A stretch of 64,000 bases of DNA, from assembly GCA_963575745.1 (NCBI GenBank), contig CAUYUJ010013891.1, positions 525,500-589,499 of the forward strand, read 5' to 3'. The notes beneath the pieces are model-generated. The model had not been told where the DNA came from and searched no databases. It worked only from the letters and a program-made list of their open reading frames with translations. Positions 1 through 64,000 of this stretch are shown piece after piece (positions within the stretch are counted from its first letter, which is position 1; each line of letters opens with the position of its first letter). This DNA is from Prorocentrum cordatum. Taxonomy: Eukaryota; Sar; Dinophyceae; Prorocentrales; Prorocentraceae. A program made the translations under genes and the position numbers.

Positions 1-144
1 CGAACACGCACGCACGCATATGCATGCACATATGTATATATATACATAACCATACATACATAAATGCAGCGGGAGGGCGGAACATGGGAGAGGGAACATG
101 CGTGCACGTGTGCTTGGGTATAGGGGGGGGCATCCTCATCGTCA
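1..144. repeat. CA/TA-rich simple sequence
   Basis: Alternating purine-pyrimidine sequence (ACGC, CATA and TATA runs to about 65), then a short G-rich stretch. It lies just downstream of the stop codon of the minus-strand gene at 145. Nothing coding is visible. Confidence 0.6.
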
Positions 145-509
145 TCAGTTTTGAGACGACGTCTCCTGGTACTGGTCGAACTGCTCAGCGGCCCACTGCT
201 TCACCCGCTTCTTCTTGCCACTCGGGTCCAAGCTCTGGTACCTCGCGTTCTCCTCTGCGCAGCTGCGACGAAAGAGGGCGTACCTCTTCCCGATGGGGCC
301 AGTGCTGCCGATGTCGAACCCAGACGCCGCCGCCGCCTCCAGATTCAGGTCCCTCTCATCATCCATGATGTCCTGCGCATCGTCTCCCTCCTCGTCCTCG
401 TTCTCCACCTTGAATGCGCCCGAGTCCATGAAGGCCTTCATCAGCTGACCCTCGAAGTTGGCCGCCTGCGGCCGATTTACTCCACTCGCAGCTCTCAACT
501 TAAGGCCTA
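145..509 (-). CDS. Terminal exon (E8) of minus-strand host gene, unknown function
   Basis: An open frame ending in TGA at 145-147. It is acidic in the middle (ENEDEEGDD, IMDDERD) and basic near the end (GKKKRVKQWAAEQFDQYQ), with ordinary rather than repeat-like composition. The last ~50 residues resemble, to my recognition only, C-termini of a large family of uncharacterised dinoflagellate proteins. The minus-strand acceptor ...TTGCCGCAG before 509 restores the frame left by a CAG|GC donor at 2245 (phase 1). An alternative AG|G acceptor at 465/466 would need phase 0 and does not fit that donor, so 509 is preferred. The function is unknown. I am fairly sure it is an exon and less sure of its exact start. 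Confidence 0.6.
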
Positions 510-2244
510 CTGCGGCAAGTCACAACTGCAATCGATATCACGGCGTAGGCTCAACCAACTCACCACCACTCGCCATCCGACGAGCAGGAGCGCTCAAGGA
601 ATAGGCGGGGAGGTCGAAGGGTTTGGAGAATGGGGGGGGTGGGGGGGTCCCTTCGAGGAGGAGGAGGAGGAGGAGGTGTGTGCGTGGGGGTGGGGGCGTT
701 GGAGGTATGCCTACATGCAGGCCAGGCGATTTCAGGGCTGTCGTCCGTCCTTGCGACCGTCTCCCTCCCCCCCGCGTCTGGCCTGCGGGATGACGAAGGA
801 AGCGGCGCCCATGCTCTGCCCGACGGGGCCACTCGCCTGGCGCGCGGGCGTCGGAGGGGTGAACGGGGCAGGGCGAGCGGGAAGCGCAGCCGGGGCGGGC
901 GCCGACGGGGGCGCTCGGCGATGGGTAACTATAAGGCGATGTCGGCAACCGAGGGACCTCCTTGCCCTGGGGATCGAAAGCTGGGAAAACCGAGCAGCGA
1001 GTTCACAGCGGGCTGAGCTGGGCGGGTAGCCTCGACAACTCTCGGCACAACCAATCGATTGACGTGGCGAGCCACGGCCCACTGATATGGAGAGGGATAC
1101 GGATACAGACGCAGGGACAGAGGGATCGAGACAGAGGCAACGATATCTAACGAGAGGGAGCTAGTGAGCAAGACGGGTTGAGATATTGCTGCACCAAGGG
1201 GGGAGATATAGAGAGATAAAGGGAGGCACATGGGACTATATCGTTATATCATGCGCAGTAGCGTGCGGGAGGGAGGGGGAGAACACACATGTATATATAC
1301 ATATATATATATACATATATGTACACACATACGTGCGTGTATGCACACACATACTGAGATCGGCATATACTTTATAGCCACATGCCGACCAACACAGCCA
1401 TGGAGGGAGCGTGAGGTAGATAGAGCGGGTGGAGGGCGACATACGGGAGGGATGACGGAAGAGAGAAGGTATTGTTGAGACATACGGGAATCGGTAAAAC
1501 AACCGTCACGGCGGGGGATCGTTGAAGGGGGCGGAGTGGCGACAGGGTGGTGGTGGGACGATGACGGGGTTGGAAGTGATGCGTCCCCAATTTATCTCAC
1601 GTGTGTCGGTGGTGCTGTTAGGTTGTGCCTATCTCTGATTGTCTCTCCCTCTCTCTCTCTCTCGTTCTCTTTATCACCTATGTATTCTTTATATGAAAAT
1701 GTGAGGTCATGTCACCCTCGTCCCTCTATAGACATTGAGTATGTGCGTCTCTCTCTGCATCTCTCGCTGTTCTATGTCGTATGGTATTCCCTCTCCCTAT
1801 GCACCCTCTTGCTTTAGGTTTGCGTGCTGTTCTACGCTCACGCGCGTTGGTGCTAGTGTGAATGTGACCTATGCCGTAATACGCATACATACTCGTGAGC
1901 TTTTCCTGCGCTGTACAGGGGTGTGTCGTTGGCCTGTTCGTCCCACGATCGGCGACAGACCATGCCGCTGGCGAGGAATCCCCTCGGACTCAAACGTGGT
2001 CCACTGCGGCGCTGCGTGCACGACGCGTGCATAAACATATGATGCACAAGCTGCCCCTGGCACGGTGTCCGTCCTCCCTCCGTTCCTCCCGTTCCTTGTT
2101 GTTTTGGTTCTTTCCTTCAACCTCAACATTCCTATCGTTCATACTATGTCTCCCCTCACCTTATTTCTAGTCCCGCCTCCCAACCCCTCCCGTGCGGGGC
2201 GCAAACAGCTAGCGAGCGCCTGTGCGCATCGCCCTCGCATCAGC
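510..2244 (-). other. Probable GC-AG intron (1.7 kb) with simple repeats
   Basis: On the minus strand this starts GC after CAG and ends CAG. It holds a short GGA tract (656-676), a CA/TA tract (1285-1350) and CT runs (1640-1675). Frames across it carry no recognisable domain. An extra small exon inside cannot be excluded. Confidence 0.45.
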
Positions 2245-3523
2245 CTGACGCCGCACCCACATTCTCATCCGACGACGGGGTCGGCGGCGACAGGCATGTC
2301 CTCTGGGCGGAGGGCGAGATCGCCCGCTTGGTCACGGGTGGAGTGGTCGCAGAGGCAGCGCCCTTGTCAACGTCCTTGTTCGAGTCCGTGTGCTTCTCCT
2401 CGCCGGCGCCAGGCGCTGCAGAAGGCCTCGGGCGAGCGCACTTAGCGGCACCTGGCTTCTTTAACATAGTTGACGGCCTCTTCATGACAACATTGCCGCC
2501 GACCTGATCCAGCTTCGCGGCCTTCATGGCGATGGCCCCCTCTCGATCGATCTTCCCGCGCGCCAGCTTCACTGCGATTGTCGATGCCCATGCCAGGGCA
2601 GCAGCTTGGGAGGTCGTCTCCGCCGTCGCCTCGAACTTGTCCACATTGATGGTGATCACCGTCTTGCCGTTCACCTGGACGACGGCGAGGCGCTGGGGCG
2701 GCTTGCCTCTGACATCATTGCTGCGGATCAGCGCCTCGACCTTCTCATCATTGCTGTTCTTGCCAAGCCACCCCTGCCTGTCGGGCAAGCGTCTGGACTT
2801 CAGCTCGCTCGTGCCTGCACCGCTGCTTGCGGCTCTGCTCTCTGGGCCCGCGTCGGAGATCTTCGTCGTCTTCACCTCCTGCTTCTTCCTCTTCTTCTTC
2901 ATGGGCGTGCCCAGCTTCGCCTTGGCCTTCGGCTGCGTGAGACCCGATCGCCACTTGGCCACGGTCACCTGCGCCACGTTCACCGCCTCCTCTGTCGAGC
3001 CAGACGCGCCTTTGAACACTGCCAGCATGCAATCTGTAGGCGCTGCATCTGGAGGTTCGCGCATCTCGACGGCATACTCGGGGAAGTGCTTCTTCGGGCC
3101 GTCCGTGCGCGTGCGGAACGCGCAGCGAGCCTCCCCGTCGTACCCGTAGTCATACATGGGGGTCTTGGCAGCGCCAGTGTCTACCTCCACGTCGGGCTCG
3201 AAGTCGGCGGGGTCCTCCTCCTCCCCGCCCTCCTCGTCGTTCTTCTCGTCGAACTCGTCCTCGTGCTGGTCCCCGTCGGCGTCGTCGCCAGGCTCTACGT
3301 TCTTCTCGGGCTTGGGGAGCGCCAGCGCTTTGAACCATTTGGGGGGTGTGTCCTTGATCATATACTGGCTAGCGTGGCGGCACATCGTCTTCAAGCGCTT
3401 GTGCAGCTCGGCCTGCCACGTCGTCATCTCCCCCCTGCTCCTGAACACCAGTGGCTTGTGCCTGGCGACCTCCTTCAGAGCCTGGAACCACGCGTCCTTC
3501 TTGAAGGACATGGTGCTATTCAC
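2245..3523 (-). CDS. Main exon (E7) of minus-strand host gene
   Basis: About 426 codons open, the largest host-like exon in the window. In order: an N-terminal segment with aromatic and basic residues (AWFQALKEV, MTTWQAELHKRL, PPKWFKALALPKPEK); a strongly acidic tract (EDEFDEKNDEEGGEEEDPADFEP); a middle part with YDYGYDGEARCAF; a lysine-rich stretch (PMKKKRKKQEVK) that could act as a nuclear localisation signal; a segment with PQRLAVVQVNGKTVITI; and a low-complexity Pro/Ala/Ser/Lys tail. I do not recognise a named family; the mix suggests a nuclear or nucleic-acid-associated protein, which is inference. A clean acceptor (CCCTAG|GTG) at 3523/3524 joins in phase 0 to the exon at 3807. The 3' border is a CAG|GC donor at 2245, with an in-frame TGA (2240-2242) just beyond; if that donor is unused, the protein ends there. 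Confidence 0.7.
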
Positions 3524-3806
3524 CTAGGGTGAGAACACAACTTGTGCACATGCTGATTCATCCACTCCTCCTCCGAACTCCTCCGTTCATCCACTCCGTT
3601 CTCCATTTCCTCCATTCGTCCATTGCTCATTCCTCCCCTCCTCCTCCGATCTCCTCCATTCCCCCACTCCTCCATTACCCCCATTCCTCCACTCATTCCT
3701 TTAATCCCTTCACCCCCGCCGCCCTCCCGTAAGTCCCCCCTCCTCCACGTGGAGGGCGGAGGGGTATACATTTAGAAGGGTCGGCGGTGTTTGTCCGATT
3801 CACCAC
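3524..3806 (-). other. GT-AG intron, 283 bp
   Basis: On the minus strand it begins GTGGTGAATC after CAG and ends CACCCTAG. Both flanking exon frames are phase 0, so removal joins ...SLVQ to VNST.... The interior is CT/CA-rich with short repeats of the CTCCTCC/CCATT type. The donor (CAG|GTGGTGAAT) and the start of the next exon (GTGAAT) share a short direct repeat. Confidence 0.65.
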
Positions 3807-3980
3807 CTGGACCAAGCTCCTGATCAGCTTGATGTGGCCCTCGATGCCCTGCCGACTCACGCCGCCATCGTAGCCGTACGTGCAGAAACTCGGGCCCGTC
3901 ACGTGTGGGAGCAGGGCTGAACCGAGCGGCCCTGGGGCCGTCTCTGCACCTGGCGAGGACATCTTGATCCAAGCCAGCTG
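3807..3980 (-). CDS. Internal exon (E6) of minus-strand host gene
   Basis: 57 or 58 codons, phase 0 at both ends, reading QLAWIKMSSPGAE then LLPHVTGPSFCTYGYDGGVS then EGHIKLIRSLVQ. The acceptor is CCTCGTCAG, with a second AG three bases on (start 3980 or 3977). Composition and splice sites make this a convincing exon; the family is unknown. The YGYDG motif here recurs as YGYDGEA in the next exon. Confidence 0.65.
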
Positions 3981-4510
3981 CTGACGAGGGAAGATGGGGG
4001 GAGGATGGCATGGCGGAACCTGGTGAGTAAACAACTAAAGAGGAGGAGGAGGAGGAGGAGGAGGAGGATCAGGAGGAGAAGACGTGAGGAGGAGGAGGAG
4101 AAGGAGGAGGAAGATGGTGCTGCTGCTGATGATGCTGCTGATGATGATGATGCTGATGATGATGATGCTGATGATGATGATGCTGATGCTGATCCTGATG
4201 GTGATGATTGAGGAGGGGGAGGAGGTGGAGGATACGGATGAACCCGATGAGACGGATGATGGGAAGACGCCGACGAGAAGGAGGCGGAGGAGGAAGCTGA
4301 CGTAGAGGCGGGCGCCGACGATACACCAACGAGCAACGTTAACGTCGAGGTGGGGGGATGGTTGAAATGCCCGGAAGGAGGGGGCGGAGGGCAGACGAGG
4401 GAGGAGGGAAGTGGGATGTTGGACGAGTGGCTGATCGGGAGGAGGTGGGACGAGGGGCGCACGGTAAGAGGAATGCACAGAACCAGGAGCAACAAGGCAG
4501 GCCGATCGGC
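3981..4510 (-). other. GC-AG intron with GAT/GGA microsatellites
   Basis: It begins GCCGATCGG after CAG and ends CAG on the minus strand. It holds GGA repeats (4045-4115) and a GAT/GCT trinucleotide tract (4118-4210). The long minus frames through it are products of trinucleotide composition and carry no domain. Confidence 0.55.
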
Positions 4511-4567
4511 CTGCTGCACGTCCGCGCGGAACATTTCCTGGATGAGCTCGTCGTCCGATGGCGCTGC
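4511..4567 (-). CDS. Small internal exon (E5), 19 codons
   Basis: Phase 0 at both ends, reading AAPSDDELIQEMFRADVQQ. It is preceded on the minus strand by CGCATAAG|GCA and followed by CAG|GCC. The acidic helix-like sequence stands out from the surrounding purine-rich DNA. Exactly the same length (57 nt) as exon E2 at 6277. Confidence 0.55.
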
Positions 4568-4910
4568 CTTATGCGGGGCGGGTGCGGGAGGAGGCGGTTC
4601 CTTCCCCCCACCGCCCACCTCCCACCCTCGAGGGTCCCCCGATCCTCGAGGATGGGAGGCGAGGGCCCCCCATCCTCGAGGACCCCTCCCATCCTCAAGG
4701 ATCCCTTCCATCTATAGAGGGTTCCAGGGGACCCCCCAGGACCTCCCACCCTCGAGTTTCCCCTCAACTCCCCTCATCTCCTATCCGCTCTTTGTGCTCC
4801 TTTTCCTCCCCCTCAGCTTCGTCCGATCCTCACCCTCCTATTCCGTCTCCTCCTCCTCCTCCTCCTCCTCCTCCTCCTCCTCCTCCTCCCCCTCATTATC
4901 GTGTTTCTTC
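4568..4910. repeat. CTC/GAG-rich intron segment with ATCCTCGAGGAT palindromes
   Basis: Contains several copies of the 12-bp palindrome ATCCTCGAGGAT or near versions between 4640 and 4700, and a (TCC)n run at 4850-4888. It lies between candidate exons E4 and E5. Confidence 0.6.
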
Positions 4911-4914
4911 CCTG

Positions 4915-5008
4915 CTGCCGTCATGGCAGCTGGCGCAATTGTCGCAGGCGGCCCCGTCTCGTCCTGCTGCGTGGCGGGCAGCGCTGCGTTCTGGAACTGG
5001 GGCGGGGC
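4915..5008 (-). CDS. Candidate exon (E4) of minus-strand host gene
   Basis: Read on the minus strand after the strong acceptor TGCCCGTTCCCGCAG|GCC, phase 0. The peptide is Pro/Ala/Gln-rich (APPQFQNAALPATQQDETG then PPATIAPAAMTAAGKK). The donor is not clear; candidates are ACG|GCAGCAG or CAGG|GAAGAA (GC or GA type), so the low-coordinate border is approximate. The frame otherwise runs into a poly-Glu microsatellite and a stop. Confidence 0.4.
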
Positions 5009-5149
5009 CTGCGGGAACGGGCAGAAGGGGCCGCAGGGTAAAGTCAGCGGCTCCGAGAGAACGACGGGCTATAGTAGGGTGCAGTCGGGTGCACACACAT
5101 ACATATATATATACACATATATAGAGAGATGTGTACATAGACACGTGTA

Positions 5150-5184
<35 letters not shown>

Positions 5185-5631
5185 ATGGATGTATGTATGT
5201 ATGTATGTATGCATGCATGCATGTATGCATGTATGTATGTATGTATGTATGTAGGTATGTATGTATGTATGTACGTAGGTATGTATGTAGGTATGTAGGT
5301 GTGTATGTGAATATAAACAATGTGTATACGCATGTACTTTGGCGTATATATGCACGTATATACGCATGTATACACACGTACATACTTTGGACCCGTTCGA
5401 GGCGAATGTTGGAGAGGCGGGGGGGAGACAACACGCGGCGACGGTTGGATATCTTGCACGCCAGACATCCAACCGTCGTCGCGGGACAGCGAAGGTAAGA
5501 ATCTCGAAGGGGTTGGGGGGCAAGGGGAGGAGGGTGCCCGACATTGTCACCGTGCCATCGGTTATCGAACACACACGCGCACACGCACACTCACGCACAT
5601 ACACACACACACCGTTCAACCCGTTTCGAGC
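5009..5631 (-). other. Intron with TCTG/TGTA microsatellites and a hairpin
   Basis: Starts GCTCGAAAC after CAG on the minus strand (GC donor). Contains (CA)n at 5570-5612, an imperfect hairpin with ~20-bp arms at 5434-5484 (CGACGGTTGGAT against ATCCAACCGTCG), TGTA repeats 5185-5310 and TCTG repeats 5150-5184. No coding signal. Confidence 0.55.
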
Positions 5632-5793
5632 CTGAGCCGAGCCGACGCGTCCGTGCTGCTGCGCGTCAGTCAGCGCGAGCCTGTCTGCACTCTCTGGGTC
5701 CGTGCGCGCGACCTTCAGCAGCGGCTTGTCGTCGCTGTCGCTGCTGAGGTCGATGGGCGTGCAGATGACGCGGGGCTCGATGATGCCGAGCCC
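5632..5793 (-). CDS. Internal exon (E3), 54 codons
   Basis: Phase 0 at both ends. Acceptor CTCCTCGACAG|GGG; donor GCTCAG|GCTCG (GC type). The peptide starts GLGIIEPRVICTPIDLSSDSDDKP and continues LLKVARTDPESADRLALTDAQQ. The hydrophobic-acidic run PIDLSSDSDD has the form of a SUMO-interaction motif or acidic phospho-target; this is pattern resemblance only. Confidence 0.6.
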
Positions 5794-6276
5794 CTGTCGA
5801 GGAGCATGCGACAGCCCCTGTCGAGGTTGGGTCCGTCGAAACCCGCGTGCGCGGTTCATAAACCATACGCGCGGGTTTCGACGGCCCCAACCCCGAATGC
5901 GCACGTGAGTTCGCGTGCGAGCTCACGTGCGTATTCTGAGTCCGTTTCACCTCACCCTTCCCTCTGTTGATCTGCCTCACCCTCGTAACCCTCATCCTGC
6001 TCCTCCTTTTCCTCCTCGTCTTCCTCCACTTCCTCCTCCTCGTCCTCCTCCTCCTCCTCCTCCTCCTCCTCCTCCTCTTCCGCCTCCATCGGCCTCCTCC
6101 TCCCCCTCGTCCTCCTCCTCCTCCTCCTTCCTCCTCCTCTCCTCCTCCTCCTCCTCCTCCTCCTCTTCCTCCTCCTCGTCGTCCTCCTCCTCCTCCTCCT
6201 CTTCCGCCTCCATCGGCCTCCTCCTCCCCCTCGTCCTCCTCCTCCTCCGCCTCCTCCTCTCATTTTGAAAGCGGGC
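5794..6276 (-). other. Intron with two hairpins and a CTC microsatellite
   Basis: Begins GCCCGC after CAG on the minus strand. A hairpin with ~35-bp arms spans 5825-5893, about 30 bases from the exon acceptor, and a second with 9-bp perfect arms (GCACGTGAG/CTCACGTGC) lies at 5898-5930. CTC triplets fill 6000-6260 and include a ~48-bp block present twice (about 6076 and 6200). Confidence 0.55.
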
Positions 6277-6333
6277 CTGCGCCGCCGCCGGAGCAGCCCC
6301 GCTGCTGGCCGCCGCGCCACCGTCGGCGCCGTC
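6277..6333 (-). CDS. Small internal exon (E2), 19 codons
   Basis: Phase 0 at both ends; acceptor GTCCTTCCCAG|GAC and donor GCGCAG|GCC. The peptide is low-complexity (DGADGGAAASSGAAPAAAQ). Support comes from the splice signals and from matching the length, phase and GC donor of the 4511 exon. Confidence 0.45.
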
Positions 6334-6359
6334 CTGGGAAGGACATGCATATAGCAGGA

Positions 6360-6868
6360 AACCTCGGGCAATTTTCGGGTAGCTTTCGGGCAACATTCGA
6401 GCAACTCTCTGGAGTTGATCGAAAATTGCCCAAGAATTGCCCGAACATTGCCCGAGAATTGCCCGAAAATTGCCCGCGGGCATTTTTCAGGTCAAAATTT
6501 TGCCCGAAAATTGCCCGCGGGCAATTTTCAGGTCAAAATTTTGCCCGAAAATTGCCCGCGGGCATTTTTCAGGTCAAAATTTTGCCCGAAAATTGCCCGC
6601 GGGCATTTTTCATGTCAAAATTTTGCCCGAAAATTGCCCGCGGGCATTTTTCAGGTCAAAATTTTGCCCGAAAATTGCCCGCGGGCATTTTTCAGGTCAA
6701 AATTTTGCCCGAAAATTGCCCGCGGGCATTTTTCAGGTCAAAATTTTGCCCGAAAATTGCCCGCGGGCATTTTTCATGTCAAAATTTTGCCCGAAAATTG
6801 CCCGCGGGCATTTTTCAGGTCAAAATTTTGCCCGAAAATTGCCCGCAGGCATTTTTGGTGTCAAAAAA
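6360..6868. repeat. 41-bp palindrome-rich tandem repeat (~9 copies)
   Basis: From about 6440 the unit repeats every 41 bp, for example CGCGGG at 6475 and again at 6516. Each unit holds two perfect 10-bp palindromes, GCCCGCGGGC and CAAAATTTTG. The left end (6360-6440) carries degenerate AATTGCCCG subunits in inverted order around ~6410, so the array starts with a fold-back. It would lie in the first intron of the minus-strand gene. Confidence 0.85.
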
Positions 6869-6889
6869 TTATTTGAAAATTCCCCAAGA

Positions 6890-6995
6890 ATTTCCCCCCA
6901 GAGCTCCTCCATGGTGCGTTTGCGCAGCATGGCGGCGCGCAGGGCCATGTCGCGCGCAGGCGGTCGCGCTGGCGCCGCCTTGATGCTGCAGCACT
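6890..6995 (-). CDS. Possible first exon (E1) of minus-strand host gene
   Basis: The minus strand reads MALRAAMLRKRTMEELWGE from an ATG near 6945, with an open upstream extension in the same frame (AAPARPPARD). It ends where the 41-bp repeat begins. A GA donor (GGG|GAAATT) would keep phase 0. The sequence looks coding, but neither the start nor the donor is certain, and further exons may lie upstream. Confidence 0.35.
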
Positions 6996-7024
6996 AGCGG
7001 GGGAGGCGAGAGCAGGGGAGGGTC

Positions 7025-7211
7025 CACGACGAGCTATGATATTTTGTCATAGTTTACGTGTTTTATATATAATTGTCTACAATATAACTGAAAATTTTCT
7101 GTATTTTCAGTTCCATTGAAAAAACTGAAAAATTTTCCGTACACCGCATATGAATTGAAAAAAAACAACCACTGGAAAAAAATCAGTTTTTCAGAAAATA
7201 AGGACCTCTGG
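7025..7211. other. AT-rich island
   Basis: An unusually A+T-rich stretch for this window (runs such as TTTTATATATAATTG and GAAAAAACTGAAAAATTTTCC), with short inverted pieces around CTGAAAATTTTC. No coding signal. It could be upstream or intronic sequence of the minus-strand gene. Confidence 0.5.
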
Positions 7212-7359
7212 GCAGCAGCAAAATGGGGGGGGCTGCACCGCTGCCGCCATCGTCATCATCGTCTCCTGAGGGCCCGCCTCTACCGCTCCGCGGCTGGCAC
7301 ATCCCGCGGCCTTGCAGCAGGCCGTGCTTTCGCTAGCGCCGTACTGTGGGGGCGGGGTC
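7212..7359. repeat. 148-bp direct repeat, copy 1
   Basis: Nearly identical to 7638-7784, running from GCAGCAGCAAAATGGGG to GGGGGCGGGGTC. Differences are one extra G in the G-run and a few substitutions. The minus strand of the other copy is open (GAVEAGPQETMMTMAAAVQP), so a duplicated exon is possible but unsupported by splice signals. Confidence 0.8.
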
Positions 7360-7637
7360 TTAGTTGTTTGTCCTAAACGGTTGGACCCCGCCCTCCCCAG
7401 TCGGCTTGGGTTTTCTCCTCTCCCGGCTCCTGCCTCTGCCTGGCCTTCTCTCTCCCTCTCTCCCGCTCAAGCCTTCGGGGCTCAAAGCCCTCCCAGGGCC
7501 CGAATGGGCCCTCTTTTGCCCGCCCACCCGGGGCTTTGCCTTGGTGTCTAACGGCGCCGCGGCGAGGCCCGCTTCGCGTGGCGGAAGGAGGGGCCCGCCC
7601 GGCGTGTCAACGCCGGCGGGAGGAGCATGCGGCCAGC
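7360..7637. other. Segment between the two 148-bp repeats
   Basis: 278 bp, CT-rich in its first half and GC-rich in its second. No domain seen. Its position between direct repeats fits either an insertion or a tandem duplication of a ~426-bp unit. Confidence 0.5.
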
Positions 7638-7784
7638 GCAGCAGCAAAATGGGGGGGCTGCACCGCTGCCGCCATCGTCATCATCGTCTCCTGAGGGCCC
7701 GCCTCTACCGCTCCGCGGCTGGCACATCCCGCTGCCTTACAGCAGGCCGCGCTTTCGCTAGCGCCGTACTGTGGGGGCGGGGTC
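7638..7784. repeat. 148-bp direct repeat, copy 2
   Basis: Second copy of the block at 7212. It is followed at once by the 5'-truncated LINE beginning about 7790, so the repeat may mark the insertion side of that element. Confidence 0.8.
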
Positions 7785-7808
7785 GGGCCACATTTTGCTG
7801 AGAGTGGA

Positions 7809-8066
7809 GTGATCCCTGGATGTTCTACCGCCGCGTCGCATGTGCGTGTGTATGTGATCCCTACTGTAGACCAGACCTCACTCCCTCCTACGACTACCCT
7901 CGATATATACATCGACGACTACGGCATATCCTCGGTTGGGAGCGCTAAGCAAGTCACCTCGGACATCACCCATGCTGCGGCCCAGCTTTTCTTGGGGTTG
8001 ACGTCGGGGATGAAGTCGGCTGTTGCCCGTGATAATCTATTGTTATCTGTTCTTCTGCCTAGGTAG
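7809..8066 (+). pseudogene. LINE A reverse transcriptase, palm fragment
   Basis: Contains LDIYIDDYGISSVGSAKQV, with the catalytic YIDD encoded at 7908-7919, followed by a helix (ITHAAAQLF) and LTSGMKSAV as in LINE RTs after motif C. Earlier RT motifs are missing because of 5' truncation. The frame ends in a stop at 8064-8066. Confidence 0.7.
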
Positions 8067-8138
8067 GTCGCGCTGCGCACGAGGCCCCAGGTAAGCGCGG
8101 AGGGGCTACGCTCGCTGATTCCGCCGTCGACTTAGGGG

Positions 8139-8336
8139 TCGACAGCGCTGCTGGGCGGAGCAGACAACAGAGAGGGCGAGGAAAGAAACGTCGAGATCCT
8201 TCCAAGTTGTTCAAACAACGGAAGAAGCGGTTCACGAGAGCCAGGAATGCGTTCGGTGCTCATATCCGGCAGGTCTATACCAGTGGCCCGATTGCTGGCC
8301 TCAACTACGGCTCGGAGGGCCATGGTGTTTCAGATT
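8139..8336 (+). pseudogene. LINE A RT thumb/connection fragment
   Basis: An open stretch reading KKRFTRARNAFGAHIRQVY then TSGPIAGLNYGSEGHGVSD. The pattern basic helix, then a YG.E.hGV turn, is that seen after the RT palm in dinoflagellate LINEs. Ends in TAG near 8336. Confidence 0.55.
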
Positions 8337-8349
8337 AGGAGTTGAGTTC

Positions 8350-9170
8350 GCGCAGGAGAAGTCTAGGATCTGTCTTTCGACCGTCGGCAGGAATGCGGTC
8401 TTTGACGGCCCTTTTCATCTGGCGCGGCGACCCCATCGCGGTTCGGAGCTGTCGCACCAGCTGTCAGATACGCCAAGGAGGTGCACTCCACTCAGCTGCG
8501 GCAGCTCACGCACACCCTCCCTTGCAACGTCCTTCGCGAAGCTTGGGGCTCGGCGTTCGCTGTTCCAGAGGCGGAGCTTTCTCGGAGGAGAGCTGCTGGC
8601 CCCATGATGGCCATGAGAATGAGTTCACAGCGGATTGGGTGGTCGATGCCGAATTTCAGCATGACGAGGGGCGATTTTTAGGATGACATTAGTTTAACTG
8701 CGTGCTCGCCCGCCTTCGCCAAGACCTCGTTGAAAGAAGGGGTGTTGAGGCAGCTCGAACGTGATGCTGGTGAAAACCTAGGGGCCGAGGGCCGAGCGTG
8801 TTTCGACATCGCGGCAGGTTCCCTGCGGTCAAAGAAGTTTTCTGATTCCGAGAAGGGCTGCACCACGTCTCTCGCGTGCGGCGCTCTCTGGACGAGAGAC
8901 CGTGCAATCGAGCTGCCAGCTGCCCTCGCCTCAGTGCCCGCTCTGCAATCAGCGTCCAGATGGAGTGCGGTGCCGACCCTGGCAATGCGCTGCTTGCAGC
9001 GATCTTCGGGAATATCTAGTCGATCAGCAGCTCATAGACGCGCCCCTCGCCTTAGATCATGACAACATTAAGGAAGCGCTGTTGCTTACAGAGGGAGTCT
9101 TCGAGCATCCATGGGGATCGACTGCCGCGCCCAAGGACTTCAGGATGCATTCAAGTGCAACTCCATGAAG
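8350..9170 (+). pseudogene. LINE A region between RT and RNase H, with CPLC zinc motif
   Basis: Broken into several frames. Recognisable pieces are VHSTQLRQLTHTLPCNVLRE (~8480) and CPLCNQRPDGVRCRPWQC (~8935-8990), the latter matching the C-terminal zinc-knuckle position of LINE ORF2 (CPxC...H/C.W.C). It leads into LREYLVDQQLIDAPLALDHD, the usual approach to RNase H. Confidence 0.5.
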
Positions 9171-9179
9171 CTGAGCTCC

Positions 9180-9985
9180 CAGGGGGCCCGAGTGAAGTTT
9201 CAGGGGCGACGTTCATGGACGGTGCATGCACTAGACGTCCCATTAGAGAACTTAGCAGAGCCTCCTAGGGACATGTACAGGTCACCAGAGGGAAACACAA
9301 GCAGCTAGTCAGGGTCGCGGGGCCAGTTTGGGGACCCCCCCACACAGACTCCCCAGGCCGGAGAATTTGGGGCTCTGGCGATGGTGGCCGACAATATTGC
9401 GGGCCGGCTGAAGGTTCTTCTGATTGTAAAAACGTCGCGGATCTATTTCAGATGCCACAGACGGAACGTTTTTCGTATAAGCGAGTTTACGTTGGCACAA
9501 TGATTCTGGCTCAAATTTTTTGTTGCAGCAACTCTTTAAAGTTAAAGCCCATGTGCAAGATTACCCAGGTCTCACTGAGCAGCAACAGTGGGGGAAATTC
9601 GGTAACGACGCTGCCGATGCAGCAGCAAAGTCTGGCGTTTCGTCTCGCCCAAGAGAGGATCCCACCGAATGGGGCCATGCAGAATGGCTGGTGAAGGTTT
9701 CACGTTTTGCGTGTTTACTCGTGGCCCGTAGTTTGCCCCTGCGGCCCGCCCTGGACCTCGCGGGTGTCCAGTTGCCCCCCAGAGTGCCTCGACAGAAGCC
9801 TCCTTCCCCACCCTCTGCTGCTCATGTGTGGGAATGGCACAGATCTTATTGGAGATGCGAAGTGTGCCCCAAGATAAGACGACACAATCCTGATTTTGTT
9901 TTTGGCCAGAGCGAGATGCCTTCCGCCGAGGGCTGCTCGGGAGAACTGCCAGAGTTGTTGCAAAAAGTAGGAGCCTGAGGGCGCG
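9180..9985 (+). pseudogene. LINE A RNase H domain plus terminal cysteine motif
   Basis: RNase H would remove the RNA template during reverse transcription. All key positions can be read: Asp in FMDGAC (9218), Glu in RELSRAS (9248), Asp in SDCKNVADLF (9422-9424), His in KVKAHVQ (9550) and Asp in GNDAADAAAK (~9616). One in-frame TAG (~9266) and one frameshift (9425-9520) break it. A WRCEVC motif follows at ~9850. Confidence 0.65.
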
Positions 9986-10059
9986 CATTATTGAGTTTCG
10001 ATTGCAGCGATCGGTCTCGCTTGTTCATTTGCGTTAAGTGCTAGGCAGTTCCTACCTTG

Positions 10060-12128
10060 GGACCCTTGGCTATGTTGGCGATGCAATGTCAGGCCCCGGC
10101 CCTCAACAATCTAGAGAGGCGGGGGTGCCGAGTGCTGAAGGGGCGACGCCCTAAGCTTGAAGGGGTTGGTTTAGAAGTGTCGCCTGAGCTGTTTTATGCC
10201 CATCGAAGCAGAATTCCAGCAGCCGGACTCTGTCGTTTGGTTCAGAGGGGGGCGGAGTCTCCGACTAACTATTCTTTCTTGTGTGCCGACATTTTTGTCT
10301 TTCTCGGTATGACCTAATAGGCCCGTGTCAGGGATGAGGCTTGCTCATCGCCCTGGCGCTCTTTACACCAGGGGCGAGCATGGCCGAGTCATCCAGGCGT
10401 CGCCTAGGGTATTTCAAGCATTTGTGCGAGTGTGTGCGCGCGCGTCCTGCGCGCGTATCAGGCGCCCCATGTGTGGGGGAAGAAGCGCTGCACGTGCATT
10501 TCGGAAGCTCTGTTTGGCCAGGCCACTTGCGGGTTCGATCTGGGGTTTGGTCGTCTGCAGGTTGTCGGTGCTGGTGTCTCGCAGCCAGCCGAGCTTAGGG
10601 GTTCCGCCAGCTTGCAGCGGCTGGCCGTCCTTTTCACTGCATGCGGAGGGGCTCACCCTGTGGGCTTCGGGCACGGGGGTGGATCGGTTTTGCCAGTCCG
10701 TCCCGACCGCTGCTCTGCCCCAGGTTCTCTCTCTTTTCTCCCTGGGGTCTCTGGCGGGGTCGGGCGCGCGCTCTGGCGGGCGGTGCTGGTTGCGCAGCCA
10801 GCCTCAGAAACCGAGCCTTGGGGTTCTGCCTGCCGACGTCGCCCTTTCCTTGTTTCCGTTTTGGGCAGAGGTTGTTCCTGTTGCACGGCTTGGGAGGGTC
10901 TTTGCGGGCCCCCTAGTGACAGCTGCGCAGGGTAACCCAGTGGGTTCCCTGGGCGCGGGGGTGGACCTGGAAGGCCAGTCCGCCCCGACCGTCGCTCATC
11001 CCCCCCCTCCCCCCCCTCTCGTGGGGAGGAGGCCAGCTTCCCTGGTCGCAACGCCGTCAAGTGAAGTTCCCGCCAGGCCCCAGACTTGGGCTCAGCGGGT
11101 CAGGCACAGAGCACTGCGATGCCTCGTGGAGGAGTGGAGGTCGTGGCTTCTTGCAAACTGCTCGTGTAAGTGCCGCGGGGCCTTGTGGCTCCTTGGTCCT
11201 TGGCGCTCTGCTGTCCGTGTGGCCCGTCCCGCTCAGTCACCGCCAAGGCTTTCTTTGGTGGCAGACCAACAGCTGCCAGTCATGGTTCATGTTTTAAAAA
11301 ATCCTCTTCCTCCTCCTCCTCCTCGATGATCGAGGAGGATTTGTTTATTTTCTTGCACAGATGTGTTCTACAGCTTGGAGCCCTTTTTTTCGACGCTCGT
11401 CGATTGGCTTGTTGGTTGGTTTGTTCGTCCTCCCGCTCGGGCTCAGCCCCTGGGCCCCCCCAGGCCAGGCATCCGCACAGGTCCTCGCCCACGCCGTCGG
11501 GGCCCTTTCTTTCGTGGCTCGTTGGTTGGTGGGTTGATTGTTCCTCCCTCCCTGGCGCACCCAGGTCCAGGACTTCTAACCCTTGCTCCGCCTCGGTCCT
11601 CGGGCACAGGCCGTCCTTCCGCACAGGTCCCCCACCCTTCAAAACCCTTCACTTGATCGCTTCGCTCACTCCGCCGGCCCATCTTGCATCATTGGTACTC
11701 GATGTTTTTGTGCTCGTGGCGAGCGAAAAGGTGAATGGGGGAGGACGAGGAGGTGGAAGGGGTGGGGATGAGGATGAGGAGCAGGTCTCTGGAGAGCTTT
11801 TTGTGTCAAGTTGGGGGAAGCTGGTCATGGACAAGGTGCCTCTTTGGGAGTCGCTTGGGGTCTTTGGGAGGCCTCTCGGGGGCCTCTTGGCGGTGCGCTT
11901 TCATTCGAGGATCGAGGGTCGTTGACGCCGAGAGGGGAGAAGGAGGAGAGGGAAGAACAAAGGAAGAAGAAGAAGAAAAACGCCGTGCACGCCGGAGGTG
12001 CATGGGCAGGGAAAATAAGCGCTGACGTTACTGCAGCCAGGCGCTGTGAAACAATGGACCTCCCGGCGTCGCCAGTTCCATGGGCAAGTGGTGTCAAACA
12101 TCACCCCTGAAACACATGCCAAAACAAA
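10060..12128. other. Spacer without recognised genes; diverged duplicated blocks
   Basis: Long frames exist but carry no domain and have C/T- and G/T-rich composition. Between 10560 and 11060 two related blocks can be seen: GCAGCCAGC...GGGGTTC at 10581 and 10794, and CGGGGGTGGA...CAGTCCG(T/C)CCCGACCG at 10670 and 10950. A CTC hairpin (AAATCCTC/GAGGATTT) lies at 11297-11341. 11735-12000 is purine-rich. Confidence 0.5.
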
Positions 12129-13200
12129 TCACACATCAGGACAGCTGCCAGGTGAATGGCCAGAAGAGACGGGGAAGGGGAGGCGGAGGAGACAAAGTGA
12201 GAAGGCAAGGCTTATGTGAAGAAATAGTGTCTGGCAACTGCTTGCCACATGCCTGACGGACCTTGCCACATTCCGTGCAAAACGTTCGTATGTTTGGCTG
12301 CTCTGACGGCCAAATCGTGGCTCTTCCGCTTCCACGTGTTTCTGGTTCTTCCCCTCTTGACAACGCGAAGGAATGCGATTGAAACACGCAGAGCCGAACG
12401 GGGCTGTCGTTCGGGAGAGCTGCGATCCGCCCCAGCAGGCACACTTGCCTGTACGCAAGCATGGTGCTAAGTTTACGGCATTGGCATTTCTGCAGCACGG
12501 TCTCGTTGGAGATGCGGCTGTAATATGCATGCCCGATCTCAGCCACACTGCGCAGACACCGCGCTTGAAGTGCGTCGAGCTTGTTGCTCTCAGAAGCGTT
12601 TAGCCACAGCGTGTGGAGGCAATACATCAATTTAGCTACGACACAGGCTTCAAACATAGCTCAGTTCGGCGCTGCTGGAGCCCGAAGAGTCCAAGAGACC
12701 TCCGAGGTACGCCACGCTGTCCTTCTGAGAGATCTGCGCTCCGTCGAGCCTGCGAATGTCAGCGTCGCGGCGCACGGGCAAAGCTTCCAAGTTGGCTCAA
12801 TTGAAAGTCAGTCCGTAGTTTTTGCCTGCCGCTTGTATTGCCATCATCAGAGCGCCGACGAACTCGGCGGTCGAGCCGACCAACAAAGTGTCGTCCGCGT
12901 AGATGAGCTCCCCGGCTGGGAAGCCGTCTGTCGCCTGGAAGCCCCTGCGATGACGATCGACAAGAGAAATGGTGATAGCGGGCACCCCTGAGATATGCCG
13001 AACTCTTGTGGATGTCGTTTTGACGTCTCCCCAGCGTCGCGGACCCGGAAGGAACGATTCGTGTAAATCGACCGCACGATTTCGGCAAAAAGCTGGGCAC
13101 GCCGAACCGCACAAGCGCTCGCACCAGGGCGTCCGGCGAGACACAGTCGAAAGCCCAAAGCCAGGAAAATGAGCTTACCCGATTTAGTGCCCCAGACATC
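12129..13200 (-). pseudogene. LINE B: decayed reverse transcriptase, minus strand
   Basis: Reading from high to low coordinates: FDCVSPDALVRALVRFGVP (~13190), IRSIYTNRSF fragments, GISQGCPLSPFL (RT motif with PLSP), GELIYADDTLLVGS with the catalytic YADD at 12890-12901, then NLEALPVRRDADI and KDSVAYLGGLL, and a longer open piece (12657 to 12136) with KLMYCLHTLWLNASESNKLD and GHAYYSRISNETVL. These match the RT and post-RT region of a LINE. At least three frame changes and a stop after YADD make it non-functional. Confidence 0.8.
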
Positions 13201-13239
13201 TTCGATCAGTCGCACCGCAAGGAAGGGTTGGTGAAACGA

Positions 13240-14345
13240 TAGGAGGCATCTTTTTAGGTCTCCTGGCGGTATGTCTGACAGGGCCTCTTGGACGTCGCTT
13301 TGGGCCTTTAGGGTGCCTCTTGGGGGCGTTTTTGAGGGCCTCTTGGGACCTCCAGGGACCTCGCTGCGCCTGGAGCTCAAAATGTCCGTTAACGTCCCTC
13401 GTCTGGGCCCGCTCTTGGAGCCGTCTTGAGAGCCTCTTCGGCCATCTTGGAGGCTTCTGGGGCTGTCTTGGGGCCCTTTGCTGCCGTTGTGGATGCTCTT
13501 GGAGGCCTGTTGGAGCGTGTTGGGACGATCCTGGAAGCCTCTTGGGCCGTCTGGAGCGCCAGTACGCCTCCAGGGCGAGAGCGCCAAAAACCTTAGGTTA
13601 TCGAATGAAAACCGGTAATTTCTGCCTCTGGTGAGCCTCTTGGGAGGTCTCTTGAGGCCTCTTGGAGGACTCTTGGGGCCTCTCGGGGGCCTCTTGGGGG
13701 CTTTTGTAGGCCTCTTGAGACCTCCAGGGACCCTCTCTGCGCCTGGAGCTCGACATGTCCGTTAACGTCCCTCGTCTGGGTCCGCTCTTGGAGCCGTCTT
13801 GGGAGCCTCTTCGGCCATCTTGGAGGCCTCTGGAGCTGTCTTGGGGCCCTCTGGGACCGTTTTGAGCGCTCTCGGAGGCCTCTTGGGCGGTGTTGGGGCG
13901 ATCCTGGAAGCCTCTTGGGCCGTCTTGGAGCGCCGAAGAGCTCCCAGGGCGAGAACGCCAAAAACCGTTTCAAACATCCAGGGAAATTAGTAATTGCTGC
14001 CTCTTTGGAGCCTCTTGGGAGGTCTCTTGGGGCCTCTTGGGGACTAATTGGGGCCTCTTAGGGGATTCTAGGAGGCCTCTTCGGGCTTCCAGGGGACCTC
14101 CCTGCGCCTAGAGCTCGACATGTCCGTTAACGTCCCTCGTCTGGGTCCGCTCTTGGAGCCGTCTTGGGAGTCTCTTCGGCCATCTTGGAAGCCTTTGGGG
14201 CTGTCTTGGGGCCCTCTGGGACCGTTTTGAGCGCTCTCGGAGGCCTGTTGGGCCGTGTTGGGGCGATCCTGGAAGCCTTTTGGGCCGTCTTGGAGCGCCA
14301 GTACGCCTCCAAGGCGAGAGCGCCAAAAACCTTTCAAACTGCAGC
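13240..14345 (-). repeat. ~370-bp satellite family, three tandem units
   Basis: The landmark GACATGTCCGTTAACGTCCC occurs near 13381, 13755 and 14118, giving spacings of ~374 and ~363 bp. Each unit is built from short CTTGGGGGCCTCTTGG-like blocks and ends with GAGAGCGCCAAAAACC before a short AT-richer gap. The reverse complement of the same family makes up much of 28-36 kb. Translations look like Pro-Lys-Thr-Ala repeats and are not taken as genes. Confidence 0.85.
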
Positions 14346-15289
14346 AAAATCCTGCTCTCCGCGCCCCATGCGTCGATTCATTCCCGCATCTCTCTCCGCT
14401 CGCCTTCCGCAAGCTGTTGGAGGCGCGCCTGTGGAATGATGAGGCGAGAGCTGCCGAGAGCTGTCGCCCTGCGTCCACTGAAATTCACGAAAAAGTATGC
14501 ATATCAGAGAGAGGAGGGGTCGGGGGGGAGGGTGGGGGGCAGGGGCGAGCGGACATTGGATGCCCCTGGCGCGTGGCTGAAGTTGAGTTTTGCGTTGCGA
14601 GGTGTTCTTGTTGCGATTGATGTTGTTTGCCGTCGTCGCCCCCCCCGTGATCTGGCGCGCGACCCAGAACAGGGCGGTACGAGAGTTCCGCGACGAGCCC
14701 CGCGATAAGCTCGGCACCCGCCCCGCGAGCAATCCGCGACCCGCCCGCGACCCCGCCCGCGACCCGCCCGCGATCTAAGCCGCGATCCCCACCGCGACGC
14801 ACTTGCGCACCGCCCGCGACCCAAGCGACCGATTCCGCGAACCGCGCGCGGCGAGCTGTCTGGTCGTCGACGAAGCACACTGCGCGGCAAGAAGGAAGCG
14901 CAGGGCAAACTGGCGCGCAGACGCGCACTGCTCCAGAGGGCGGGGTGCACTTGGCGCAATAGTTTTCTACCGCCGACGGTTCTACTCGCGCGGCAAACGA
15001 ATGCGGGGCGCGGCGCGCTTCGCGCGCAGACCTGGCGGTCGACGAGGCGCGCGCCTGGCGGAATGTGCGGCGCCGGGTGGAGCGGCCCGGCGCGCGCCCG
15101 AACGGGCCCCCCTTGTGGCAAGACAGGCGGAGGTTGGCTGGCCCACTGCTTCCCTCAAGCCTGACGCCGCCCCAGGGCGCGCAAGCTGCGCGATCGAGGC
15201 GCCGACCTGCCTTCCTCGCCGAATTCCATCCGCCCGCCATTCGCACCCGGGCCCGCGCGAGGCACGTTCTCGCGAATCATTGCCGGTGA
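14346..15289. other. Very GC-rich spacer, no recognised gene
   Basis: Runs of CCCGCGAC/GCGACCCGCC between 14690 and 14830 and dense CGCG sequence to 15240. Long frames occur on both strands at once, as expected from GC content. Nothing could be assigned. Confidence 0.5.
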
Positions 15290-15980
15290 TAGTGGCGGCC
15301 GTCCTTGAGGTTGCCCCGCCCAAGAATAAATGCTCGAGCGCTCAAAGGAAAGAGAGGCTACAATTTGCTGCGCCAGCCGCGCGCGCAAGCTTCGCAAGCA
15401 AGACCTCGCCTGGCCGTCCGCCCCACCTGCCATCCATCCGCGCCCGCGTCCGCGCTCGCGCCTGCGCGCGCGTATTCTTGTTTCTGAGAATAGGCGCACC
15501 CTCGCGAATGTGCGCCAATGACAATATATGCGCGTCCTTTGAGGTGCCTGGGTCAAGCATAAAAATGCATGCTCGCCCAATGAAGCGAGGGGTGGAGAAG
15601 CGCCAGGCCATCCGCGCGTGCAAGCTGCACAAGCAAGGCACCGACATGTCGTCCACCCGACGATCGCGCCCGCGCCCGCGCGCACGCGTGCACCCTTGTG
15701 TTTGCGAGGAAGCGCGCTCTCGCGAATTAGTGTCAACGACCGTATCCGCGCGTCCGTTGAGGTGGCGCGCCCAAGAGTAGAACGCCCGAGCGTCTGGTGG
15801 CAGGACAAGTAAAGCAACGCTGCGCCAGCCGCGCGCTCGCGCCCGCCCGCGCGCGCACTCCTGTCTTGACGAGGTTGCACGCCCTTGCGAACCAGTAGCA
15901 GCGACAGTAGTTGCGCGTCCATGGAGTTGCCTAGCCCAAGAACGTAACGCCCGACCGCCCAGTGAAAATACGGGTTAAGA
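15290..15980 (+). repeat. ~170-230-bp tandem repeat, four units
   Basis: The landmark GCGCGTCC..TGAGGTGCC..GCCCAAGA(A/G)TA occurs at about 15298, 15531, 15749 and 15916, each followed by a (T/G)GCTCGCC-type run, a CTGCGCCAGCCGCGCGC block and a GCAAGC(T)GCACAAGCAAG block. Units are diverged and differ in length. Confidence 0.7.
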
Positions 15981-16269
15981 AATGCTGCGCAAGCCGCCCG
16001 AGTACTCTGCACAAGCAAGGCGCGGCAAATCGGCTAGAAGCATTCTTGGTTGATGATGGAAACGCAAACAGGCGATTTTCGCGTCAGCGCCTGGATTGCA
16101 ATGCCAGTTCCAGCATGCACCTCGCGCGGATCGCGCAGCTCGGCGCAAGGCTTTGAAGGCCGCAGCTCGCAGCCCGCCGAGTGCCCAGCATGGGAGCCCG
16201 CAGCCTCCAGAGCGCCCCTTCGCACGGATCGCGCCTATGGACTTGGGAATATTGTGAAGGCCTGACGGC

Positions 16270-17290
16270 TGGTGCCGCCGACCCTGAAAGACATCGACGA
16301 CGACCAGGAGGGGGAGGAGGAGGAAAAGGAGGAGGAGGCGGAAATGAGGAGGAGGATGAGGAGGAGGAGGAGGAGGAGGAGGAAAAGGACTCCCCCTTGG
16401 GACCCCCCCTGGCGAGGAGGACCAGAGGAGGACCGGCGTGGGAGAGGGGAGGGGAGGGGGAGGAGGACCCCCAGGGACGGATGCGTATCTGACTCCCTCC
16501 CCCCCCTGGGACTCCTCCTCACCTGGGGAGGAGGACCCGAGGAGTACCGGCACGCCAGAGAAGGACCGGCGTGGGAGAGGAGGACCCCCAGAGGCGATGA
16601 GAATCCCTCCCCCCCCCGGACTCCTCCCCCCCGACGGGGAAGGGACAAAGGGAAGGGGTTTCCCTTCGACGTAATGAGGACGTGGATGGAATTCCTTCAA
16701 GCTGCGAGCCCGTTCCCCGAACGAGGAAGGGTGCTTTCTCTCTCTTACTCTCTCTCTCTCTCTCTCTCTCTCCCCCGACAGGAGAGGAGGATAGGAAGGA
16801 GGGGACGCAAGAAGGCTCCCCGTCGACGGGGCCGGACAGACCCCACACGCCGACAGAGTTGGTGGATTTTTTGACCACGCACATTGAATTTTTAAACCCC
16901 CAAAAAGAAAATTCAACCCAGGACTCCCATGCCCCCCCTGGTATCAGGCCTACTTGTGCTCTTGGCCTGGGTCTGCTGCCAGGTCGCGGCCGGGAGCCAT
17001 TGTTTGATGGACACAACTATGTCGCCATGGCTCCTAAGAGTTCTAGGGGACTAAACAGTTGTTTCCGCGAGCGGGCGACGTAAGAACCTTCAGCGCCAAG
17101 GTTCCCTCGCCTGGCAGCGTGCGTCCTCCTCCGCCTCCTTTTCGAGGGGAGGAGTGGGGGCAGGATGCAGGGGTGGGAGGAGCAGGAGGTGGGTGGAGGG
17201 GGAGGACGAAGGAGGATGGAGAAAACGAGACGAAGAGCCTTCTTCCTCTTTATCCTCGTTCTCCTCCTTCCTTCCTCCCCTCTTACTCAC
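16270..17290. other. Purine-rich tracts and spacer
   Basis: GGAGGA tracts (16305-16385), GGGACCCCCC/GGAGGACC blocks to ~16640, and (CT)n at 16735-16772. 16800-17090 is unremarkable; 17100-17290 is again GGA-rich, then CTCCTTCC. No coding signal. Confidence 0.55.
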
Positions 17291-17291
17291 C

Positions 17292-17645
17292 TTCCGCAAT
17301 CGCAGCCGACGTCGCTGTCGTCGTTGTCGCCGTCGCCGCAGTGGCAGCCGCCTCCGTCGCCGCTGCCGGCGTCGTCGTCGTTTTCGTCGTCGTCGTCGTC
17401 GTTTTCATCGTTGTCGTCGTTCTTGTGGTCGTCGTCGATGTCGTCGTCGTCGTCGTCGTTGTCGTGGTTTTGGTCGTGGTCGTGGTCGTGGTCGTGGCGG
17501 TCCCGGTCGCGGTCATGAATGTCGTTTTCGTCGTGCTCGTCGTGTTTGTCGTGATCGTCTTTGTCGTCGTGGTCGTTGCCGTCATCGCTGTCGTCGCCAT
17601 CGTCGTCATCCTTGTCGTTGTCTTCGCCGGCGTCGTCGTGGTCTT
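17292..17645. repeat. (CGT)n-type microsatellite, ~350 bp
   Basis: Imperfect GTCGTC triplets with GCC and GTG variants. All three frames are open on both strands, giving Val-, Arg- or Asp-rich shadows. The same triplet is expanded at 44997, 46507 and 47853. Confidence 0.9.
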
Positions 17646-17769
17646 GCCGCTGGTCAGGGGCTACTGCGCTCGCTGGCGAGAGGCAGCGCCGCAGGGGTCC
17701 CAGAGACGCCCACGCGCTGCGTTCCCAGATGCCACGAGGAGTGTCGGGGCGTGTGTGGGGGCAGTTGAA

Positions 17770-17910
17770 GGTGCGCGTGTGTGTGTGTGTGTGTGTAAGT
17801 AGGAAGGGAATAGAAAGAGAGAGAGAGAGACGGATAGAGAGAGAGAGAGATAGACAACGAAATAAATGAAGAACTAAGAGAGAGAGAGAGAGAGAGAGAG
17901 AGACCAACAG
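17770..17910. repeat. (GT)n then (GA)n microsatellites
   Basis: GTGTGT at 17775-17800, then GAGA runs at 17815-17850 and 17878-17902. Between 17910 and 18160 I see nothing recognisable. Confidence 0.85.
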
Positions 17911-18164
17911 AGAGGGGGAGTGCGGCAAGGAGGGGGGGAGGGAGAGACATCATTACTATTCAGTTTTCGAGGCCAGAAGCGCGTGCGTTCCATGAGGTCA
18001 GGCATGAGTTCCAAATTAGTTCGATGTTTTGTGTATATTTATAATTATGTATATGAGGGGCTGCGGCTCGCAAGCCAGAGGGGTTTACGCGAGAGTAGAG
18101 CGAGACGCTCCTGACACCCACGCCGTTGTTATGGTGAGGTGGTCGATCAGAGTCCTCAGGAATG

Positions 18165-18800
18165 CGTCATGGGGTGTCTTCGGAACGCTCTCGGGGGCTT
18201 CGGTGGGATAGTTTCGAGGCGTCTTAGGGATGGTTAGGGGGAGTCTTGGAGGCCTCTGAGGGGCCTCTTGGGAACCTCTTGGGGCCTCTTTGGGCCTCCT
18301 GGGGGCCTCTTGGGGGCCTCTCGGGGCCGCTTGAAGCATGTCGGGGTCTTGTGGGGCTTCCTGAGGGCTTTTCGGGGCCGAGGGCTAGAAATGTCCTTAC
18401 GGAATTTCCGTCGGGGCCCCCTCTTGAAGCCGTCATGGAGGCCTCCAGTGCCGTCTTGGATGCCTCTTCGGCCGTCTTTCTTGGGCCGACTTGGGGTCGA
18501 CTTGGGAGCCTCTTGGGTCTTGGGTCGGCTTGGGGCGATCTTCGGGGCCTCGTGGGCTGTCTTGGAGCGTCGAGAAGCCGAGTAGGCGAGAAGACCAACA
18601 ACCTTCAAACAGATTGGAACATCTATGATTGTGGCCTCTTGGGGCGCTCTTGGGAAGCCTCTTGGAGGTCTCTCGGGCCGCCTTGGGGGCCTCCTAGGCC
18701 GTCTTGGGGCCATCTTGAGAGTCTTGGAACGATCGTTCGGCGGCTTCAGGCCATGTTTAAATGTCTAGAGGGCTTCTTGTGGCCGCCTTGGCCCATCTTG
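18165..18800 (-). repeat. Dispersed copy of the ~370-390-bp satellite family
   Basis: CTTGG(G)GGCCTCTTGG blocks, the landmark GGGCTAGAAATGTCCTTACG at ~18380 and the AT-richer junction CAACCTTCAAACAGATTGG at ~18598, as in the arrays at 13.2 and 37.1 kb. About one and a half units. Confidence 0.75.
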
Positions 18801-19012
18801 GTGGCCTCCTGGGCCCGAAAAGTCATGCGAAAAGGCGATCCAAGGCCCAGGGGACACGCGGCAAGCCACAAGAGATTTGGCAATGTGGGGTCTGGGACTT
18901 TCACATTTTTCAGGACCGAAAACTGAAATGTCAGGGATGAGACGAGGGACCTGAGGACACGCGACACGCCCACTCTGTGCCCAGCGGCATGGTGGCGGTG
19001 GCACTCCGCAGC

Positions 19013-19028
19013 GCCATTTTGGCTCAAG
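19013..19028 (+). other. Relic dinoflagellate spliced-leader (DinoSL) sequence
   Basis: GCCATTTTGGCTCAAG matches the 3' 16 bases of the conserved dinoflagellate spliced leader exactly; upstream CCGCA resembles its 5' CCGTA with a two-base insertion. By base count a chance 16-base match is very unlikely in 64 kb. Genomic DinoSL pieces mark reverse-transcribed, trans-spliced mRNAs that were re-inserted. Here it stands ~100-150 bp upstream of LINE ORF1-like coding. Confidence 0.8.
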
Positions 19029-19121
19029 ACGGCCTAAAAGGCTTGCCACTAGGGAGTGTGCTTGAGTCCATTGTAAGTCTGCACTCCAGCCCCCAGCCGC
19101 ACCAGCGCGTGGCACCAGCGC

Positions 19122-20170
19122 GTGGCTTCGCGCTTGCGTCTTCTCGGGTGCCTGCTCAGCGCCCCTGCATGGAGTGGGTCGGAACGCGCTGGCGGTGGCC
19201 AGGGCGTGGTGTGGCCTGCCAACCATTCTGTCAATGGTGTTGCACATGCCTGCTCATCGTGGTCCTCGGGGCACTCTGCGGTGTGGAAGAAGGACCCGTC
19301 CGGCAATTGGCACTACGTGGGCGCTCGCCCATTGCGCAACCAGACGAATTTCTATGTGGACTGACAGGCAGTGCCAGAGCACGAACCACAGCCCCAAGGC
19401 GTGCACGACGTGCGGGCTCACGCGGCGCTACGGCGAGGATGTGAACTCGTCGCTGGCCCCTCCCCCGGCCAAGCAGACGACTGCAGCGCGTCAGAATCCT
19501 GTTCGTGCCCAGCTCGACGCCCTCACGGAAAACCTTACAAAATTCCGCGAGGCGAAAGACGCACCTCCCGCGCCTCCCGCGCCTCCTCCTCCTCTTGGTG
19601 CCGAGTGCCCGCCGCCGCCGCAGGCTCTCACCAGCGAAACGGCAATGGCGGCCATCCCCGAGGACCGCGCGTTGCTGGCGTCCCGGTTCGCCGACACCAA
19701 GAGGCAACCATTCGGCTCCAATCCGATCGGTGTCTGGATCGAAGGTGCGCGTGCTGTGGGACGTGATCGCGCCAGGCCAGGCCGAGGCCGAGCAGGCGGT
19801 GACGGTGGCCTTGCAGCTACGGCAAACTGCCGCATGCGAGGTCACTGCGCTCGAGACGGAACTCCGGGACCTGGATACTTCTCTCACAAGGGAGATCATC
19901 ATCGAGGCGCTTGCGACGCCCGAAACACAGGCGTTTACGATCGTAGGCGCGATGATCGATCAGCTCGTGGCCAATGAGCACGTCCACCCAGGGCACATCG
20001 ATACCGCCTCGACGCACTTGGGGTCGTTTTTTCGACGGCTTTCGGGCCGCGCTCCAGAGTCCCCCTGCAGCTCCGCTGCTCGCCAAACCTGGAGCGATGG
20101 TGCGCCGCAGTGGCAAGCAACCGCGAAGGGAGCTGATCACCGACTGCTTCAGCAAGCGCAAGGTGATCAA
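19122..20170 (+). pseudogene. LINE C ORF1-like (nucleic-acid-binding) pseudogene
   Basis: Pieces in successive frames: GNWHYVGARPLRNQTNFYVD (to 19364), then RQCQSTNHSPKACTTCGLTR (~19365-19430), where KACTTCGLTRRYGED is the zinc motif typical of dinoflagellate LINE ORF1 proteins. A Pro-rich linker follows, then a heptad-like coiled coil (EQAVTVALQLRQTAACEVTA ~19790) and AFTIVGAMIDQLVANEH. One cysteine pair of the first finger is lost and there are at least two frame changes. Confidence 0.55.
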
Positions 20171-20249
20171 GTCCATCGGCAAGGCCTGCCGCTGGTGCGC
20201 TGCGCCTCCACGGGGAAGCAGCTTGTGGCGCTCGGGCCAGCTGCGCCCT

Positions 20250-21390
20250 CCTGCTCGGCAAGGTCCAGATTCTGGAGCAGGCGTTCAATGAGGAGCAGCT
20301 CGTTTTCGTCTGCGTCCAGGAGGGTCGCGCACGCGCCGCCGAAGTGCGCCGAGGCCTCCACTGCGCCGCACATGTCGGCGCGGCGGGCAGCCGGGGCGGG
20401 CGCGGCTGTCAGGCGTGGGTTCGCGCAGCTGCCCGATGCCGCGCCCGCCCCCCGCGCGGCGCCCTCCAGTCGCCTCTATGGGCGACGAGCGGGGGGGGGG
20501 CGAAGGGCGCCCCGTGCATTCTCGTCGGCGCCCATGCGCCGAGTGACCGCGCTCCCGCTGCCGAGCGGGAGGCCTCCGGGGATTCCCTGCTCGAGACGCT
20601 GCTGGCGCTTCGTGGCCGCGCCCCGCCCGCCGAGATGTCCCTGGGCATCGAAGCGAACGGCGGGGCTGGTGCCGATCGTTCCGGGACAGCGGGCGCCTGC
20701 GATTCGGAAGGATTTGCGGCCGGCGACTCCGACCTGCTCTCGGTGCTCGTCTGCCTCCACCTAGCTGCCGCCAGCGCGCCCCGGCGCGCGGGCTGCGCGT
20801 GGCGCTCCGGCGCAGAGCTCGCGCCCCGTGTTGACTTCGTGCGCGGGCCCTCGGGCGAGCTGTCCGGCGCGCCCTGTTCTCGCGCCCCGCGCGACGTGCA
20901 GCTTTCTCTCGCGGCCGAGGAAGACGATCGTTTCATCGCGGCTGCGCCCGGCACGTTTGCGCCCCTCGCGCGCGCGCGCCCGAGCCCGACGTTTCCCAGC
21001 TCGACGAGTGGCGGCGCGGCGACCCAGCCCACGCTGCGTCTGCAGCAGGCCCCCATTGGCGCCTCCATCGACGGGAAGACCCGGGCGACGATGTCGCAGG
21101 CGCGCGCGGCCGCCCGCGAGGTTTTCGGCCGGTCAGGGGACCGCCCTCGCCAGCCGTGGATATCCGAAGACATTGGGTCGACATTGCGCCCGCTGGCGCC
21201 ACCGCGCAGAGTCGTGCGCGCCTCCGGCCGAGAGGCGCATCGAGCGCGCTTCCGTGGGGTCTTCTTCGGCTGGGCTGCGCGGCGCACGGGCGTCTTCCAC
21301 GCGGCCTCGTCGTCTCAATCGCTTTTGCGGGCCGCGCGCTGCGCGCTTGGCCGCTTCGACGCGTCGAGTTGCAGTGGCGCTAGCTGAATG
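20250..21390 (+). pseudogene. LINE C ORF2 endonuclease start and linker
   Basis: The frame at 20253-20430 reads LEQAFNEEQLVFVCVQEGRA then GCQAWVRA, matching the N-terminal strand of LINE AP endonucleases in which QExR supplies a catalytic Glu. Further on, QPWISEDIGSTLRPLAPPRR (~21150-21210) matches the [WY]ISEDTW..RR linker between endonuclease and RT. The intervening ~650 bp is open in one frame but Ala/Arg/Pro-rich and weakly recognisable. Confidence 0.5.
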
Positions 21391-21689
21391 CCGTGGCCTG
21401 GAGTCTCTGCCGGCGGCTCGCCTACCTCGCCCAGCGTTCTGTTCTTCCGACCGACGACTCTTTCTCGAAGACGAGGCCCGCTGGGCCCAGTGCCCCGCTG
21501 CGTGGGGCGACTGGTCAGGCACTGTCGGCGCTGCGCGATGACTCAGCGGCCGGGTCGCTAGCTTGGCAGAACCACCCCGCGCTCCTCATATCCGACGCAT
21601 TGTTCAGCTCGGAGGCCCGCCGGCGGAACGGCGAGTCCAGTGGCGGGAGCATTCCCGGGAAGGGGCACTTGCAAAACATTTTGCGAAGT

Positions 21690-24600
21690 TCGCGCGCGTG
21701 AGTCATCGCGCGCGCGCGCGCCGAATCCCCATGGATTTCATGGCCCGCAGGGATGCCAGAATCGCGCGCCCCGAGAACAACGAAAGCACACGGTTTTGCA
21801 ACAGCAGTTTGCAAGATGCGTTGCGCTCGCGTTATTGCAAATTCTTTGGGGAACCATCGTTTTCTCTCGCAGTGTTGACCGCGCTCGGCAACGCAGGACT
21901 TGTGCGCCGCATGTCGAAATCATCCGACCGCCCTGGCTCGATTGCTGTGGGGCGCGATCCGTGTCAAATATCGCCATGCGGGCCAGCCTCGCGCGTCTGC
22001 CGCGCGCGCGTCGGACTCCTTCCCAAACCATCATCGCCGACGTGAGGGCGCCGTCATCGTCGTCGGCGTGATCAGCGTCGGCGCCTCCAGCGGCCTTGCC
22101 GTCGCCGTTGCCGTCGTCGTCGCCAGCGTCGCTACTGTCACCGTCGCGTCTGCCGGCCCCGACGTTGCCATGATGCCGCGCCCGCCCAAGTGGCCGACTC
22201 GCACTGAAGTGCCCGTTGAGAAGTGCCCAGGTGTCAGCGCCGCCGCGACTGCGTCGGTCGCGCCAAGCTAGCTGCCCGCTGCACGCGCGAGCACGCGCGG
22301 GCTAGCGCGGTCGCAGAGATGCACCCGCCAACGCCGAGCACTCATCGCAATCGTCACCGCGTGTGTCTTGCAAAACAAGTGGCTGGTTGGTGGGCGAGAT
22401 GGTTGCGCGAGCAGTGGACTTGGCAAGTGCGAGTTCCACAAGTGAAGTCTTCCGTCTAAAGCGTCAGAATATGCCCCCCGGCGCCCCCCCAGAGGTTAAT
22501 GCCCATGGGCCACCCTTTCGCGTTGCAGTGTGCGCGTGGTTCCCCCCGCCTTTCATCCCTCGCGAAAATATCATGCGCGAGCATTCGTCTATCAAAAATC
22601 AGCAGTTTCCAGACAGATTTTGAGAAATGGGGCGGGGTGCACGCGCGCTTCGTCGCGCGCCCATGCCGGAAAAGTTCAAACGCCCGGGTTTTCGCGTGGA
22701 GTTCGCAACCGCGAGTCTTGAACACATGCAACAGACAACACATGGTTTCGCAACGAGAGTTTTCAAAGCAAGTTGCGCCCGCGATGGAATGTTGCCAAAT
22801 GGGCTTCTTGAGCGCGCATGTCGAATGGTTCGACAACCTTTGCGCGCGTGCTGTCGCGAGAATCCAACGCAACAGATGGGGCGACGCGCGCGCGCGTCGT
22901 CGCGCGCGCGTGCCAAAATCCGCCCCAAACCGTAGATTTCGCGCGGATGTAAAAAATGCGCGCCTCGATCGGGCGCAAGCGCATGGCTTCGCAAGGATGG
23001 TTTTCAGAACAATTAAAAACAACGCTCGCTCTTGCTGACTCTCGTGCTCATAAGAGCACAATTTCCAGCGTGTTCATCAAATCCTGTCAAGCGGGCCTCT
23101 CGCGCCGCGTGCCGCATTCATCCGAGCGCCCTCGCGCGCGCGCTGTCGGGGGAGGGGAGGGCGCAATTCGCGGGAATTGACGCCGCGCGGGGCACTCGCG
23201 CGAGTCGGCCGCGCGGGCCTGTCGCACTCTATCAAAAACCTTCATCGCCGACGCGAGGACATCGCCATGGTTTCGGCGGGCGCGATCAGCGTCGGCGCCA
23301 TCGTCGCCGTTTTCATTCTCGCGCCTACCGTTGTCGGTGTCGCCATGATGCCGCGCCCGCCCAGGTCACCGATTCGTGCTGAATTACCCGCTGGGGAGCG
23401 CCCGCCGGTCAGCGCCGCCGCCGCCGCGTTGGCCGCGCTAATATTGTTGGCCGCAGCGCGCGCCAGCATGCGCGGTCTAGCGCGACCGTAGAGATGCGCC
23501 AGCCAACGCCGAGCACTCATTGTAATCGCCGCCGCGCTTGCCAAAATCACGTGCGACCTTGAGGTTCGAACGTCCTTGCGCGAGGCCTATTGCAGTGATC
23601 CTCTGCATACAACGCGGCGAAGTGGACGCCCGCCCGTCGTCGCGCGTGCGCCGATTTTTTTCCGAAAGCCTTAGGTTTCTGAAGAATCGAGTGTCCTGGG
23701 AACACTTAAAACATAATGGTTTTGCCGCGTCAGTGTTTAATCAAAGATTGCGATCGCCCTCTTTCTCAAGTGGAAAATCAGCGTGCCACTATTTCATTTA
23801 ATTCTGCCACGCGGACCTTTCGCGCCGCGCGTCGACATCATTCGGGCGCCCTTGCGCGCGTGCTGGGGGCAGGATCCGCGTCGAATAACGCCATGCGCCT
23901 CGCTCTCGCGCGTCGGTCGCGCTCGCGTGTCGAACTCCATCCAAACCTTCATAACAGTCGCGAGGGAACTGTCGTCGTCGTCGGCGCGATCAGCATCGGC
24001 TCCGTCGCTGGCCGCGCCGTCGCCGTCGTCGACATCGTCACCAGCGTCGCAACTATCATCGTCGCGCCCGCCGTCGTCGACGTTGCCGCGACGCCGCGCC
24101 CGCCAGAGTGGCCGGCTCGCACTGGAGCGCCCGCTGGGAAGTGCCCGCCGGCCTGCGCCGCCGCGGCCGAGTCGGTCGCGCTAAAATAGCCGGCCGCTTC
24201 GCGCGCGAGCGCGCGCGGGCTAGCTCGGTCGCAGAGATGCGCCAGCCAACGCCAGGCCTTCAACGCAATCGACGCCGCCTGCGTTTTGCAGAGCAGGTTG
24301 CGGGCGGGTGGGCGAGGTGATTGCGCGAGCAGTGGTGTTGACAACGGCGAGTTTCACACGTTAAATCTCCATTCTCAACATATCAGGATCTACTCCACCC
24401 CGAGCTCACCGGCCACGCTTTCGCATTGCAGCTTGAACGTGGTTTCGCCCTTTGGTCCACCATAAACGCAAGCTCATGACGCCCGGGCCAGGCGGGCGTC
24501 GCCCCCCCCCCGCCCATCATCCTCTGCAACAAATGTGATGCGATCGCCTCCTGTCATAAATCATGAGTGTTCAAGAATCCCCCGCAGAAGACGAGGCGGC

Positions 24601-25600
24601 GCGCGCGCGCCGTCGCGCGGGGTTCCGCGAGGATTTCGAAAATGAGCCCACCGAAAACAGGAGACGAAAAACATGGTTGCGCAGCGGGAACTCGCGCCCC
24701 GCATACATAAATACACATGGTTTCGCAACGGGAATGTTCAAAGCAACTCGCTTCCGCGCCTCTGCGAATTCTTAAGCAAACAATCGTTGTCCCAAGATAT
24801 TCTTCAATAGCTGCCATCAAACGGGCCTTTCGCGCGCGCGCGTCGAAATCGCTCGAGCTCCCGCGCGCGCGCCGGCGCGAGAATCCCCGGCAAAAATAAC
24901 GGGGCGACGCGCGCGCCGAAATCCGCGCGGCTTCCAAATTCGAGTGTCGCGAGAACATATAAACAATACATGGCTTTGCAATGTGGGTTTGCCAAAAATG
25001 CTTGCGCTCGCGCTCCTGCGAGTTCTGGAGAACTCGAAGGCTCTTCAACATTTGCCTTGCATTCGGCCAAAGGGGCCCCTTGCGCCACGCGTCGCAATTA
25101 TTCGAGCGCCCTTGCGCGCGCGCTGGGGTGGTGCGCGATCCGCGTCAAATGGTGCCGCGCGGACCGCTCTCGCGCGTCGGCCGCGCGCGCGTGTCGAAAT
25201 CCATCCAAAACTTACATTGCCGACGCGAGGGCGCCGTCATCGTCGCCGGCGTGGTCGGCATCGGCGCCGTCGCTGGCCGTGCCGTCGCCGTTGTCGTCGT
25301 CGCCGCAAGCGTCGCTGCCTTCATTGTCGCGTCTACCGTCGTCGACGTAACCGCGGCGCTGTGCCCGCCGACGTCGCCGACTCGCGCTGAAGCGCCCGCT
25401 GGGAAGCGCCCGGCGGCGCTGCCGCAGCCGCGTCGGTCGCGCCAAAATACCCGGCCGCTGCGCTCGCAAGCATGCGCGGGCTAGCGCGGCCGTAGAGATG
25501 CGCCAGCCAACGCCGCAGCCGCGTGGTTTTTGCGAACCAAAAAGCGGGCTGGTGGGCGGGATGATTGCGCGAGCAATGGCGTGGAGAACTTACAGTGAAC
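21690..25600. repeat. CG-rich interspersed repeat family, about four diverged units
   Basis: Two landmarks recur. The first, (G)CCGACG(C/T)GAGGGCGCCGTCATCGTC, lies near 22037, 23250, 23955 and 25219. The second, AGAGATGC(A/G)CC(A/C)GCCAACGCC, lies near 22316, 23491, 24235 and 25495, usually followed by GTTGCGGG(T/C)GGG...GCGCGAGCAGTGG. Upstream of each are CGCGCGTCGTCGCGCG hairpins and the phrases ATGGTTTCGCAA and CATGTCGAAATC. Units are 0.75-1.3 kb. No accepted gene. Confidence 0.8.
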
Positions 25601-26235
25601 AGGAATTACTCGCACCTCGCAGATGCGACGTCTATCGCGCAACATACATTGCACAACGTAGACTGCTCCGCGTCGATTGCGCCGCATACATCCTCCTTGA
25701 TAAAGGCTGAATCGCCCCCCCCCCCCCCCCGCACGCGGAGTTGATGGCGCCCCTTTTCCGTGATGCAAATTGCACGTGGCTCTGTTCAATCTTCCACCCT
25801 AGCTGTGCGTTCGTACCGCCCCAAGCAGGCCGGCATCGCCCCCCCCTCGTCCTCTGCAAGAAAAATACGCGCGCACGCTCGCTGATTATATTGCAGAGTT
25901 GCAGACATTTCCTGCGAAAAGCTGGGCGCGCGCGTACAACAATCATTTATGTTCTGGTGTTTTCGCAAGGATGTCCAAAACGAGCGCCCCGATACCGTTT
26001 TTCAGCTCACATTGTTCCCCACATCCAAAGTGGGGTTCGTGTTTTTCTCTGGACACCCCGCGCAGGAACAGGAACCCACCATCATCATCACTCATTCCTC
26101 ATTCATTCACTCACTCATCATGCCTCACTCACTCACTCACTCACTCACTCGCTGACTCATCAACATTCACATCTGATGATGATGAGTGTGCGCGTGAGAG
26201 AGTGTGATGGTCATCGTCATCACCAGTCAGTCAGT
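25600..26235. other. Junction region with poly-C and CACT microsatellites
   Basis: An 18-base C run lies near 25713, followed by the tail phrases of the CG-rich family. 26075-26230 is CATCAT/TCACTCAC simple sequence. No gene is recognised. Confidence 0.55.
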
Positions 26236-26240
26236 CAGTC

Positions 26241-26660
26241 ACGTGAATTGCGAGGAAGTCTCAAGCGGGAGCCCCCTCCCTATGGGGCCCGCGGATCACG
26301 TTACTAATCCGAGCGAGTCATCAAATTCCTGTATGTGTCGCCACTTTTGGGCCCTCGCGCTGCCAAAACGCCACTCCCAGGCCACATCTGTGAGTGAATT
26401 GCGAGGAAGTCTCAAGCGGGAGCCTCCTCCTCATGTTACTGATCCGAGCGGGTCATCACATTCTTTTAATTGTCGCCACTTTTGGACCCTCTCGCTGCCA
26501 AAACGCCACTCCCAGGCCACATTTGTAAGTGAATTGCGAGGAAGTCTCAAGCGGGAACCCCCTCCCTATGGGGCCCGCGGATCATATTATTAATCCGAGC
26601 GGGTCATCAAATTCTTATAAGTGTCGCCACTTTTGGGCTTTCGCGCTGCCAGAACGCCAG
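26241..26660 (+). repeat. ~140-150-bp tandem repeat, three units
   Basis: GTGAATTGCGAGGAAGTCTC starts at about 26241, 26394 and 26530. Each unit continues with AAGCGGGAGCC(C/T)CCTCC, a CCGAGCG(A/G)GTCATCA stretch and TGTCGCCACTTTTGG...CGCCACTCCCAGGCCACAT. The third unit runs directly into the next repeat. Confidence 0.85.
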
Positions 26661-26840
26661 TCCCAGGCCACATTTTGAATGCCTGGAACCAAGTGTAGGC
26701 CACTTCGTGTTTTTCGTGCTCCCAGAACACCACTCCCGGGCCACATTTTGAATACCCGGAGCCAGCTGTAGGCCATTTTGTGTTTTTCGTGTTCCCAGAA
26801 CACCATTCCCGGGCCACTTTCTGAATGTCCGGAGCCAAAG
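26660..26840 (+). repeat. ~73-bp minisatellite, ~2.5 copies (distant copy of the 51.7-kb array)
   Basis: The unit CCAGAACACC...GGGCCACATTTTGAAT...GGAGCCA..TGTAGGCCA matches the unit tandemly repeated at 51650-52275. It shares the CCCAGGCCACATTT phrase with the preceding 140-bp repeat, so the two probably share an origin. Confidence 0.8.
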
Positions 26841-26879
26841 CAGGAGTTCGCCCAGAGGATTTTCATGCGGGGTCTTTCC

Positions 26880-27775
26880 GTCGGAGTAATTTCATAGTTT
26901 TTTCTTTGAACAAAAATGCAGTTTGCTCCCGCGCCTTTGCGAATCCTTAGGAAAACCGGGGTCGTTTCCAACGTGTTCTTCGGTTGCCACCCGAAGAGCA
27001 TGTCGCGCGCGCGTGTCGAAATCGTTCGAGCGCCCCTGCGCGCGCGCTGTCGCGAGAACCCACTGCGCAAAATAAGACAAAGTGCGCGCGCGTGGTTTTG
27101 CAATGCCAGTGTCCAAGAAATCCAGCGCTCGCGTTTTTGTGAATTCTTCACCAGATGATGAGTTTTCCAACATTATCATTACGTTCTGGCAAATGGGCCT
27201 CTCGTGCCGCATGTCGAAGTCATTCGAACGCCCTTGCGCGCGCGCGTTGAATGGGGGGTACGATCCGTATCAAAGAGTACCAGGCGGGTCGCTCTTGCGC
27301 GTCGGCCGCGCGCGCATCTCGAACTTCTTCCAAGACCTCCATCGCCGACGCGAGAACACCGTCATCGTTGTCGGCGTTGTCAGCCTCGGCGCCGCCAGTG
27401 GCCATGCCTCCGTCGTTGTCACGTCACCAGTATCGCTACTAGCCTCATCGTCTCTACCGTTGTCGACGTTGCCATGATACCATGCCCGCTGCAGTCGCCG
27501 ATTCGCACCGAAGTGTCCAATAGGAAATGCCCAGCGGTCAGCGCCACTGCGGCCGCGTCGGCCGCTCCAAAATTGCAGGTCGCTGCGCGCGCGGGCATGC
27601 GCGGGCCTGCGCACTCGCACAGATGCACCAGCCAACGCCACACACTCATTGTAATCGCCGCCGCTTGCGTTTTACAAACCAAGTTGCGGGTTGGCGGGTG
27701 GGAAGATTGCGCGAGCAGTGGAGATATCAACAGCAAGTCCGGCAGCGCAAAACACACATGGCACCACATAGCGCC
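26880..27775. repeat. CG-rich family, single copy
   Basis: Same landmarks as the 21.7-25.6 kb copies: GCGCGCGTGTCGAAATCGTTCG (~27010), the CGACGCGAGAACACCGTCATC phrase (27345), GCACCAGCCAACGCC (27622) and GTTGCGGGTTGGCGGGTGG (27680). The minus strand is open for 116 codons here (27769 to 27419). Confidence 0.75.
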
Positions 27776-27789
27776 ACTTTTATTGTACA

Positions 27790-28165
27790 GTGTTTACATA
27801 TATATATATATATAAACAGCATATTACAACCGATTTCGCACCACGTATATTGCACCACTTTGTTTTGCACCTAAGCGGTACATCCTATAATGCATTGTTT
27901 TGGGTGCGCGCTACCAGCGCACTGATGCAACTGTTTATTTACTGATATGGTGAGAGGGGGGGGACATAAAAACCGGGATACGTGTGGGTGTGTGTATGTA
28001 TGTATGTATGTATGTATGTATGTATGTATGTATGTATGTATGTATGTTTGTATGCATGTATGTATGTATGTATGTATGTATGTATGTATGTATGTATGTA
28101 TGTATGTATGTATGTATGTATGTATGTATGTGTATTTATACATATATATATATATATACACATAC
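27790..28165. repeat. TA and ATGT microsatellites heading cassette 1
   Basis: (TA)n at 27796-27813, spacer, (ATGT)n at 27990-28130 with a few TTTG and CATG variants, then (TA)n at 28140-28158. It ends at ATGAGTAGGCC, the head phrase of cassette 1. Confidence 0.9.
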
Positions 28166-28632
28166 ATATGAGTAGGCCGGGGGGGGGGAAAATCAGTGCC
28201 GTCATCCCCCATGGCCGCCCCCCCCGAACCTTCGGGGGGTCACAGACACCCCGGGACTGCCCCGGGCCGCTTCCAAATTGCCCACGACAGGCCACGCGGG
28301 CCGTACAGATGGTCACGAAAGTCTGAAGAGGCCCCGGAGACGCCCAAGAGCGGCCGAAGAGGGCCCGTGAGGGCCCCAAGAGGGCCTTCAAGAGGCAACA
28401 ATCTGCCCATGTCCGTAGTAAAGCGTGAGTTTTCAGCATACTCGCTGGCTTCGTCTTCACAGTGCCCCAGACGCCCCCGCGGAGCCCCAACACAGCCCAA
28501 GAGAGACCCAAGAGGATCCCAGACGGCCCAAAAGGGTCGTCCTGTGGGGCTCACGGAACCCCCCAAGACGGCCCAAGACGCCCCAAAGCCGTCCCAGGAG
28601 GCCCCCAAAACGGCCCAAGAGGGCCTCGTTCG

Positions 28633-28670
28633 AAATCATGTTCCCGGAAGCCTCTCCGGGAACATGATTT
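28633..28670. repeat. Perfect hairpin, 16-bp arms
   Basis: Left arm AAATCATGTTCCCGGA, loop AGCCTC, right arm TCCGGGAACATGATTT. The arms are fully complementary. This is the reference copy of the recurring hairpin family. Confidence 0.95.
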
Positions 28671-29039
28671 CCACCTTCCGAGGACGCCCAAGAGGCCCAC
28701 AAGACAGCCTCAGCGAGGCCCCAGAGGGCCCGAGATGGCTTGAAGATGGCCGAAGAGGGCCCCGAGAGGGCCTTCAAGAGGCAAACATCGGCCCATTTCC
28801 TTTTTGTAAAACGTACATTTTCAGTATAATTACTCCTTTGCTTCGTCTTCGCAGTGCCCCAGACGTCCCCGAGGAGCCCCAAGACAGCCCAAGAGAGACC
28901 CAAGAGGGCCCAAGACGGCCCAAAAGGGTCGTCCTGTGCATGGGGCTGACGGAACCCCCCAAGACGGCCCAAGAGGCCCCAAAGCTGGCCCAGGAGGCCC
29001 CCAAGACGACCTCAGGGAGGCCCAAGAGGGCCTCGTTCG

Positions 29040-29077
29040 AAATCATGTTCCCGGAAGCCTCTCCGGGAACATGATTT
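29040..29077. repeat. Perfect hairpin, 16-bp arms (second copy)
   Basis: Identical in arms and loop to the hairpin at 28633, at the same place in the next satellite unit. Confidence 0.95.
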
Positions 29078-29518
29078 CCAGGTTCCCAGGACGCTCAGAC
29101 AGCCCCCAGAGGCCCCGGACACGCCGAAGATGGCCTCAGGACGGCCGACGACGCCGCCAAAACGCCCCGAAGCCGAAAATTATACATTTTCCAATGGTTT
29201 TTGAAGCATTTTTGCGCTCTCCCATGTTCCAACTCCCCACGGTCCCGGACCGCGTCAGAGGCCCTTCAGATCGCTCCAAGACGGCCGAAGAGGCTCCCAA
29301 GAAAGCCCAGAGACGGCCCAGGAGGCTCCCCAGATAAGTCAAGAGGGCCTCGAGAGCGCCCCAAGAGAGCCCCAATTGCGACCCAAGAGGGCCCGAAGAG
29401 CGCGACCTTTCAAGGTCTGAGAGGCTCCTAGGACGCCCCCGGAGGCCATCAAGAGGCTCCCAAGAAGCCCGGTGAGGCTCCCAAGAGGTCCCCCGGAAGC
29501 CCCAAAATGCCCCAAAGG

Positions 29519-29693
29519 TTGGGCGTTGCGTAATGGGGGGGTCATAAATGGGGGGGTGGCGAGGGTGGCCCGAAAAGGTACCCAAACGGTACCTAAACGA
29601 GCCCCCTGGGGCTCCGGAGGGGCCCGAAAGGGGCACGAAAGGGGACCGTTTCTGACCCCCCCATTTATGACCCCCCCATGAAGCCACGCCCAA
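29519..29693. mobile_element. MITE-like element with perfect 25-bp terminal inverted repeats
   Basis: 29533-29557 and 29655-29679 are exact reverse complements (each two G7/C7 runs around TCATAAAT/ATTTATGA). Outside them TTGGGCGTTGC and GCCACGCCCAA extend the complementarity with one mismatch. The interior is short and non-coding, with GGTACC..GGTACC and CCCCTGGGG pieces. No clear target-site duplication. Confidence 0.65.
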
Positions 29694-31030
29694 AAAGGGG
29701 CCCCCAGGGAAGTCCCCTGCGGGCCCCCAAGACCCTGCGGTAAATCGTATTTCCCAGATAGCTTTCCGGGAACATGATTCTTCCGCCCACCGCCCCAACC
29801 ATGTTTCCAATAAGCTTGCCGACAAGGCCAAAATGCGCCCCTGGTAAGCCCCCAGAGGCCCCCCCTCTGAAGAGAGCCGACCAAATATTATGCTCCCGGA
29901 GAGCTTCCCGGGAACATGATTCTCTATCTCCGAGCAGGCCCGGGGGGGGCCGCTGCCTGTTCCCCCTATTGGTGCCCACCGGGGGTTGCGGGGGGGGGGT
30001 CCTCCAGAGCTCCCGAGGCGGCCCGAGTCCGCCCCGAAGCAGGCCACGAAAGGCTAATGGAGGTCCCGAGAGGGCCCAAGATGGTCCCACCAGGCCCCGA
30101 AGACGCCCAAGATGCCCTCAAGACAGCCGACGAGGACTCCAACACGCTCCACGACGGACTCAAGAGGCTCCCCAAGAAGGCCCTGGAAGGCAATATTCAC
30201 ACATTTTCTGAGTGTTCTGGATTTTGGCGTTCTCGCTTTTCCCGCTTTCCAGCGCTCCCTCATGGTCTCGGAGGCCCTTCAGATCGCTCCAAGAGGGCCC
30301 ACGAGGCCCCGACGAGGGCCCCGCGACGGCCCAGGATGCTCCCCGGACAACCCAAGTGTGCCCCAAGAGCGCGCCAAGAGAAGGCCCAGAGGGGTCCCGA
30401 GGCGGCCGGGGCCCGCCCCGAAGCAGGCCACGACAGGCTAATGGAGGTCCCGAGAGGGCCCTAGACGGTCCCAAGAGGCCCCGAAGACGCCCAAGCTGCC
30501 CTAGACGGCCGACGAGGACTCCAACACGCTCCAGGACGGACTCAAGAGGCTCCCCAAGAGGGCCCTGGGCGTCAAGATTCACTAATTTTCCAATGGTTTT
30601 CGAAGGATTTAGGCGTTCTCGCTTTCCCCAGGTTTCCCGCTTCCCAGCCCTTCAGATCGCTCCAAGACGGGGCACGAGGCCCCCCCAGACAACCCAGCTG
30701 GGCCCCAAGAGCTCCCCAAGAGAGGGCCCTGAGGGGGACCGCCAACCGATATTTCGAGGTCTCTGGCCCTAGGCCGGCTGTAGGCCCCCAGAGGCCACCA
30801 AGAGGCTCCCACGAAGCCCCGTGAGGCGCCCAAGAGGCCCCCAGGAAGTCCCAAGAGCCCCCCAAGGGGCTCCCAGGGAACGCCCAAGAGGACCCCAAAC
30901 ACACCCCAAGAAATCATGCCCCCAGAAAACCTTCCAGGGACATGGTTCATCATGGGCCCGAGAGTTCCCGGAGGCCCCCAAGGGGACCCCAGGGAACGCC
31001 CAAGAGACCCCCCAACACATCCCAACAAAG

Positions 31031-31060
31031 CATGTCCCCAGAAGGCCTTCTGGGGACATG
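31031..31060. repeat. Perfect 30-bp palindrome (covariant hairpin copy)
   Basis: CATGTCCCCAGAAGG followed immediately by its exact reverse complement. Compared with the 28633 hairpin, two stem positions differ on both arms in compensating fashion (T-A to C-G and G-C to A-T). A related shorter palindrome is at 31378-31397. Confidence 0.95.
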
Positions 31061-31216
31061 GTTCATCATGGGCACGCGAGTCTGGAGGCTTCGAAGTACC
31101 ATCATGCTACACGAGAGCTGTCTGGGAAGTTGTTTGGGAACATGACTGATAGCCTTCTCGTGACCCTCCGCAGATCGTTTCGCACAAAGTTGTCCCAAGT
31201 GCCTTCTTGAACCGAC

Positions 31217-31340
31217 GACGACGACGACGAAACGACGAATGCGACGACGAATGCGACGACGACGACGACGACGACGACGGCGCGCCCCAATAGGCGACGA
31301 CGACATTACGACGACGACGACGACGACGACGACGGCACGC
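31217..31340. repeat. (CGA)n microsatellite in cassette tail
   Basis: GACGAC triplets interrupted by AATG and a GGCGCGCCCCAATAGG block. The corresponding tract of cassette 2 is at 36510-36625, with the same interruption (GGCGCGCCCCAAGAGG). Confidence 0.85.
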
Positions 31341-31531
31341 CCCAAGAGGCTCCCCAAGACGCCCCCCAAACCCATGCTCCCAGAAGGCCTTCTGGGAACC
31401 CGATTCATACGGCCTCCGCCCCCCTACACAACCATTTCCTCGAAGGCCTTTCGGAATATGCAGATTGGCATGCGCGGACTGTGGGTCCGCTACTTCAGTG
31501 GAGCAGTGAATTTGTCAAGGCCTGGGGTCTG

Positions 31532-31572
31532 CTAGAACCTGAGCGCGCGCGAAGCGCGCGCGATGGTTCTAG
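31532..31572. repeat. Cassette-end hairpin, copy 1
   Basis: CTAGAACC and GGTTCTAG form 8-bp outer arms; inside are TGA, GCGCGCGC, a GAA loop, GCGCGCGC and GAT. It is followed at once by a (TA)n run. The preceding phrase CTACTTCAGTGGAGCAGTGA is shared with copy 2. Confidence 0.9.
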
Positions 31573-31861
31573 TGTGTATATATATATATATATGTACATA
31601 CACATCGGAGTAGGCCAGGGGGGGCCGGGCCGGTGCCACCCTCCCCCATGGGCGCCCCCCGGGACCTTAGACGCCCCGGGACTGCCCCGGGCCACTTTCA
31701 AATTGCCAACGACAAGCCGCGCGGGCCGTACAAATGGTCAAGAAAGCTTCAAGAGGCCCCGAAGACGCCCAAGAACGCCCCAAGAGGGCCCGAGACGGCT
31801 TGAAGATGGCCGACGAGGGCCTTAAGAAGGCCTTCGAGAGGCAAAAATCTTCCCACTCCCT

Positions 31862-33010
31862 TAGTAAAACGTGCATTTTCAGCATACTCGCTTGCTTCGT
31901 TTTCACAGTGCCCCAGACGCCCCCGAGGAGCTCCAACACAGCCCAAGAGGGACCCAAGCGGGCCCACGACGGCCTAAAAGGGTCGTCCTGTGGGGCTCAC
32001 GGAACCCCCCGAGACGGCCGAAGAAACCTCAAAGCCGGCCCAGGAGGCCCCCAAGACGGCCTCAGGAAGGCCCACTACGTAGGGCCTCGTTCGAAATCAT
32101 GTCCCCGGAAGCCTCTCTGGGAACGTGATTTCTGGGTTTCCAGGACGCCTAAACAGGCCCACAAGACAGCCTCAGCGAGGCCCCAGAGGGCCCGAGATGG
32201 CTTGAAGATTGTCCAAAAGGCCCCAAGAGGGCCTTCAAGATTGCAAACATCTGCCCACTCCCCTCGTAAAGCGTACGTTTTCAGCATACACGCTTGCTTC
32301 GTCTTCAGTGCCCCAGACGCCCCCGAGGAGCCCCAAGACAGCCCAAGAGAGACCCGAGAGGGCCCAAGGCGGCCCAAAAGGGTCATCCTGTGGGGCTCAC
32401 GGAACCCCCCAAGACGGCCCAAGAGGCCCCGAAGCCAGCCCAGGAGGCCCCCAAGACGGCCTCAGGAAGGCCCAAGAGGGCCTCGTTCGAAAAAATGTTT
32501 CCGGAAGCCTGAACATGATTTCTGGGTTCCCAGGACGCCCAAGAGGCCCACAAGACAGCCTCAGCGAGGCCCCAGAGGGCCCGAGATGGCTTGAAGATGG
32601 CCGAAGACGGCCCCAAGAGGGCCTTCAAGATGCACACATCTGCCCATTCCCTTCGTAAAACATACATTTTCAGCATATTCGCTTGCTTCGTCTTCACAGT
32701 GCCTCAGACGCCCCCGCGGAGCCCCAGGGCAGCCCAAGAGAGGCCCACGACGGCCTAAAAGGGTCATCCTGTGGGGCTAATGGAACCCCCCAAGACGGCC
32801 CAAAAGGCCCCAAAGCCGGCCCAGGAGGCCCCCAAGACGGCCTCAGAGAGGCCCAAGAGGGCCCCGTTCGAAATCATGTTCCCGGCAACCTCTCCGCGAA
32901 CATTATTTCCGGGGTCCCAGGACGTTCGAGAGGGCCCCAGGACGGCCCCACAAGGGCCCTAAGAGGACACTCGAAAGGGCCAGGAGGGCCACAGTTTGTG
33001 ATTTGCGCGA
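31862..33010 (+). repeat. Three ~395-bp satellite units
   Basis: GTAAA(A/G)C(G/A)T landmarks at 31862, 32265 and 32656 give spacings of 403 and 391 bp. Hairpins sit at the same place in each: 32094-32131 (complete), 32490-32521 (right side deleted) and 32871-32908 (mismatched). Confidence 0.85.
32094..32131. repeat. Hairpin copy with partly mismatched stem
   Basis: AAATCATGTCCCCGGA / AGCCTC / TCTGGGAACGTGATTT. Left and right arms have each drifted toward different versions, so three pairs become wobble or mismatch. It is useful as a decaying contrast to the perfect copies. Confidence 0.85.
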
Positions 33011-33019
33011 CATGTTGTT

Positions 33020-33137
33020 GGCGAGGGCGATCGACGATCGGCGACGGTGATTGACGATGACAACGACGGTCGTCGACGGCGACGACTGACGACGACGATC
33101 GACGACGATGACAACAGTTGACGCCGCCGATCGGCAA

Positions 33138-33168
<31 letters not shown>

Positions 33169-33260
33169 CCACGGCGACGGCGGCGACGCTGTCCGTATGC
33201 ACCGAGCCACTTTGGGCTCTGGTCAGCTCCAGGTGGAGGGTTTCTCCGAAGGGCTTCGGC
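33020..33260 (+). repeat. Duplicated CGA-rich block, copy 1
   Basis: The ~190 bp from GATGACAACAGTTGACGCCG through TCCGTATGCACCGAGCCAC to GGTTTCTCCGAAGGGCTTCG recurs almost unchanged at 34850-35055; a more diverged partial copy is at 34440-34640. Followed by a (TCC)n tract (33265-33450). Confidence 0.85.
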
Positions 33261-33774
33261 GACCAGTCCTCCTCCTCCTCCTCCTCCCTCCCTCCCTCCC
33301 TTCCTTCCTCCTCCCTCCTCCCTCCTCCATCCTCCAATTTCCCTCCTCCCTCCTCCTCCCTCTCCTCCTCCTCCTCCTCCTCCTCCTCCTCCTCCTCCTC
33401 CCCTCCCTCCCTCCCTCCCTCCCTCCCTTCCCGCCTGCTCCTCCTCCTCCTCGCCTTCAGCCGCAAGACAGCCCAGAAGAGGTCCAACAAGGCCCCAGAC
33501 ACCCCAGAAGGGTCGTCCCGCGGGGCTCACGGAGCCCCCCAAGACGGCCCGAGAGGCAACAAAGCCAGCCCAGGAGGCCCCCAAGCCGGCCCCAGGGAGG
33601 CCCAAGAGGGCCTCGTTCGAAGCCATGTTCCCGGAAGCCTTTCCGGGAGCATGGAGGCCCCAGGACGGCTCCAAAAGGGCCCTAAAAGTAATTTTTAAAA
33701 CGCATGGAGGGCCACAGTTCGTTGATCAGCGCGAGATATTGTTGGATTTCTTTCGTGCGGAGGAGACGTAGGGT

Positions 33775-34440
33775 GCGAAGGAGGAGGAGGAGGAGGAGGA
33801 GGAGGAGGAGGAGGAGGAGGAGGAGGAGGGAGGAGGGAGGAGGGAGGCGGAGGAGGAGGAGGAGGCGGAGGCGGCGGAGGCGGAGGCGGAGGCGGAGGCG
33901 GAGGCGGAGGCGGAGGCGGAGGCGGAGGCGGAGGCGGGCGGAGGAGGAGGAGGAGGAGGAGGAGGAAGAGGAAGAGGAGGAGGACGAGGAGGAGGAGGAG
34001 GCGGAGGCGAAGGCGGAGGCGGAGGCGGAGGAGGAGGAGGAGGAGGAGAGGAGGAGGAGAGGAGAGGAAGGAGGAATGAGGAAGGAGGAAGGAGGAAGGA
34101 GGGAAGGAGAAGGAGGAAGGAGGAAGGGGAAGGAGGAAGGAGGTAGGAGGAAGGAGGAAGGAGGAGGAGGAGGAGGAGGATGGAGGAGGGGGGAGGGGGA
34201 GGAGGGAGGAGGGAGGAGGGGGAGGGAGGGAGGAGGAGGAGGAGGAGGAGGAGGAGGAGGAGGAGTAAGGAGGAAGGAGGAGGAGGAGGAACCGCCCTCA
34301 GAGGAAGGAGGAGGAGGAGGAGGAAGGAGAGGAGGAGGGGGAGGAGGAGGAGGGGGAGGAGGAGGAAGAGGAGATGGAGGAGGAGGCGGGGAGGAGGAGC
34401 GGAGGGGAGGAGGGGGGGAGATGGGGGGGCTCGAGGGCGA
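33775..34440. repeat. 660-bp (GGA)n purine tract
   Basis: Almost pure purine on the plus strand with GGAGGC and GAAGGA variants. Opposite-strand (TCC)n tracts flank it at 33265-33450 and 35055-35160. Glu-, Arg- and Gly-rich frames are microsatellite translations. Confidence 0.95.
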
Positions 34441-35160
34441 TCGACGATCGGCGACGACGACCGGCGACGGCGATTGACGACGACGACGACGACGGTCGAC
34501 GACGGACGACGACGACGGTCGACGACGATGTCAGCAGTCGACGCCGCCGATCGATATCAACGATCGACGGCGACGACGACGGCCGCGCCGACGGCGGCGA
34601 CGCTGTCCGCCTGCGCGGAGCAGCCCTGGGCTCAGTCTTTTCCGCATCGTTCGAGATCTCTCCGGAAGCCTTTCCGGGAACATGATTTCCGGAGGACGAG
34701 GAGGAGGGTGAGGAGGAGGAGGCAGAGGAAGAGGAGGCAGAGGTGGAGGAGGAGGAGGAGGAGGAGGAGGAGGAGGAGGAGGAGGGGAGGAGGAGTGGGG
34801 GGGAGGGCTCGAGGGCGATTGACGACTGGCGACGGTGATCGCCGACGGTGATTGACGATGACGACGACGGCCGTCAACGGCGACGACCGACGACGACGAC
34901 GGTCGACGACGATGACAACAGTTGACGCCGCCGATCGGCAAACGACGACGACGACGGCCACGGCGACGGCGGCGACGCTGTCCGTGTGCACCGAGCCACT
35001 TTGGGCGCAGGTCAGCTCCAGGTGGAGGGTTTCTCCGAAGGGCTTCGGCCGCCTCCTCCTCCTCTTTCCTCCTTCCCGCCTCCCTCCCCCCTCTTCCCGC
35101 CCCCCTGTTCCCTCCTCCCTCCCTCCCCCCTCTCCTCCTCCTCCTCCTCCTCCTCATCCT
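34440..35160 (+). repeat. Duplicated CGA/GGA block, copies 2 and 3
   Basis: Contains the partial copy (34440-34640), a hairpin-family relic (TCCGGAAGCCTTTCCGGGAA at 34660-34680), a GGA tract (34690-34800), the full copy (34850-35055) and (TCC)n to 35160. Confidence 0.8.
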
Positions 35161-35164
35161 CCTC

Positions 35165-35448
35165 ATCTCCTCGCTACATATGCATATTTATACACATGTT
35201 TACACCTATATTTACAGATATAGGTGAATGTGTGTGCGTATGCATGCTTTGTATTTCTGCATATGTGTGTGAATGCTTGTATGCATGCATGCATGCATGT
35301 ATGTATGCATGCATGCAAGTGGGTATGTATGTATGTATGCATGCATGGACTGATGGATGGATGGGTGGATTGATGTATGTTTACCTGTACGTATGTGTTA
35401 ATGTGTATATATATACACATAGGTGTATGTATACATACATAGACCGTG

Positions 35449-35484
<36 letters not shown>

Positions 35485-35520
35485 GTACACACATACATAC
35501 ATACATACATGGAGTCGGCC
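35165..35520. repeat. ATGC/TGTA/TA microsatellites
   Basis: TATG and CATG tetranucleotides with a (GGAT) run (35346-35375), then (TA)n at 35448-35482 and (CATA)n to 35510, immediately before the GGAGTCGGCCAGGG head phrase. Confidence 0.9.
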
Positions 35521-36163
35521 AGGGAGGGCGGCGGGCCACTGCCTGTGCCTACCCTCCACGGGCGCTCTCTTGGTTTCTTGTGGGGTGTCCAAGAGTTCCC
35601 GAGACGGCCTGGGCCCGCCCCGAAACGGGCCCCGACAGGATAAGGCGGTCCTAAGAGGGCCCAAGACCGTCCCAAGAGGCCCCGAAAACGCCGAAGATGC
35701 CCTCGAGACGGCCGACGAGGACTCCAACGCGCTCCAGGACGGCATCAAGAGGCTCCCCAAGGGGGCCCTGAGAGACACGATTCGTCAATTTTCCGAGAGT
35801 TTTTGCCGTATTTTGGCCTTCTCTCTCTCCCGCTTCCCAGCGCTCCGTCGCGGCCTCGGAGGCCCTTCAGATCGCCCCAAGACGGCCCACGAGACCCCGA
35901 AGGGGGACCCAAGACGTCCCAGGAGGCTCCCCTGACAACCCAAGTGTGCCCCAATAGCGCCCCACGAGAGGGCCCAGAGGGGGACCGCCAACCGATATTT
36001 GCAGGCCTATGGCCTCAGAGGCCCCCAGAAGGCCCGTGGAGGCCACCAAGAAGCTCCCAAGAAGCTCCGTATGGCCTCCACGAGGCCCCCAGGAAACCCC
36101 AAGAGGCCCCCCAGGGGCCCCGAGGGAACGCCCAAGAGGCCCCCCAACACACCCCTAACAAAT

Positions 36164-36194
36164 CATGTCCCCAAAAAGCCTTTCGGGGACATGG
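36164..36194. repeat. Hairpin family copy in cassette 2
   Basis: CATGTCCCC with AAAAAGCCTTTC between and GGGGACATG on the right: 9-bp perfect outer stem of the covariant (TCCCC/GGGGA) type seen at 31031, here with a looser centre. A further degenerate copy is at 36660-36690. Confidence 0.8.
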
Positions 36195-36877
36195 TTCATC
36201 ATCATGGGCCCGAGAGTCTCCGGAGGCTCTGAAGTAGCATTACGTTACCGGAGAGCTGTCTGGGAAGTTAATTGGGAATCTGACTTATCGCTTTTTCGCG
36301 GCCCTCTTCGGATCGTTTCGCACAAAGTTGCCCCAAGGGCCCTTTTGAACCGTATGGTAGCACCCTGGACGTGTTCTGGCTTCTCTGGACGCTTGGGCCC
36401 GAGTCTGTGACTTAGTGATCGGCTTCAGCCGGTCCTACGGATGGGACCGGGAGGTCCTCCAGAGGAGGTCCAGAAGCGCCGGATGGATTTTGGGAGGCGT
36501 CCATCCGACGACGACGACGACGACGACGACGACGATGGAGACGACGAAACGACGAACATGACGACGACGACGACGACGGCGCGCCCCAAGAGGCGACGAC
36601 GACATCACGACGACGACGACGGCACGCCCCAACAGGCTCCCCAATACGCCCCCAAAAACCATGTTTCCAAAAGACTTTCTGGGAATCCGATCCATCAGGC
36701 CTCCGCCCCCTACGCAACCATCTTCTCCAAAAACTTTCAGGAATACGGATTGACACGCATGGCGTTTTCATTGCCCATGATGCGGTTCATGTTATGGACA
36801 GTTCGTCATGTCCCGTTCAAGCTTTCTGTGGTCCACTACTTTAGTGGAGCAGTGAGCTCGTCAATGCCTGGGGCCTG

Positions 36878-36918
36878 CTAGAGCCTGAGCGCGCGCGAAG
36901 CGCGCGCGATGGTTCTAG
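36878..36918. repeat. Cassette-end hairpin, copy 2
   Basis: CTAGAGCC...GGTTCTAG with the same GCGCGCGC-GAA-GCGCGCGC core as 31532; the one outer-arm change would give a G-T wobble. Followed by (TA)n (36920-36943). Confidence 0.9.
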
Positions 36919-36949
36919 TATATATATATATATATATATATATACAACA

Positions 36950-37090
36950 TGATAGAACTGCAGAAAGAGAGACAGAGAGAGAGAGAGAGAAAACATAAAG
37001 CATGACAGAGAGAGAGAGAGAGACAACAAAAAAAACGAGAGAGAGAGAGAGAGAAAACGAGAGAGACACGGAAATAACTGTTTATATTTG
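36950..37090. repeat. (GA)n microsatellite
   Basis: AGAGAG runs with short A-rich interruptions (ACAAAAAAAACG). Confidence 0.9.
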
Positions 37091-37149
37091 ATCGTTTCGC
37101 TCATTCCGCCGGCCCATACAGTCTCATGTCTGCCGTTTGCCCGAGGGCC

Positions 37150-38660
37150 TGGTGTCAATGCGGCGCTTTGGGGGTTCTTTTGCCAGGCGTCTCGGGAACC
37201 TCTTGGAGGCAGTGTTGAAGCCTCTTGAGGCCCCGTAAGGGCCGTTTGGGGGTCGTTGGGGCTTCTTGTTGGGCTTCTTGGGTGGTTCTTGGGGCGTCTT
37301 GGGGGACTTATTGGCGGGATGTTGGTGGCTTCTGAGGTGCTCCTAGGGGCAGAATCCCCCTTTGGGCGCCTCTTGGGCGGTCTTGGTGATCTCTTGTGCC
37401 GTCTTGGGGTTATCTTGGGCCGTCTTGGGCCGATTTTAGCGGGTTGTTGGGCTGTCTCGGGGCGATGTTGGGGGCTATTTGCGTAGTCTGAGGCGCTGTG
37501 AAACTCGAAACGCCGTTCATGCGGGAAGTGTACATGTTCCTCTGGGAATGGGGCGATTTTTGATTGTAATGGTCGTCTTGGAGGGCCTCTTGAGGCTCTT
37601 TTGGGGCTTCTTGGCGGCCTCGACGGCAATTTTGAGGTCATCTTGGGCGATTTGGAACGATTGTTCGGCGACTTGAGGCCGCTTGGATTGTTTCGGGGGC
37701 GTTCCGGTGCCGTTTTGGCGCGCTCCTGGAGCGTTCTGGGGGCATGAGCCGAACGTCGCGCTCTGGGCGGCGTGCGGAAGCCATTGTGTGAGAGGGCGCG
37801 GTGGTGAGAAGAACAGCTCACCCCACCCGGCTTTCCGGGCTTTCCGGCGTAAGGAGGGCTTCTTTGAACGCTCCTGGACAGTGTTTTTTGGGCAGGTTCT
37901 TGACGCTTGTTGCAAGTCTGTAGGGGCCCCGTTGGGAGTCTACCGAAAGGAGAGCACATTGTAGCATCGCTTGCACTTGCTTGCGTGCTCGGGGGGGCAT
38001 TTGGGGGGCCTCCTGGGGCCGCTTGGGGGACTCTTGGGGGCCTCCTGAGGGCCTCGTGGGGGCCTCTTGGGGCCTCTTAGGGGCCTCTTGGGGCCTCGTG
38101 GGGGCTTCTTAGGGCCGAGGGCTCGAAATGTTGTTTCGTGTTCCCTCTCTGGGGCCCCTTTGGGGGCGTTCTTGGAGCCCTTTTGGACCGTCTTGGAGGC
38201 TTCTTGGGCCGTCTTCGAGACCTCTTGGGCCATCTTGGGGCCCTCTTGACTCTTGGGGGCCTCTTGGGCCCTCTTGGGGCGATCTTGGGGGCCTCTTGGG
38301 CCGTCTTGGGGCGTCGGGAAGCCGAAAAGGTGGAAGCTCCAAAATCTACCAAAAACCTAAGGAAAAGCACTGAATTTTGCCTCCTGGGGCCCTCTTGGGA
38401 GTGCTCTTGGAGGCCTCTTGGGGCGTCTGGGGGCTATCTTGGGCGTCTTGGAGCGATCTTGTGGCATGTCGGACCCGTCGTGTACCATCTTGGGGGCCTC
38501 TTGGGGGCCTCTTGGCCTTTCTTGGGGCTCTCGGGGACGTCTCGGAGCCTTGTTGGTGCGCTCATGGAGCGCTCTGGTGGAGTCGCCCGGGGATCAGCCG
38601 GGACCCGCCCGGGGTACTTTTCGTCCGGGGACCCCCAGGGGCCGCCCCGCGCGCGCGAAC
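37150..38660 (-). repeat. Satellite family array, opposite orientation
   Basis: CTTGGGG(G)CCTCTTGG blocks as at 13.2 kb. Family landmarks are GGGCTCGAAATGTTG (38118) and the AT-richer junction CCAAAAACCTAAGGAAAAGC (38349). 37480-37990 contains less repetitive sequence with no recognised gene. Confidence 0.75.
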
Positions 38661-38726
38661 TAGAGAATTGTTAACCAGTTGCCGGAGATCTTAGCACGCC
38701 TTTGGCCCGTTGGGCCGGCGAATATG

Positions 38727-38818
38727 TATAGAGGGAGAGAGAGAGAGAGAGTGAGAGAGAGAGAGAGAAAAGAGAGAGAGAGACAGAGAGAGGGAGAGAG
38801 AGATTGAGAGAGAGGGCG
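38727..38818. repeat. (GA)n microsatellite
   Basis: GAGAGA with occasional TGAG and AAAAG interruptions. Confidence 0.9.
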
Positions 38819-38975
38819 GGGAAATCATGACAACGAAATATGCATGGAGGAGTGTTTTTTTGGAGCATTGCGGCCGCTCTGCGTGACTAAAGCACGCTAG
38901 AATATAGCAGAGTGCCCCCCTTTCTCTGGGATGGAGGCCTTTGTGCACCTTATTCCGGCATCCCGGGTATATTCG

Positions 38976-39758
38976 TTAATGCCAGTGTTGAGGTCTTTCT
39001 TCCGCCCCACGCACAACTCTCCGAGTTTGGCCAGACGAGCACTTGCATTCCAGGCAAACGACCACCAGAGAGTCGTTCGAACAAACAAATGTTTCATATT
39101 TTTGATTCAAATCACGAAGCGTCTGCAGATCAATCCGAGGGGACTCTGAGCAACGGCCGGGGGGCGGGCAAATGTGACTGGGACGCTTGGTGCGGAGACA
39201 ATCCGAACAATGCCACAAACGCTGCGAACCGACGGGACGGCCTAACCATACCCACGTGTAGGGGCTAGATGCCTCAGCCTGCTCTGGTGCTCGCGGGTTG
39301 GCCCAGGGTACCTCCTTGAGGTTGGTCCTTGGCCACATCGGGAGCAGGTCCGCGGGAATCCTGACTGTATATTTACAAAGCAAAACATCAGCATCAATGT
39401 CGGCCAATGTGGCAGCGGCAGCGGACAGATGCGATGCCGCTCCGAACTTGGCAGCAAGATCGACATAGTCGCTGCCGGCTTGGAGTAAACGCTCGTAAGG
39501 AGAACTATCAGGGTCATCTAGCGTCTGATGCGCCATGACATTCTCAGAGCACAATATTTTGCTCCCGCCCAGAGCCCGCTCCTGCATCACCATCCCTGCG
39601 TACGGTCGGTCAGGCGCAAGGCGAGCGTAGGCACGCAAACAGTGCATGCCAACCACGTTGGCACAGTCACTGAAAAGCTTGCTGGGTTGAGACAGCAGGG
39701 CCCCGCGCACAGCATAAGCAGCAAATTCTCCCGCCCGAGAGGTCTGTGTGCGATTCTT
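38976..39758 (-). pseudogene. LINE D: RNase H and zinc-motif C-terminus, single open frame
   Basis: About 260 codons open on the minus strand, reading KNRTQTSRAGEFAAYAV (Glu of RNase H), LFSDCANVVGMH (Asp), VMAHQ (His), LQAGSDYVDLAAKFGAASH (final Asp region), then WHCSDCLRTKRPSHICPPPG and VVVCLECKCSSG cysteine motifs. This is the 3' end of an RNase H-type LINE like LINE A, but without frameshifts. The first strand, with the leading Asp, is missing because the sequence breaks into a GA/CATA microsatellite at 39790-39850. Alone it cannot transpose. Confidence 0.65.
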
Positions 39759-39789
39759 CCATACTGGGCTTGAGAGCGAGAGATGGACG

Positions 39790-39870
39790 GAGGGGGAGGG
39801 ATACACATATACATATAGGGAGAGAGAGAGAGAGAGAGAAAAAAAAAAAAAGAGAGAGACAGAGGCATCC
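39790..39870. repeat. CATA and (GA)n/(A)n microsatellite
   Basis: ATACACATATACATATA, then GAGAGA and a 13-A run. It truncates LINE D and leads directly to the acceptor of the plus-strand exon at 39892. Confidence 0.9.
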
Positions 39871-39891
39871 ACGCACACAAGCATACCCGCA

Positions 39892-40006
39892 GGAGACGGC
39901 TGAGGACGTGCCCTTGCCGCGCTCGCCCTCCGTGGAGCCCAGCTGGCCGCCCAGCTCAGGGCCTGCGCTGCGGCCCGTGCCGGCCTTCCCGGCGCTGGCG
40001 TCTGAG
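39892..40006 (+). CDS. Plus-strand host exon (upstream), unknown function
   Basis: Begins after GCATACCCGCAG|GAG and reads ETAEDVPLPRSPSVEPSWPP, then SSGPALRPVPAFPALASE. Ends at GAG|GATTGC (GA donor), phase 0. Ser/Pro-rich, probably disordered. Any upstream exons were not found; a microsatellite and LINE D precede it. Confidence 0.5.
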
Positions 40007-40620
40007 GATTGCGGCCGAGACCGATGCCATCTTTCGGGGGCCTAGAGCCTAGAGGTTGGCACCAACATCAACATTCAGAGGAGGACAAGGTACAGATACC
40101 TCTGGCCTTCCCGTGTTTCCGTCTTTTTGGGCCTCCTAGGAGGCATTCGTCGCCACGGCTGGATTCCCCTCGAAATCCTGGTCGGAACGCATCCCGAGAG
40201 AAGTCTGGGAATAGGGGCACCGGTACCTTTTGGCTCTCCCAAACTCGGCGGTGTAGACCCTGAGATCCGTGCGTCGCATTTTTTGTTGAGTTCGGGCCAC
40301 GTGGCCCTCACAGATTTACCCTGCTCGAAATCCAGTCGTCATCGTTTGCAATGTTGCATGTCTTTCACAATGTCGGATCTCAGGGTAGAGCTACGAGGTT
40401 CGCACCTGCATCAATATCGTCGGTGTGCCTTCACCGATGGAAGATGATAATGGTCTCAGTGATTGTGATGATACTCGGGCTTCCACCACGAACACCAAAA
40501 TCTAGGATCATAGTCCCGCGGTGTTGGTGTTGGTGCCCATTTCCAAGCCTCCAGCCCCCAGGAGAGGTTGGGACATCGGCGTTGTCAGTTTCTTCTTGTT
40601 ACCCCCCCTGAGACCCCGAG
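40007..40620 (+). other. GA-AG intron with internal inverted repeats
   Basis: Starts GATTGCGG and ends ACCCCGAG. GAGGAT.GC occurs at both exon-intron borders (a direct repeat). Internal inverted repeats: GGCACCAACATCAACA (40059) against TGTTGGTGTTGGTGCC (40526), and AGACCCTGAGATCCG (40254) against CGGATCTCAGGGT (40375). Confidence 0.55.
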
Positions 40621-40716
40621 GATGCCCATGACCACCAGCTGCACGACGACGCCAGCGAGAGCATCTCCGACCTCGAGGCGATCATCGGCAGCATCTGCGC
40701 CGGCGTGCAGCATTGA
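40621..40716 (+). CDS. Plus-strand host terminal exon
   Basis: Phase 0 continuation reading DAHDHQLHDDASESISDLEA then IIGSICAGVQH and TGA at 40714-40716. The amphipathic pattern (ISDLEAIIGSI) and clean acceptor CGAG|GATGCC make it convincing. Function unknown. Confidence 0.6.
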   Translation, partial: DAHDHQLHDDASESISDLEAIIGSICAGVQH

Positions 40717-40721
40717 CTAGT

Positions 40722-40935
40722 CCATGCCCATCCTCACTGGGCCATGGTATCTCAGCCCCACCAGCAGTCCCCCCGCAGGTGGGGATCGCTCCCGCGAAGC
40801 CCGAATCACGCACGCAAGAGCCGCGCCCTGACGGCGCATCGGCAGAACACGCGAAGTCCGAAGGAAACAGCGTATATGCCAATCTGGGGGGAGGAATCGG
40901 CCAGTGGTGTCGAGGCCACGCCAGTGGGAATGGGA
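40722..40935. repeat. Imperfect inverted repeat pair
   Basis: ATGCCCATCCTCACTGG (~40724) and CCAGTGGGAATGGGAAT (~40918) are near reverse complements, ~195 bp apart. The space between has no recognised gene. Confidence 0.5.
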
Positions 40936-40961
40936 ATCGATTAAAATCCTAGGCCCCCCAG

Positions 40962-41115
40962 ATGGGGTCCCAGTAGATGGGGTTGGAGGATCGCGCCGCA
41001 TCGCCGACATCTCGGCGACGTGCTTCGAGGTGGACCCCGATTTTTTCCACGCCGACGGCGCCGATGCATCGGCGATGCGGCGCTGTCCTCCGACCCCATC
41101 TGCTCGGGTCCCAGC
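40962..41115. repeat. Inverted repeat with ~45-bp arms
   Basis: The left arm (~40964-41010, including GATGGGGTTGGAGGATCGCG) is the reverse complement, with about six mismatches, of the right arm (~41065-41112, including CTGTCCTCCGACCCCATCTG). The spacer is about 55 bp. It lies just upstream of the exon candidate at 41157, so it may be part of an intron. Confidence 0.75.
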
Positions 41116-41156
41116 CCGGAGGCCTCTGCAAACGACGCTCAGGCGCGGCGCAGCAG

Positions 41157-41729
41157 GTGTTCCAGGTGCTCGCCGACCGCCTGCCGCCCGCGCGCGCGGC
41201 CGTGGCCGAGAGCCCGCCGCGCGGACTGCCGCCGCCCCCCGGCCGCTGGGAGGCCCAGGGCGGCCCAGGGCCTGCAGCCCGCGCGGCCTGGCGGGGCCTG
41301 GCGCCCGCGCCCAGTGCGCTCGGCGGCGCGCCAGGCGACCGGGCGGAGGCGGTGCGCAGCCTCCCCGAGAGCCCTGCGTCGGCGGAGCCGCGGCCAGGTG
41401 CCGCACCGGCCCCGGGGCCGTCGGCCCCGGGGCCGGCAGGGGCCGCGGCGGAGCCGGCCCAGCCTCTGCTCGGCGCCGCCGAGCTTCTGGCGGGTGCTGC
41501 TGGCTGTGCGCGGCGCCTGGCCCCCACGGCTTGCATCTGCGGCAGCGCCGAGCCCGCCTACGCCGGCTTTGTCCCTGGGCTCCCCCAGCTGGCCGATCCG
41601 GGCTGCCGGGGCCGTGCCGCAGTGGCGCCAGCCGATCCAGCATTCGTCGAGGTCAGGCCCTCGTTCTTCGAGGGGTGCCTGTTGATGGGCCCGCTGGAGA
41701 AGCGCGGCGGCGCCTGCTGGCGGCAGTGA
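41157..41729 (+). CDS. Candidate GC-rich terminal exon, plus strand
   Basis: After GCGGCGCAGCAG|GTG the frame reads VFQVLADRLPPARAAVAE, then a long Ala/Pro/Gly-rich stretch, and ends with PAFVEVRPSFFEGCLLMGPL before EKRGGACWRQ and TGA at 41727-41729. The last ~50 residues (ICGSAEPAYAGFVPGLPQLA) look coding; the middle may be GC-driven. The minus strand is also open here, so strand choice is uncertain. Confidence 0.4.
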   Translation: MFQVLADRLPPARAAVAESPPRGLPPPPGRWEAQGGPGPAARAAWRGLAPAPSALGGAPGDRAEAVRSLPESPASAEPRPGAAPAPGPSAPGPAGAAAEPAQPLLGAAELLAGAAGCARRLAPTACICGSAEPAYAGFVPGLPQLADPGCRGRAAVAPADPAFVEVRPSFFEGCLLMGPLEKRGGACWRQ

Positions 41730-42950
41730 CCTAGCGGATTAGAACGATGACTTGTGACCCCGACCCTGAAAGGAAAGCATGCGCTAGGACAGTTCAACCA
41801 GTAGTATGATATCGACCTCAGGGATCATGTGATGCTCCTGGCTGCTCTCCCGCTCTCGTTTGCCGCCCTGGGCTGCTCCCCTGGATCCTGGCGAATTGTG
41901 AGGCAGGATGTGCGACCATGAGGCGGGTGCTTGGCGCCGCCTTAATGCTATTACGTAGGATAGTCTGGCTGCTAGTTCGTACTTCATGGTGGCGTATGGG
42001 GGTTGGGGGATTAGGGCGAAGGTATTATATGGTAGTGTACGATAGGTGTGCACCTAACATCTGGTGTGTATGTTGTATCGCTATAGCAAGTGTAGTTTGT
42101 CATATGGCAAGGTGCTGCTCGTGTCTAGGGCGGCGCCCCAACACCCGGGTGTTGTTGATGCGCTACTTTCTTCGGGCATACATATATATAGATGTATATA
42201 TACACATCTATATAAATATATTTATATATATACACAATATGTATATATATGTGTATCGGCGGCCGCGTCCGTTCATCGTGTTAGTGGTTGTGTGTGTGCT
42301 ACTGGCGCGCCTCTTAGTCGTCTCAGCATAACTCGCTCATCTCTTGGGTGCCCCTCGAGGCTGATAAACCATAATCTTCTTGCCCGCAGATCCTCCCGCC
42401 AATCAGACCGTTGGCCTCTCCTCAGATGTAGCCGTCCAGACCTGAAGAAGACAGACGCCCCGCCGCGGTCTCGGCGGCGCGGGCTGTGCCGCGGAGAGGG
42501 GGAGGGATTGGCCGGGGGGGGACATCTGGTGCGCCTGCGGGTCAGAGATGGCCCACGTCTGTAGAGGTGTCACCGAGGCGTGCATGCACAGGGGGGACTT
42601 GCCCCCCTGTGCGGTCAACTTGCCCCCCTGGCGGTCAATTCGCCCCTTGCCCCCACGGGGGACTGCGGGTCGATGTCCCCGGGACTTCGACCAGCAGTCC
42701 ACAGCCGCCCACGTCTCGCCGAGACGGACCTGGGTGACCCACCACGCCCAGGAATGTGCGGCGTCGCAACTGGGGGGCCGATCGCCGATCTACCAGCCGT
42801 GCATCGCAGAATCACGTCAAACCAGGAATAACGTGCAAATTCCTAACGGCCTCCGAGCGAACTGTCGTGAGACATGGCATGGACGAGCATTCGTGAAACA
42901 CAGTGAGGACACGAGTCCAACCAAATGAGGTCGGCCCATGCAGTCTCCAA
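41730..42950. other. Spacer with TATA microsatellite, no recognised gene
   Basis: (TA/CATA)n at 42178-42255. 42585-42665 carries three diverged copies of a CTTGCCCCCCTG.GGTCAA phrase. No domain in either strand. Confidence 0.5.
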
Positions 42951-43420
42951 AATTATCCCATTGGACCCTTGTGGAGCCTCTTGAGGGTTCCCTTGAGACC
43001 CTTGGAGTCGTCTTGGAGCTCTCTTCAGGTGCTCTTCGGGCTCTCTTGGGGCTCTCTTGGGGATTTTTGGGAGCAGTAGGGCCTTCTGACATCGAGGGAG
43101 AAGGGAGGTCCTCAACTACGACCCCCCTTGGAACCCTACGAATCGTCTCTGATGTTTCCTTGTACGTAGCTTTCTAGGGTTTCTCTTGGGAGCCTTTCGG
43201 GCCCGCTTGGTGCCATTTTTGGGCCTCTCTGAGGGCTTTCTTGGGCCACCTCGTGGCCATCTTGATGCCTCAGAGGCCCATCGGAGACCAGAAAGGCCAG
43301 ATGACGAACCCATGGAAACGCCATCTTCTGACTGACTTCTCGGAGGCTTTCTCGGGAGGCTGGTCGGTCATCTCAGAGCCGTCTTGGGATTTTCTTCGGG
43401 CTCTCGGGGCCACGGTTGAG
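42950..43420 (-). repeat. Diverged satellite-family sequence
   Basis: CTTGGGGCTCTCTTGGGG blocks in the same orientation as the 13.2-kb and 37.1-kb arrays, more degenerate than those. Confidence 0.55.
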
Positions 43421-44340
43421 GCCATCTTGGGCCAGCTCAGGCTACGTGCGCCGCCCTGGATGCAATCTGGTTTTGTGTTGGAGTCATACTGTCTTGGGGC
43501 CTGTTTGAGCCTTCTAGGGCACCCACGTGGCACGGCTGGGGCACCCCTCGAAATTCTTGTCCGAACGGTCCCAGGAGAAGTCTGGGGAGTCGACTTTGCG
43601 GGAGGGGTATCCGTGGGCGCGAGAGGCCTCCCCCCCTCCACTTCAGATGGCCAGGGAGAGGGCATGGGGGAGGGGGGGCCAGCTCCCCCCCCACCCCCCG
43701 AGGGGGAACTCGGGCTCGCTTTAGAAGAGCAGATCCGCCAGTCTGCCCTCATGAGCGGGCGGTACTGCCTCTTCCTGCATGTCCAGGCGGTGCCAGGCAG
43801 GGAGGGTGGCTGCCTCGTTTTAATCTCACGAAGGACTATTTTTGTTGCCGGCTCCGGCTGCAGAAGGAGACTCGTGCAGATGCAGGGCGCGTTCAGCAGG
43901 CTCGCGCACCCGCTCAGTTACTCCTCGCTCGTGCCGTTATTTGATGCATATGCCGCAGAGCCAGAGCTGCCGAGACGTTCTTTCGGGCCCGATGCGTGGC
44001 ACGCTTGCCGTTCGCGCCAGTCTCTGAATCTCGCTCTTTTTTGTGTAGTCCCCCTCTCTCTCTCTACATGTAAGTATATTTATGTGCGTATAGAGATATA
44101 AAGATTCCCCAACCAGTGCTTGCACTTAGGCTTTTTTCTGTTTTTTGACTTGGGTCTGAAGACCTTGGGCCTGTGTGTCGGTCTGGCGGCTCCGTGCCAG
44201 GCGTCGCCGCCCCGTCGCCGCCTCGTCGCCGCCCGTCCTCTGGGCCTGTCTGTCGGTCTGGCGGCAATGTGGCCGCCGTGGCCGCCCCGTCATCGCCAGG
44301 TCGCCGCCCTAGATTCTCCCTTCTGAAGACAAAATGAACT
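43420..44340. other. Spacer with a short dispersed repeat
   Basis: 43518-43595 matches 40127-40205 over ~75 bp (shared GGCACGGCTGG/GCCACGGCTGG, CCCCTCGAAAT and AGAAGTCTGGG phrases). 44160-44290 holds two copies of a GGGCCTGT(G/C)TGTCGGTCTGGCGG phrase with GTCGCCGCC runs. No gene recognised. Confidence 0.5.
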
Positions 44341-44996
44341 CTACCCCCCCCAGGAATTATCGCTACCCCCCCCGGGTATGTAAATCATCTATGATTTTGG
44401 CCACATGTCCATCCTAAATATGAAATCGCGATGTCAAATGCCAACCGGGTTCCCCCCCCCTGAGGTTCCCTAGTTAAAAAATTATGCGGTGACATTTTGT
44501 GTTCTAGCAAAGCACTTTTTCACGAATCCCTTGCAAAACATGTGACGAAGTGCGCACGCGCGCGTCGTCGCGCGCGCATGCCGAAATCCTTCAAAAACCT
44601 TCGGTGCCGGAAGGATTTCGCAATCGAGTTTCCAAAACACATACAAAAACACAGGGTTTCGCAACACTGATTTGCTGAAACAACTTCCGCGCGAGCTCTT
44701 GCGAAATCTTAATTCAGGAAACCATAGGTTTTCCAAGATTTTCGCAACATGCTATTAAACGGGTTTCGCGCGCGCATGTCGAAATCTGTCGAGCGCCCTT
44801 GCCCGTGTGCCGTCGCGAGAATCCTCTGCAAAAAATGGGACGAAGTGCAGACGCGCGTGTCGTCGCGCGCGTACGCCGAAAACCTTCAAAACCCATCGGC
44901 TTCGGAAGGATTTCAAAATCGCTTGCCCAAACAATCTACAAAAACCCAAGGTTTCGCAATACGGATTTTCAACCAAAGCGTGCGCGCGCGCTCTTG

Positions 44997-45715
44997 CGTC
45001 GTCGTCGTCGTCGTCCTCCCTCCTCCCGCGTCGTTGTCGTCGTCGTCGTCGTCGTCGCCTACGTCGTCCTCTGTCTTTCCTCGTGTTCGTCGTCGTCGTC
45101 CTCTTTGGCGTCGTGGTCGTTTCCGTCGTCGTTGTCGCCGTGGTTGTCCTTCCTCCTCCTCCCTCGTCGTCGTCGTCGTCCGTCGTCGGCGTCTCGTCGT
45201 CGTCCCTCCTATTTCGGTGCTGTCGTCGTCGTCGTCGTCGTCCTTGTCGTTGTCGTCTTCCCTCCTCCCTCGTCGTTGTCGTCGTCGGTGTCGCCGTCCT
45301 TCCTCCTTCTTCGTCGTTTGCGTCGTCGCCGTCCTCCCTCCTACCTCGTCGTTGTCGTCGCTGTTGTCGTTGTCGCCGTCGTCGTCCTCCCTCCTCCCTC
45401 GTCGTCGTCTTCGTTGGCGACGTCGTCGTCGTCGTCGGCGTCGTTGTCGTCGTCGTCGTCGGTGTCGTCGTTGTCGCCGCCGTCGTCGTCGTCGTCGTCG
45501 TCGGCGTCGTTGACGTCGTCGTCGTCGGTGTCGTCGTTGTCGTCGTCGTCGTCATCGTCGTCGGCGGCGTCGTCGTCGTCAGTGTCGTCGTCGTCGTCGT
45601 CGTCGTTGTCGGCGTCGTCGAAGTCGTTTGAGACGTCGTCGGTGTCGTCGTAGTCGTTGTCGGCGGCGTCGTCGTCGTCGTTGTCGCTGTCGTCGTCGGC
45701 GTCGCTGTCGTTGCC
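44997..45715. repeat. (CGT)n expansion 1, ~720 bp
   Basis: GTCGTC triplets with CCTCC, GGCGTC and TTGTCG variants. It sits where the unexpanded copies carry the short CGTCATCGTCGTCGGCG segment. Confidence 0.9.
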
Positions 45716-46506
45716 AAGTGCCATTTGGTATCCACCGTCACGGTCTTAAGAGATTGTGCAAGCCAAGTTGCGGGTGGGTGGGTGGGATGTTTGCGCGAGC
45801 AGTGGAGTGGACAACTCTTTGCGAACAGAAATTAGTTCTCCTTTCCAAAAAGAGAATAGACTCTATCCCCCCCTCCCGGCGTTACCGCTACCCCCCTTCG
45901 GGTATGTAAATCATATGATTCTGACCACATGTCCATCCTAAATATGAAATCACAATGTCCCAGGCCAGCCGGGTTCCCCCCCCTGAGGTTCCCTTGTGAA
46001 AAACACTATGCGGTGACATTTGTTGTTCTAACAAACACTTTTTCACGAATCCTTCTTGCAAAAAATGTGACGAAGTGTGCACGCGCGCGTCGTCGCGCGC
46101 GCATGCCGAAATCCTTCAAAAACCTTCGGTGCCGGAAGGATTCCGCAATCGAGTTTCCAACATGGTTTCGCAACAGTGATTTGCTAAAAAAGCTTCCGCG
46201 CGAGCTCTTGCGAAATCTTAATTCAGGAAACCTTAGGTTTTCCAAGATTTTCGCAACATGCTATTAAACGGGTTTCGCGCGCGCATGTCGAAATCTGTCG
46301 AACGCCCTTGCGCGTGTGCCGTCGCGAGAATCCCCTGAAAAAAAATATGACGAAGTGCAGACGCGCGCGTCGTCGCGCGCGTACGCCGAAAACCTTCAAA
46401 CACATCGGTTTCGGAAGGAGTTCAAAATTGTGTGTCCAAAAAACATACAAAAACATAAGGTTTCGCAACACGGATTTTCAACCAAAGCGTGCGCGCGCGC
46501 TCTTGC

Positions 46507-46723
46507 GTCGTCGTCGTCGTCGTCGTCGCCGTCCTCCCTCCTCCCGCGTCGTCGTCGTCGTCGTCGTCGCCTACGTCGTCCTCTGTCTTTCCTCGTGTTC
46601 GTCGTCTTCGTCCTCTTCGGCTTCGTGGTCGTTTCCGTCGTCGTTGTCGCCGTGGTTGTCCTTCCTCTTCCTCCTTCGTCGTCGTCCGTCGTCGGCGTCT
46701 CGTCGTCGTTCCTCCCATTTCGT

Positions 46724-46757
<34 letters not shown>

Positions 46758-47030
46758 GTCTTCCCTCCTCCCTCGTCGTTGTCGTCGTCGGCGTCGCCGT
46801 CCTTCCTCCTTCGTCGTTCGCGTCGTCGCCGTCCTCCCTCCTCCCTCGTCGTTCTCGTCGTTGTCGTCGTTGTCGCCGTCGTCGTCCTTCCTCCTCCCTC
46901 GTCGTCGTCTTCGTTGGCGTCGTCGTCGTCTTCGTCGTCGTCGGCGTCTGCGTCGTTATCGTCGTCGAAGTCGTCGGAGACGTCGTCGGTGTCGTCGTAG
47001 TCGTTGTCGTCGGTGTCGTCGTAGTCGGTC
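46507..47030. repeat. (CGT)n expansion 2, ~520 bp
   Basis: Same start (GCGCGCGCTCTTGCGTCGTCG) and the same pattern of CCTCC and TTTCCTCGTG interruptions as expansion 1 but shorter, so the two are copies that later changed length. Confidence 0.9.
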
Positions 47031-47852
47031 TTAAGAGGTTTTGCACACCAAGTTGCGGGTGGGTGGGTGGGATGTTTGCAAGAGCGTGGGATGTGTCACA
47101 TCATGGTTAAAAATCAATTGCACATCGTAGATTCTCCTTTCTAAAAAGAATAGACTCCACCCCCCCCGGACTTATCGGGCTTCCCTGGGATAATATGATT
47201 TCACACATATATATATATATATATACATATGTATATATATATAGATATTCTGCACACTCGTTCATCCTAAATATGAAATCGTATCATCCCAGCCAGGCCG
47301 GGTTCCCCCCCCTGAGGTTCCCTTGTAAAAAAAAAAACATTAAGCGGTGACATGTTTGTTATAACACAACACTTTTTAAACGAATCCCTTGCAGCAAATG
47401 AGACGAAGTGCTCACGAGCGCGTCGTCGCACGCGCATGCCGAAATCCTTCAAAAACCTTCGGTGCGGGAAGGATTTCGCAATCGAGTTTCCAATAAACAT
47501 ACAAAAACACATGGTTTCGCAACACTGATTTGCTAAAACAGCTTCCGCGAAAACTCTTTCGAAATCTTGAGAAAACCACAGGTTTTTCAAGCTTCCCACA
47601 AAATGCTACCAAACGGGCTTCGCGCGCGCTCATGTCGAAATCTGTCGAACGCCCTTGCGCGTGTGCCGTCGCGAGAACCCCCTGCAACAAATAAGACGAA
47701 GTGCAGACGCGCGCGTCGTCGCGCGCGTACGCCGAAAACCTTCAAAACCCATAGGTTTCGGAAGGGTTTCAAAATCGTGTGTCCAAAAAAACTACAAAAA
47801 CACAAGGTTTCGCAACACGGATTTTCAACCAAAGCGTGCGCGCGCGCTCTTG

Positions 47853-48082
47853 CGTCGTCGTCGTCGTCGTCGTCGCCGTCCTCCCTCCTCCCGCGTCGTT
47901 GTCGTCGTCGTCGTCGTCGCCTACGTCGTCCTTTGTCTTTCCTCGTGTTCGTCGTCGTCGTCCTCTTTGGCGTCGTGGTCGTTTCCGTCGTCGTTGTCGC
48001 CGTGGTTGTCCTTCCTCCTCCCTCGTCGTCGTCGTCGTCGTCCGTCGTCCTCGTCTCGTCGTCGTCGTCCCTCCTATTTCGT

Positions 48083-48116
<34 letters not shown>

Positions 48117-48336
48117 GTCGTCGTCTTCCCTCCTCCCTCGTCGTTGCCGTCGTCGGCGTCGCCGTCCTTCCTCCTTCTTCGTCGTTCGCGTCGTCGCCGT
48201 CCTCCCTCCTCCCTCGTCGTTGTCGTTGTCGCCGTCGTCGTCCTCCCTCCTTCGTCGTCGTCGTCGTTGGCGATGTCGTCGTCGGCGTCGGCGTCGTTGT
48301 CGTCTTCGTCGGCGTCGACGTCGGCGTCGTCGTCGT

Positions 48337-48377
<41 letters not shown>

Positions 48378-48630
48378 GCGTCGTTGACGTCGTCGTCGTC
48401 GGTGTCGTTATCGTTGTCGTCGGCGTCGTCATCGTCGTCGTCGTTGTCATCGTCGTCGTCGTCGGCGTCGGTGTCGTCGTCGTCGTCGTCGTCGTCGGTG
48501 TCGTCGTCGTCGTTGTCGGCGTCGTCGAAATCGTTGGAGACGTCGTCGGTGTCGTCGTAGTCGTTGTCGGCCGCGTCGTCATCGTCGTTGTCGCTGTCGT
48601 CGTCGGCGTCGCTGTTGTTGCCAAGTGCCA
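47853..48630. repeat. (CGT)n expansion 3, ~780 bp
   Basis: The longest of the three, with the same interruption order. It ends in TGTTGTTGCCAAGTGCCATG as expansion 1 ends in TGTCGTTGCCAAGTGCCATT. Confidence 0.9.
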
Positions 48631-49184
48631 TGTGGTACCCACCGTCACGGTCTTAAGAGATTTTGCAATCCAAGTTGCGGGTGGGTGGGTGGGATGTTTG
48701 CGCGAGCAGTGGAGTGGACAACTCACTGCGAACAGAAATTTAATTCACTTCGTATATTGCACCATCAATAGAGCTCGCACCGCAAATCTTGCATCACATG
48801 GGTTGCACCATATATCTTGCACAACGTAGGTTCTCCTCCCAAAACAGGAGATAGGTTTTACCCCCCCCAGACTTATCGATTCCCCGGGGACTGGTACAAA
48901 GCACATGTGGTTCTGACCCAACGTCCATCTTCCTTGTGAATTCAAACTATCCCAGCCAGGCAGGTATCGCACCCCCCTGCCACTGTCTGCAAAAAAGTGT
49001 GCGCGCACATCCGTGTATCACGAATCATAAGCTGTCAATCGTCCCTTGCCAAAAAAATCGGAAGTGCACACGCTCGCGTCGTCGCGCGCGCATGCCGGAA
49101 TCCTTCAAAAACATTGGGTTCCGGAAGGAATCCAAAATCGAGTATCCAAAAAACATGCGGAACAAGGTTTCGCAATACGGATGT

Positions 49185-49964
49185 TCAACACAAGCGTGCG
49201 CGCGCGTTCTTGCGAAGTCTTAAGAAAACCACATGCTTGTCAACACTTTCATAACATGCTGCCAAGCGGGCTTCGAGCGGGCATGTTAAAATCGTTCGAA
49301 CGCCCTTGCGCGCGTGCTGGGTTGGCACGATCCGTTTCAAATAATACCATGCGGACCACTCTCGCACGTCTGCCGCGCGCGCATGTCGAATTCTTTCCAA
49401 AACCTTCATCACCGACGCGAAGACGCCGTCATCGCCGTCGGCGTGATTAGTATGGGCGCCGTCAGCGGCTGCCCCGTCGTCGCTGTCAGCATCGTCGCCA
49501 GCATCGCTACTATCATCATTGTGTATACCTTCGTCGACGTTGCCATGATACCGCTCCCGCCCAAGTCGCCGACTCGCACTGAAATGTTCGCTAATTAAGA
49601 TGTGCCTAGCGGTCAGCGCCACCGCGTTCGCGTCGGCCGCGCCAAAATAGCTGGCGGCTGCGCGCGCGAGCACGCACGGGCTAGTGCGGCCGCAGAAATG
49701 CACCAGCCAACACCCAGCACTCATCGCAATCGCTCCCGCATGGGTTTTGCAAACCAAGTTGCGGGTGGGTGGGTGTGATGATTGGGCGAGCAGTGGAATT
49801 GACGTTCTCAACTTCGGCAAGTGAATTGCACCACGCAGGTGGCGCCACATATGTTGCGCCACAGAGTGCACCGCATATACATATATATACACACATACAT
49901 GGGTGAGTGAGTTTGTGAACGTTGATTTCAGATAGGTTAGCGAAGGGGCCAAGGGGCGGGACAT
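49185..49964 (-). other. Minus-strand open frame in a CG-rich family copy (259 codons), status unknown
   Basis: The stretch PLLAQSSHPPTRNLVCKTHA to ARAAASYFGAADANAVALTA is also open on the minus strand in the copies at 23242-23550, 23949-24344 and 27419-27769, with recognisably similar residues (PLLAQS(S/P)(H/R)PP(T/A)RNL(V/L)CKT). It could be an unknown protein of a repeat element or chance in CG-rich DNA. No known domain, no start-site evidence. I do not call it a gene. Confidence 0.3.
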
Positions 49965-50139
49965 GTCCGGTTGTTTCGGACGTTGTCTCCAGGTCTTGCC
50001 TGCGCCCGAAACCGTTTCAAGGTCAAGGCATCATGACTCGCTGATGCGAGTTTCGAGGTGCCTCCGCGGGCACCCTCTTGCAGGTCTCCCCCGCGGCACC
50101 CAGAAGGGTGCCGCTGTGTATCCACCAGACGGGCCCGCC

Positions 50140-51627
50140 ATGGCGCAGGGGGGAGATGCGGCTGCGGCGGCCGCGCCGCCCGGGCTAGACGCTGTCCCCG
50201 CAGGCGAGCCGCCGCCGCCCTCCCCAGAGGCCCTGACGGCCGACGCGAGCCAAGGCAGCTGGTGGCTCGCGGCGGCGTGGGGGCGTCTCGCCCTGACGGG
50301 CGGACGAGGAGCCCTGGCCGCCCAGCTGGGCTCGACGGGGCGGGCCCGCCTCGCGGGCCTCACCGTCTGCGGGCCGGTGGGCATCCTCGCCACGGCGCGG
50401 GCCGTGCGACAGGCATGGTGGCTCTACTGCGACCAGGAGGCCACGAAAGCGCAGATGGCGCCCCTCACGGCGCAGATGCAGCAGCTGGCCCTGTCGGGAG
50501 CGATGGGGATGCCAGGCGGGGGATTCCCAGGAGGCGGCCCGCCCGACAGTGCGATGCACGGGCGGGCCGACGTCGGAGCGCCGCCGCCGGGGATCCCGCA
50601 GGTGCCAGGCGCGTCGATGGCGGGGCCGGCCACAGGGCCCGTCGGGCCCCCGGCGGGACTGGCTGCCCAGGCACCCGCGGGCGCGGCGAGCCTGGACGCG
50701 CTGGGGGCGTGGGCGGGCTTGGCCGCCCCGACCGCCCCAGAGGCGGGTGCCGCCGCCGCCGCAGGGAGCTCGCCTGGCGCCCCGCAGCACAGGCCGCCCG
50801 AGCTGGACAACAAGGTGCGGCAGCAGGCCAGGCAGGTGAAGGAGCTGCTGACGGCGCTCGCGAACGCCAGGGGTCAGGACTACATGCGGGGGCGACGCTT
50901 CTGGTCCAACACCCACGCGCTGGACTCGAGCGGGCAGCTGCTGCCCGAGGCGAAGCGCCTCCTGCCTGGGTTCGGCTACGTGGGCGAGCAGACGGCGACG
51001 GCCCCTCGCCACGAGGAGCTAGGGGCCGCGCTGGACCGCCTCGCGTCGGAGGCCGCGCTGACCGCAGGCGCGGGCATCTGGCAGGCCAGCCCCAGTCAGG
51101 GCCTGGCCGCCGCCGCAGGAGGCTCGGAGGAAACGCGGTGGGGCTCTCCACTACCCGCGGACCTCCAGCGAGCAGCCCCCGAGATCTACAGGGCGACGAG
51201 AGGCGAGGGGTCGACGGGCGCACGCGACTGGATTGCTCGGCGATACCGGGGGAGCAGGACCAGCCCAGCGTGGGTCGACCTGTGGACCCTAGCCACGTCG
51301 GTCGACTTCCGCCTCCGCGACTGCAGCAGTGATCTGGAGATCGCGCAGGCGCTGGCCAGGGACGACATGATGGAGATCGGACTCCGCCGCCTAGCGGCAT
51401 ACGTGTACGAGCAGCGGAGCGGCGACCGCGTCGGGGCCCAGCACATGTTGGGCATCGCGCCGCCTGGCGGCTCAGCCGACGCGGCCCCGACGTGGATGGT
51501 GGCCTCAGCGACGATGCGCTCGAAGATCGAGCACCAGCGCAGGGAGAGAGTCGAGGCCGAGGCACGCCACAGGCGCAAGAACGGGGTCTGGGCAGGTGCC
51601 AGGGAGAATCCGGGGAAGTCGTTTTAA
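50140..51627 (+). CDS. Intact gag-like retroelement protein (ORF1 type), orphan
   Basis: The longest undamaged non-repetitive frame in the window: 495 codons from ATG 50140 (MAQGGDAAAAAAPPG) to TAA; the frame is open upstream to 49963, but a CTCTTGCAG acceptor-like site near 50090 favours the later start. Order: Pro/Ala-rich N-terminus; a hydrophobic/tryptophan segment (WWLAAAWGRLAL...LAGLTVCGPVGIL); a Gly/Pro-rich linker; a basic region (DNKVRQQARQVKELLTAL); and a C-terminal helical block (YRGSRTSPAWVDLWTLATSV, ALARDDMMEIGLRRLAAYVY, MLGIAPPG, WMVASATMRSKIEHQRRERV). I recognise the C-terminal pattern from gag-like ORFs of dinoflagellate retroelements. No pol follows: 51650 onward is minisatellite. 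It could be a co-opted or recently stranded gag. Confidence 0.6.
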   Translation: MAQGGDAAAAAAPPGLDAVPAGEPPPPSPEALTADASQGSWWLAAAWGRLALTGGRGALAAQLGSTGRARLAGLTVCGPVGILATARAVRQAWWLYCDQEATKAQMAPLTAQMQQLALSGAMGMPGGGFPGGGPPDSAMHGRADVGAPPPGIPQVPGASMAGPATGPVGPPAGLAAQAPAGAASLDALGAWAGLAAPTAPEAGAAAAAGSSPGAPQHRPPELDNKVRQQARQVKELLTALANARGQDYMRGRRFWSNTHALDSSGQLLPEAKRLLPGFGYVGEQTATAPRHEELGAALDRLASEAALTAGAGIWQASPSQGLAAAAGGSEETRWGSPLPADLQRAAPEIYRATRGEGSTGARDWIARRYRGSRTSPAWVDLWTLATSVDFRLRDCSSDLEIAQALARDDMMEIGLRRLAAYVYEQRSGDRVGAQHMLGIAPPGGSADAAPTWMVASATMRSKIEHQRRERVEAEARHRRKNGVWAGARENPGKSF

Positions 51628-51649
51628 GCAAACAGTCACACTTCGTGGT

Positions 51650-52275
51650 CTTCGAGGTCCCAGAACTCGACTCCCGGGCCACATTCTGAATGCCCGGAGC
51701 CAACCGTAGGCCACTTCGTGCTCTTCGAGTTCCCAGAACTCCATTCCCCGGCCACATTTTGAATGCCCGGAGCCAACTGTAGGCCACTTCGGGGTCTTCG
51801 AGTTCCCAGAATTCTATTCCTGGGCATGATTTTGAATGCCCGGAGCTAACTGTAGGCCACTTCGTGCTCTTCGAGTTCCCAGAAGTCCATTCCTGGGCAT
51901 GATTTCGAATGCCCGGAGCCAACTCTAGGCCACTTCGTGGTCTTCGAGGTCCCAGAATTCCATTCCTGGGCATGATTTCGAATGCCCGGAGCCAATTGTA
52001 GGTCACTTCGTGCTCTTCGAGTTCCCAGAAGTCCATTCCTGGGCATGATTTCGAATGCCCGGAGCCAACTGTAGGCCACTTCGTGGTCTTCGAGGTCCCA
52101 GAATTCTGTTCCTGGGCATGATTCTGAATGCCCAGAGCCAACTGTAGGCCACTTCGTGTTCTTCGGGTTCCCAGAACTCCATTCCTGGGCATGATTTTGA
52201 ATGCCCGGAGCCAACTGCAGGCCACTTCGTGTTCTTCGAGATCCCAGAACTCCATTCCTGGGCCACATTTTGAAT
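51650..52275 (+). repeat. 73-bp minisatellite, ~9 copies
   Basis: CCCAGAA at about 51660, 51732, 51806, 51879, 51952, 52024, 52098, 52171 and 52244. The unit includes GGCATGATTTTGAATGCCCG, GAGCCAACTGTAGGCCACTT and CGTG(C/G)TCTTCGAG. It begins 25 bp after the stop of the gag-like gene and matches 26660-26840. Confidence 0.95.
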
Positions 52276-53146
52276 GCTGAGGGAGGCTGAGGTTGAGGCT
52301 GAGGCAGGCTGAGGCTGACGCCGAGGCTGAAGGCAGACTGAGGCTGAGGCTGAAGTAGGCTGAGGCTGAGGCTGAGGCTGAGGCTGAGGCAGGCTGCTGC
52401 TGAGGCAGGCTGAGGCTGAGGCTGGGGCTGATGCAGGGTGAGGCTGAGGCAGGCTGAGGCTGAGGCCGAGGCTGAAGCAGGCTGAGGCTGAGGCTGAAGC
52501 AGGCTGAGGCTGAGGCTGAGGCAGGCTGAGGCTGAGGCAGGCTGAGGCTGAGGCAGGCTGAGGCTGAGGCTGAGGCTGAAGCAGGCTGATGCTGAGGCAG
52601 GCTGAGGCTGGGGCCGAGGCTGAAGGCAGACTCAGGCTGAGGCTGAGGCAGGCTGAGGCTGAGGCTGAGGCTGAGGCAGGCTGAGGCTGAGGCTGAGGCA
52701 GGCTGAGGCTGAGGCCGAACCTGAGGCAGGCTGAGGCTGAGGCAGACTGAGACTGAGGCCGAGTCTGAAGGCAGACTGAGGCTGAGGCTGAGGCTGAAGC
52801 AGGCAGAGGCCGAGGTTGAGGCAGGTTGAGGCTGAGGCTGAGGCAGGCTGATGCTGAGGCTGAGGCTGAGGCAGGCTGAGGCTGAGGCCGAGGCTGAAGG
52901 CAGATTGAGGCCGAGGCTGAAGCAGGCTGAGGCTGAGGCTGAGGCAGGCAGAGGCCGAGGTGTAGGCAGGCTGAGGCTGAGGCTGAGGCTGAGGCTGATG
53001 CAGGGTGATGCTGAGGCAGGCTGAGGCTGAGGCCGAGGCTGAAGGCAGAGTGAGGCTGAGGCTGAAGCAAGCTGAGGCTGAGGCTGAGGCAGGCTGAGGC
53101 TCAGGCTGAGGCAGGCTGAGGCTGAGGCAGGCTGAGGCTGAGGCTG
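52276..53146 (+). repeat. (GAGGCT)n hexanucleotide array, ~870 bp
   Basis: CTGAGG hexamers interrupted regularly by GCAGGCTGAGG, giving a higher-order rhythm of roughly 20-60 bp. The minus strand translates as Ala-Ser-Ala-Cys-Leu repeats, not taken as coding. Confidence 0.95.
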
Positions 53147-53149
53147 TGA

Positions 53150-53525
53150 CTGCGACTGCCGTTGCCGCTGCGACTGTCATCGCGAATGCGACTGCGATTG
53201 CGAGAACAGCAGAATTCTACAACTGTATTATCATATGCATCTTGAGGGGAATGCTTCCAGATATGCTCCTACACATCGCTGTTAGGTTGCTTGGCCGGGA
53301 TAAGGTTGTATTGTTTTTTGAAAGGGATGGGGTGGGGGGGGGGGGCGCATCGGGTTGGTTGCGTATGCTCCAAAAGTTGAGGCAGAATGCGGGTTGTACT
53401 GTTCCCTACCTAGGCTGTGCCTAGAAAGGGTTCTTACTCTCTATGTTAAAGGGGCCGGGCAGTGGGCTTCGCCCCGGGCGGTTCCCCCAGGATCCGCCCC
53501 GCGGTTCCCCCAGTTGCGCCCCCTG
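53150..53525. other. Short unique spacer between arrays
   Basis: Degenerate GACTGCGATTGC repeats at the start, then sequence with no recognised feature and a 12-G run at 53335-53346. Ends in CGGTTCCCCCAG(T/G)-type repeats (53479-53520). Confidence 0.5.
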
Positions 53526-53527
53526 GG

Positions 53528-54233
53528 TTAACCCAGCTTAGCTTAGCTTAGCTTAGCTTAGCTTAGCTCAGCTCAGCTCAGCTTAGCTTGGCTTGGCTTA
53601 GCTTGGCTTGGCGTGGCGTGGCTTAGCTTAGCTTAGCTTAGCTTAGCTTAGCCTAGCCTAGCTTAGCTCAGCTTAGCTTAACTTAGCTTAGCTTACCTTC
53701 GCTTAGCGCAGCGCAGCGCAGCATAGCGCAGCGCAGCACTAGCACATCACATCATATCATATCATACCCAAACATAGCATAGCAACGCATAGCACAGCTC
53801 AGTATATCATAGCATATCACATCGCAGCATAGCATAACACAGCACAGCATATCATGTCATAGCGCATGATATCATAGCATAACATAACCTAGCATAGCAT
53901 AGCACATCATGGCATAGCGTAGCATAGGATATTTCATCATATCATGTCGCAGCATAGCATAGCATAGCATATCATAGCATAGCATATCATAGCTTAGCGC
54001 AGCAAATCATACCATACCATAGCATAACCTATAATATCATATCATAACATAGCATATCATAGCGCATCATATCACAGCATATCATAGCCTAGCATAACAC
54101 AGTGCACACGACCGTATCCTAGCATAGCATATCATAGCATAGCGCATCATAGCGTAGCATAGCAACGCATAGCATCGCATAGCATAGCATAGCATAGCAT
54201 AACGCAGCGTAGCATAGCATAGCATAGCAGCAA
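53528..54233 (+). repeat. Pentanucleotide array drifting from (AGCTT)n to (CATAG)n
   Basis: 53528-53700 is TTAGC/TTGGC pentamers; 53700-53740 switches through CGCAG; 53740-54233 is CATAG/CATAT pentamers with many variants. The period of five is kept through most of it although the motif changes. Confidence 0.95.
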
Positions 54234-54295
54234 GGCAAAGGCAAAGCAACAGCAGCAACAGCAAAGCCAAGCACAAGCAACGCAAAGCCGGACCT

Positions 54296-54530
54296 GCAGT
54301 GCTGAACAGCCTGCAGCTCTTGCAGGAACCGCGAGCAGTGCTGAACAGCCTGCAGCTTTTGCAAGCAGTGCTGAACAGCCTGCAGCTCTTGCAGGAGCCG
54401 CGAGCAGTGCTGAACAGCCTGCAGCTCTTGCAGGAGCCGCGAGCAGTGTTGAACCTAGTGCAATCAGTGCTGAACACTCTGCAGCACTTGCAGGAGCCGC
54501 GAGCAGTGCTGAACAGCCTGCTGTCGCTGG
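54296..54530 (+). repeat. 39-bp tandem repeat, ~6 copies (one shortened)
   Basis: Unit GTGCTGAACAGCCTGCAGCT + CTTGCAGGAGCCGCGAGCA. In one plus frame it reads [13 protein letters not shown], an amphipathic 13-residue repeat; the frame is open 54299-54754 but then runs into CAAAGC and GATGTA repeats. CTGCAG...CTTGCAG lets each unit form a small hairpin. The minus frame reads Ser-Thr-Ala-Arg-Gly-Ser-Cys repeats. I do not call a gene. Confidence 0.9.
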
Positions 54531-54534
54531 GTGC

Positions 54535-54825
54535 ACAGCAAACGCAACAGCAAAGCAAAGCAAAAACAACAGCACAAGCAAAAGCACAAGCAAAGGCAAG
54601 GCAATGCAAAGCAAAAGCAAAACCAATGCGAAATTGTAGATGTAGCTGTGGATGTAGATGTAGGTGTAGATGTGGATGTAGGTGTAGATGTAGATGTAGA
54701 TGTAGGTGTAGATGTAGGTGTAGATGTAGATGTAGATGTGAGTCTCGCTGTTGATGTTGATGTAGATGTAGATGCAGGTGTAGATGTTAATGTAGCTGTC
54801 GGTGAAGATGTAGATGTTGTTTTCC
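54535..54825 (+). repeat. CAAAGC and GATGTA simple repeats
   Basis: GCAAAAGCAAAGC-like hexamers to ~54630, then GATGTAG(G/A)TGTA hexamers to ~54825. Both are imperfect. Confidence 0.9.
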
Positions 54826-54839
54826 TAGATGCTCCAACT

Positions 54840-56180
54840 CCTAGGTAGGGCCGCACTGGGATCAATTTTTGACAGGGATGGTGGGGGGCGGGTCGTCATG
54901 GTGTCCTCATGGTTCCTGGTTGGATTCCGGTCGCCTGGGGGAGGGGGTGTACATCAATAAGGAACAGTGGTAAACTTTTTACCCTGAGGGGAAGACGAAG
55001 GTTGGAAAAACTAATTCGTCAAACCACGTCCGCCCAGACGGCGGTCGGGATTTCCTTTCCCCCGGGGAATGTTCGCCCCCACCGCCCGCCGCCGGCAAGT
55101 GGCGAGGAGGAGGAGGAGGTGGACGGAGGAGGTGGACGGAGGAGGAGGGAGGCGGAGGAGGAGGAGGACGACGACGTGTCCCGCCCGTCCGCCCGACCGA
55201 CTCGCCAATGACGACGACGTTGCCTTGTCGTCGGCGGCGAGGGGGTGGGGTGGGGGTGCAGGGGGGGTCTCGCTGGGGAGGGGGGGGGGTCCTGGTTCTG
55301 GAGAAGGGGGTGTTCTGGCGGGCCAGGCCAGGACTTTGCACCAGTGAAGCTTACAGAGATGTTTCTCGGTCCGAGATCAGTTGCAGTTTCTCGCTCGTGT
55401 GTGAGGATGACGTCAATTTGGGTCAACCGTGCAGTGTTGCGCGCGTACACATATTCGCCCCTTGGCTTGTCCTTGGCGGGTGGTCAGGGCGAGCCGTCCA
55501 GGGATGGTCCAATCGGATCGTCTCTGGTATCTCAACATGGTGTTCCCGCTGCAACGATCGCCAGGTGTCAGGATCGATACGTTTCTCTCGTCCTTCTGAA
55601 TGGAGATAGTTTTCTGGTGTCCGCCGATATTATCGGAACCGTCCGTCCCCCGTCCTCCCTCCCAGGATAACCTGACCTTGTCGGTTGCGCAGGTCCGAAG
55701 CGGGCACGCAGTACCGGCGCGCGCGGGCACACGTGGGGTTACCCAGGGCGAAAAGGTCGGGCTATCGGCCCGCACCTCCCTCCCCCCACAGGGTCACCTG
55801 GGTCATAACCGAAAAATGCAGAACGGTCTCGTGGCGATCTCGCCCGGGTGTGGGCCCCAATGATTCGGGAGCCGCTTCCTGCTTCTCGTGGCCCTCTCCC
55901 TCGGCCCGCTCCGTGGCCCCCCCATCGGCGCTACCCAAACGTATTGATACAATGTGCGCGTCGCCCTCACATGGGCGACGCGCGCGGCGAGAAATTTTGC
56001 AGTACCTGCTCCGTTGCGGGCTTGGGAAACGACCTGCTACGTGATCGTTGTACTTCGGAGGGGCGCCAATTATCCGTAAGCGCTTCGCCCCCTGCCGCCG
56101 GCCCCCTCTCTCGGAGAATGGGCCATGGAAGAGCGAAGTCATGAGGCTTTGGCTTCGCCGTGAAGCAGTGTCGGGACTTG
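54840..56180. other. Spacer, no recognised gene
   Basis: 55095-55180 is GGA-rich and 55240-55300 G-rich. The remainder has mixed composition with overlapping frames up to ~140 codons, none with a known domain or clear splice signals. Confidence 0.5.
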
Positions 56181-56189
56181 TTTGTTTTT

Positions 56190-56596
56190 CGACCCTGACC
56201 CTACGGATCTGCGTGAGAGGTGCCGCCGAATTTCAGAAATGTGGCAAATCCTTTGTGTTTTTGGACCCTGACCCCGCCGATCTGCGTGAGGGGTGCCAGC
56301 AAATTTCAGAAATGTGGCACATCCCGTGTGTTTTTGCACCCTGACCCCGCCGATCTGCGTGAGGGGTGCCACCGAAGTCAGAAATGTGGCACATCCCATG
56401 TGTTTTTGGACACTGACCTCGCCGATCTGCTGCCAGACATGTTGCAAATCCCTGATGTTTTTGGACCTTGACTCCGCCGATCTGCGTGAGGGGTGCCAGC
56501 AGATTTCAGAAATGTGGCAAATCCCGTGTGTTTTTGGACCCTGACCCCGCCGATCTGCGTGAGGGTTGCCACCGAATTTCAGAAATGTGGCAAATC

Positions 56597-56656
<60 letters not shown>

Positions 56657-56700
56657 ACCCTGACCCCGCCAGTCTGCGTGAGGGGTGTCAATTTTTACCC
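56190..56700 (+). repeat. Second, unrelated 73-bp minisatellite, ~7 copies, with (GT)n insertion
   Basis: GATCTG(C) at 56206, 56279, 56352, 56424, 56479 and 56552 gives spacings of 73, 73, 72, 55 and 73; a last unit at ~56671 is pushed 119 bp away by a (GT)n expansion (56600-56651). Unit phrases: CTGCGTGAGGGGTGCCA, TTTCAGAAATGTGGCA, CCGTGTGTTTTTGGACCCTG. Confidence 0.95.
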
Positions 56701-56774
56701 ACCCCAGCAATTCAGACAGTACGTTTTGGCGGTGGTAAAAATGCCCGTTTTGGGCCTCCCCCCCTCGCGCGATC

Positions 56775-56875
56775 CATCAACAAGGAACAGTAAGCAGCAA
56801 GAAGCAGAACTGTAACAAGGAGCAGTAAGCAGCAAGAAGCAGCACTGCAACAGTGGAAACTGGAAGCTGCAACTG
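56775..56875. repeat. Short direct repeat (~44 bp, two copies)
   Basis: AACAAGGA(A/G)CAGTAAGCAG + CAAGAAGCAG(A/C)ACTG occurs at ~56778 and ~56814, followed by related CAACAGTGGAAACTGGAAGC pieces. Confidence 0.7.
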
Positions 56876-56932
56876 GTACAGGAAACTGCGAACCTTAGGC
56901 CTACAGCCTGGTGGCCCCACAAGGGGGCCAGC

Positions 56933-57070
56933 GGATACACCACCACCAGCCCTGGCCAAGTACTTATTGGGCCCTGGATCGGTGTACAGACCTCCTGGCC
57001 TAGGCCAGGAAGGCCTGTACACCAGTCCAGGGCCCGCGATGGGCCTGGCCAGGGCTGGTGGTGGTGTATT
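56933..57070. repeat. Long near-perfect palindrome, ~68-bp arms
   Basis: The centre TCCTGGCCTAGGCCAGGA (56993-57010) is exact. Moving outward, TGTACACC..TCCAGGGCCC pairs with GGGCCCTGGA..GGTGTACA, and outermost ATACACCACCACCAGCCCTGGCC pairs exactly with its complement at ~57047-57069. The only sizeable mismatch is an ~11-bp internal segment. No target-site duplication is obvious. Confidence 0.9.
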
Positions 57071-57448
57071 GTTTGGAGCTCTCCTATTACTGTATGCTCG
57101 GGCCGGACGCACGCCTCCGAGGAGGGCACGCAGTACCACCATGTCCTTGTGCGTCCCCACCTCGCGGCGTGCGCGCCGCCGTGCCCTGTGCTCTCTCCAC
57201 CTCCACCAGCAGCCTCGCGCACACGCCGCCTCCCCAGCGACGCCTCGCCGCCGTCGGCCTGGCCGCCTCGCTAGCCCGCGGTTCCCGCCCGCCGCGCGCA
57301 CCTCGTCGGAGCGCGCGCGCGCCGTCCTCCCGACCAATGTGCGCCTCTCTGCCCCGTGGAGGCACGGCTCCGCGTCGGCCTCTGGTCCCCCCCCCCTCGT
57401 TGCCTCCGCCTCTCCTTTTCTCCTCCCGCTGCTCCTGCTGCTGCTCCT
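57071..57448. other. GC-rich sequence between palindrome and retroelement
   Basis: CGCGCG and CTCC-rich; frames are open on both strands, without recognisable domains. Ends in (CTGCTG)n just before the element's left terminal repeat. Confidence 0.5.
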
Positions 57449-57512
57449 GGGTTTGCTTTAGCATGGGATTCAGGAAGTGAGTGAGGGTTTTCGCTTGCAG
57501 CTTTTCCTCTCA
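57449..57512 (+). repeat. Left 64-bp terminal direct repeat
   Basis: From GGGTTTGCTTTAGCATGG to GCTTGCAGCTTTTCCTCTCA. The next base makes CTCTCAG, an acceptor-like site with a pyrimidine tract, 30 bases before the first ATG (57543). Confidence 0.9.
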
Positions 57513-57542
57513 GGGAGGGGAGGCCAGTGCCGCGGGTTTTGC

Positions 57543-58112
57543 ATGGCACTGGCGCTGCGGCCGCAGCACGCCGCCGTCGGCGTCGTGGGCGCCGTGCTGC
57601 TGCGCCACGCGGACCTGCTCTACCAGGCCTTCCTGCACCAGGCCGGCTGGGGCGCCTCTGGCGGCGTGGAGGCGGCGGTGAGCGCCGCCCGCAAGGCCGC
57701 GGAGGCGGCCACCATCGCCGCGGCCGCGGCTGCAGGGGCGGGCGCGGCCCGCGAGGAGCAGTGCCCCCAGCCGCCCGAGTGGCTGAGTGCGCCGGTGCCT
57801 CTGGCCTGCCCCGAGCCGCCGGCCTGCGAGTGCCGGTGTGAGGGCGTTGGCGAGGAGGCGACCGACGGGCACGAGCTGACGCAGCAGCCCGCCTGGCAGG
57901 TGCTGGGGTCGGCCCTAGGTCACATCCTGGTGGTGAGCGTCGGCAAGTGCTGTGCCCGCCGTCGCCGCGATGGCGAGCAGGCGCGCCCGGCCGCCGCTGA
58001 GGATAGCGGCGAGCGCGGAGGAGCCGAGCCTGCGCGTGCCGCAGTGGAGAGGGATGGCAGTGCTCCGACTGGCCAGCGGCCGCGCCGTCGGGGAGGAGGC
58101 GTTCTGGAGTGA
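57543..58112 (+). pseudogene. Element N-terminal region 1 (gag-like leader, hydrophobic)
   Basis: Starts MALALRPQHAAVGVVGAVLL with hydrophobic segments (HAAVGVVGAVLLRHADLLYQ and LGHILVVSVG) that could be membrane-associated, an Ala-rich helix and a Cys/Pro-rich stretch (CPEPPACECRCEG). The frame stops being protein-like after ~57960 as coding appears to shift to the next frame. Confidence 0.5.
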
Positions 58113-58716
58113 GCTCTTCCCTGGCGGCTATGTGGCCGTCTATTACAGTGACGACAATGTGTGGCATGAGAGAGTGCTGCTGGGCCAACTGGATGCTCAG
58201 CACTGGGTGATAGAGACGCCCGACCATGACATGTACATCGAGAACATGGCCTGCTCCAGTCCTGAGGACGGCCCTTGCCGTGCCGTGGTGCTGGATGACA
58301 GTGGGGCCCTGCCCGTCTTCTTGCGGGGCCGAACCTACCGCTTCAAGGAGTACCTGGGGGAGGAGGATTTGTTGGCGCGCCTGCGGGAGGCAGGTCAGCT
58401 GGCAGTCGAGATGGGCTTCGACAGGCCCGCGCACACGCTGTACCTGGACTCCCTGGGGGAGCGCAAGCCGCTGTCCGTTGCCGAGGCTGCGGTGCGCCGC
58501 CGCCGCAAGGGCCCGCCGGTGCCGCCGCCTGCGGAGCCGCCCCCGGCCATCGGGGACAGTGCCGCTGGGTGGCCGTCTGGAGATCGGCCCGCAGCTGACC
58601 ACCTCGACGGGGGGCTCTTGCACGAGGAGGTGGGCGGCACCGCGACGCCCCCCGCCCTGGACGACGCCGGGGAGGTCGCGAGGGATGGAGACGCTAGGCT
58701 CCATCAAGCGCGGTGA
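57990..58716 (+). pseudogene. Element N-terminal region 2
   Basis: Frame shifted from the preceding piece. Clear coding core FWSELFPGGYVAVYYSDDNV, WHERVLLGQL, WVIETPDHDMYIENM and RFKEYLGEEDLLARLREAG, followed by a Pro/Arg-rich tail. The function of this region in YR elements is unknown to me. Confidence 0.55.
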
Positions 58717-59431
58717 CGAGATAGAGCTGACGGACAGCGACAAGGTGATGGGCGAGAGGGCGCTTCACAGGCTCCCAGACGGCCAGGTCGTCACCGCCTG
58801 CCCCGCCTCCAGCCTGGCCGCCACTCAGGAGGTGCGCGGCGCTGGGGATGGTGCTGACGCCCGCGCGCTGTCGCCGGTGGTCTACGATCCAGGAGGACGC
58901 CGCTGGTCGGAGTTCTCGGCGGCGGTCTCTCGCATGCGGGTGGGGCCAATGGATGACTTCCCACTCGAGGGCGAGAGGTCCGCGCTGTGGCTCTCCCAGT
59001 ATGCGCGGGACCACGGCGGGACCTTCGACGCGCGGCAGACGAAGTGGGCCATGGAGCAGCGCATCTCGCCCGACTCCACGGCCTCCTTGATGCGCGACCT
59101 GGTGGGGCTGGCGCTGGACTTGTCCGTGTGCGACGACCAGTGCGACGGCGGCAACCTTGCCAGCGTGGAGGTGCTGGCGCGGCTGTGCCAACTGGTGGAG
59201 GAGACCAGCGGGGCGCTGCAGCTGGAGGGTATCGAGCACTACCTGGGCCGCGACAGGACAGGAGGTCTGCGCCGCGGCGTGGCGCTCAACCCGTCGCTGG
59301 CGCAGTGCGCGACGGAGAAGAAAAGCAAGGAGACGGAGGTGGCGAAGCAGCGGGGGAAGGCTCGCGAAGAGGAGGGGGCCGCCAAGAAGAACATAGGAGG
59401 CAAGTCAAGCGCTGGCAAGGCCAGCCCCTGA
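58685..59431 (+). CDS. Element gag-like ORF
   Basis: ATG at 58685 opens a 248-codon frame to TGA near 59431. Helical core: WSEFSAAVSRMRVGPMDDFP, ERSALWLSQYARDHGG, LMRDLVGLALDLSVCDDQCD, GGNLASVEVLARLCQLVEET. The C-terminus is lysine-rich (KKSKETEVAKQRGKAREE), fitting nucleic-acid binding. It may be a separate protein or the continuation of the previous frame. Confidence 0.6.
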   Translation: METLGSIKRGDEIELTDSDKVMGERALHRLPDGQVVTACPASSLAATQEVRGAGDGADARALSPVVYDPGGRRWSEFSAAVSRMRVGPMDDFPLEGERSALWLSQYARDHGGTFDARQTKWAMEQRISPDSTASLMRDLVGLALDLSVCDDQCDGGNLASVEVLARLCQLVEETSGALQLEGIEHYLGRDRTGGLRRGVALNPSLAQCATEKKSKETEVAKQRGKAREEEGAAKKNIGGKSSAGKASP

Positions 59432-59439
59432 GGGAAGGC

Positions 59440-60085
59440 AGCGCTGCGGAGGCCCCCGGCCGCAGCGGCGCGAAGAAGGGGCCAATTCATCGTCGGAACG
59501 CCGCCGTTGGAGAGGGGGGTGGTTCTTCCCCCCTCGCTTGCCCGCGGATAGAGCAGCGCGACAGTGGTAGCAAGCGATTGTCGAGGGGCACTGAGCAGAG
59601 AGTTCGTCGACGATTGAAGGTCCAGGAGGCCACGTGCAACACCGTTCGCGCGATCAACCGCCTGGCAGGTATTGAGACGCCCGAGGTGGAGTCCGTCACC
59701 GGCTTGAGTGGCCCCTCCGCCGAGATCTACAGTGATGCGCGGGCGCTGCGCTCGGCCCGCGCCCCCGTGCCGGGGAATTCGTTTACTCCGAAGGAAGCCT
59801 TCGACGAGCTTCTCGGGGGCACGCCCTCGACCTACACTGATAGCGACGAGACTTCCCCCGTTCGGCCCTACTCGCGCGACTTGGTCAGCTGGCCGGCCAA
59901 AGGTAACGAGCCCGCGCCCCTGGCCACCAACGCGCCGCTGGACATGCCCCAGCACTTCACAGAGGGCCAGCGCGACGCGTGGCTGCGGCAGCCGCGCGAG
60001 GTGCAGCAGGCGAGGCGGGGCGAGGGCCTGCCGACGCTGTATGGCGATGCCATTTTGAAGGAGGACCGCAGCGCAACGGCCTCGC
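59440..60085 (+). pseudogene. Element linker between gag and RT
   Basis: Frame reading RRRLKVQEATCNTVRAINRL, GLSGPSAEIYSDARALRSAR, SFTPKEAFDELLGG and PQHFTEGQRDAWLRQPREVQ. No D[ST]G protease motif is seen. It shifts into the RT frame at about 60060-60090. Confidence 0.55.
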
Positions 60086-61200
60086 CCGCGGGATCTTCCG
60101 CCTGGCGCGTCGTCGGAAGGAGGCCATCAATATATTCTTCGTCAACATGAAGGACGGCAATATCCGCATCGTAGTGGACTGCGGTCGCAGCAACCAACAC
60201 TTCGTGGATGCACCCAAGGTGCACCTCGTCTCCGGCAGCAGCTTCGCCGAGGTGGAGGTCCCAGAAGGTCGTCAGCTTTTCTATGCAGGAGGAGACGTCC
60301 AGAACGCGTTCTACCAGCACCGCATGCCAGCCTGGCTGCTGCCCTACTCCGGACTGGACGCAGTGAAGGCGAATGAGGTCGGCATCGCGCAGTTGGATGG
60401 GCAGTACCTGGCTGGGGACACCATGCTCTATCCCTTGATGAATGTGGTTCCCATGGGCTGGAAGTGGGCACTATGCATCGTTCAGCGCATTCATGAGCAC
60501 GTGCTCGATGGAGTGCCCGAGCTGGGGCCACGACGTCGGGCGATTGACTTCCGGCCACCGCCCCTGCCAGAGGGGGGCGCGCTGCGCACGGTCTACGTGG
60601 ACAACTTGCTGATCGAGGGCCGCGACAGGGATGAGGTGACGCGGCTGCGCCGAGCGGCGTGCGAGGCGCTGCAGGCGGCGGGCTACGCCGCCCATGACGA
60701 GTCGGACGCAGCCGAGAGCATGGAGATGCTGGGCGCCGCGCAGCAGGGGCAGCCTTGCCGCGTGGCCGTTGCGGCCAAGCGGCGCTGGAGGCTCAGGAGG
60801 GCGCTGGAGTGGATCCATCGCCGGCGGCCGCCGATGACCAGCCGCCAGCTCGAACGGCTGATTGGCCATTTCACGTTCGTTGCCTTGCTAAAACGTGAAC
60901 TCCTCAGTTGTCTGCGTGCTAGCTATGACTTTGATCGAGGGAATTTTAAGGAGCCCAGGATCCTTTGGAAAAGCGTTTTCCACGAACTCCGCTCGATCCA
61001 AGGGCTTCTGATTTCTCCCTCTCGGGATCTGGATCCGAAATGGTCCCAGGAGGTGCTGGCTTATGATGCATGTGAGTCTGGGCACGGTGCAGTAAGGGGG
61101 GCTTGGACGGTGGGGGATGCACAGTCTGTAGGTAGGTGGCATGAGAGATGGCGGTTCAAGAACGACGAGGACCCAGCAGGGTATAACCCTTCGCGCCAAC
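60080..61200 (+). pseudogene. Element reverse transcriptase and start of RNase H
   Basis: RT motifs in order: FVNMKDGNIRIVVDCGRSN; GGDVQNAFYQHRMP with the first catalytic Asp at 60294-60296; NVVPMGWKWALCIVQ; and VYVDNLLIEG at 60591-60620, where the usual YxDD is YVDN (60594-60605). Then QLERLIGHFTFVALLKRELL (thumb/connection) and the first RNase H strand VLAYDACESGHGAVRGAW with Asp at 61065. RNase H continues in another frame, so this copy is broken at about 61190. Confidence 0.8.
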
Positions 61201-61640
61201 GCGTTGAAGGACGTCTCGGTGCTCGGGGCTGGAGTCTGGGAAGATAAGGAGGTCGATTTCAGCAACGTCTACGTTAATAGGGAGTTCCCCGAGGTGCCCG
61301 CGAACGTGGTAGAGGCTACGTCGTGGTCCGTCGAGCGATTCCAACCCGTCTTCACGTATGGGCCGACACATGTCACCGAGATGCGTGGTTTCTTGGGAGC
61401 TATTCGTCAGGCCGTGCAGGATCCAAAAGATTGGGGGCGTTCGTGGTTGATATTGGGAGATAATCTTGGGCTCATCTTGTCTCTCTCCAAGGGCAGGTGT
61501 CGAGATCCACGTCTTCTCATGCTTCGCCGTAAGGCAGCAGCGTGGGCTCTAGCCACTCGATCCAGATTCGTATGTCGATGGATACCTTCTGAACTTAATC
61601 CCGCCGATGGACCCTCCCGCAAGCGAGAGCCATCTACGAA
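61190..61640 (+). pseudogene. Element RNase H, C-terminal part
   Basis: Carries the remaining catalytic residues: Glu in HVTEMRGFLGAIRQ (61378), Asp in LILGDNLGLILSLSKGR (61459) and Asp in IPSELNPADGPSRK (61606). Together with Asp 61065 the D-E-D-D set is complete although split by a frameshift. Confidence 0.75.
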
Positions 61641-61699
61641 GAGCAACGCAGTCAGCGCCAGCTTGGCGGCCAAATCATCTTCGCTCGAGGAGCAGGTCA

Positions 61700-62929
61700 G
61701 ATCAGAACCAGCAGGCGACAAGCCAGCCGAGGGTGCCCGGCAGGTCGAGCGAGACGCAGGAGGGCAAGCGGCAGAAGGCCGGCCTGAACGTGTCGAGCTT
61801 GGTCGGGGCCAACCGCCGAGCTCCTGGTCATCCGATCCTGGGCCTGCTGGAACTCAAGGAGGCCGAGCGCGAGAAGGAGCTGAAGTTGCAGGAGAGGCGA
61901 GCCGCGAGGCGACTGGCAACCCACGGGGAGCTGCGGGACACGACAGAGGGCCCCGGTATCACCGAGGAGGCCTCGCTGACGCTGAAGACCCGAGGTCAGT
62001 ACAAGCGACGGCTCTCGGATTTCCAGACGAAGCAGAGTGTCGTAGACCTCAGCCTGCGCCCGGCGGAGCTGGACGCTCACGTGGTCTGCCACTTCGATCG
62101 GCTCTTTCTCGAGGGCAAGGCGCCGTCGACAAGAGAGAAGCTCATTGCAGCGATACAGTACGTGGTACCTGTGAACAATGCCAAGGGTATGATGACCCTG
62201 CCCAGAGCGACGCGGTCACTGCGGGGTTGGCGCAGCTTGGTGCCCAGGAGGGCCCGCCGACCCCTGCCGTGGGAGGTGCTGGCCGCGATCGCGGTGAACC
62301 TGCTGCGCATGGAGGGGCTGGGCATGGCGCTGGCCTGGCTGCTAATGGTGGACGCCTACATGCGGCCGGGGGAGTGCCTGGACTTCAGAACCACCCAGGT
62401 GCTCAGGGTGACGTCGCAGCGGCACATGGCGCTGGCGGCCATCCTGCTGCACCCCGTCGAGCACGGCCAGTCCAGCAAGGCGGGGGCGGTGCGCGAGAGC
62501 CTCATCGTGAGTCGCCTCTGGCGGTCAGACATACTGAAAATGTACGTGGACGCCCGCCCCAGCACGGGGCCCTCGTGGGACTTCAGCCTGAAGCAGATGA
62601 ACGCGAGCTTCATCGCCGTATGCGGCGTGGTTGGCATCAGCTACCTGAAGCCAGTCCTGTACATGGAGAGGCACTCTGGTGCCAGCCTGGATCGACTCCA
62701 CAACCGCCTCGACCTCGCCGAGGTGCAACGTCGGGGAGGATGGAGGAGCATGGCGTCGGTCAGGAGGTACGAGAAGAGGGCCTTGGTGCAGGGCGTCTAC
62801 AGCAAGCTGGACCAGCGCAGCAGTCTCATGTGCACCAGGTGCTCGCTCGAGCTCGAGGCAGCCATGCTAAGAGCTGGCCAGCAGCTCCGCGCACACCGAG
62901 GCGTGCCGCCAGGAGAGGTTTCTTCGTGA
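61700..62929 (+). CDS. Element tyrosine recombinase (YR)
   Basis: Open to TGA at 62927-62929. N-terminal helical region (LLELKEAEREKELKLQERRA, SLTLKTRGQYKRRLSDF: SAM-like DNA-binding part), then the catalytic domain: Arg in MVDAYMRPGECLDF (62363), Arg-His in LYMERHSGASLDRL (62669), Trp in RRGGWRS (~62741) and nucleophile Tyr in SVRRYEK (~62768). All key positions are present in one frame, so the recombinase could still be active. YRs of this type integrate circular retroelement DNA. The start is unclear, since it follows the RNase H frame by a shift. Confidence 0.75.
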   Translation, partial: DQNQQATSQPRVPGRSSETQEGKRQKAGLNVSSLVGANRRAPGHPILGLLELKEAEREKELKLQERRAARRLATHGELRDTTEGPGITEEASLTLKTRGQYKRRLSDFQTKQSVVDLSLRPAELDAHVVCHFDRLFLEGKAPSTREKLIAAIQYVVPVNNAKGMMTLPRATRSLRGWRSLVPRRARRPLPWEVLAAIAVNLLRMEGLGMALAWLLMVDAYMRPGECLDFRTTQVLRVTSQRHMALAAILLHPVEHGQSSKAGAVRESLIVSRLWRSDILKMYVDARPSTGPSWDFSLKQMNASFIAVCGVVGISYLKPVLYMERHSGASLDRLHNRLDLAEVQRRGGWRSMASVRRYEKRALVQGVYSKLDQRSSLMCTRCSLELEAAMLRAGQQLRAHRGVPPGEVSS

Positions 62930-63462
62930 TTGAGGTGTTCAGCGGGTGCGGCAGCTTCAGCCGAGCCGCTAAGCGCAGAGGGATCGATGCTTTCGCCTTC
63001 GATATCTTGCAGGGCCCACAGGGCGATGTCACGCGCGTCAGTGTGCAACGACGCATCCGAAAGTTGATTGCACATCCTCGTTGTCTCGGCCTGCTCTGCG
63101 CCCCCCCGTGTACCACGTGCAGTATTGCGAGAAGGCCGATGATCCGCTCCAAACAACGCATCCTTGGGCTGCCGGGTGTTGAGCCCCATGTTCGAAGACA
63201 GCTCGAGATGGGGACCCGCCTCGTGCAGCTGACTGCCCAGTTCTGCGCTTACGCTTCTCAGCGCAACGTACCGTGGGTCATCGAGAACCCGCGAACGTGC
63301 TTGATTTGGTCCACCCCTGAGTTTCAAGGCCTCAGTCGAGGCCTCGACGTCGAGAACATCGTGACTCACACATGTGGTTTCGGGGCCAGATGGAAAAAAA
63401 CCTACGACCCTGTGGTGCGCTGGACTGATAGGAATCGAGAACACGACTTTCAAGTGTGGTAG
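62911..63462 (+). pseudogene. Element C5-methyltransferase-like protein, N-terminal part
   Basis: Motif I FFVIEVFSGCGSFSRAAKRR (SAM binding), a motif IV-like CAPPCTTCSIARR with the candidate catalytic Cys at 63109-63111, and a motif VI-like VPWVIENPRTCLIW with ENP (63283-63291) instead of the usual ENV. Then THTCGFGARWKKTYDPVVRW. It overlaps the YR stop in a different frame and has no ATG of its own near motif I. The frame stops at 63462, but the C-terminus continues in the next frame. Confidence 0.7.
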
Positions 63463-63703
63463 CTACGGAACTAGGCCCTGTGAGTACTCAAAGCAGCCCC
63501 ACATCGTGTTGACTGGTGGGGGCCCTCTCGGGGTCCGCTGGGCTAAGCGAGCGGCCGCCTATCCTTATCGCTTTGGGTCCTGCCTGGCCAGAATCTTCAT
63601 CGACAATGGGTTCGCTAGAGTACTTGGGGCCTCTTGCCGTTCCGGTATTTCGGTGGTGCCTTGGGCGAAAGCTAGACTGAATTGGAGCACCTCGAACCGC
63701 TAA
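63436..63703 (+). pseudogene. Element C5-methyltransferase-like protein, C-terminal part in shifted frame
   Basis: Reads CEYSKQPHIVLTGGGPLGVR then AKRAAAYPYRFGSCLARIF; the YP...LA..I ending resembles the C-terminal motif X region of C5 methylases. One frameshift near 63440 separates it from the rest. Ends in TAA near 63703. Confidence 0.55.
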
Positions 63704-63848
63704 CGAGTTTTGCGTCTTTGGGGTGGCATCAATGTTCTCAGGGCGCCGACGCGCCCCCGCTCTGTGCCCCTGGATCCGCGCCGCCTCGACGCACCAAGGA
63801 TTGCAACAGAAATCAGGTTCAGGAAAAAACTGGAATGGCATGACTGAT
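63704..63848. other. Element 3' non-coding region
   Basis: 145 bp between the last codon and the right terminal repeat, with a CGCCGACGCGCCC cluster. If the element has Ngaro-type split repeats, this would be the B1 region; no matching B2 is visible in the 88 bp remaining after 63912. Confidence 0.45.
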
Positions 63849-63912
63849 GGGTTTGCTTCAGCATGGGATTCAGGAAGTGAGTGAGGGTTTTCGCTTGCAG
63901 CTTTTCCTCTCA
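63849..63912 (+). repeat. Right 64-bp terminal direct repeat
   Basis: Same as 57449-57512 except TTTCAG for TTTTAG near base 11. The following base is C, so the CTCTCAG acceptor-like site of the left copy becomes CTCTCAC. Confidence 0.9.
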
Positions 63913-64000
63913 CCGTCCAACAGCCCCACCGCCGCCCTTTGTTTTTTGGAATCCCAGCCCCCCTTGCAGGGAAACCGTTCAGTTTTGTGCTAGTGTTGCT
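63913..64000. other. Flank beyond the element
   Basis: 88 bp to the window end with no recognised feature. It does not match sequence inside the element by eye. Confidence 0.4.

Follow-up and report, generated by a model that had tools for sequence, protein, structure and literature searches.

A complete tyrosine recombinase gene nested in the polymerase frame of probable DIRS-order retrotransposons with a cytosine methyltransferase-like domain in Prorocentrum cordatum

Introduction

Retrotransposons that carry cytosine methylases are already on record from dinoflagellates: the SymbioDIRS-Dnmt3 elements of Symbiodinium are DIRS elements with Dnmt3-type methylases, and methylation of the cDNA has been proposed for that related case (de Mendoza et al. 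2018, PMC5890265). The methyltransferase (MT) usual in DIRS elements is described in the same source as a Dam-like adenine type. In DIRS1-like elements, as annotated in PMC3266345, Pol consists of reverse transcriptase (RT), RNase H, and MT, the Pol and tyrosine recombinase (YR) frames overlap in about half of the elements, and the ends are inverted terminal repeats with internal complementary regions. Ngaro elements have the layout A1-ORFs-B1-A2-B2 with ORF1, RT-RNase H, and YR (PMC8547959), and are described without an MT and usually without overlap of their ORFs (PMC8547959, PMC3266345).

Here we analyzed a 64,000-nucleotide stretch of the Prorocentrum cordatum genome (the window). We consider it likely that the window holds a decayed YR retrotransposon of the DIRS order, one of a large Prorocentrum group, with split direct repeats (A1-ORF1-ORF2-B1-A2-B2), an ORF2 polyprotein of RT, RNase H, a linker, and a C5-methyltransferase-like domain (MTase), and a YR gene nested in the +1 frame. 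Like SymbioDIRS-Dnmt3 as described in PMC5890265, this is a dinoflagellate YR retrotransposon with A-coding-B-A-B repeats, a divergent RT, and a cytosine methylase-like domain alongside RT within the Pol polyprotein. However, the SymbioDIRS-Dnmt3 methylase is of the Dnmt3 type and was found with the Pfam DNA_methylase family, whereas the Prorocentrum MTase resembles phrog_757 and has no Pfam methylase match; moreover, the SymbioDIRS-Dnmt3 YR is described there as a separate ORF, whereas in Prorocentrum it is nested in Pol between RNase H and MTase. The RT-RNase H-MT composition of Pol is shared with DIRS1-like elements (PMC3266345), but their inverted repeats and internal complementary regions are replaced by split direct repeats. 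The overall layout is that of Ngaro, from which the Prorocentrum elements differ in their MTase and nested YR (7/7 families). Split direct repeats are also shared with PAT, for which the account in PMC3266345 mentions no MTase of the Prorocentrum kind.

Results

Four enzymes in one element. RT, RNase H, YR, and MTase follow one another in this order between the window repeats (Table 1). In RT, the motif YVDN is without the second Asp of YxDD, the RNase H motifs LGDN...NPADGPSR lie at about 61240-61623 (NPAD at 61597), and the YR protein ends in VRRYEK..., with its last codon extending to 62926. As read from motifs and relatives, RT and RNase H are accompanied by a tyrosine recombinase in place of a DDE integrase, which is the combination of the DIRS order; single Pfam scores were below the curated cut-offs. 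RT, YR, and MTase diverge too far to give strong single Pfam matches; searches of Pfam, NCBIfam, and PDB with the window pieces or MTase profiles gave no informative match, and nothing useful came from the RT search of viral contigs or from PADLOC, Rfam, and spliced-leader searches.

Table 1 Features of the element copy in the window (position 1 is the first nucleotide of the window)
Feature	Positions	Strand	Remarks
A1, element left end (left A of the split direct repeat)	57448..57512	+	Repeat comparison; TCC just before
ORF1 region, Gag-like by position only, no known domain	57937..59431	+	Split over two frames in this copy
Reverse transcriptase part of ORF2, motif C = YVDN	59907..61244	+	Motifs GDVQNAFY / PMGW / YVDN
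ORF2 frame: RNase H, linker over YR, MTase; 776 aa stop-free	61132..63459	+	Frame reading
Tyrosine recombinase gene, wholly within ORF2 frame, +1	61607..62929	+	ATG 61607, stop 62927-62929
C5-methyltransferase-like domain	62914 (about)..63703	+	Motifs FSGCG / APPC / ENP
B1, adjoins A2; matched again right of A2 in other copies	63721..63847	+	True start perhaps slightly further left
A2 (right A)	63848..63912	+	Repeat comparison

The window copy is damaged and decayed, with frame changes, located by eye, in ORF1 (~58.7 kb), ORF2 (~60.1 and 61.24 kb), and MTase (~63.4 kb). ORF1 is unbroken at 502-503 aa in loci L041 and L051, as is the MTase, at 262 aa, in L031, L037, L038, L040, L041, and L043. 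The 65-bp window repeat had 34 matches in the P. cordatum genome (4.13 Gb), 26 of which formed 13 same-strand pairs, the window pair included, so that the repeats are not a chance resemblance; L041 and L042, which share a left flank and are probably a single insertion duplicated with its surroundings, were each counted among the 13 pairs. All 13 paired-repeat regions encoded RT, RNase H, YR, and MTase, and these four are therefore parts of one element. In a set of 20 loci, an MTase match was present in 17; the MTase of L046 and L048 lay beyond the fetched piece, and L047 had none. Motifs were tabulated for L031-L053 and read by eye for L054-L056. An earlier sequence-only reading had claimed that the motifs of all four enzymes lie in order between the repeats, within a single YR retroelement carrying a C5-type methylase-like domain, and re-reading of the window and of the 13 paired copies bore this out.

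Split direct repeats and insertion sites. The direct repeats flanking the element, previously given as 64 bp, are real and 65 bp long, with one difference (64/65 identical) and a start-to-start distance of 6400 bp. They had been taken as simple short direct ends. This did not survive the comparison of termini that the same reading had proposed: across the genome copies, the ends read A1-genes-B1-A2-B2, the Ngaro layout, of which the window repeats are the A parts only. Simple terminal repeats were rejected on the presence of B2 in other copies, a full B repeat lying beyond A2 at 10 of the 13 pair loci; the window copy is without B2, the outer right end. That the ends are unlike the inverted ends of DIRS-1 was correct, as no long-range inverted end repeat occurred among the six inverted pairs in 54000-64000, nor any inverted end repeat (minimum 30 nt) in L051-L053. 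B1 directly abuts A2, and ends of this kind, as in the DIRS order, fit a circular intermediate. Among the copies having both ends, TCC flanked the element on the left in 10/10 and on the right in 8/10, giving the pattern TCC / element / TCC; in L052 the flanks shared 8 bp. No recognizable target-site duplication was seen at the element boundaries of the copies examined.

A recombinase gene inside a stop-free polymerase frame. In all seven families (that of the window and L051-L056), RNase H and MTase are in one frame that encloses the whole YR gene, itself read in +1; RT also belongs to the enclosing frame in the six families outside the window. ORF2 of L051-L056, with YR inside, measures 1480, 1651, 1606, 1489, 1477, and at least 1356 aa, respectively. 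Across YR, over 425-474 codons, the ORF2 frame contains no stop in any of the seven families, while synonymous shuffles of YR produced on average 4.3-8.05 stops in that frame (P = 0.0001-0.0075). Control frames of RT-RNase H and MTase had 3-18 stops in 24 tests. The three tests with P < 0.05 (lowest 0.017) all concerned the +2 frame, which amounts to a slight general lack of stops. The linker-frame dN/dS is near 2; this partly reflects constraint acting on the overlapping frame and does not indicate positive selection. The earlier placement of the methylase after the recombinase is true on the DNA but misleading about the protein: the MTase forms the C terminus of the RT-RNase H frame, and YR is nested within that frame. 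We propose that ORF2 stays open across YR because ribosomes in the Pol frame must reach the MTase.

Other arrangements were weighed against this single polyprotein. The frame changes between pieces in the window copy might be read as two neighboring elements, one with YR and one with a methylase, the 65-bp repeats being unrelated to either end, but the 13 paired copies and six more distant families (L051-L056) keep the pieces in the same order, which refutes that reading and leaves it a negligible probability. The MTase might instead be a separate gene with its own start or its own trans-spliced mRNA. Dinoflagellates trans-splice their mRNAs, and a Met precedes MTase motif I by 64 codons in 8 of the 11 frames read in the window family, by 4 codons in L051, and by 20 and 32 codons in L052, so that a separate start is possible in the window family and L051. 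However, the linker frame has no Met in L054, L055, and L056 and a single one in L053, 521 codons before motif I, and a separate gene would leave the open ORF2 frame unexplained; we regard it as quite unlikely. A -1 ribosomal frameshift fusing MTase to YR, with the long ORF2 frame incidental, would suit the YR stop, which is within 45 nt of motif I in 7/7 families with the MTase frame at -1 relative to YR. It is nonetheless very unlikely, since it too fails to account for hundreds of YR codons without an ORF2-frame stop in every family.

A divergent C5-methyltransferase-like domain under purifying selection. The MTase has the motifs of the C5 superfamily in order: motif I (FxGxG), motif IV (Pro-Cys), and motif VI (Glu-Asn), the last being ENP versus ENV in the reference C5 alignment. 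Its best profile match was phrog_757, a phage DNA methyltransferase family (1.1e-13 to 1.9e-13 for L037, L043, and L051), yet tblastn recovered no phage relative, and none could be confirmed when prokaryotic and viral contigs were scanned. Alignment to the C5 profile with hhalign reached a probability of 46-56% over only about 62 columns. The MTase had no PDB sequence match, that of L037 and L043 had no Pfam match at E values up to 1, and PF00145 was absent from ORF2 of L051, L052, L053, and L055 at E values up to 0.1. The Dam-like adenine type of methylase that is usual in DIRS elements was rejected on the Pro-Cys of motif IV, judged against the generally known adenine motif, and a Dnmt3-type methylase on the absence of Pfam DNA_methylase matches in the MTase or ORF2 sequences searched.

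The divergence from Pfam methylases and the ENP in place of ENV could also mean that the domain is catalytically dead and serves another role, such as DNA or RNA binding. Against this, Pro-Cys is present in 18/18 loci where motif IV is readable among those tabulated; ENP is invariant in the nine-sequence MTase alignment; and dN/dS between subfamilies is 0.10-0.26. L054 has Pro-Cys but no in-frame ENP, and it was excluded from the MTase distances owing to its altered MTase end. Loss of catalysis is accordingly rather unlikely. Selection and motifs together show, at the level of sequence, a conserved functional domain under purifying selection, and the MTase probably methylates DNA.

Discussion

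We propose that ORF2 is translated as a single polyprotein, with the nested YR gene occupying the region that separates RNase H from MTase. Ribosomes that follow the Pol frame would pass through the YR region to the MTase, and the linker residues that they add may vary. The transcript would then be reverse-transcribed, and the layout predicts that the closed circle has a B1-A2 junction. The MTase would methylate the cDNA or circle of its own element at cytosines, and YR would integrate the circle into a short repeat, which is TCC in the window family, without a recognizable target-site duplication; in this last step the boundaries were observed, and the reaction is what they suggest.

A wider scenario is possible, although we lean slightly against it. 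An old and very successful dinoflagellate clade may have overprinted an entire YR, with the Pol frame losing all its stops there, the YR region becoming a disposable linker, and a phage-type cytosine methylase being gained as the last domain, through a capture event separate from the Dnmt3 and LINE cases. Every Pol would then mark its new cDNA circle before the nested YR inserts it into a microsatellite.

Since Dnmt3-bearing dinoflagellate DIRS elements were already known, what is new is the coding plan, in which a whole YR gene lies inside the polymerase frame in all seven families examined. If our reading is true, one gene of the element keeps within itself, in an alternative frame, a whole second gene of some 430-540 codons that encodes an enzyme, and this nesting, held across families only about 30% identical, would be a clean natural case of overprinting with two oppositely constrained frames. 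The small MTase, the circle junction, the YVDN polymerase, and the microsatellite targets all offer testable pieces. With the MTase, retroelements would apparently also have another cytosine methylase, not of the Dnmt3 type, which suggests that the marking of an element's own cDNA may have been selected repeatedly.

An element bounded by split direct repeats

The sequence-only reading had placed RT, RNase H, a tyrosine recombinase (YR), and a methylase-like domain (MTase) between direct repeats with one mismatch, 6,400 bp apart. The repeats were upheld at a length of 65 bp, and RT motifs, RNase H motifs, YR, and MTase were all recovered between them on the + strand, preceded by an ORF1 region without a known domain. 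Pfam matches of the window pieces were weak, so their identity rests on relatives. The window YR ORF had at least 17 homologues at E values up to 0.01 (best, 1.4e-100; 8,000 candidates scored); homologue P0015 matched PF00589 at 2e-5, slightly below the curated cut-off, and the integrase family phrog_1 was matched by P0002 at 6e-8 and by P0015 at 1e-6. Homologue P0003, annotated from Prorocentrum cordatum as EF-hand domain-containing, has a piece of the element's YR at its start: element sequence has been joined either to a gene model or to a host gene.

Features of the window copy and its surroundings
Feature	Position	Strand	Remark
ATG-started ORF	49963-51627	+	554 aa; judged only by eye, middle resembles a structural protein of a retroelement
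Direct repeat A1	57448-57512		65 bp; 64/65 identical to A2, spacing 6,400 bp
RT motif C, YVDN	~60594-60605	+	Motif reading
Frame linking RNase H to MTase around YR	61132-63459		776 aa
Repeat B1	63721-63847		Directly 5' of A2
Direct repeat A2	63848-63912		65 bp
Expected B2 place (locus L015)	~64000 onward		Unrelated sequence rich in CCAAGA-type repeats

The 65-bp repeat had 34 matches in the genome (4.13 Gb; 21,875 contigs), 26 of which formed 13 same-strand pairs spaced 5.8 to 9.3 kb apart; the other eight were single or partial. RT, RNase H, YR, and MTase were matched in that order in all 13 pair regions (tblastn), which bears out the earlier assignment of YR and MTase to one element and not to two neighbours. 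A second repeat, B, recurred ~145 bp past A2 in 10 of the 13 pairs and was partly visible in an 11th (L042); locus L033 ended too early to show B2. Because B adjoins A2 on the left and recurs to its right, the element layout is A1-ORFs-B1-A2-B2. The direct repeats, proposed as the element ends, thus held for A1 at the left; the right end is B2, beyond A2. No B2 of the window copy was found in the 1.4 kb right of the window, for which either a deletion or an insertion may account.

Both outer ends were seen in 10 copies: eight measured 6.64 to 6.78 kb, L043 measured 6.17 kb, and L041, a copy with a large insert, 8.9 kb. Identities ranged from 61/64 to 65/65 for A1/A2 (13 pairs) and from 120/128 to complete for B1/B2 (10 copies). 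TCC closed the left flank in 10/10 of these copies and opened the right flank in 8/10. Loci L041 (contig C14403) and L042 (C6602), which have their left flank and an extra insert in common, are probably a single insertion duplicated with its surroundings.

The split-repeat layout is kept in the distant families L051, L052, and L053. All four repeat parts are present in L052, and the B pair in L051 and L053, where A1 was outside the piece or undetected. Targets differ by family: L051 lies at TCC repeats, L053 adjoins an ATC repeat, and L052 occupies a CT-rich site whose 8-bp core, CCCTCCTG, is found identically at the left end, the B1/A2 junction, and the right end, the pattern expected after a circle junction recombines with a matching target.

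A recombinase gene nested within the polymerase frame

Across families L051 to L056, a single frame (ORF2) holds RT, RNase H, and MTase and encloses the YR ORF (436 to 536 aa), which is read in the +1 frame. ORF2 spans 1,480 aa in L051, 1,651 in L052, 1,606 in L053, 1,489 in L054, 1,477 in L055, and at least 1,356 in the piece fetched for L056; in the broken window copy, RT sits in a different frame from RNase H-MTase. The YR/ORF2 frame relation was identical in 7/7 families (the window family included). Relative to the NPAD (or NVAD, NAAD) codon of RNase H, YR has its first ATG at -26 to +31 nt in six families and at +301 nt in L053; at most 45 nt separate its stop from MTase motif I in all seven. 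Intact copies are favoured by the way families were chosen, namely by long MTase-bearing frames (L056 by RT matching), and the families are not fully independent, since L052/L055 (85% RT identity) and window/L051 (74%) are relatives. Of the best 150 MTase matches scored, 41 had frames of at least 1,200 aa, with recurring lengths of 1,480 (five times), 1,606 (five), 1,651 (four), and 1,362 aa (three).

Whether this linker, the ORF2-frame stretch across YR, is open by chance was assessed by permuting synonymous YR codons 20,000 times per family, preserving the YR protein and codon usage, with P as the probability of so few stops. None of the seven families had an ORF2-frame stop across YR, against shuffle means of 6.3 in the window (P = 0.0004), 7.9 in L051 (P = 0.0001), 6.4 in L052 (P = 0.0003), 4.75 in L053 (P = 0.0045), 4.3 in L054 (P = 0.0075), 8.05 in L055 (P = 0.0001), and 5.8 in L056 (P = 0.0012). 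The third frame across YR had 10 to 18 stops. In 24 control tests on alternative frames of 450 RT-RNase H codons and of MTase (six families), 3 to 18 stops were counted and no open frame was found; three tests gave P < 0.05 (smallest, 0.017), and a slight overall shortage of stops is therefore possible. Between L052 and L055, dN/dS in the nested region was 0.24 in the YR frame versus about 2 in the linker frame: the linker is held open without residue conservation.

An independent MTase start is unlikely in L053 to L056, because the linker frame holds no Met in L054, L055, and L056 and a single one, 521 codons upstream of motif I, in L053. Linker Met codons lie 64 codons upstream of motif I in 8 of the 11 window-family frames read, at 4 codons in L051, and at 20, 32, and 213 in L052.

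An altered reverse transcriptase

Of 22 loci, 15 have YVDN as RT motif C; the other seven have an altered form with the final Asn retained, and YxDD occurred in 0/22. L054 to L056 likewise carry YVDN, and the second catalytic Asp appears to be lost clade-wide. YVDN has been described in nematode Bel/Pao elements (PMC554778, PMC9094657, in the sections consulted); a limited literature search found no YR element with it.

Identity and distribution of the methylase

The MTase spans 262 aa in unbroken copies. It matched phrog_757 ('DNA methyltransferase') at 1.1e-13 to 1.9e-13 for L037, L043, and L051, and more weakly for L052 (1e-8), L055 (2e-7), and L053 (0.003); no Pfam methylase matched. Motif VI Glu-Asn-Pro was invariant in a nine-sequence alignment, in which Pro-Cys was kept wherever motif IV was reached, and Pro-Cys was found in all 18 loci with a readable motif IV; L054 has Pro-Cys and lacks ENP in frame. 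A C5 reference alignment was made from three phage C5 methylases and two PF00145 proteins that the genome itself encodes; the MTase motif I aligned to its motif I and PPC to its PCQ (~62 columns, 46-56% probability), which makes a moderate case for homology to C5 methylases. Four MTase relatives were found in a large protein collection, one of which (P0021) starts with a linker-like stretch followed by MTase.

MTase dN/dS was 0.12 to 0.26 in pairs that included L043 or L051, the more divergent copies (L051 with saturated dS), 0.12 to 0.23 for L031 versus L037, L038, L040, and L041, and 0.10 for L052 versus L055. Among the closest copies (L037, L038, L040, and L041) it was 0.24 to 0.87, the pattern expected where recent decay dilutes long-standing constraint.

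At least 75 of 117 RT matches, including the first 47, were followed downstream by an MTase match in the same orientation, a few rows being fragments of one place. The MTase set was the best 150 of 8,594 candidates, so the 42 RT matches without one are not evidence of absence; L056, among these 42, carries the domain. RT, YR, and MTase identities correlated at 0.96 to 0.98 over 15 family pairs, mostly because of two close pairs, the remaining pairs all being near 0.3. Elsewhere in the genome, at least 129 scored matches were PF00145 proteins, and none of their contigs was shared with the element-MTase matches listed. Several PF00145 frames recur in length, many at 402 aa (e.g., C8291:259824 and C6500:8434), which suggests other methylase-bearing repeats, like the LINE type of Symbiodinium.

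Relationship to known elements and proposed mechanism

That this is one real element is well supported, and it probably works like a DIRS-order element. By the definitions consulted in PMC3266345, it is not DIRS1-like, because inverted ends are absent, and not an ordinary Ngaro, because the methylase and ORF overlap are present. Its repeats and the presence of a cytosine methylase in Pol are features in common with SymbioDIRS-Dnmt3, as described in the sections consulted, but the methylase itself is different and YR is nested.

From the observed layout, boundaries, targets, nested frames, and selection, we infer the working steps. The whole element would be transcribed and reverse transcribed by the YVDN enzyme, a circle would be closed at the B-A junction, and YR would drive its insertion at a short repeat. 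The Pol-borne MTase may methylate the cDNA or circle, as de Mendoza et al. proposed in the case of SymbioDIRS-Dnmt3; the Dnmt3 domain of that element was reported as capable of de novo CG methylation (PMC5890265). Recognisable YR relatives exist, so YR is probably the older frame, and the linker would most simply be a later overprint extending translation to the methylase.

The terms DIRS, retrotransposon, and methyltransferase do not occur in the main text of the paper describing the P. cordatum genome (PMC10666404). No element pairing a C5 methylase with a nested YR was found in the portions of the open-access literature searched. Most striking is that YR is wholly nested, with RNase H before it and a non-Dnmt3 methylase after it, an arrangement retained across very divergent families.
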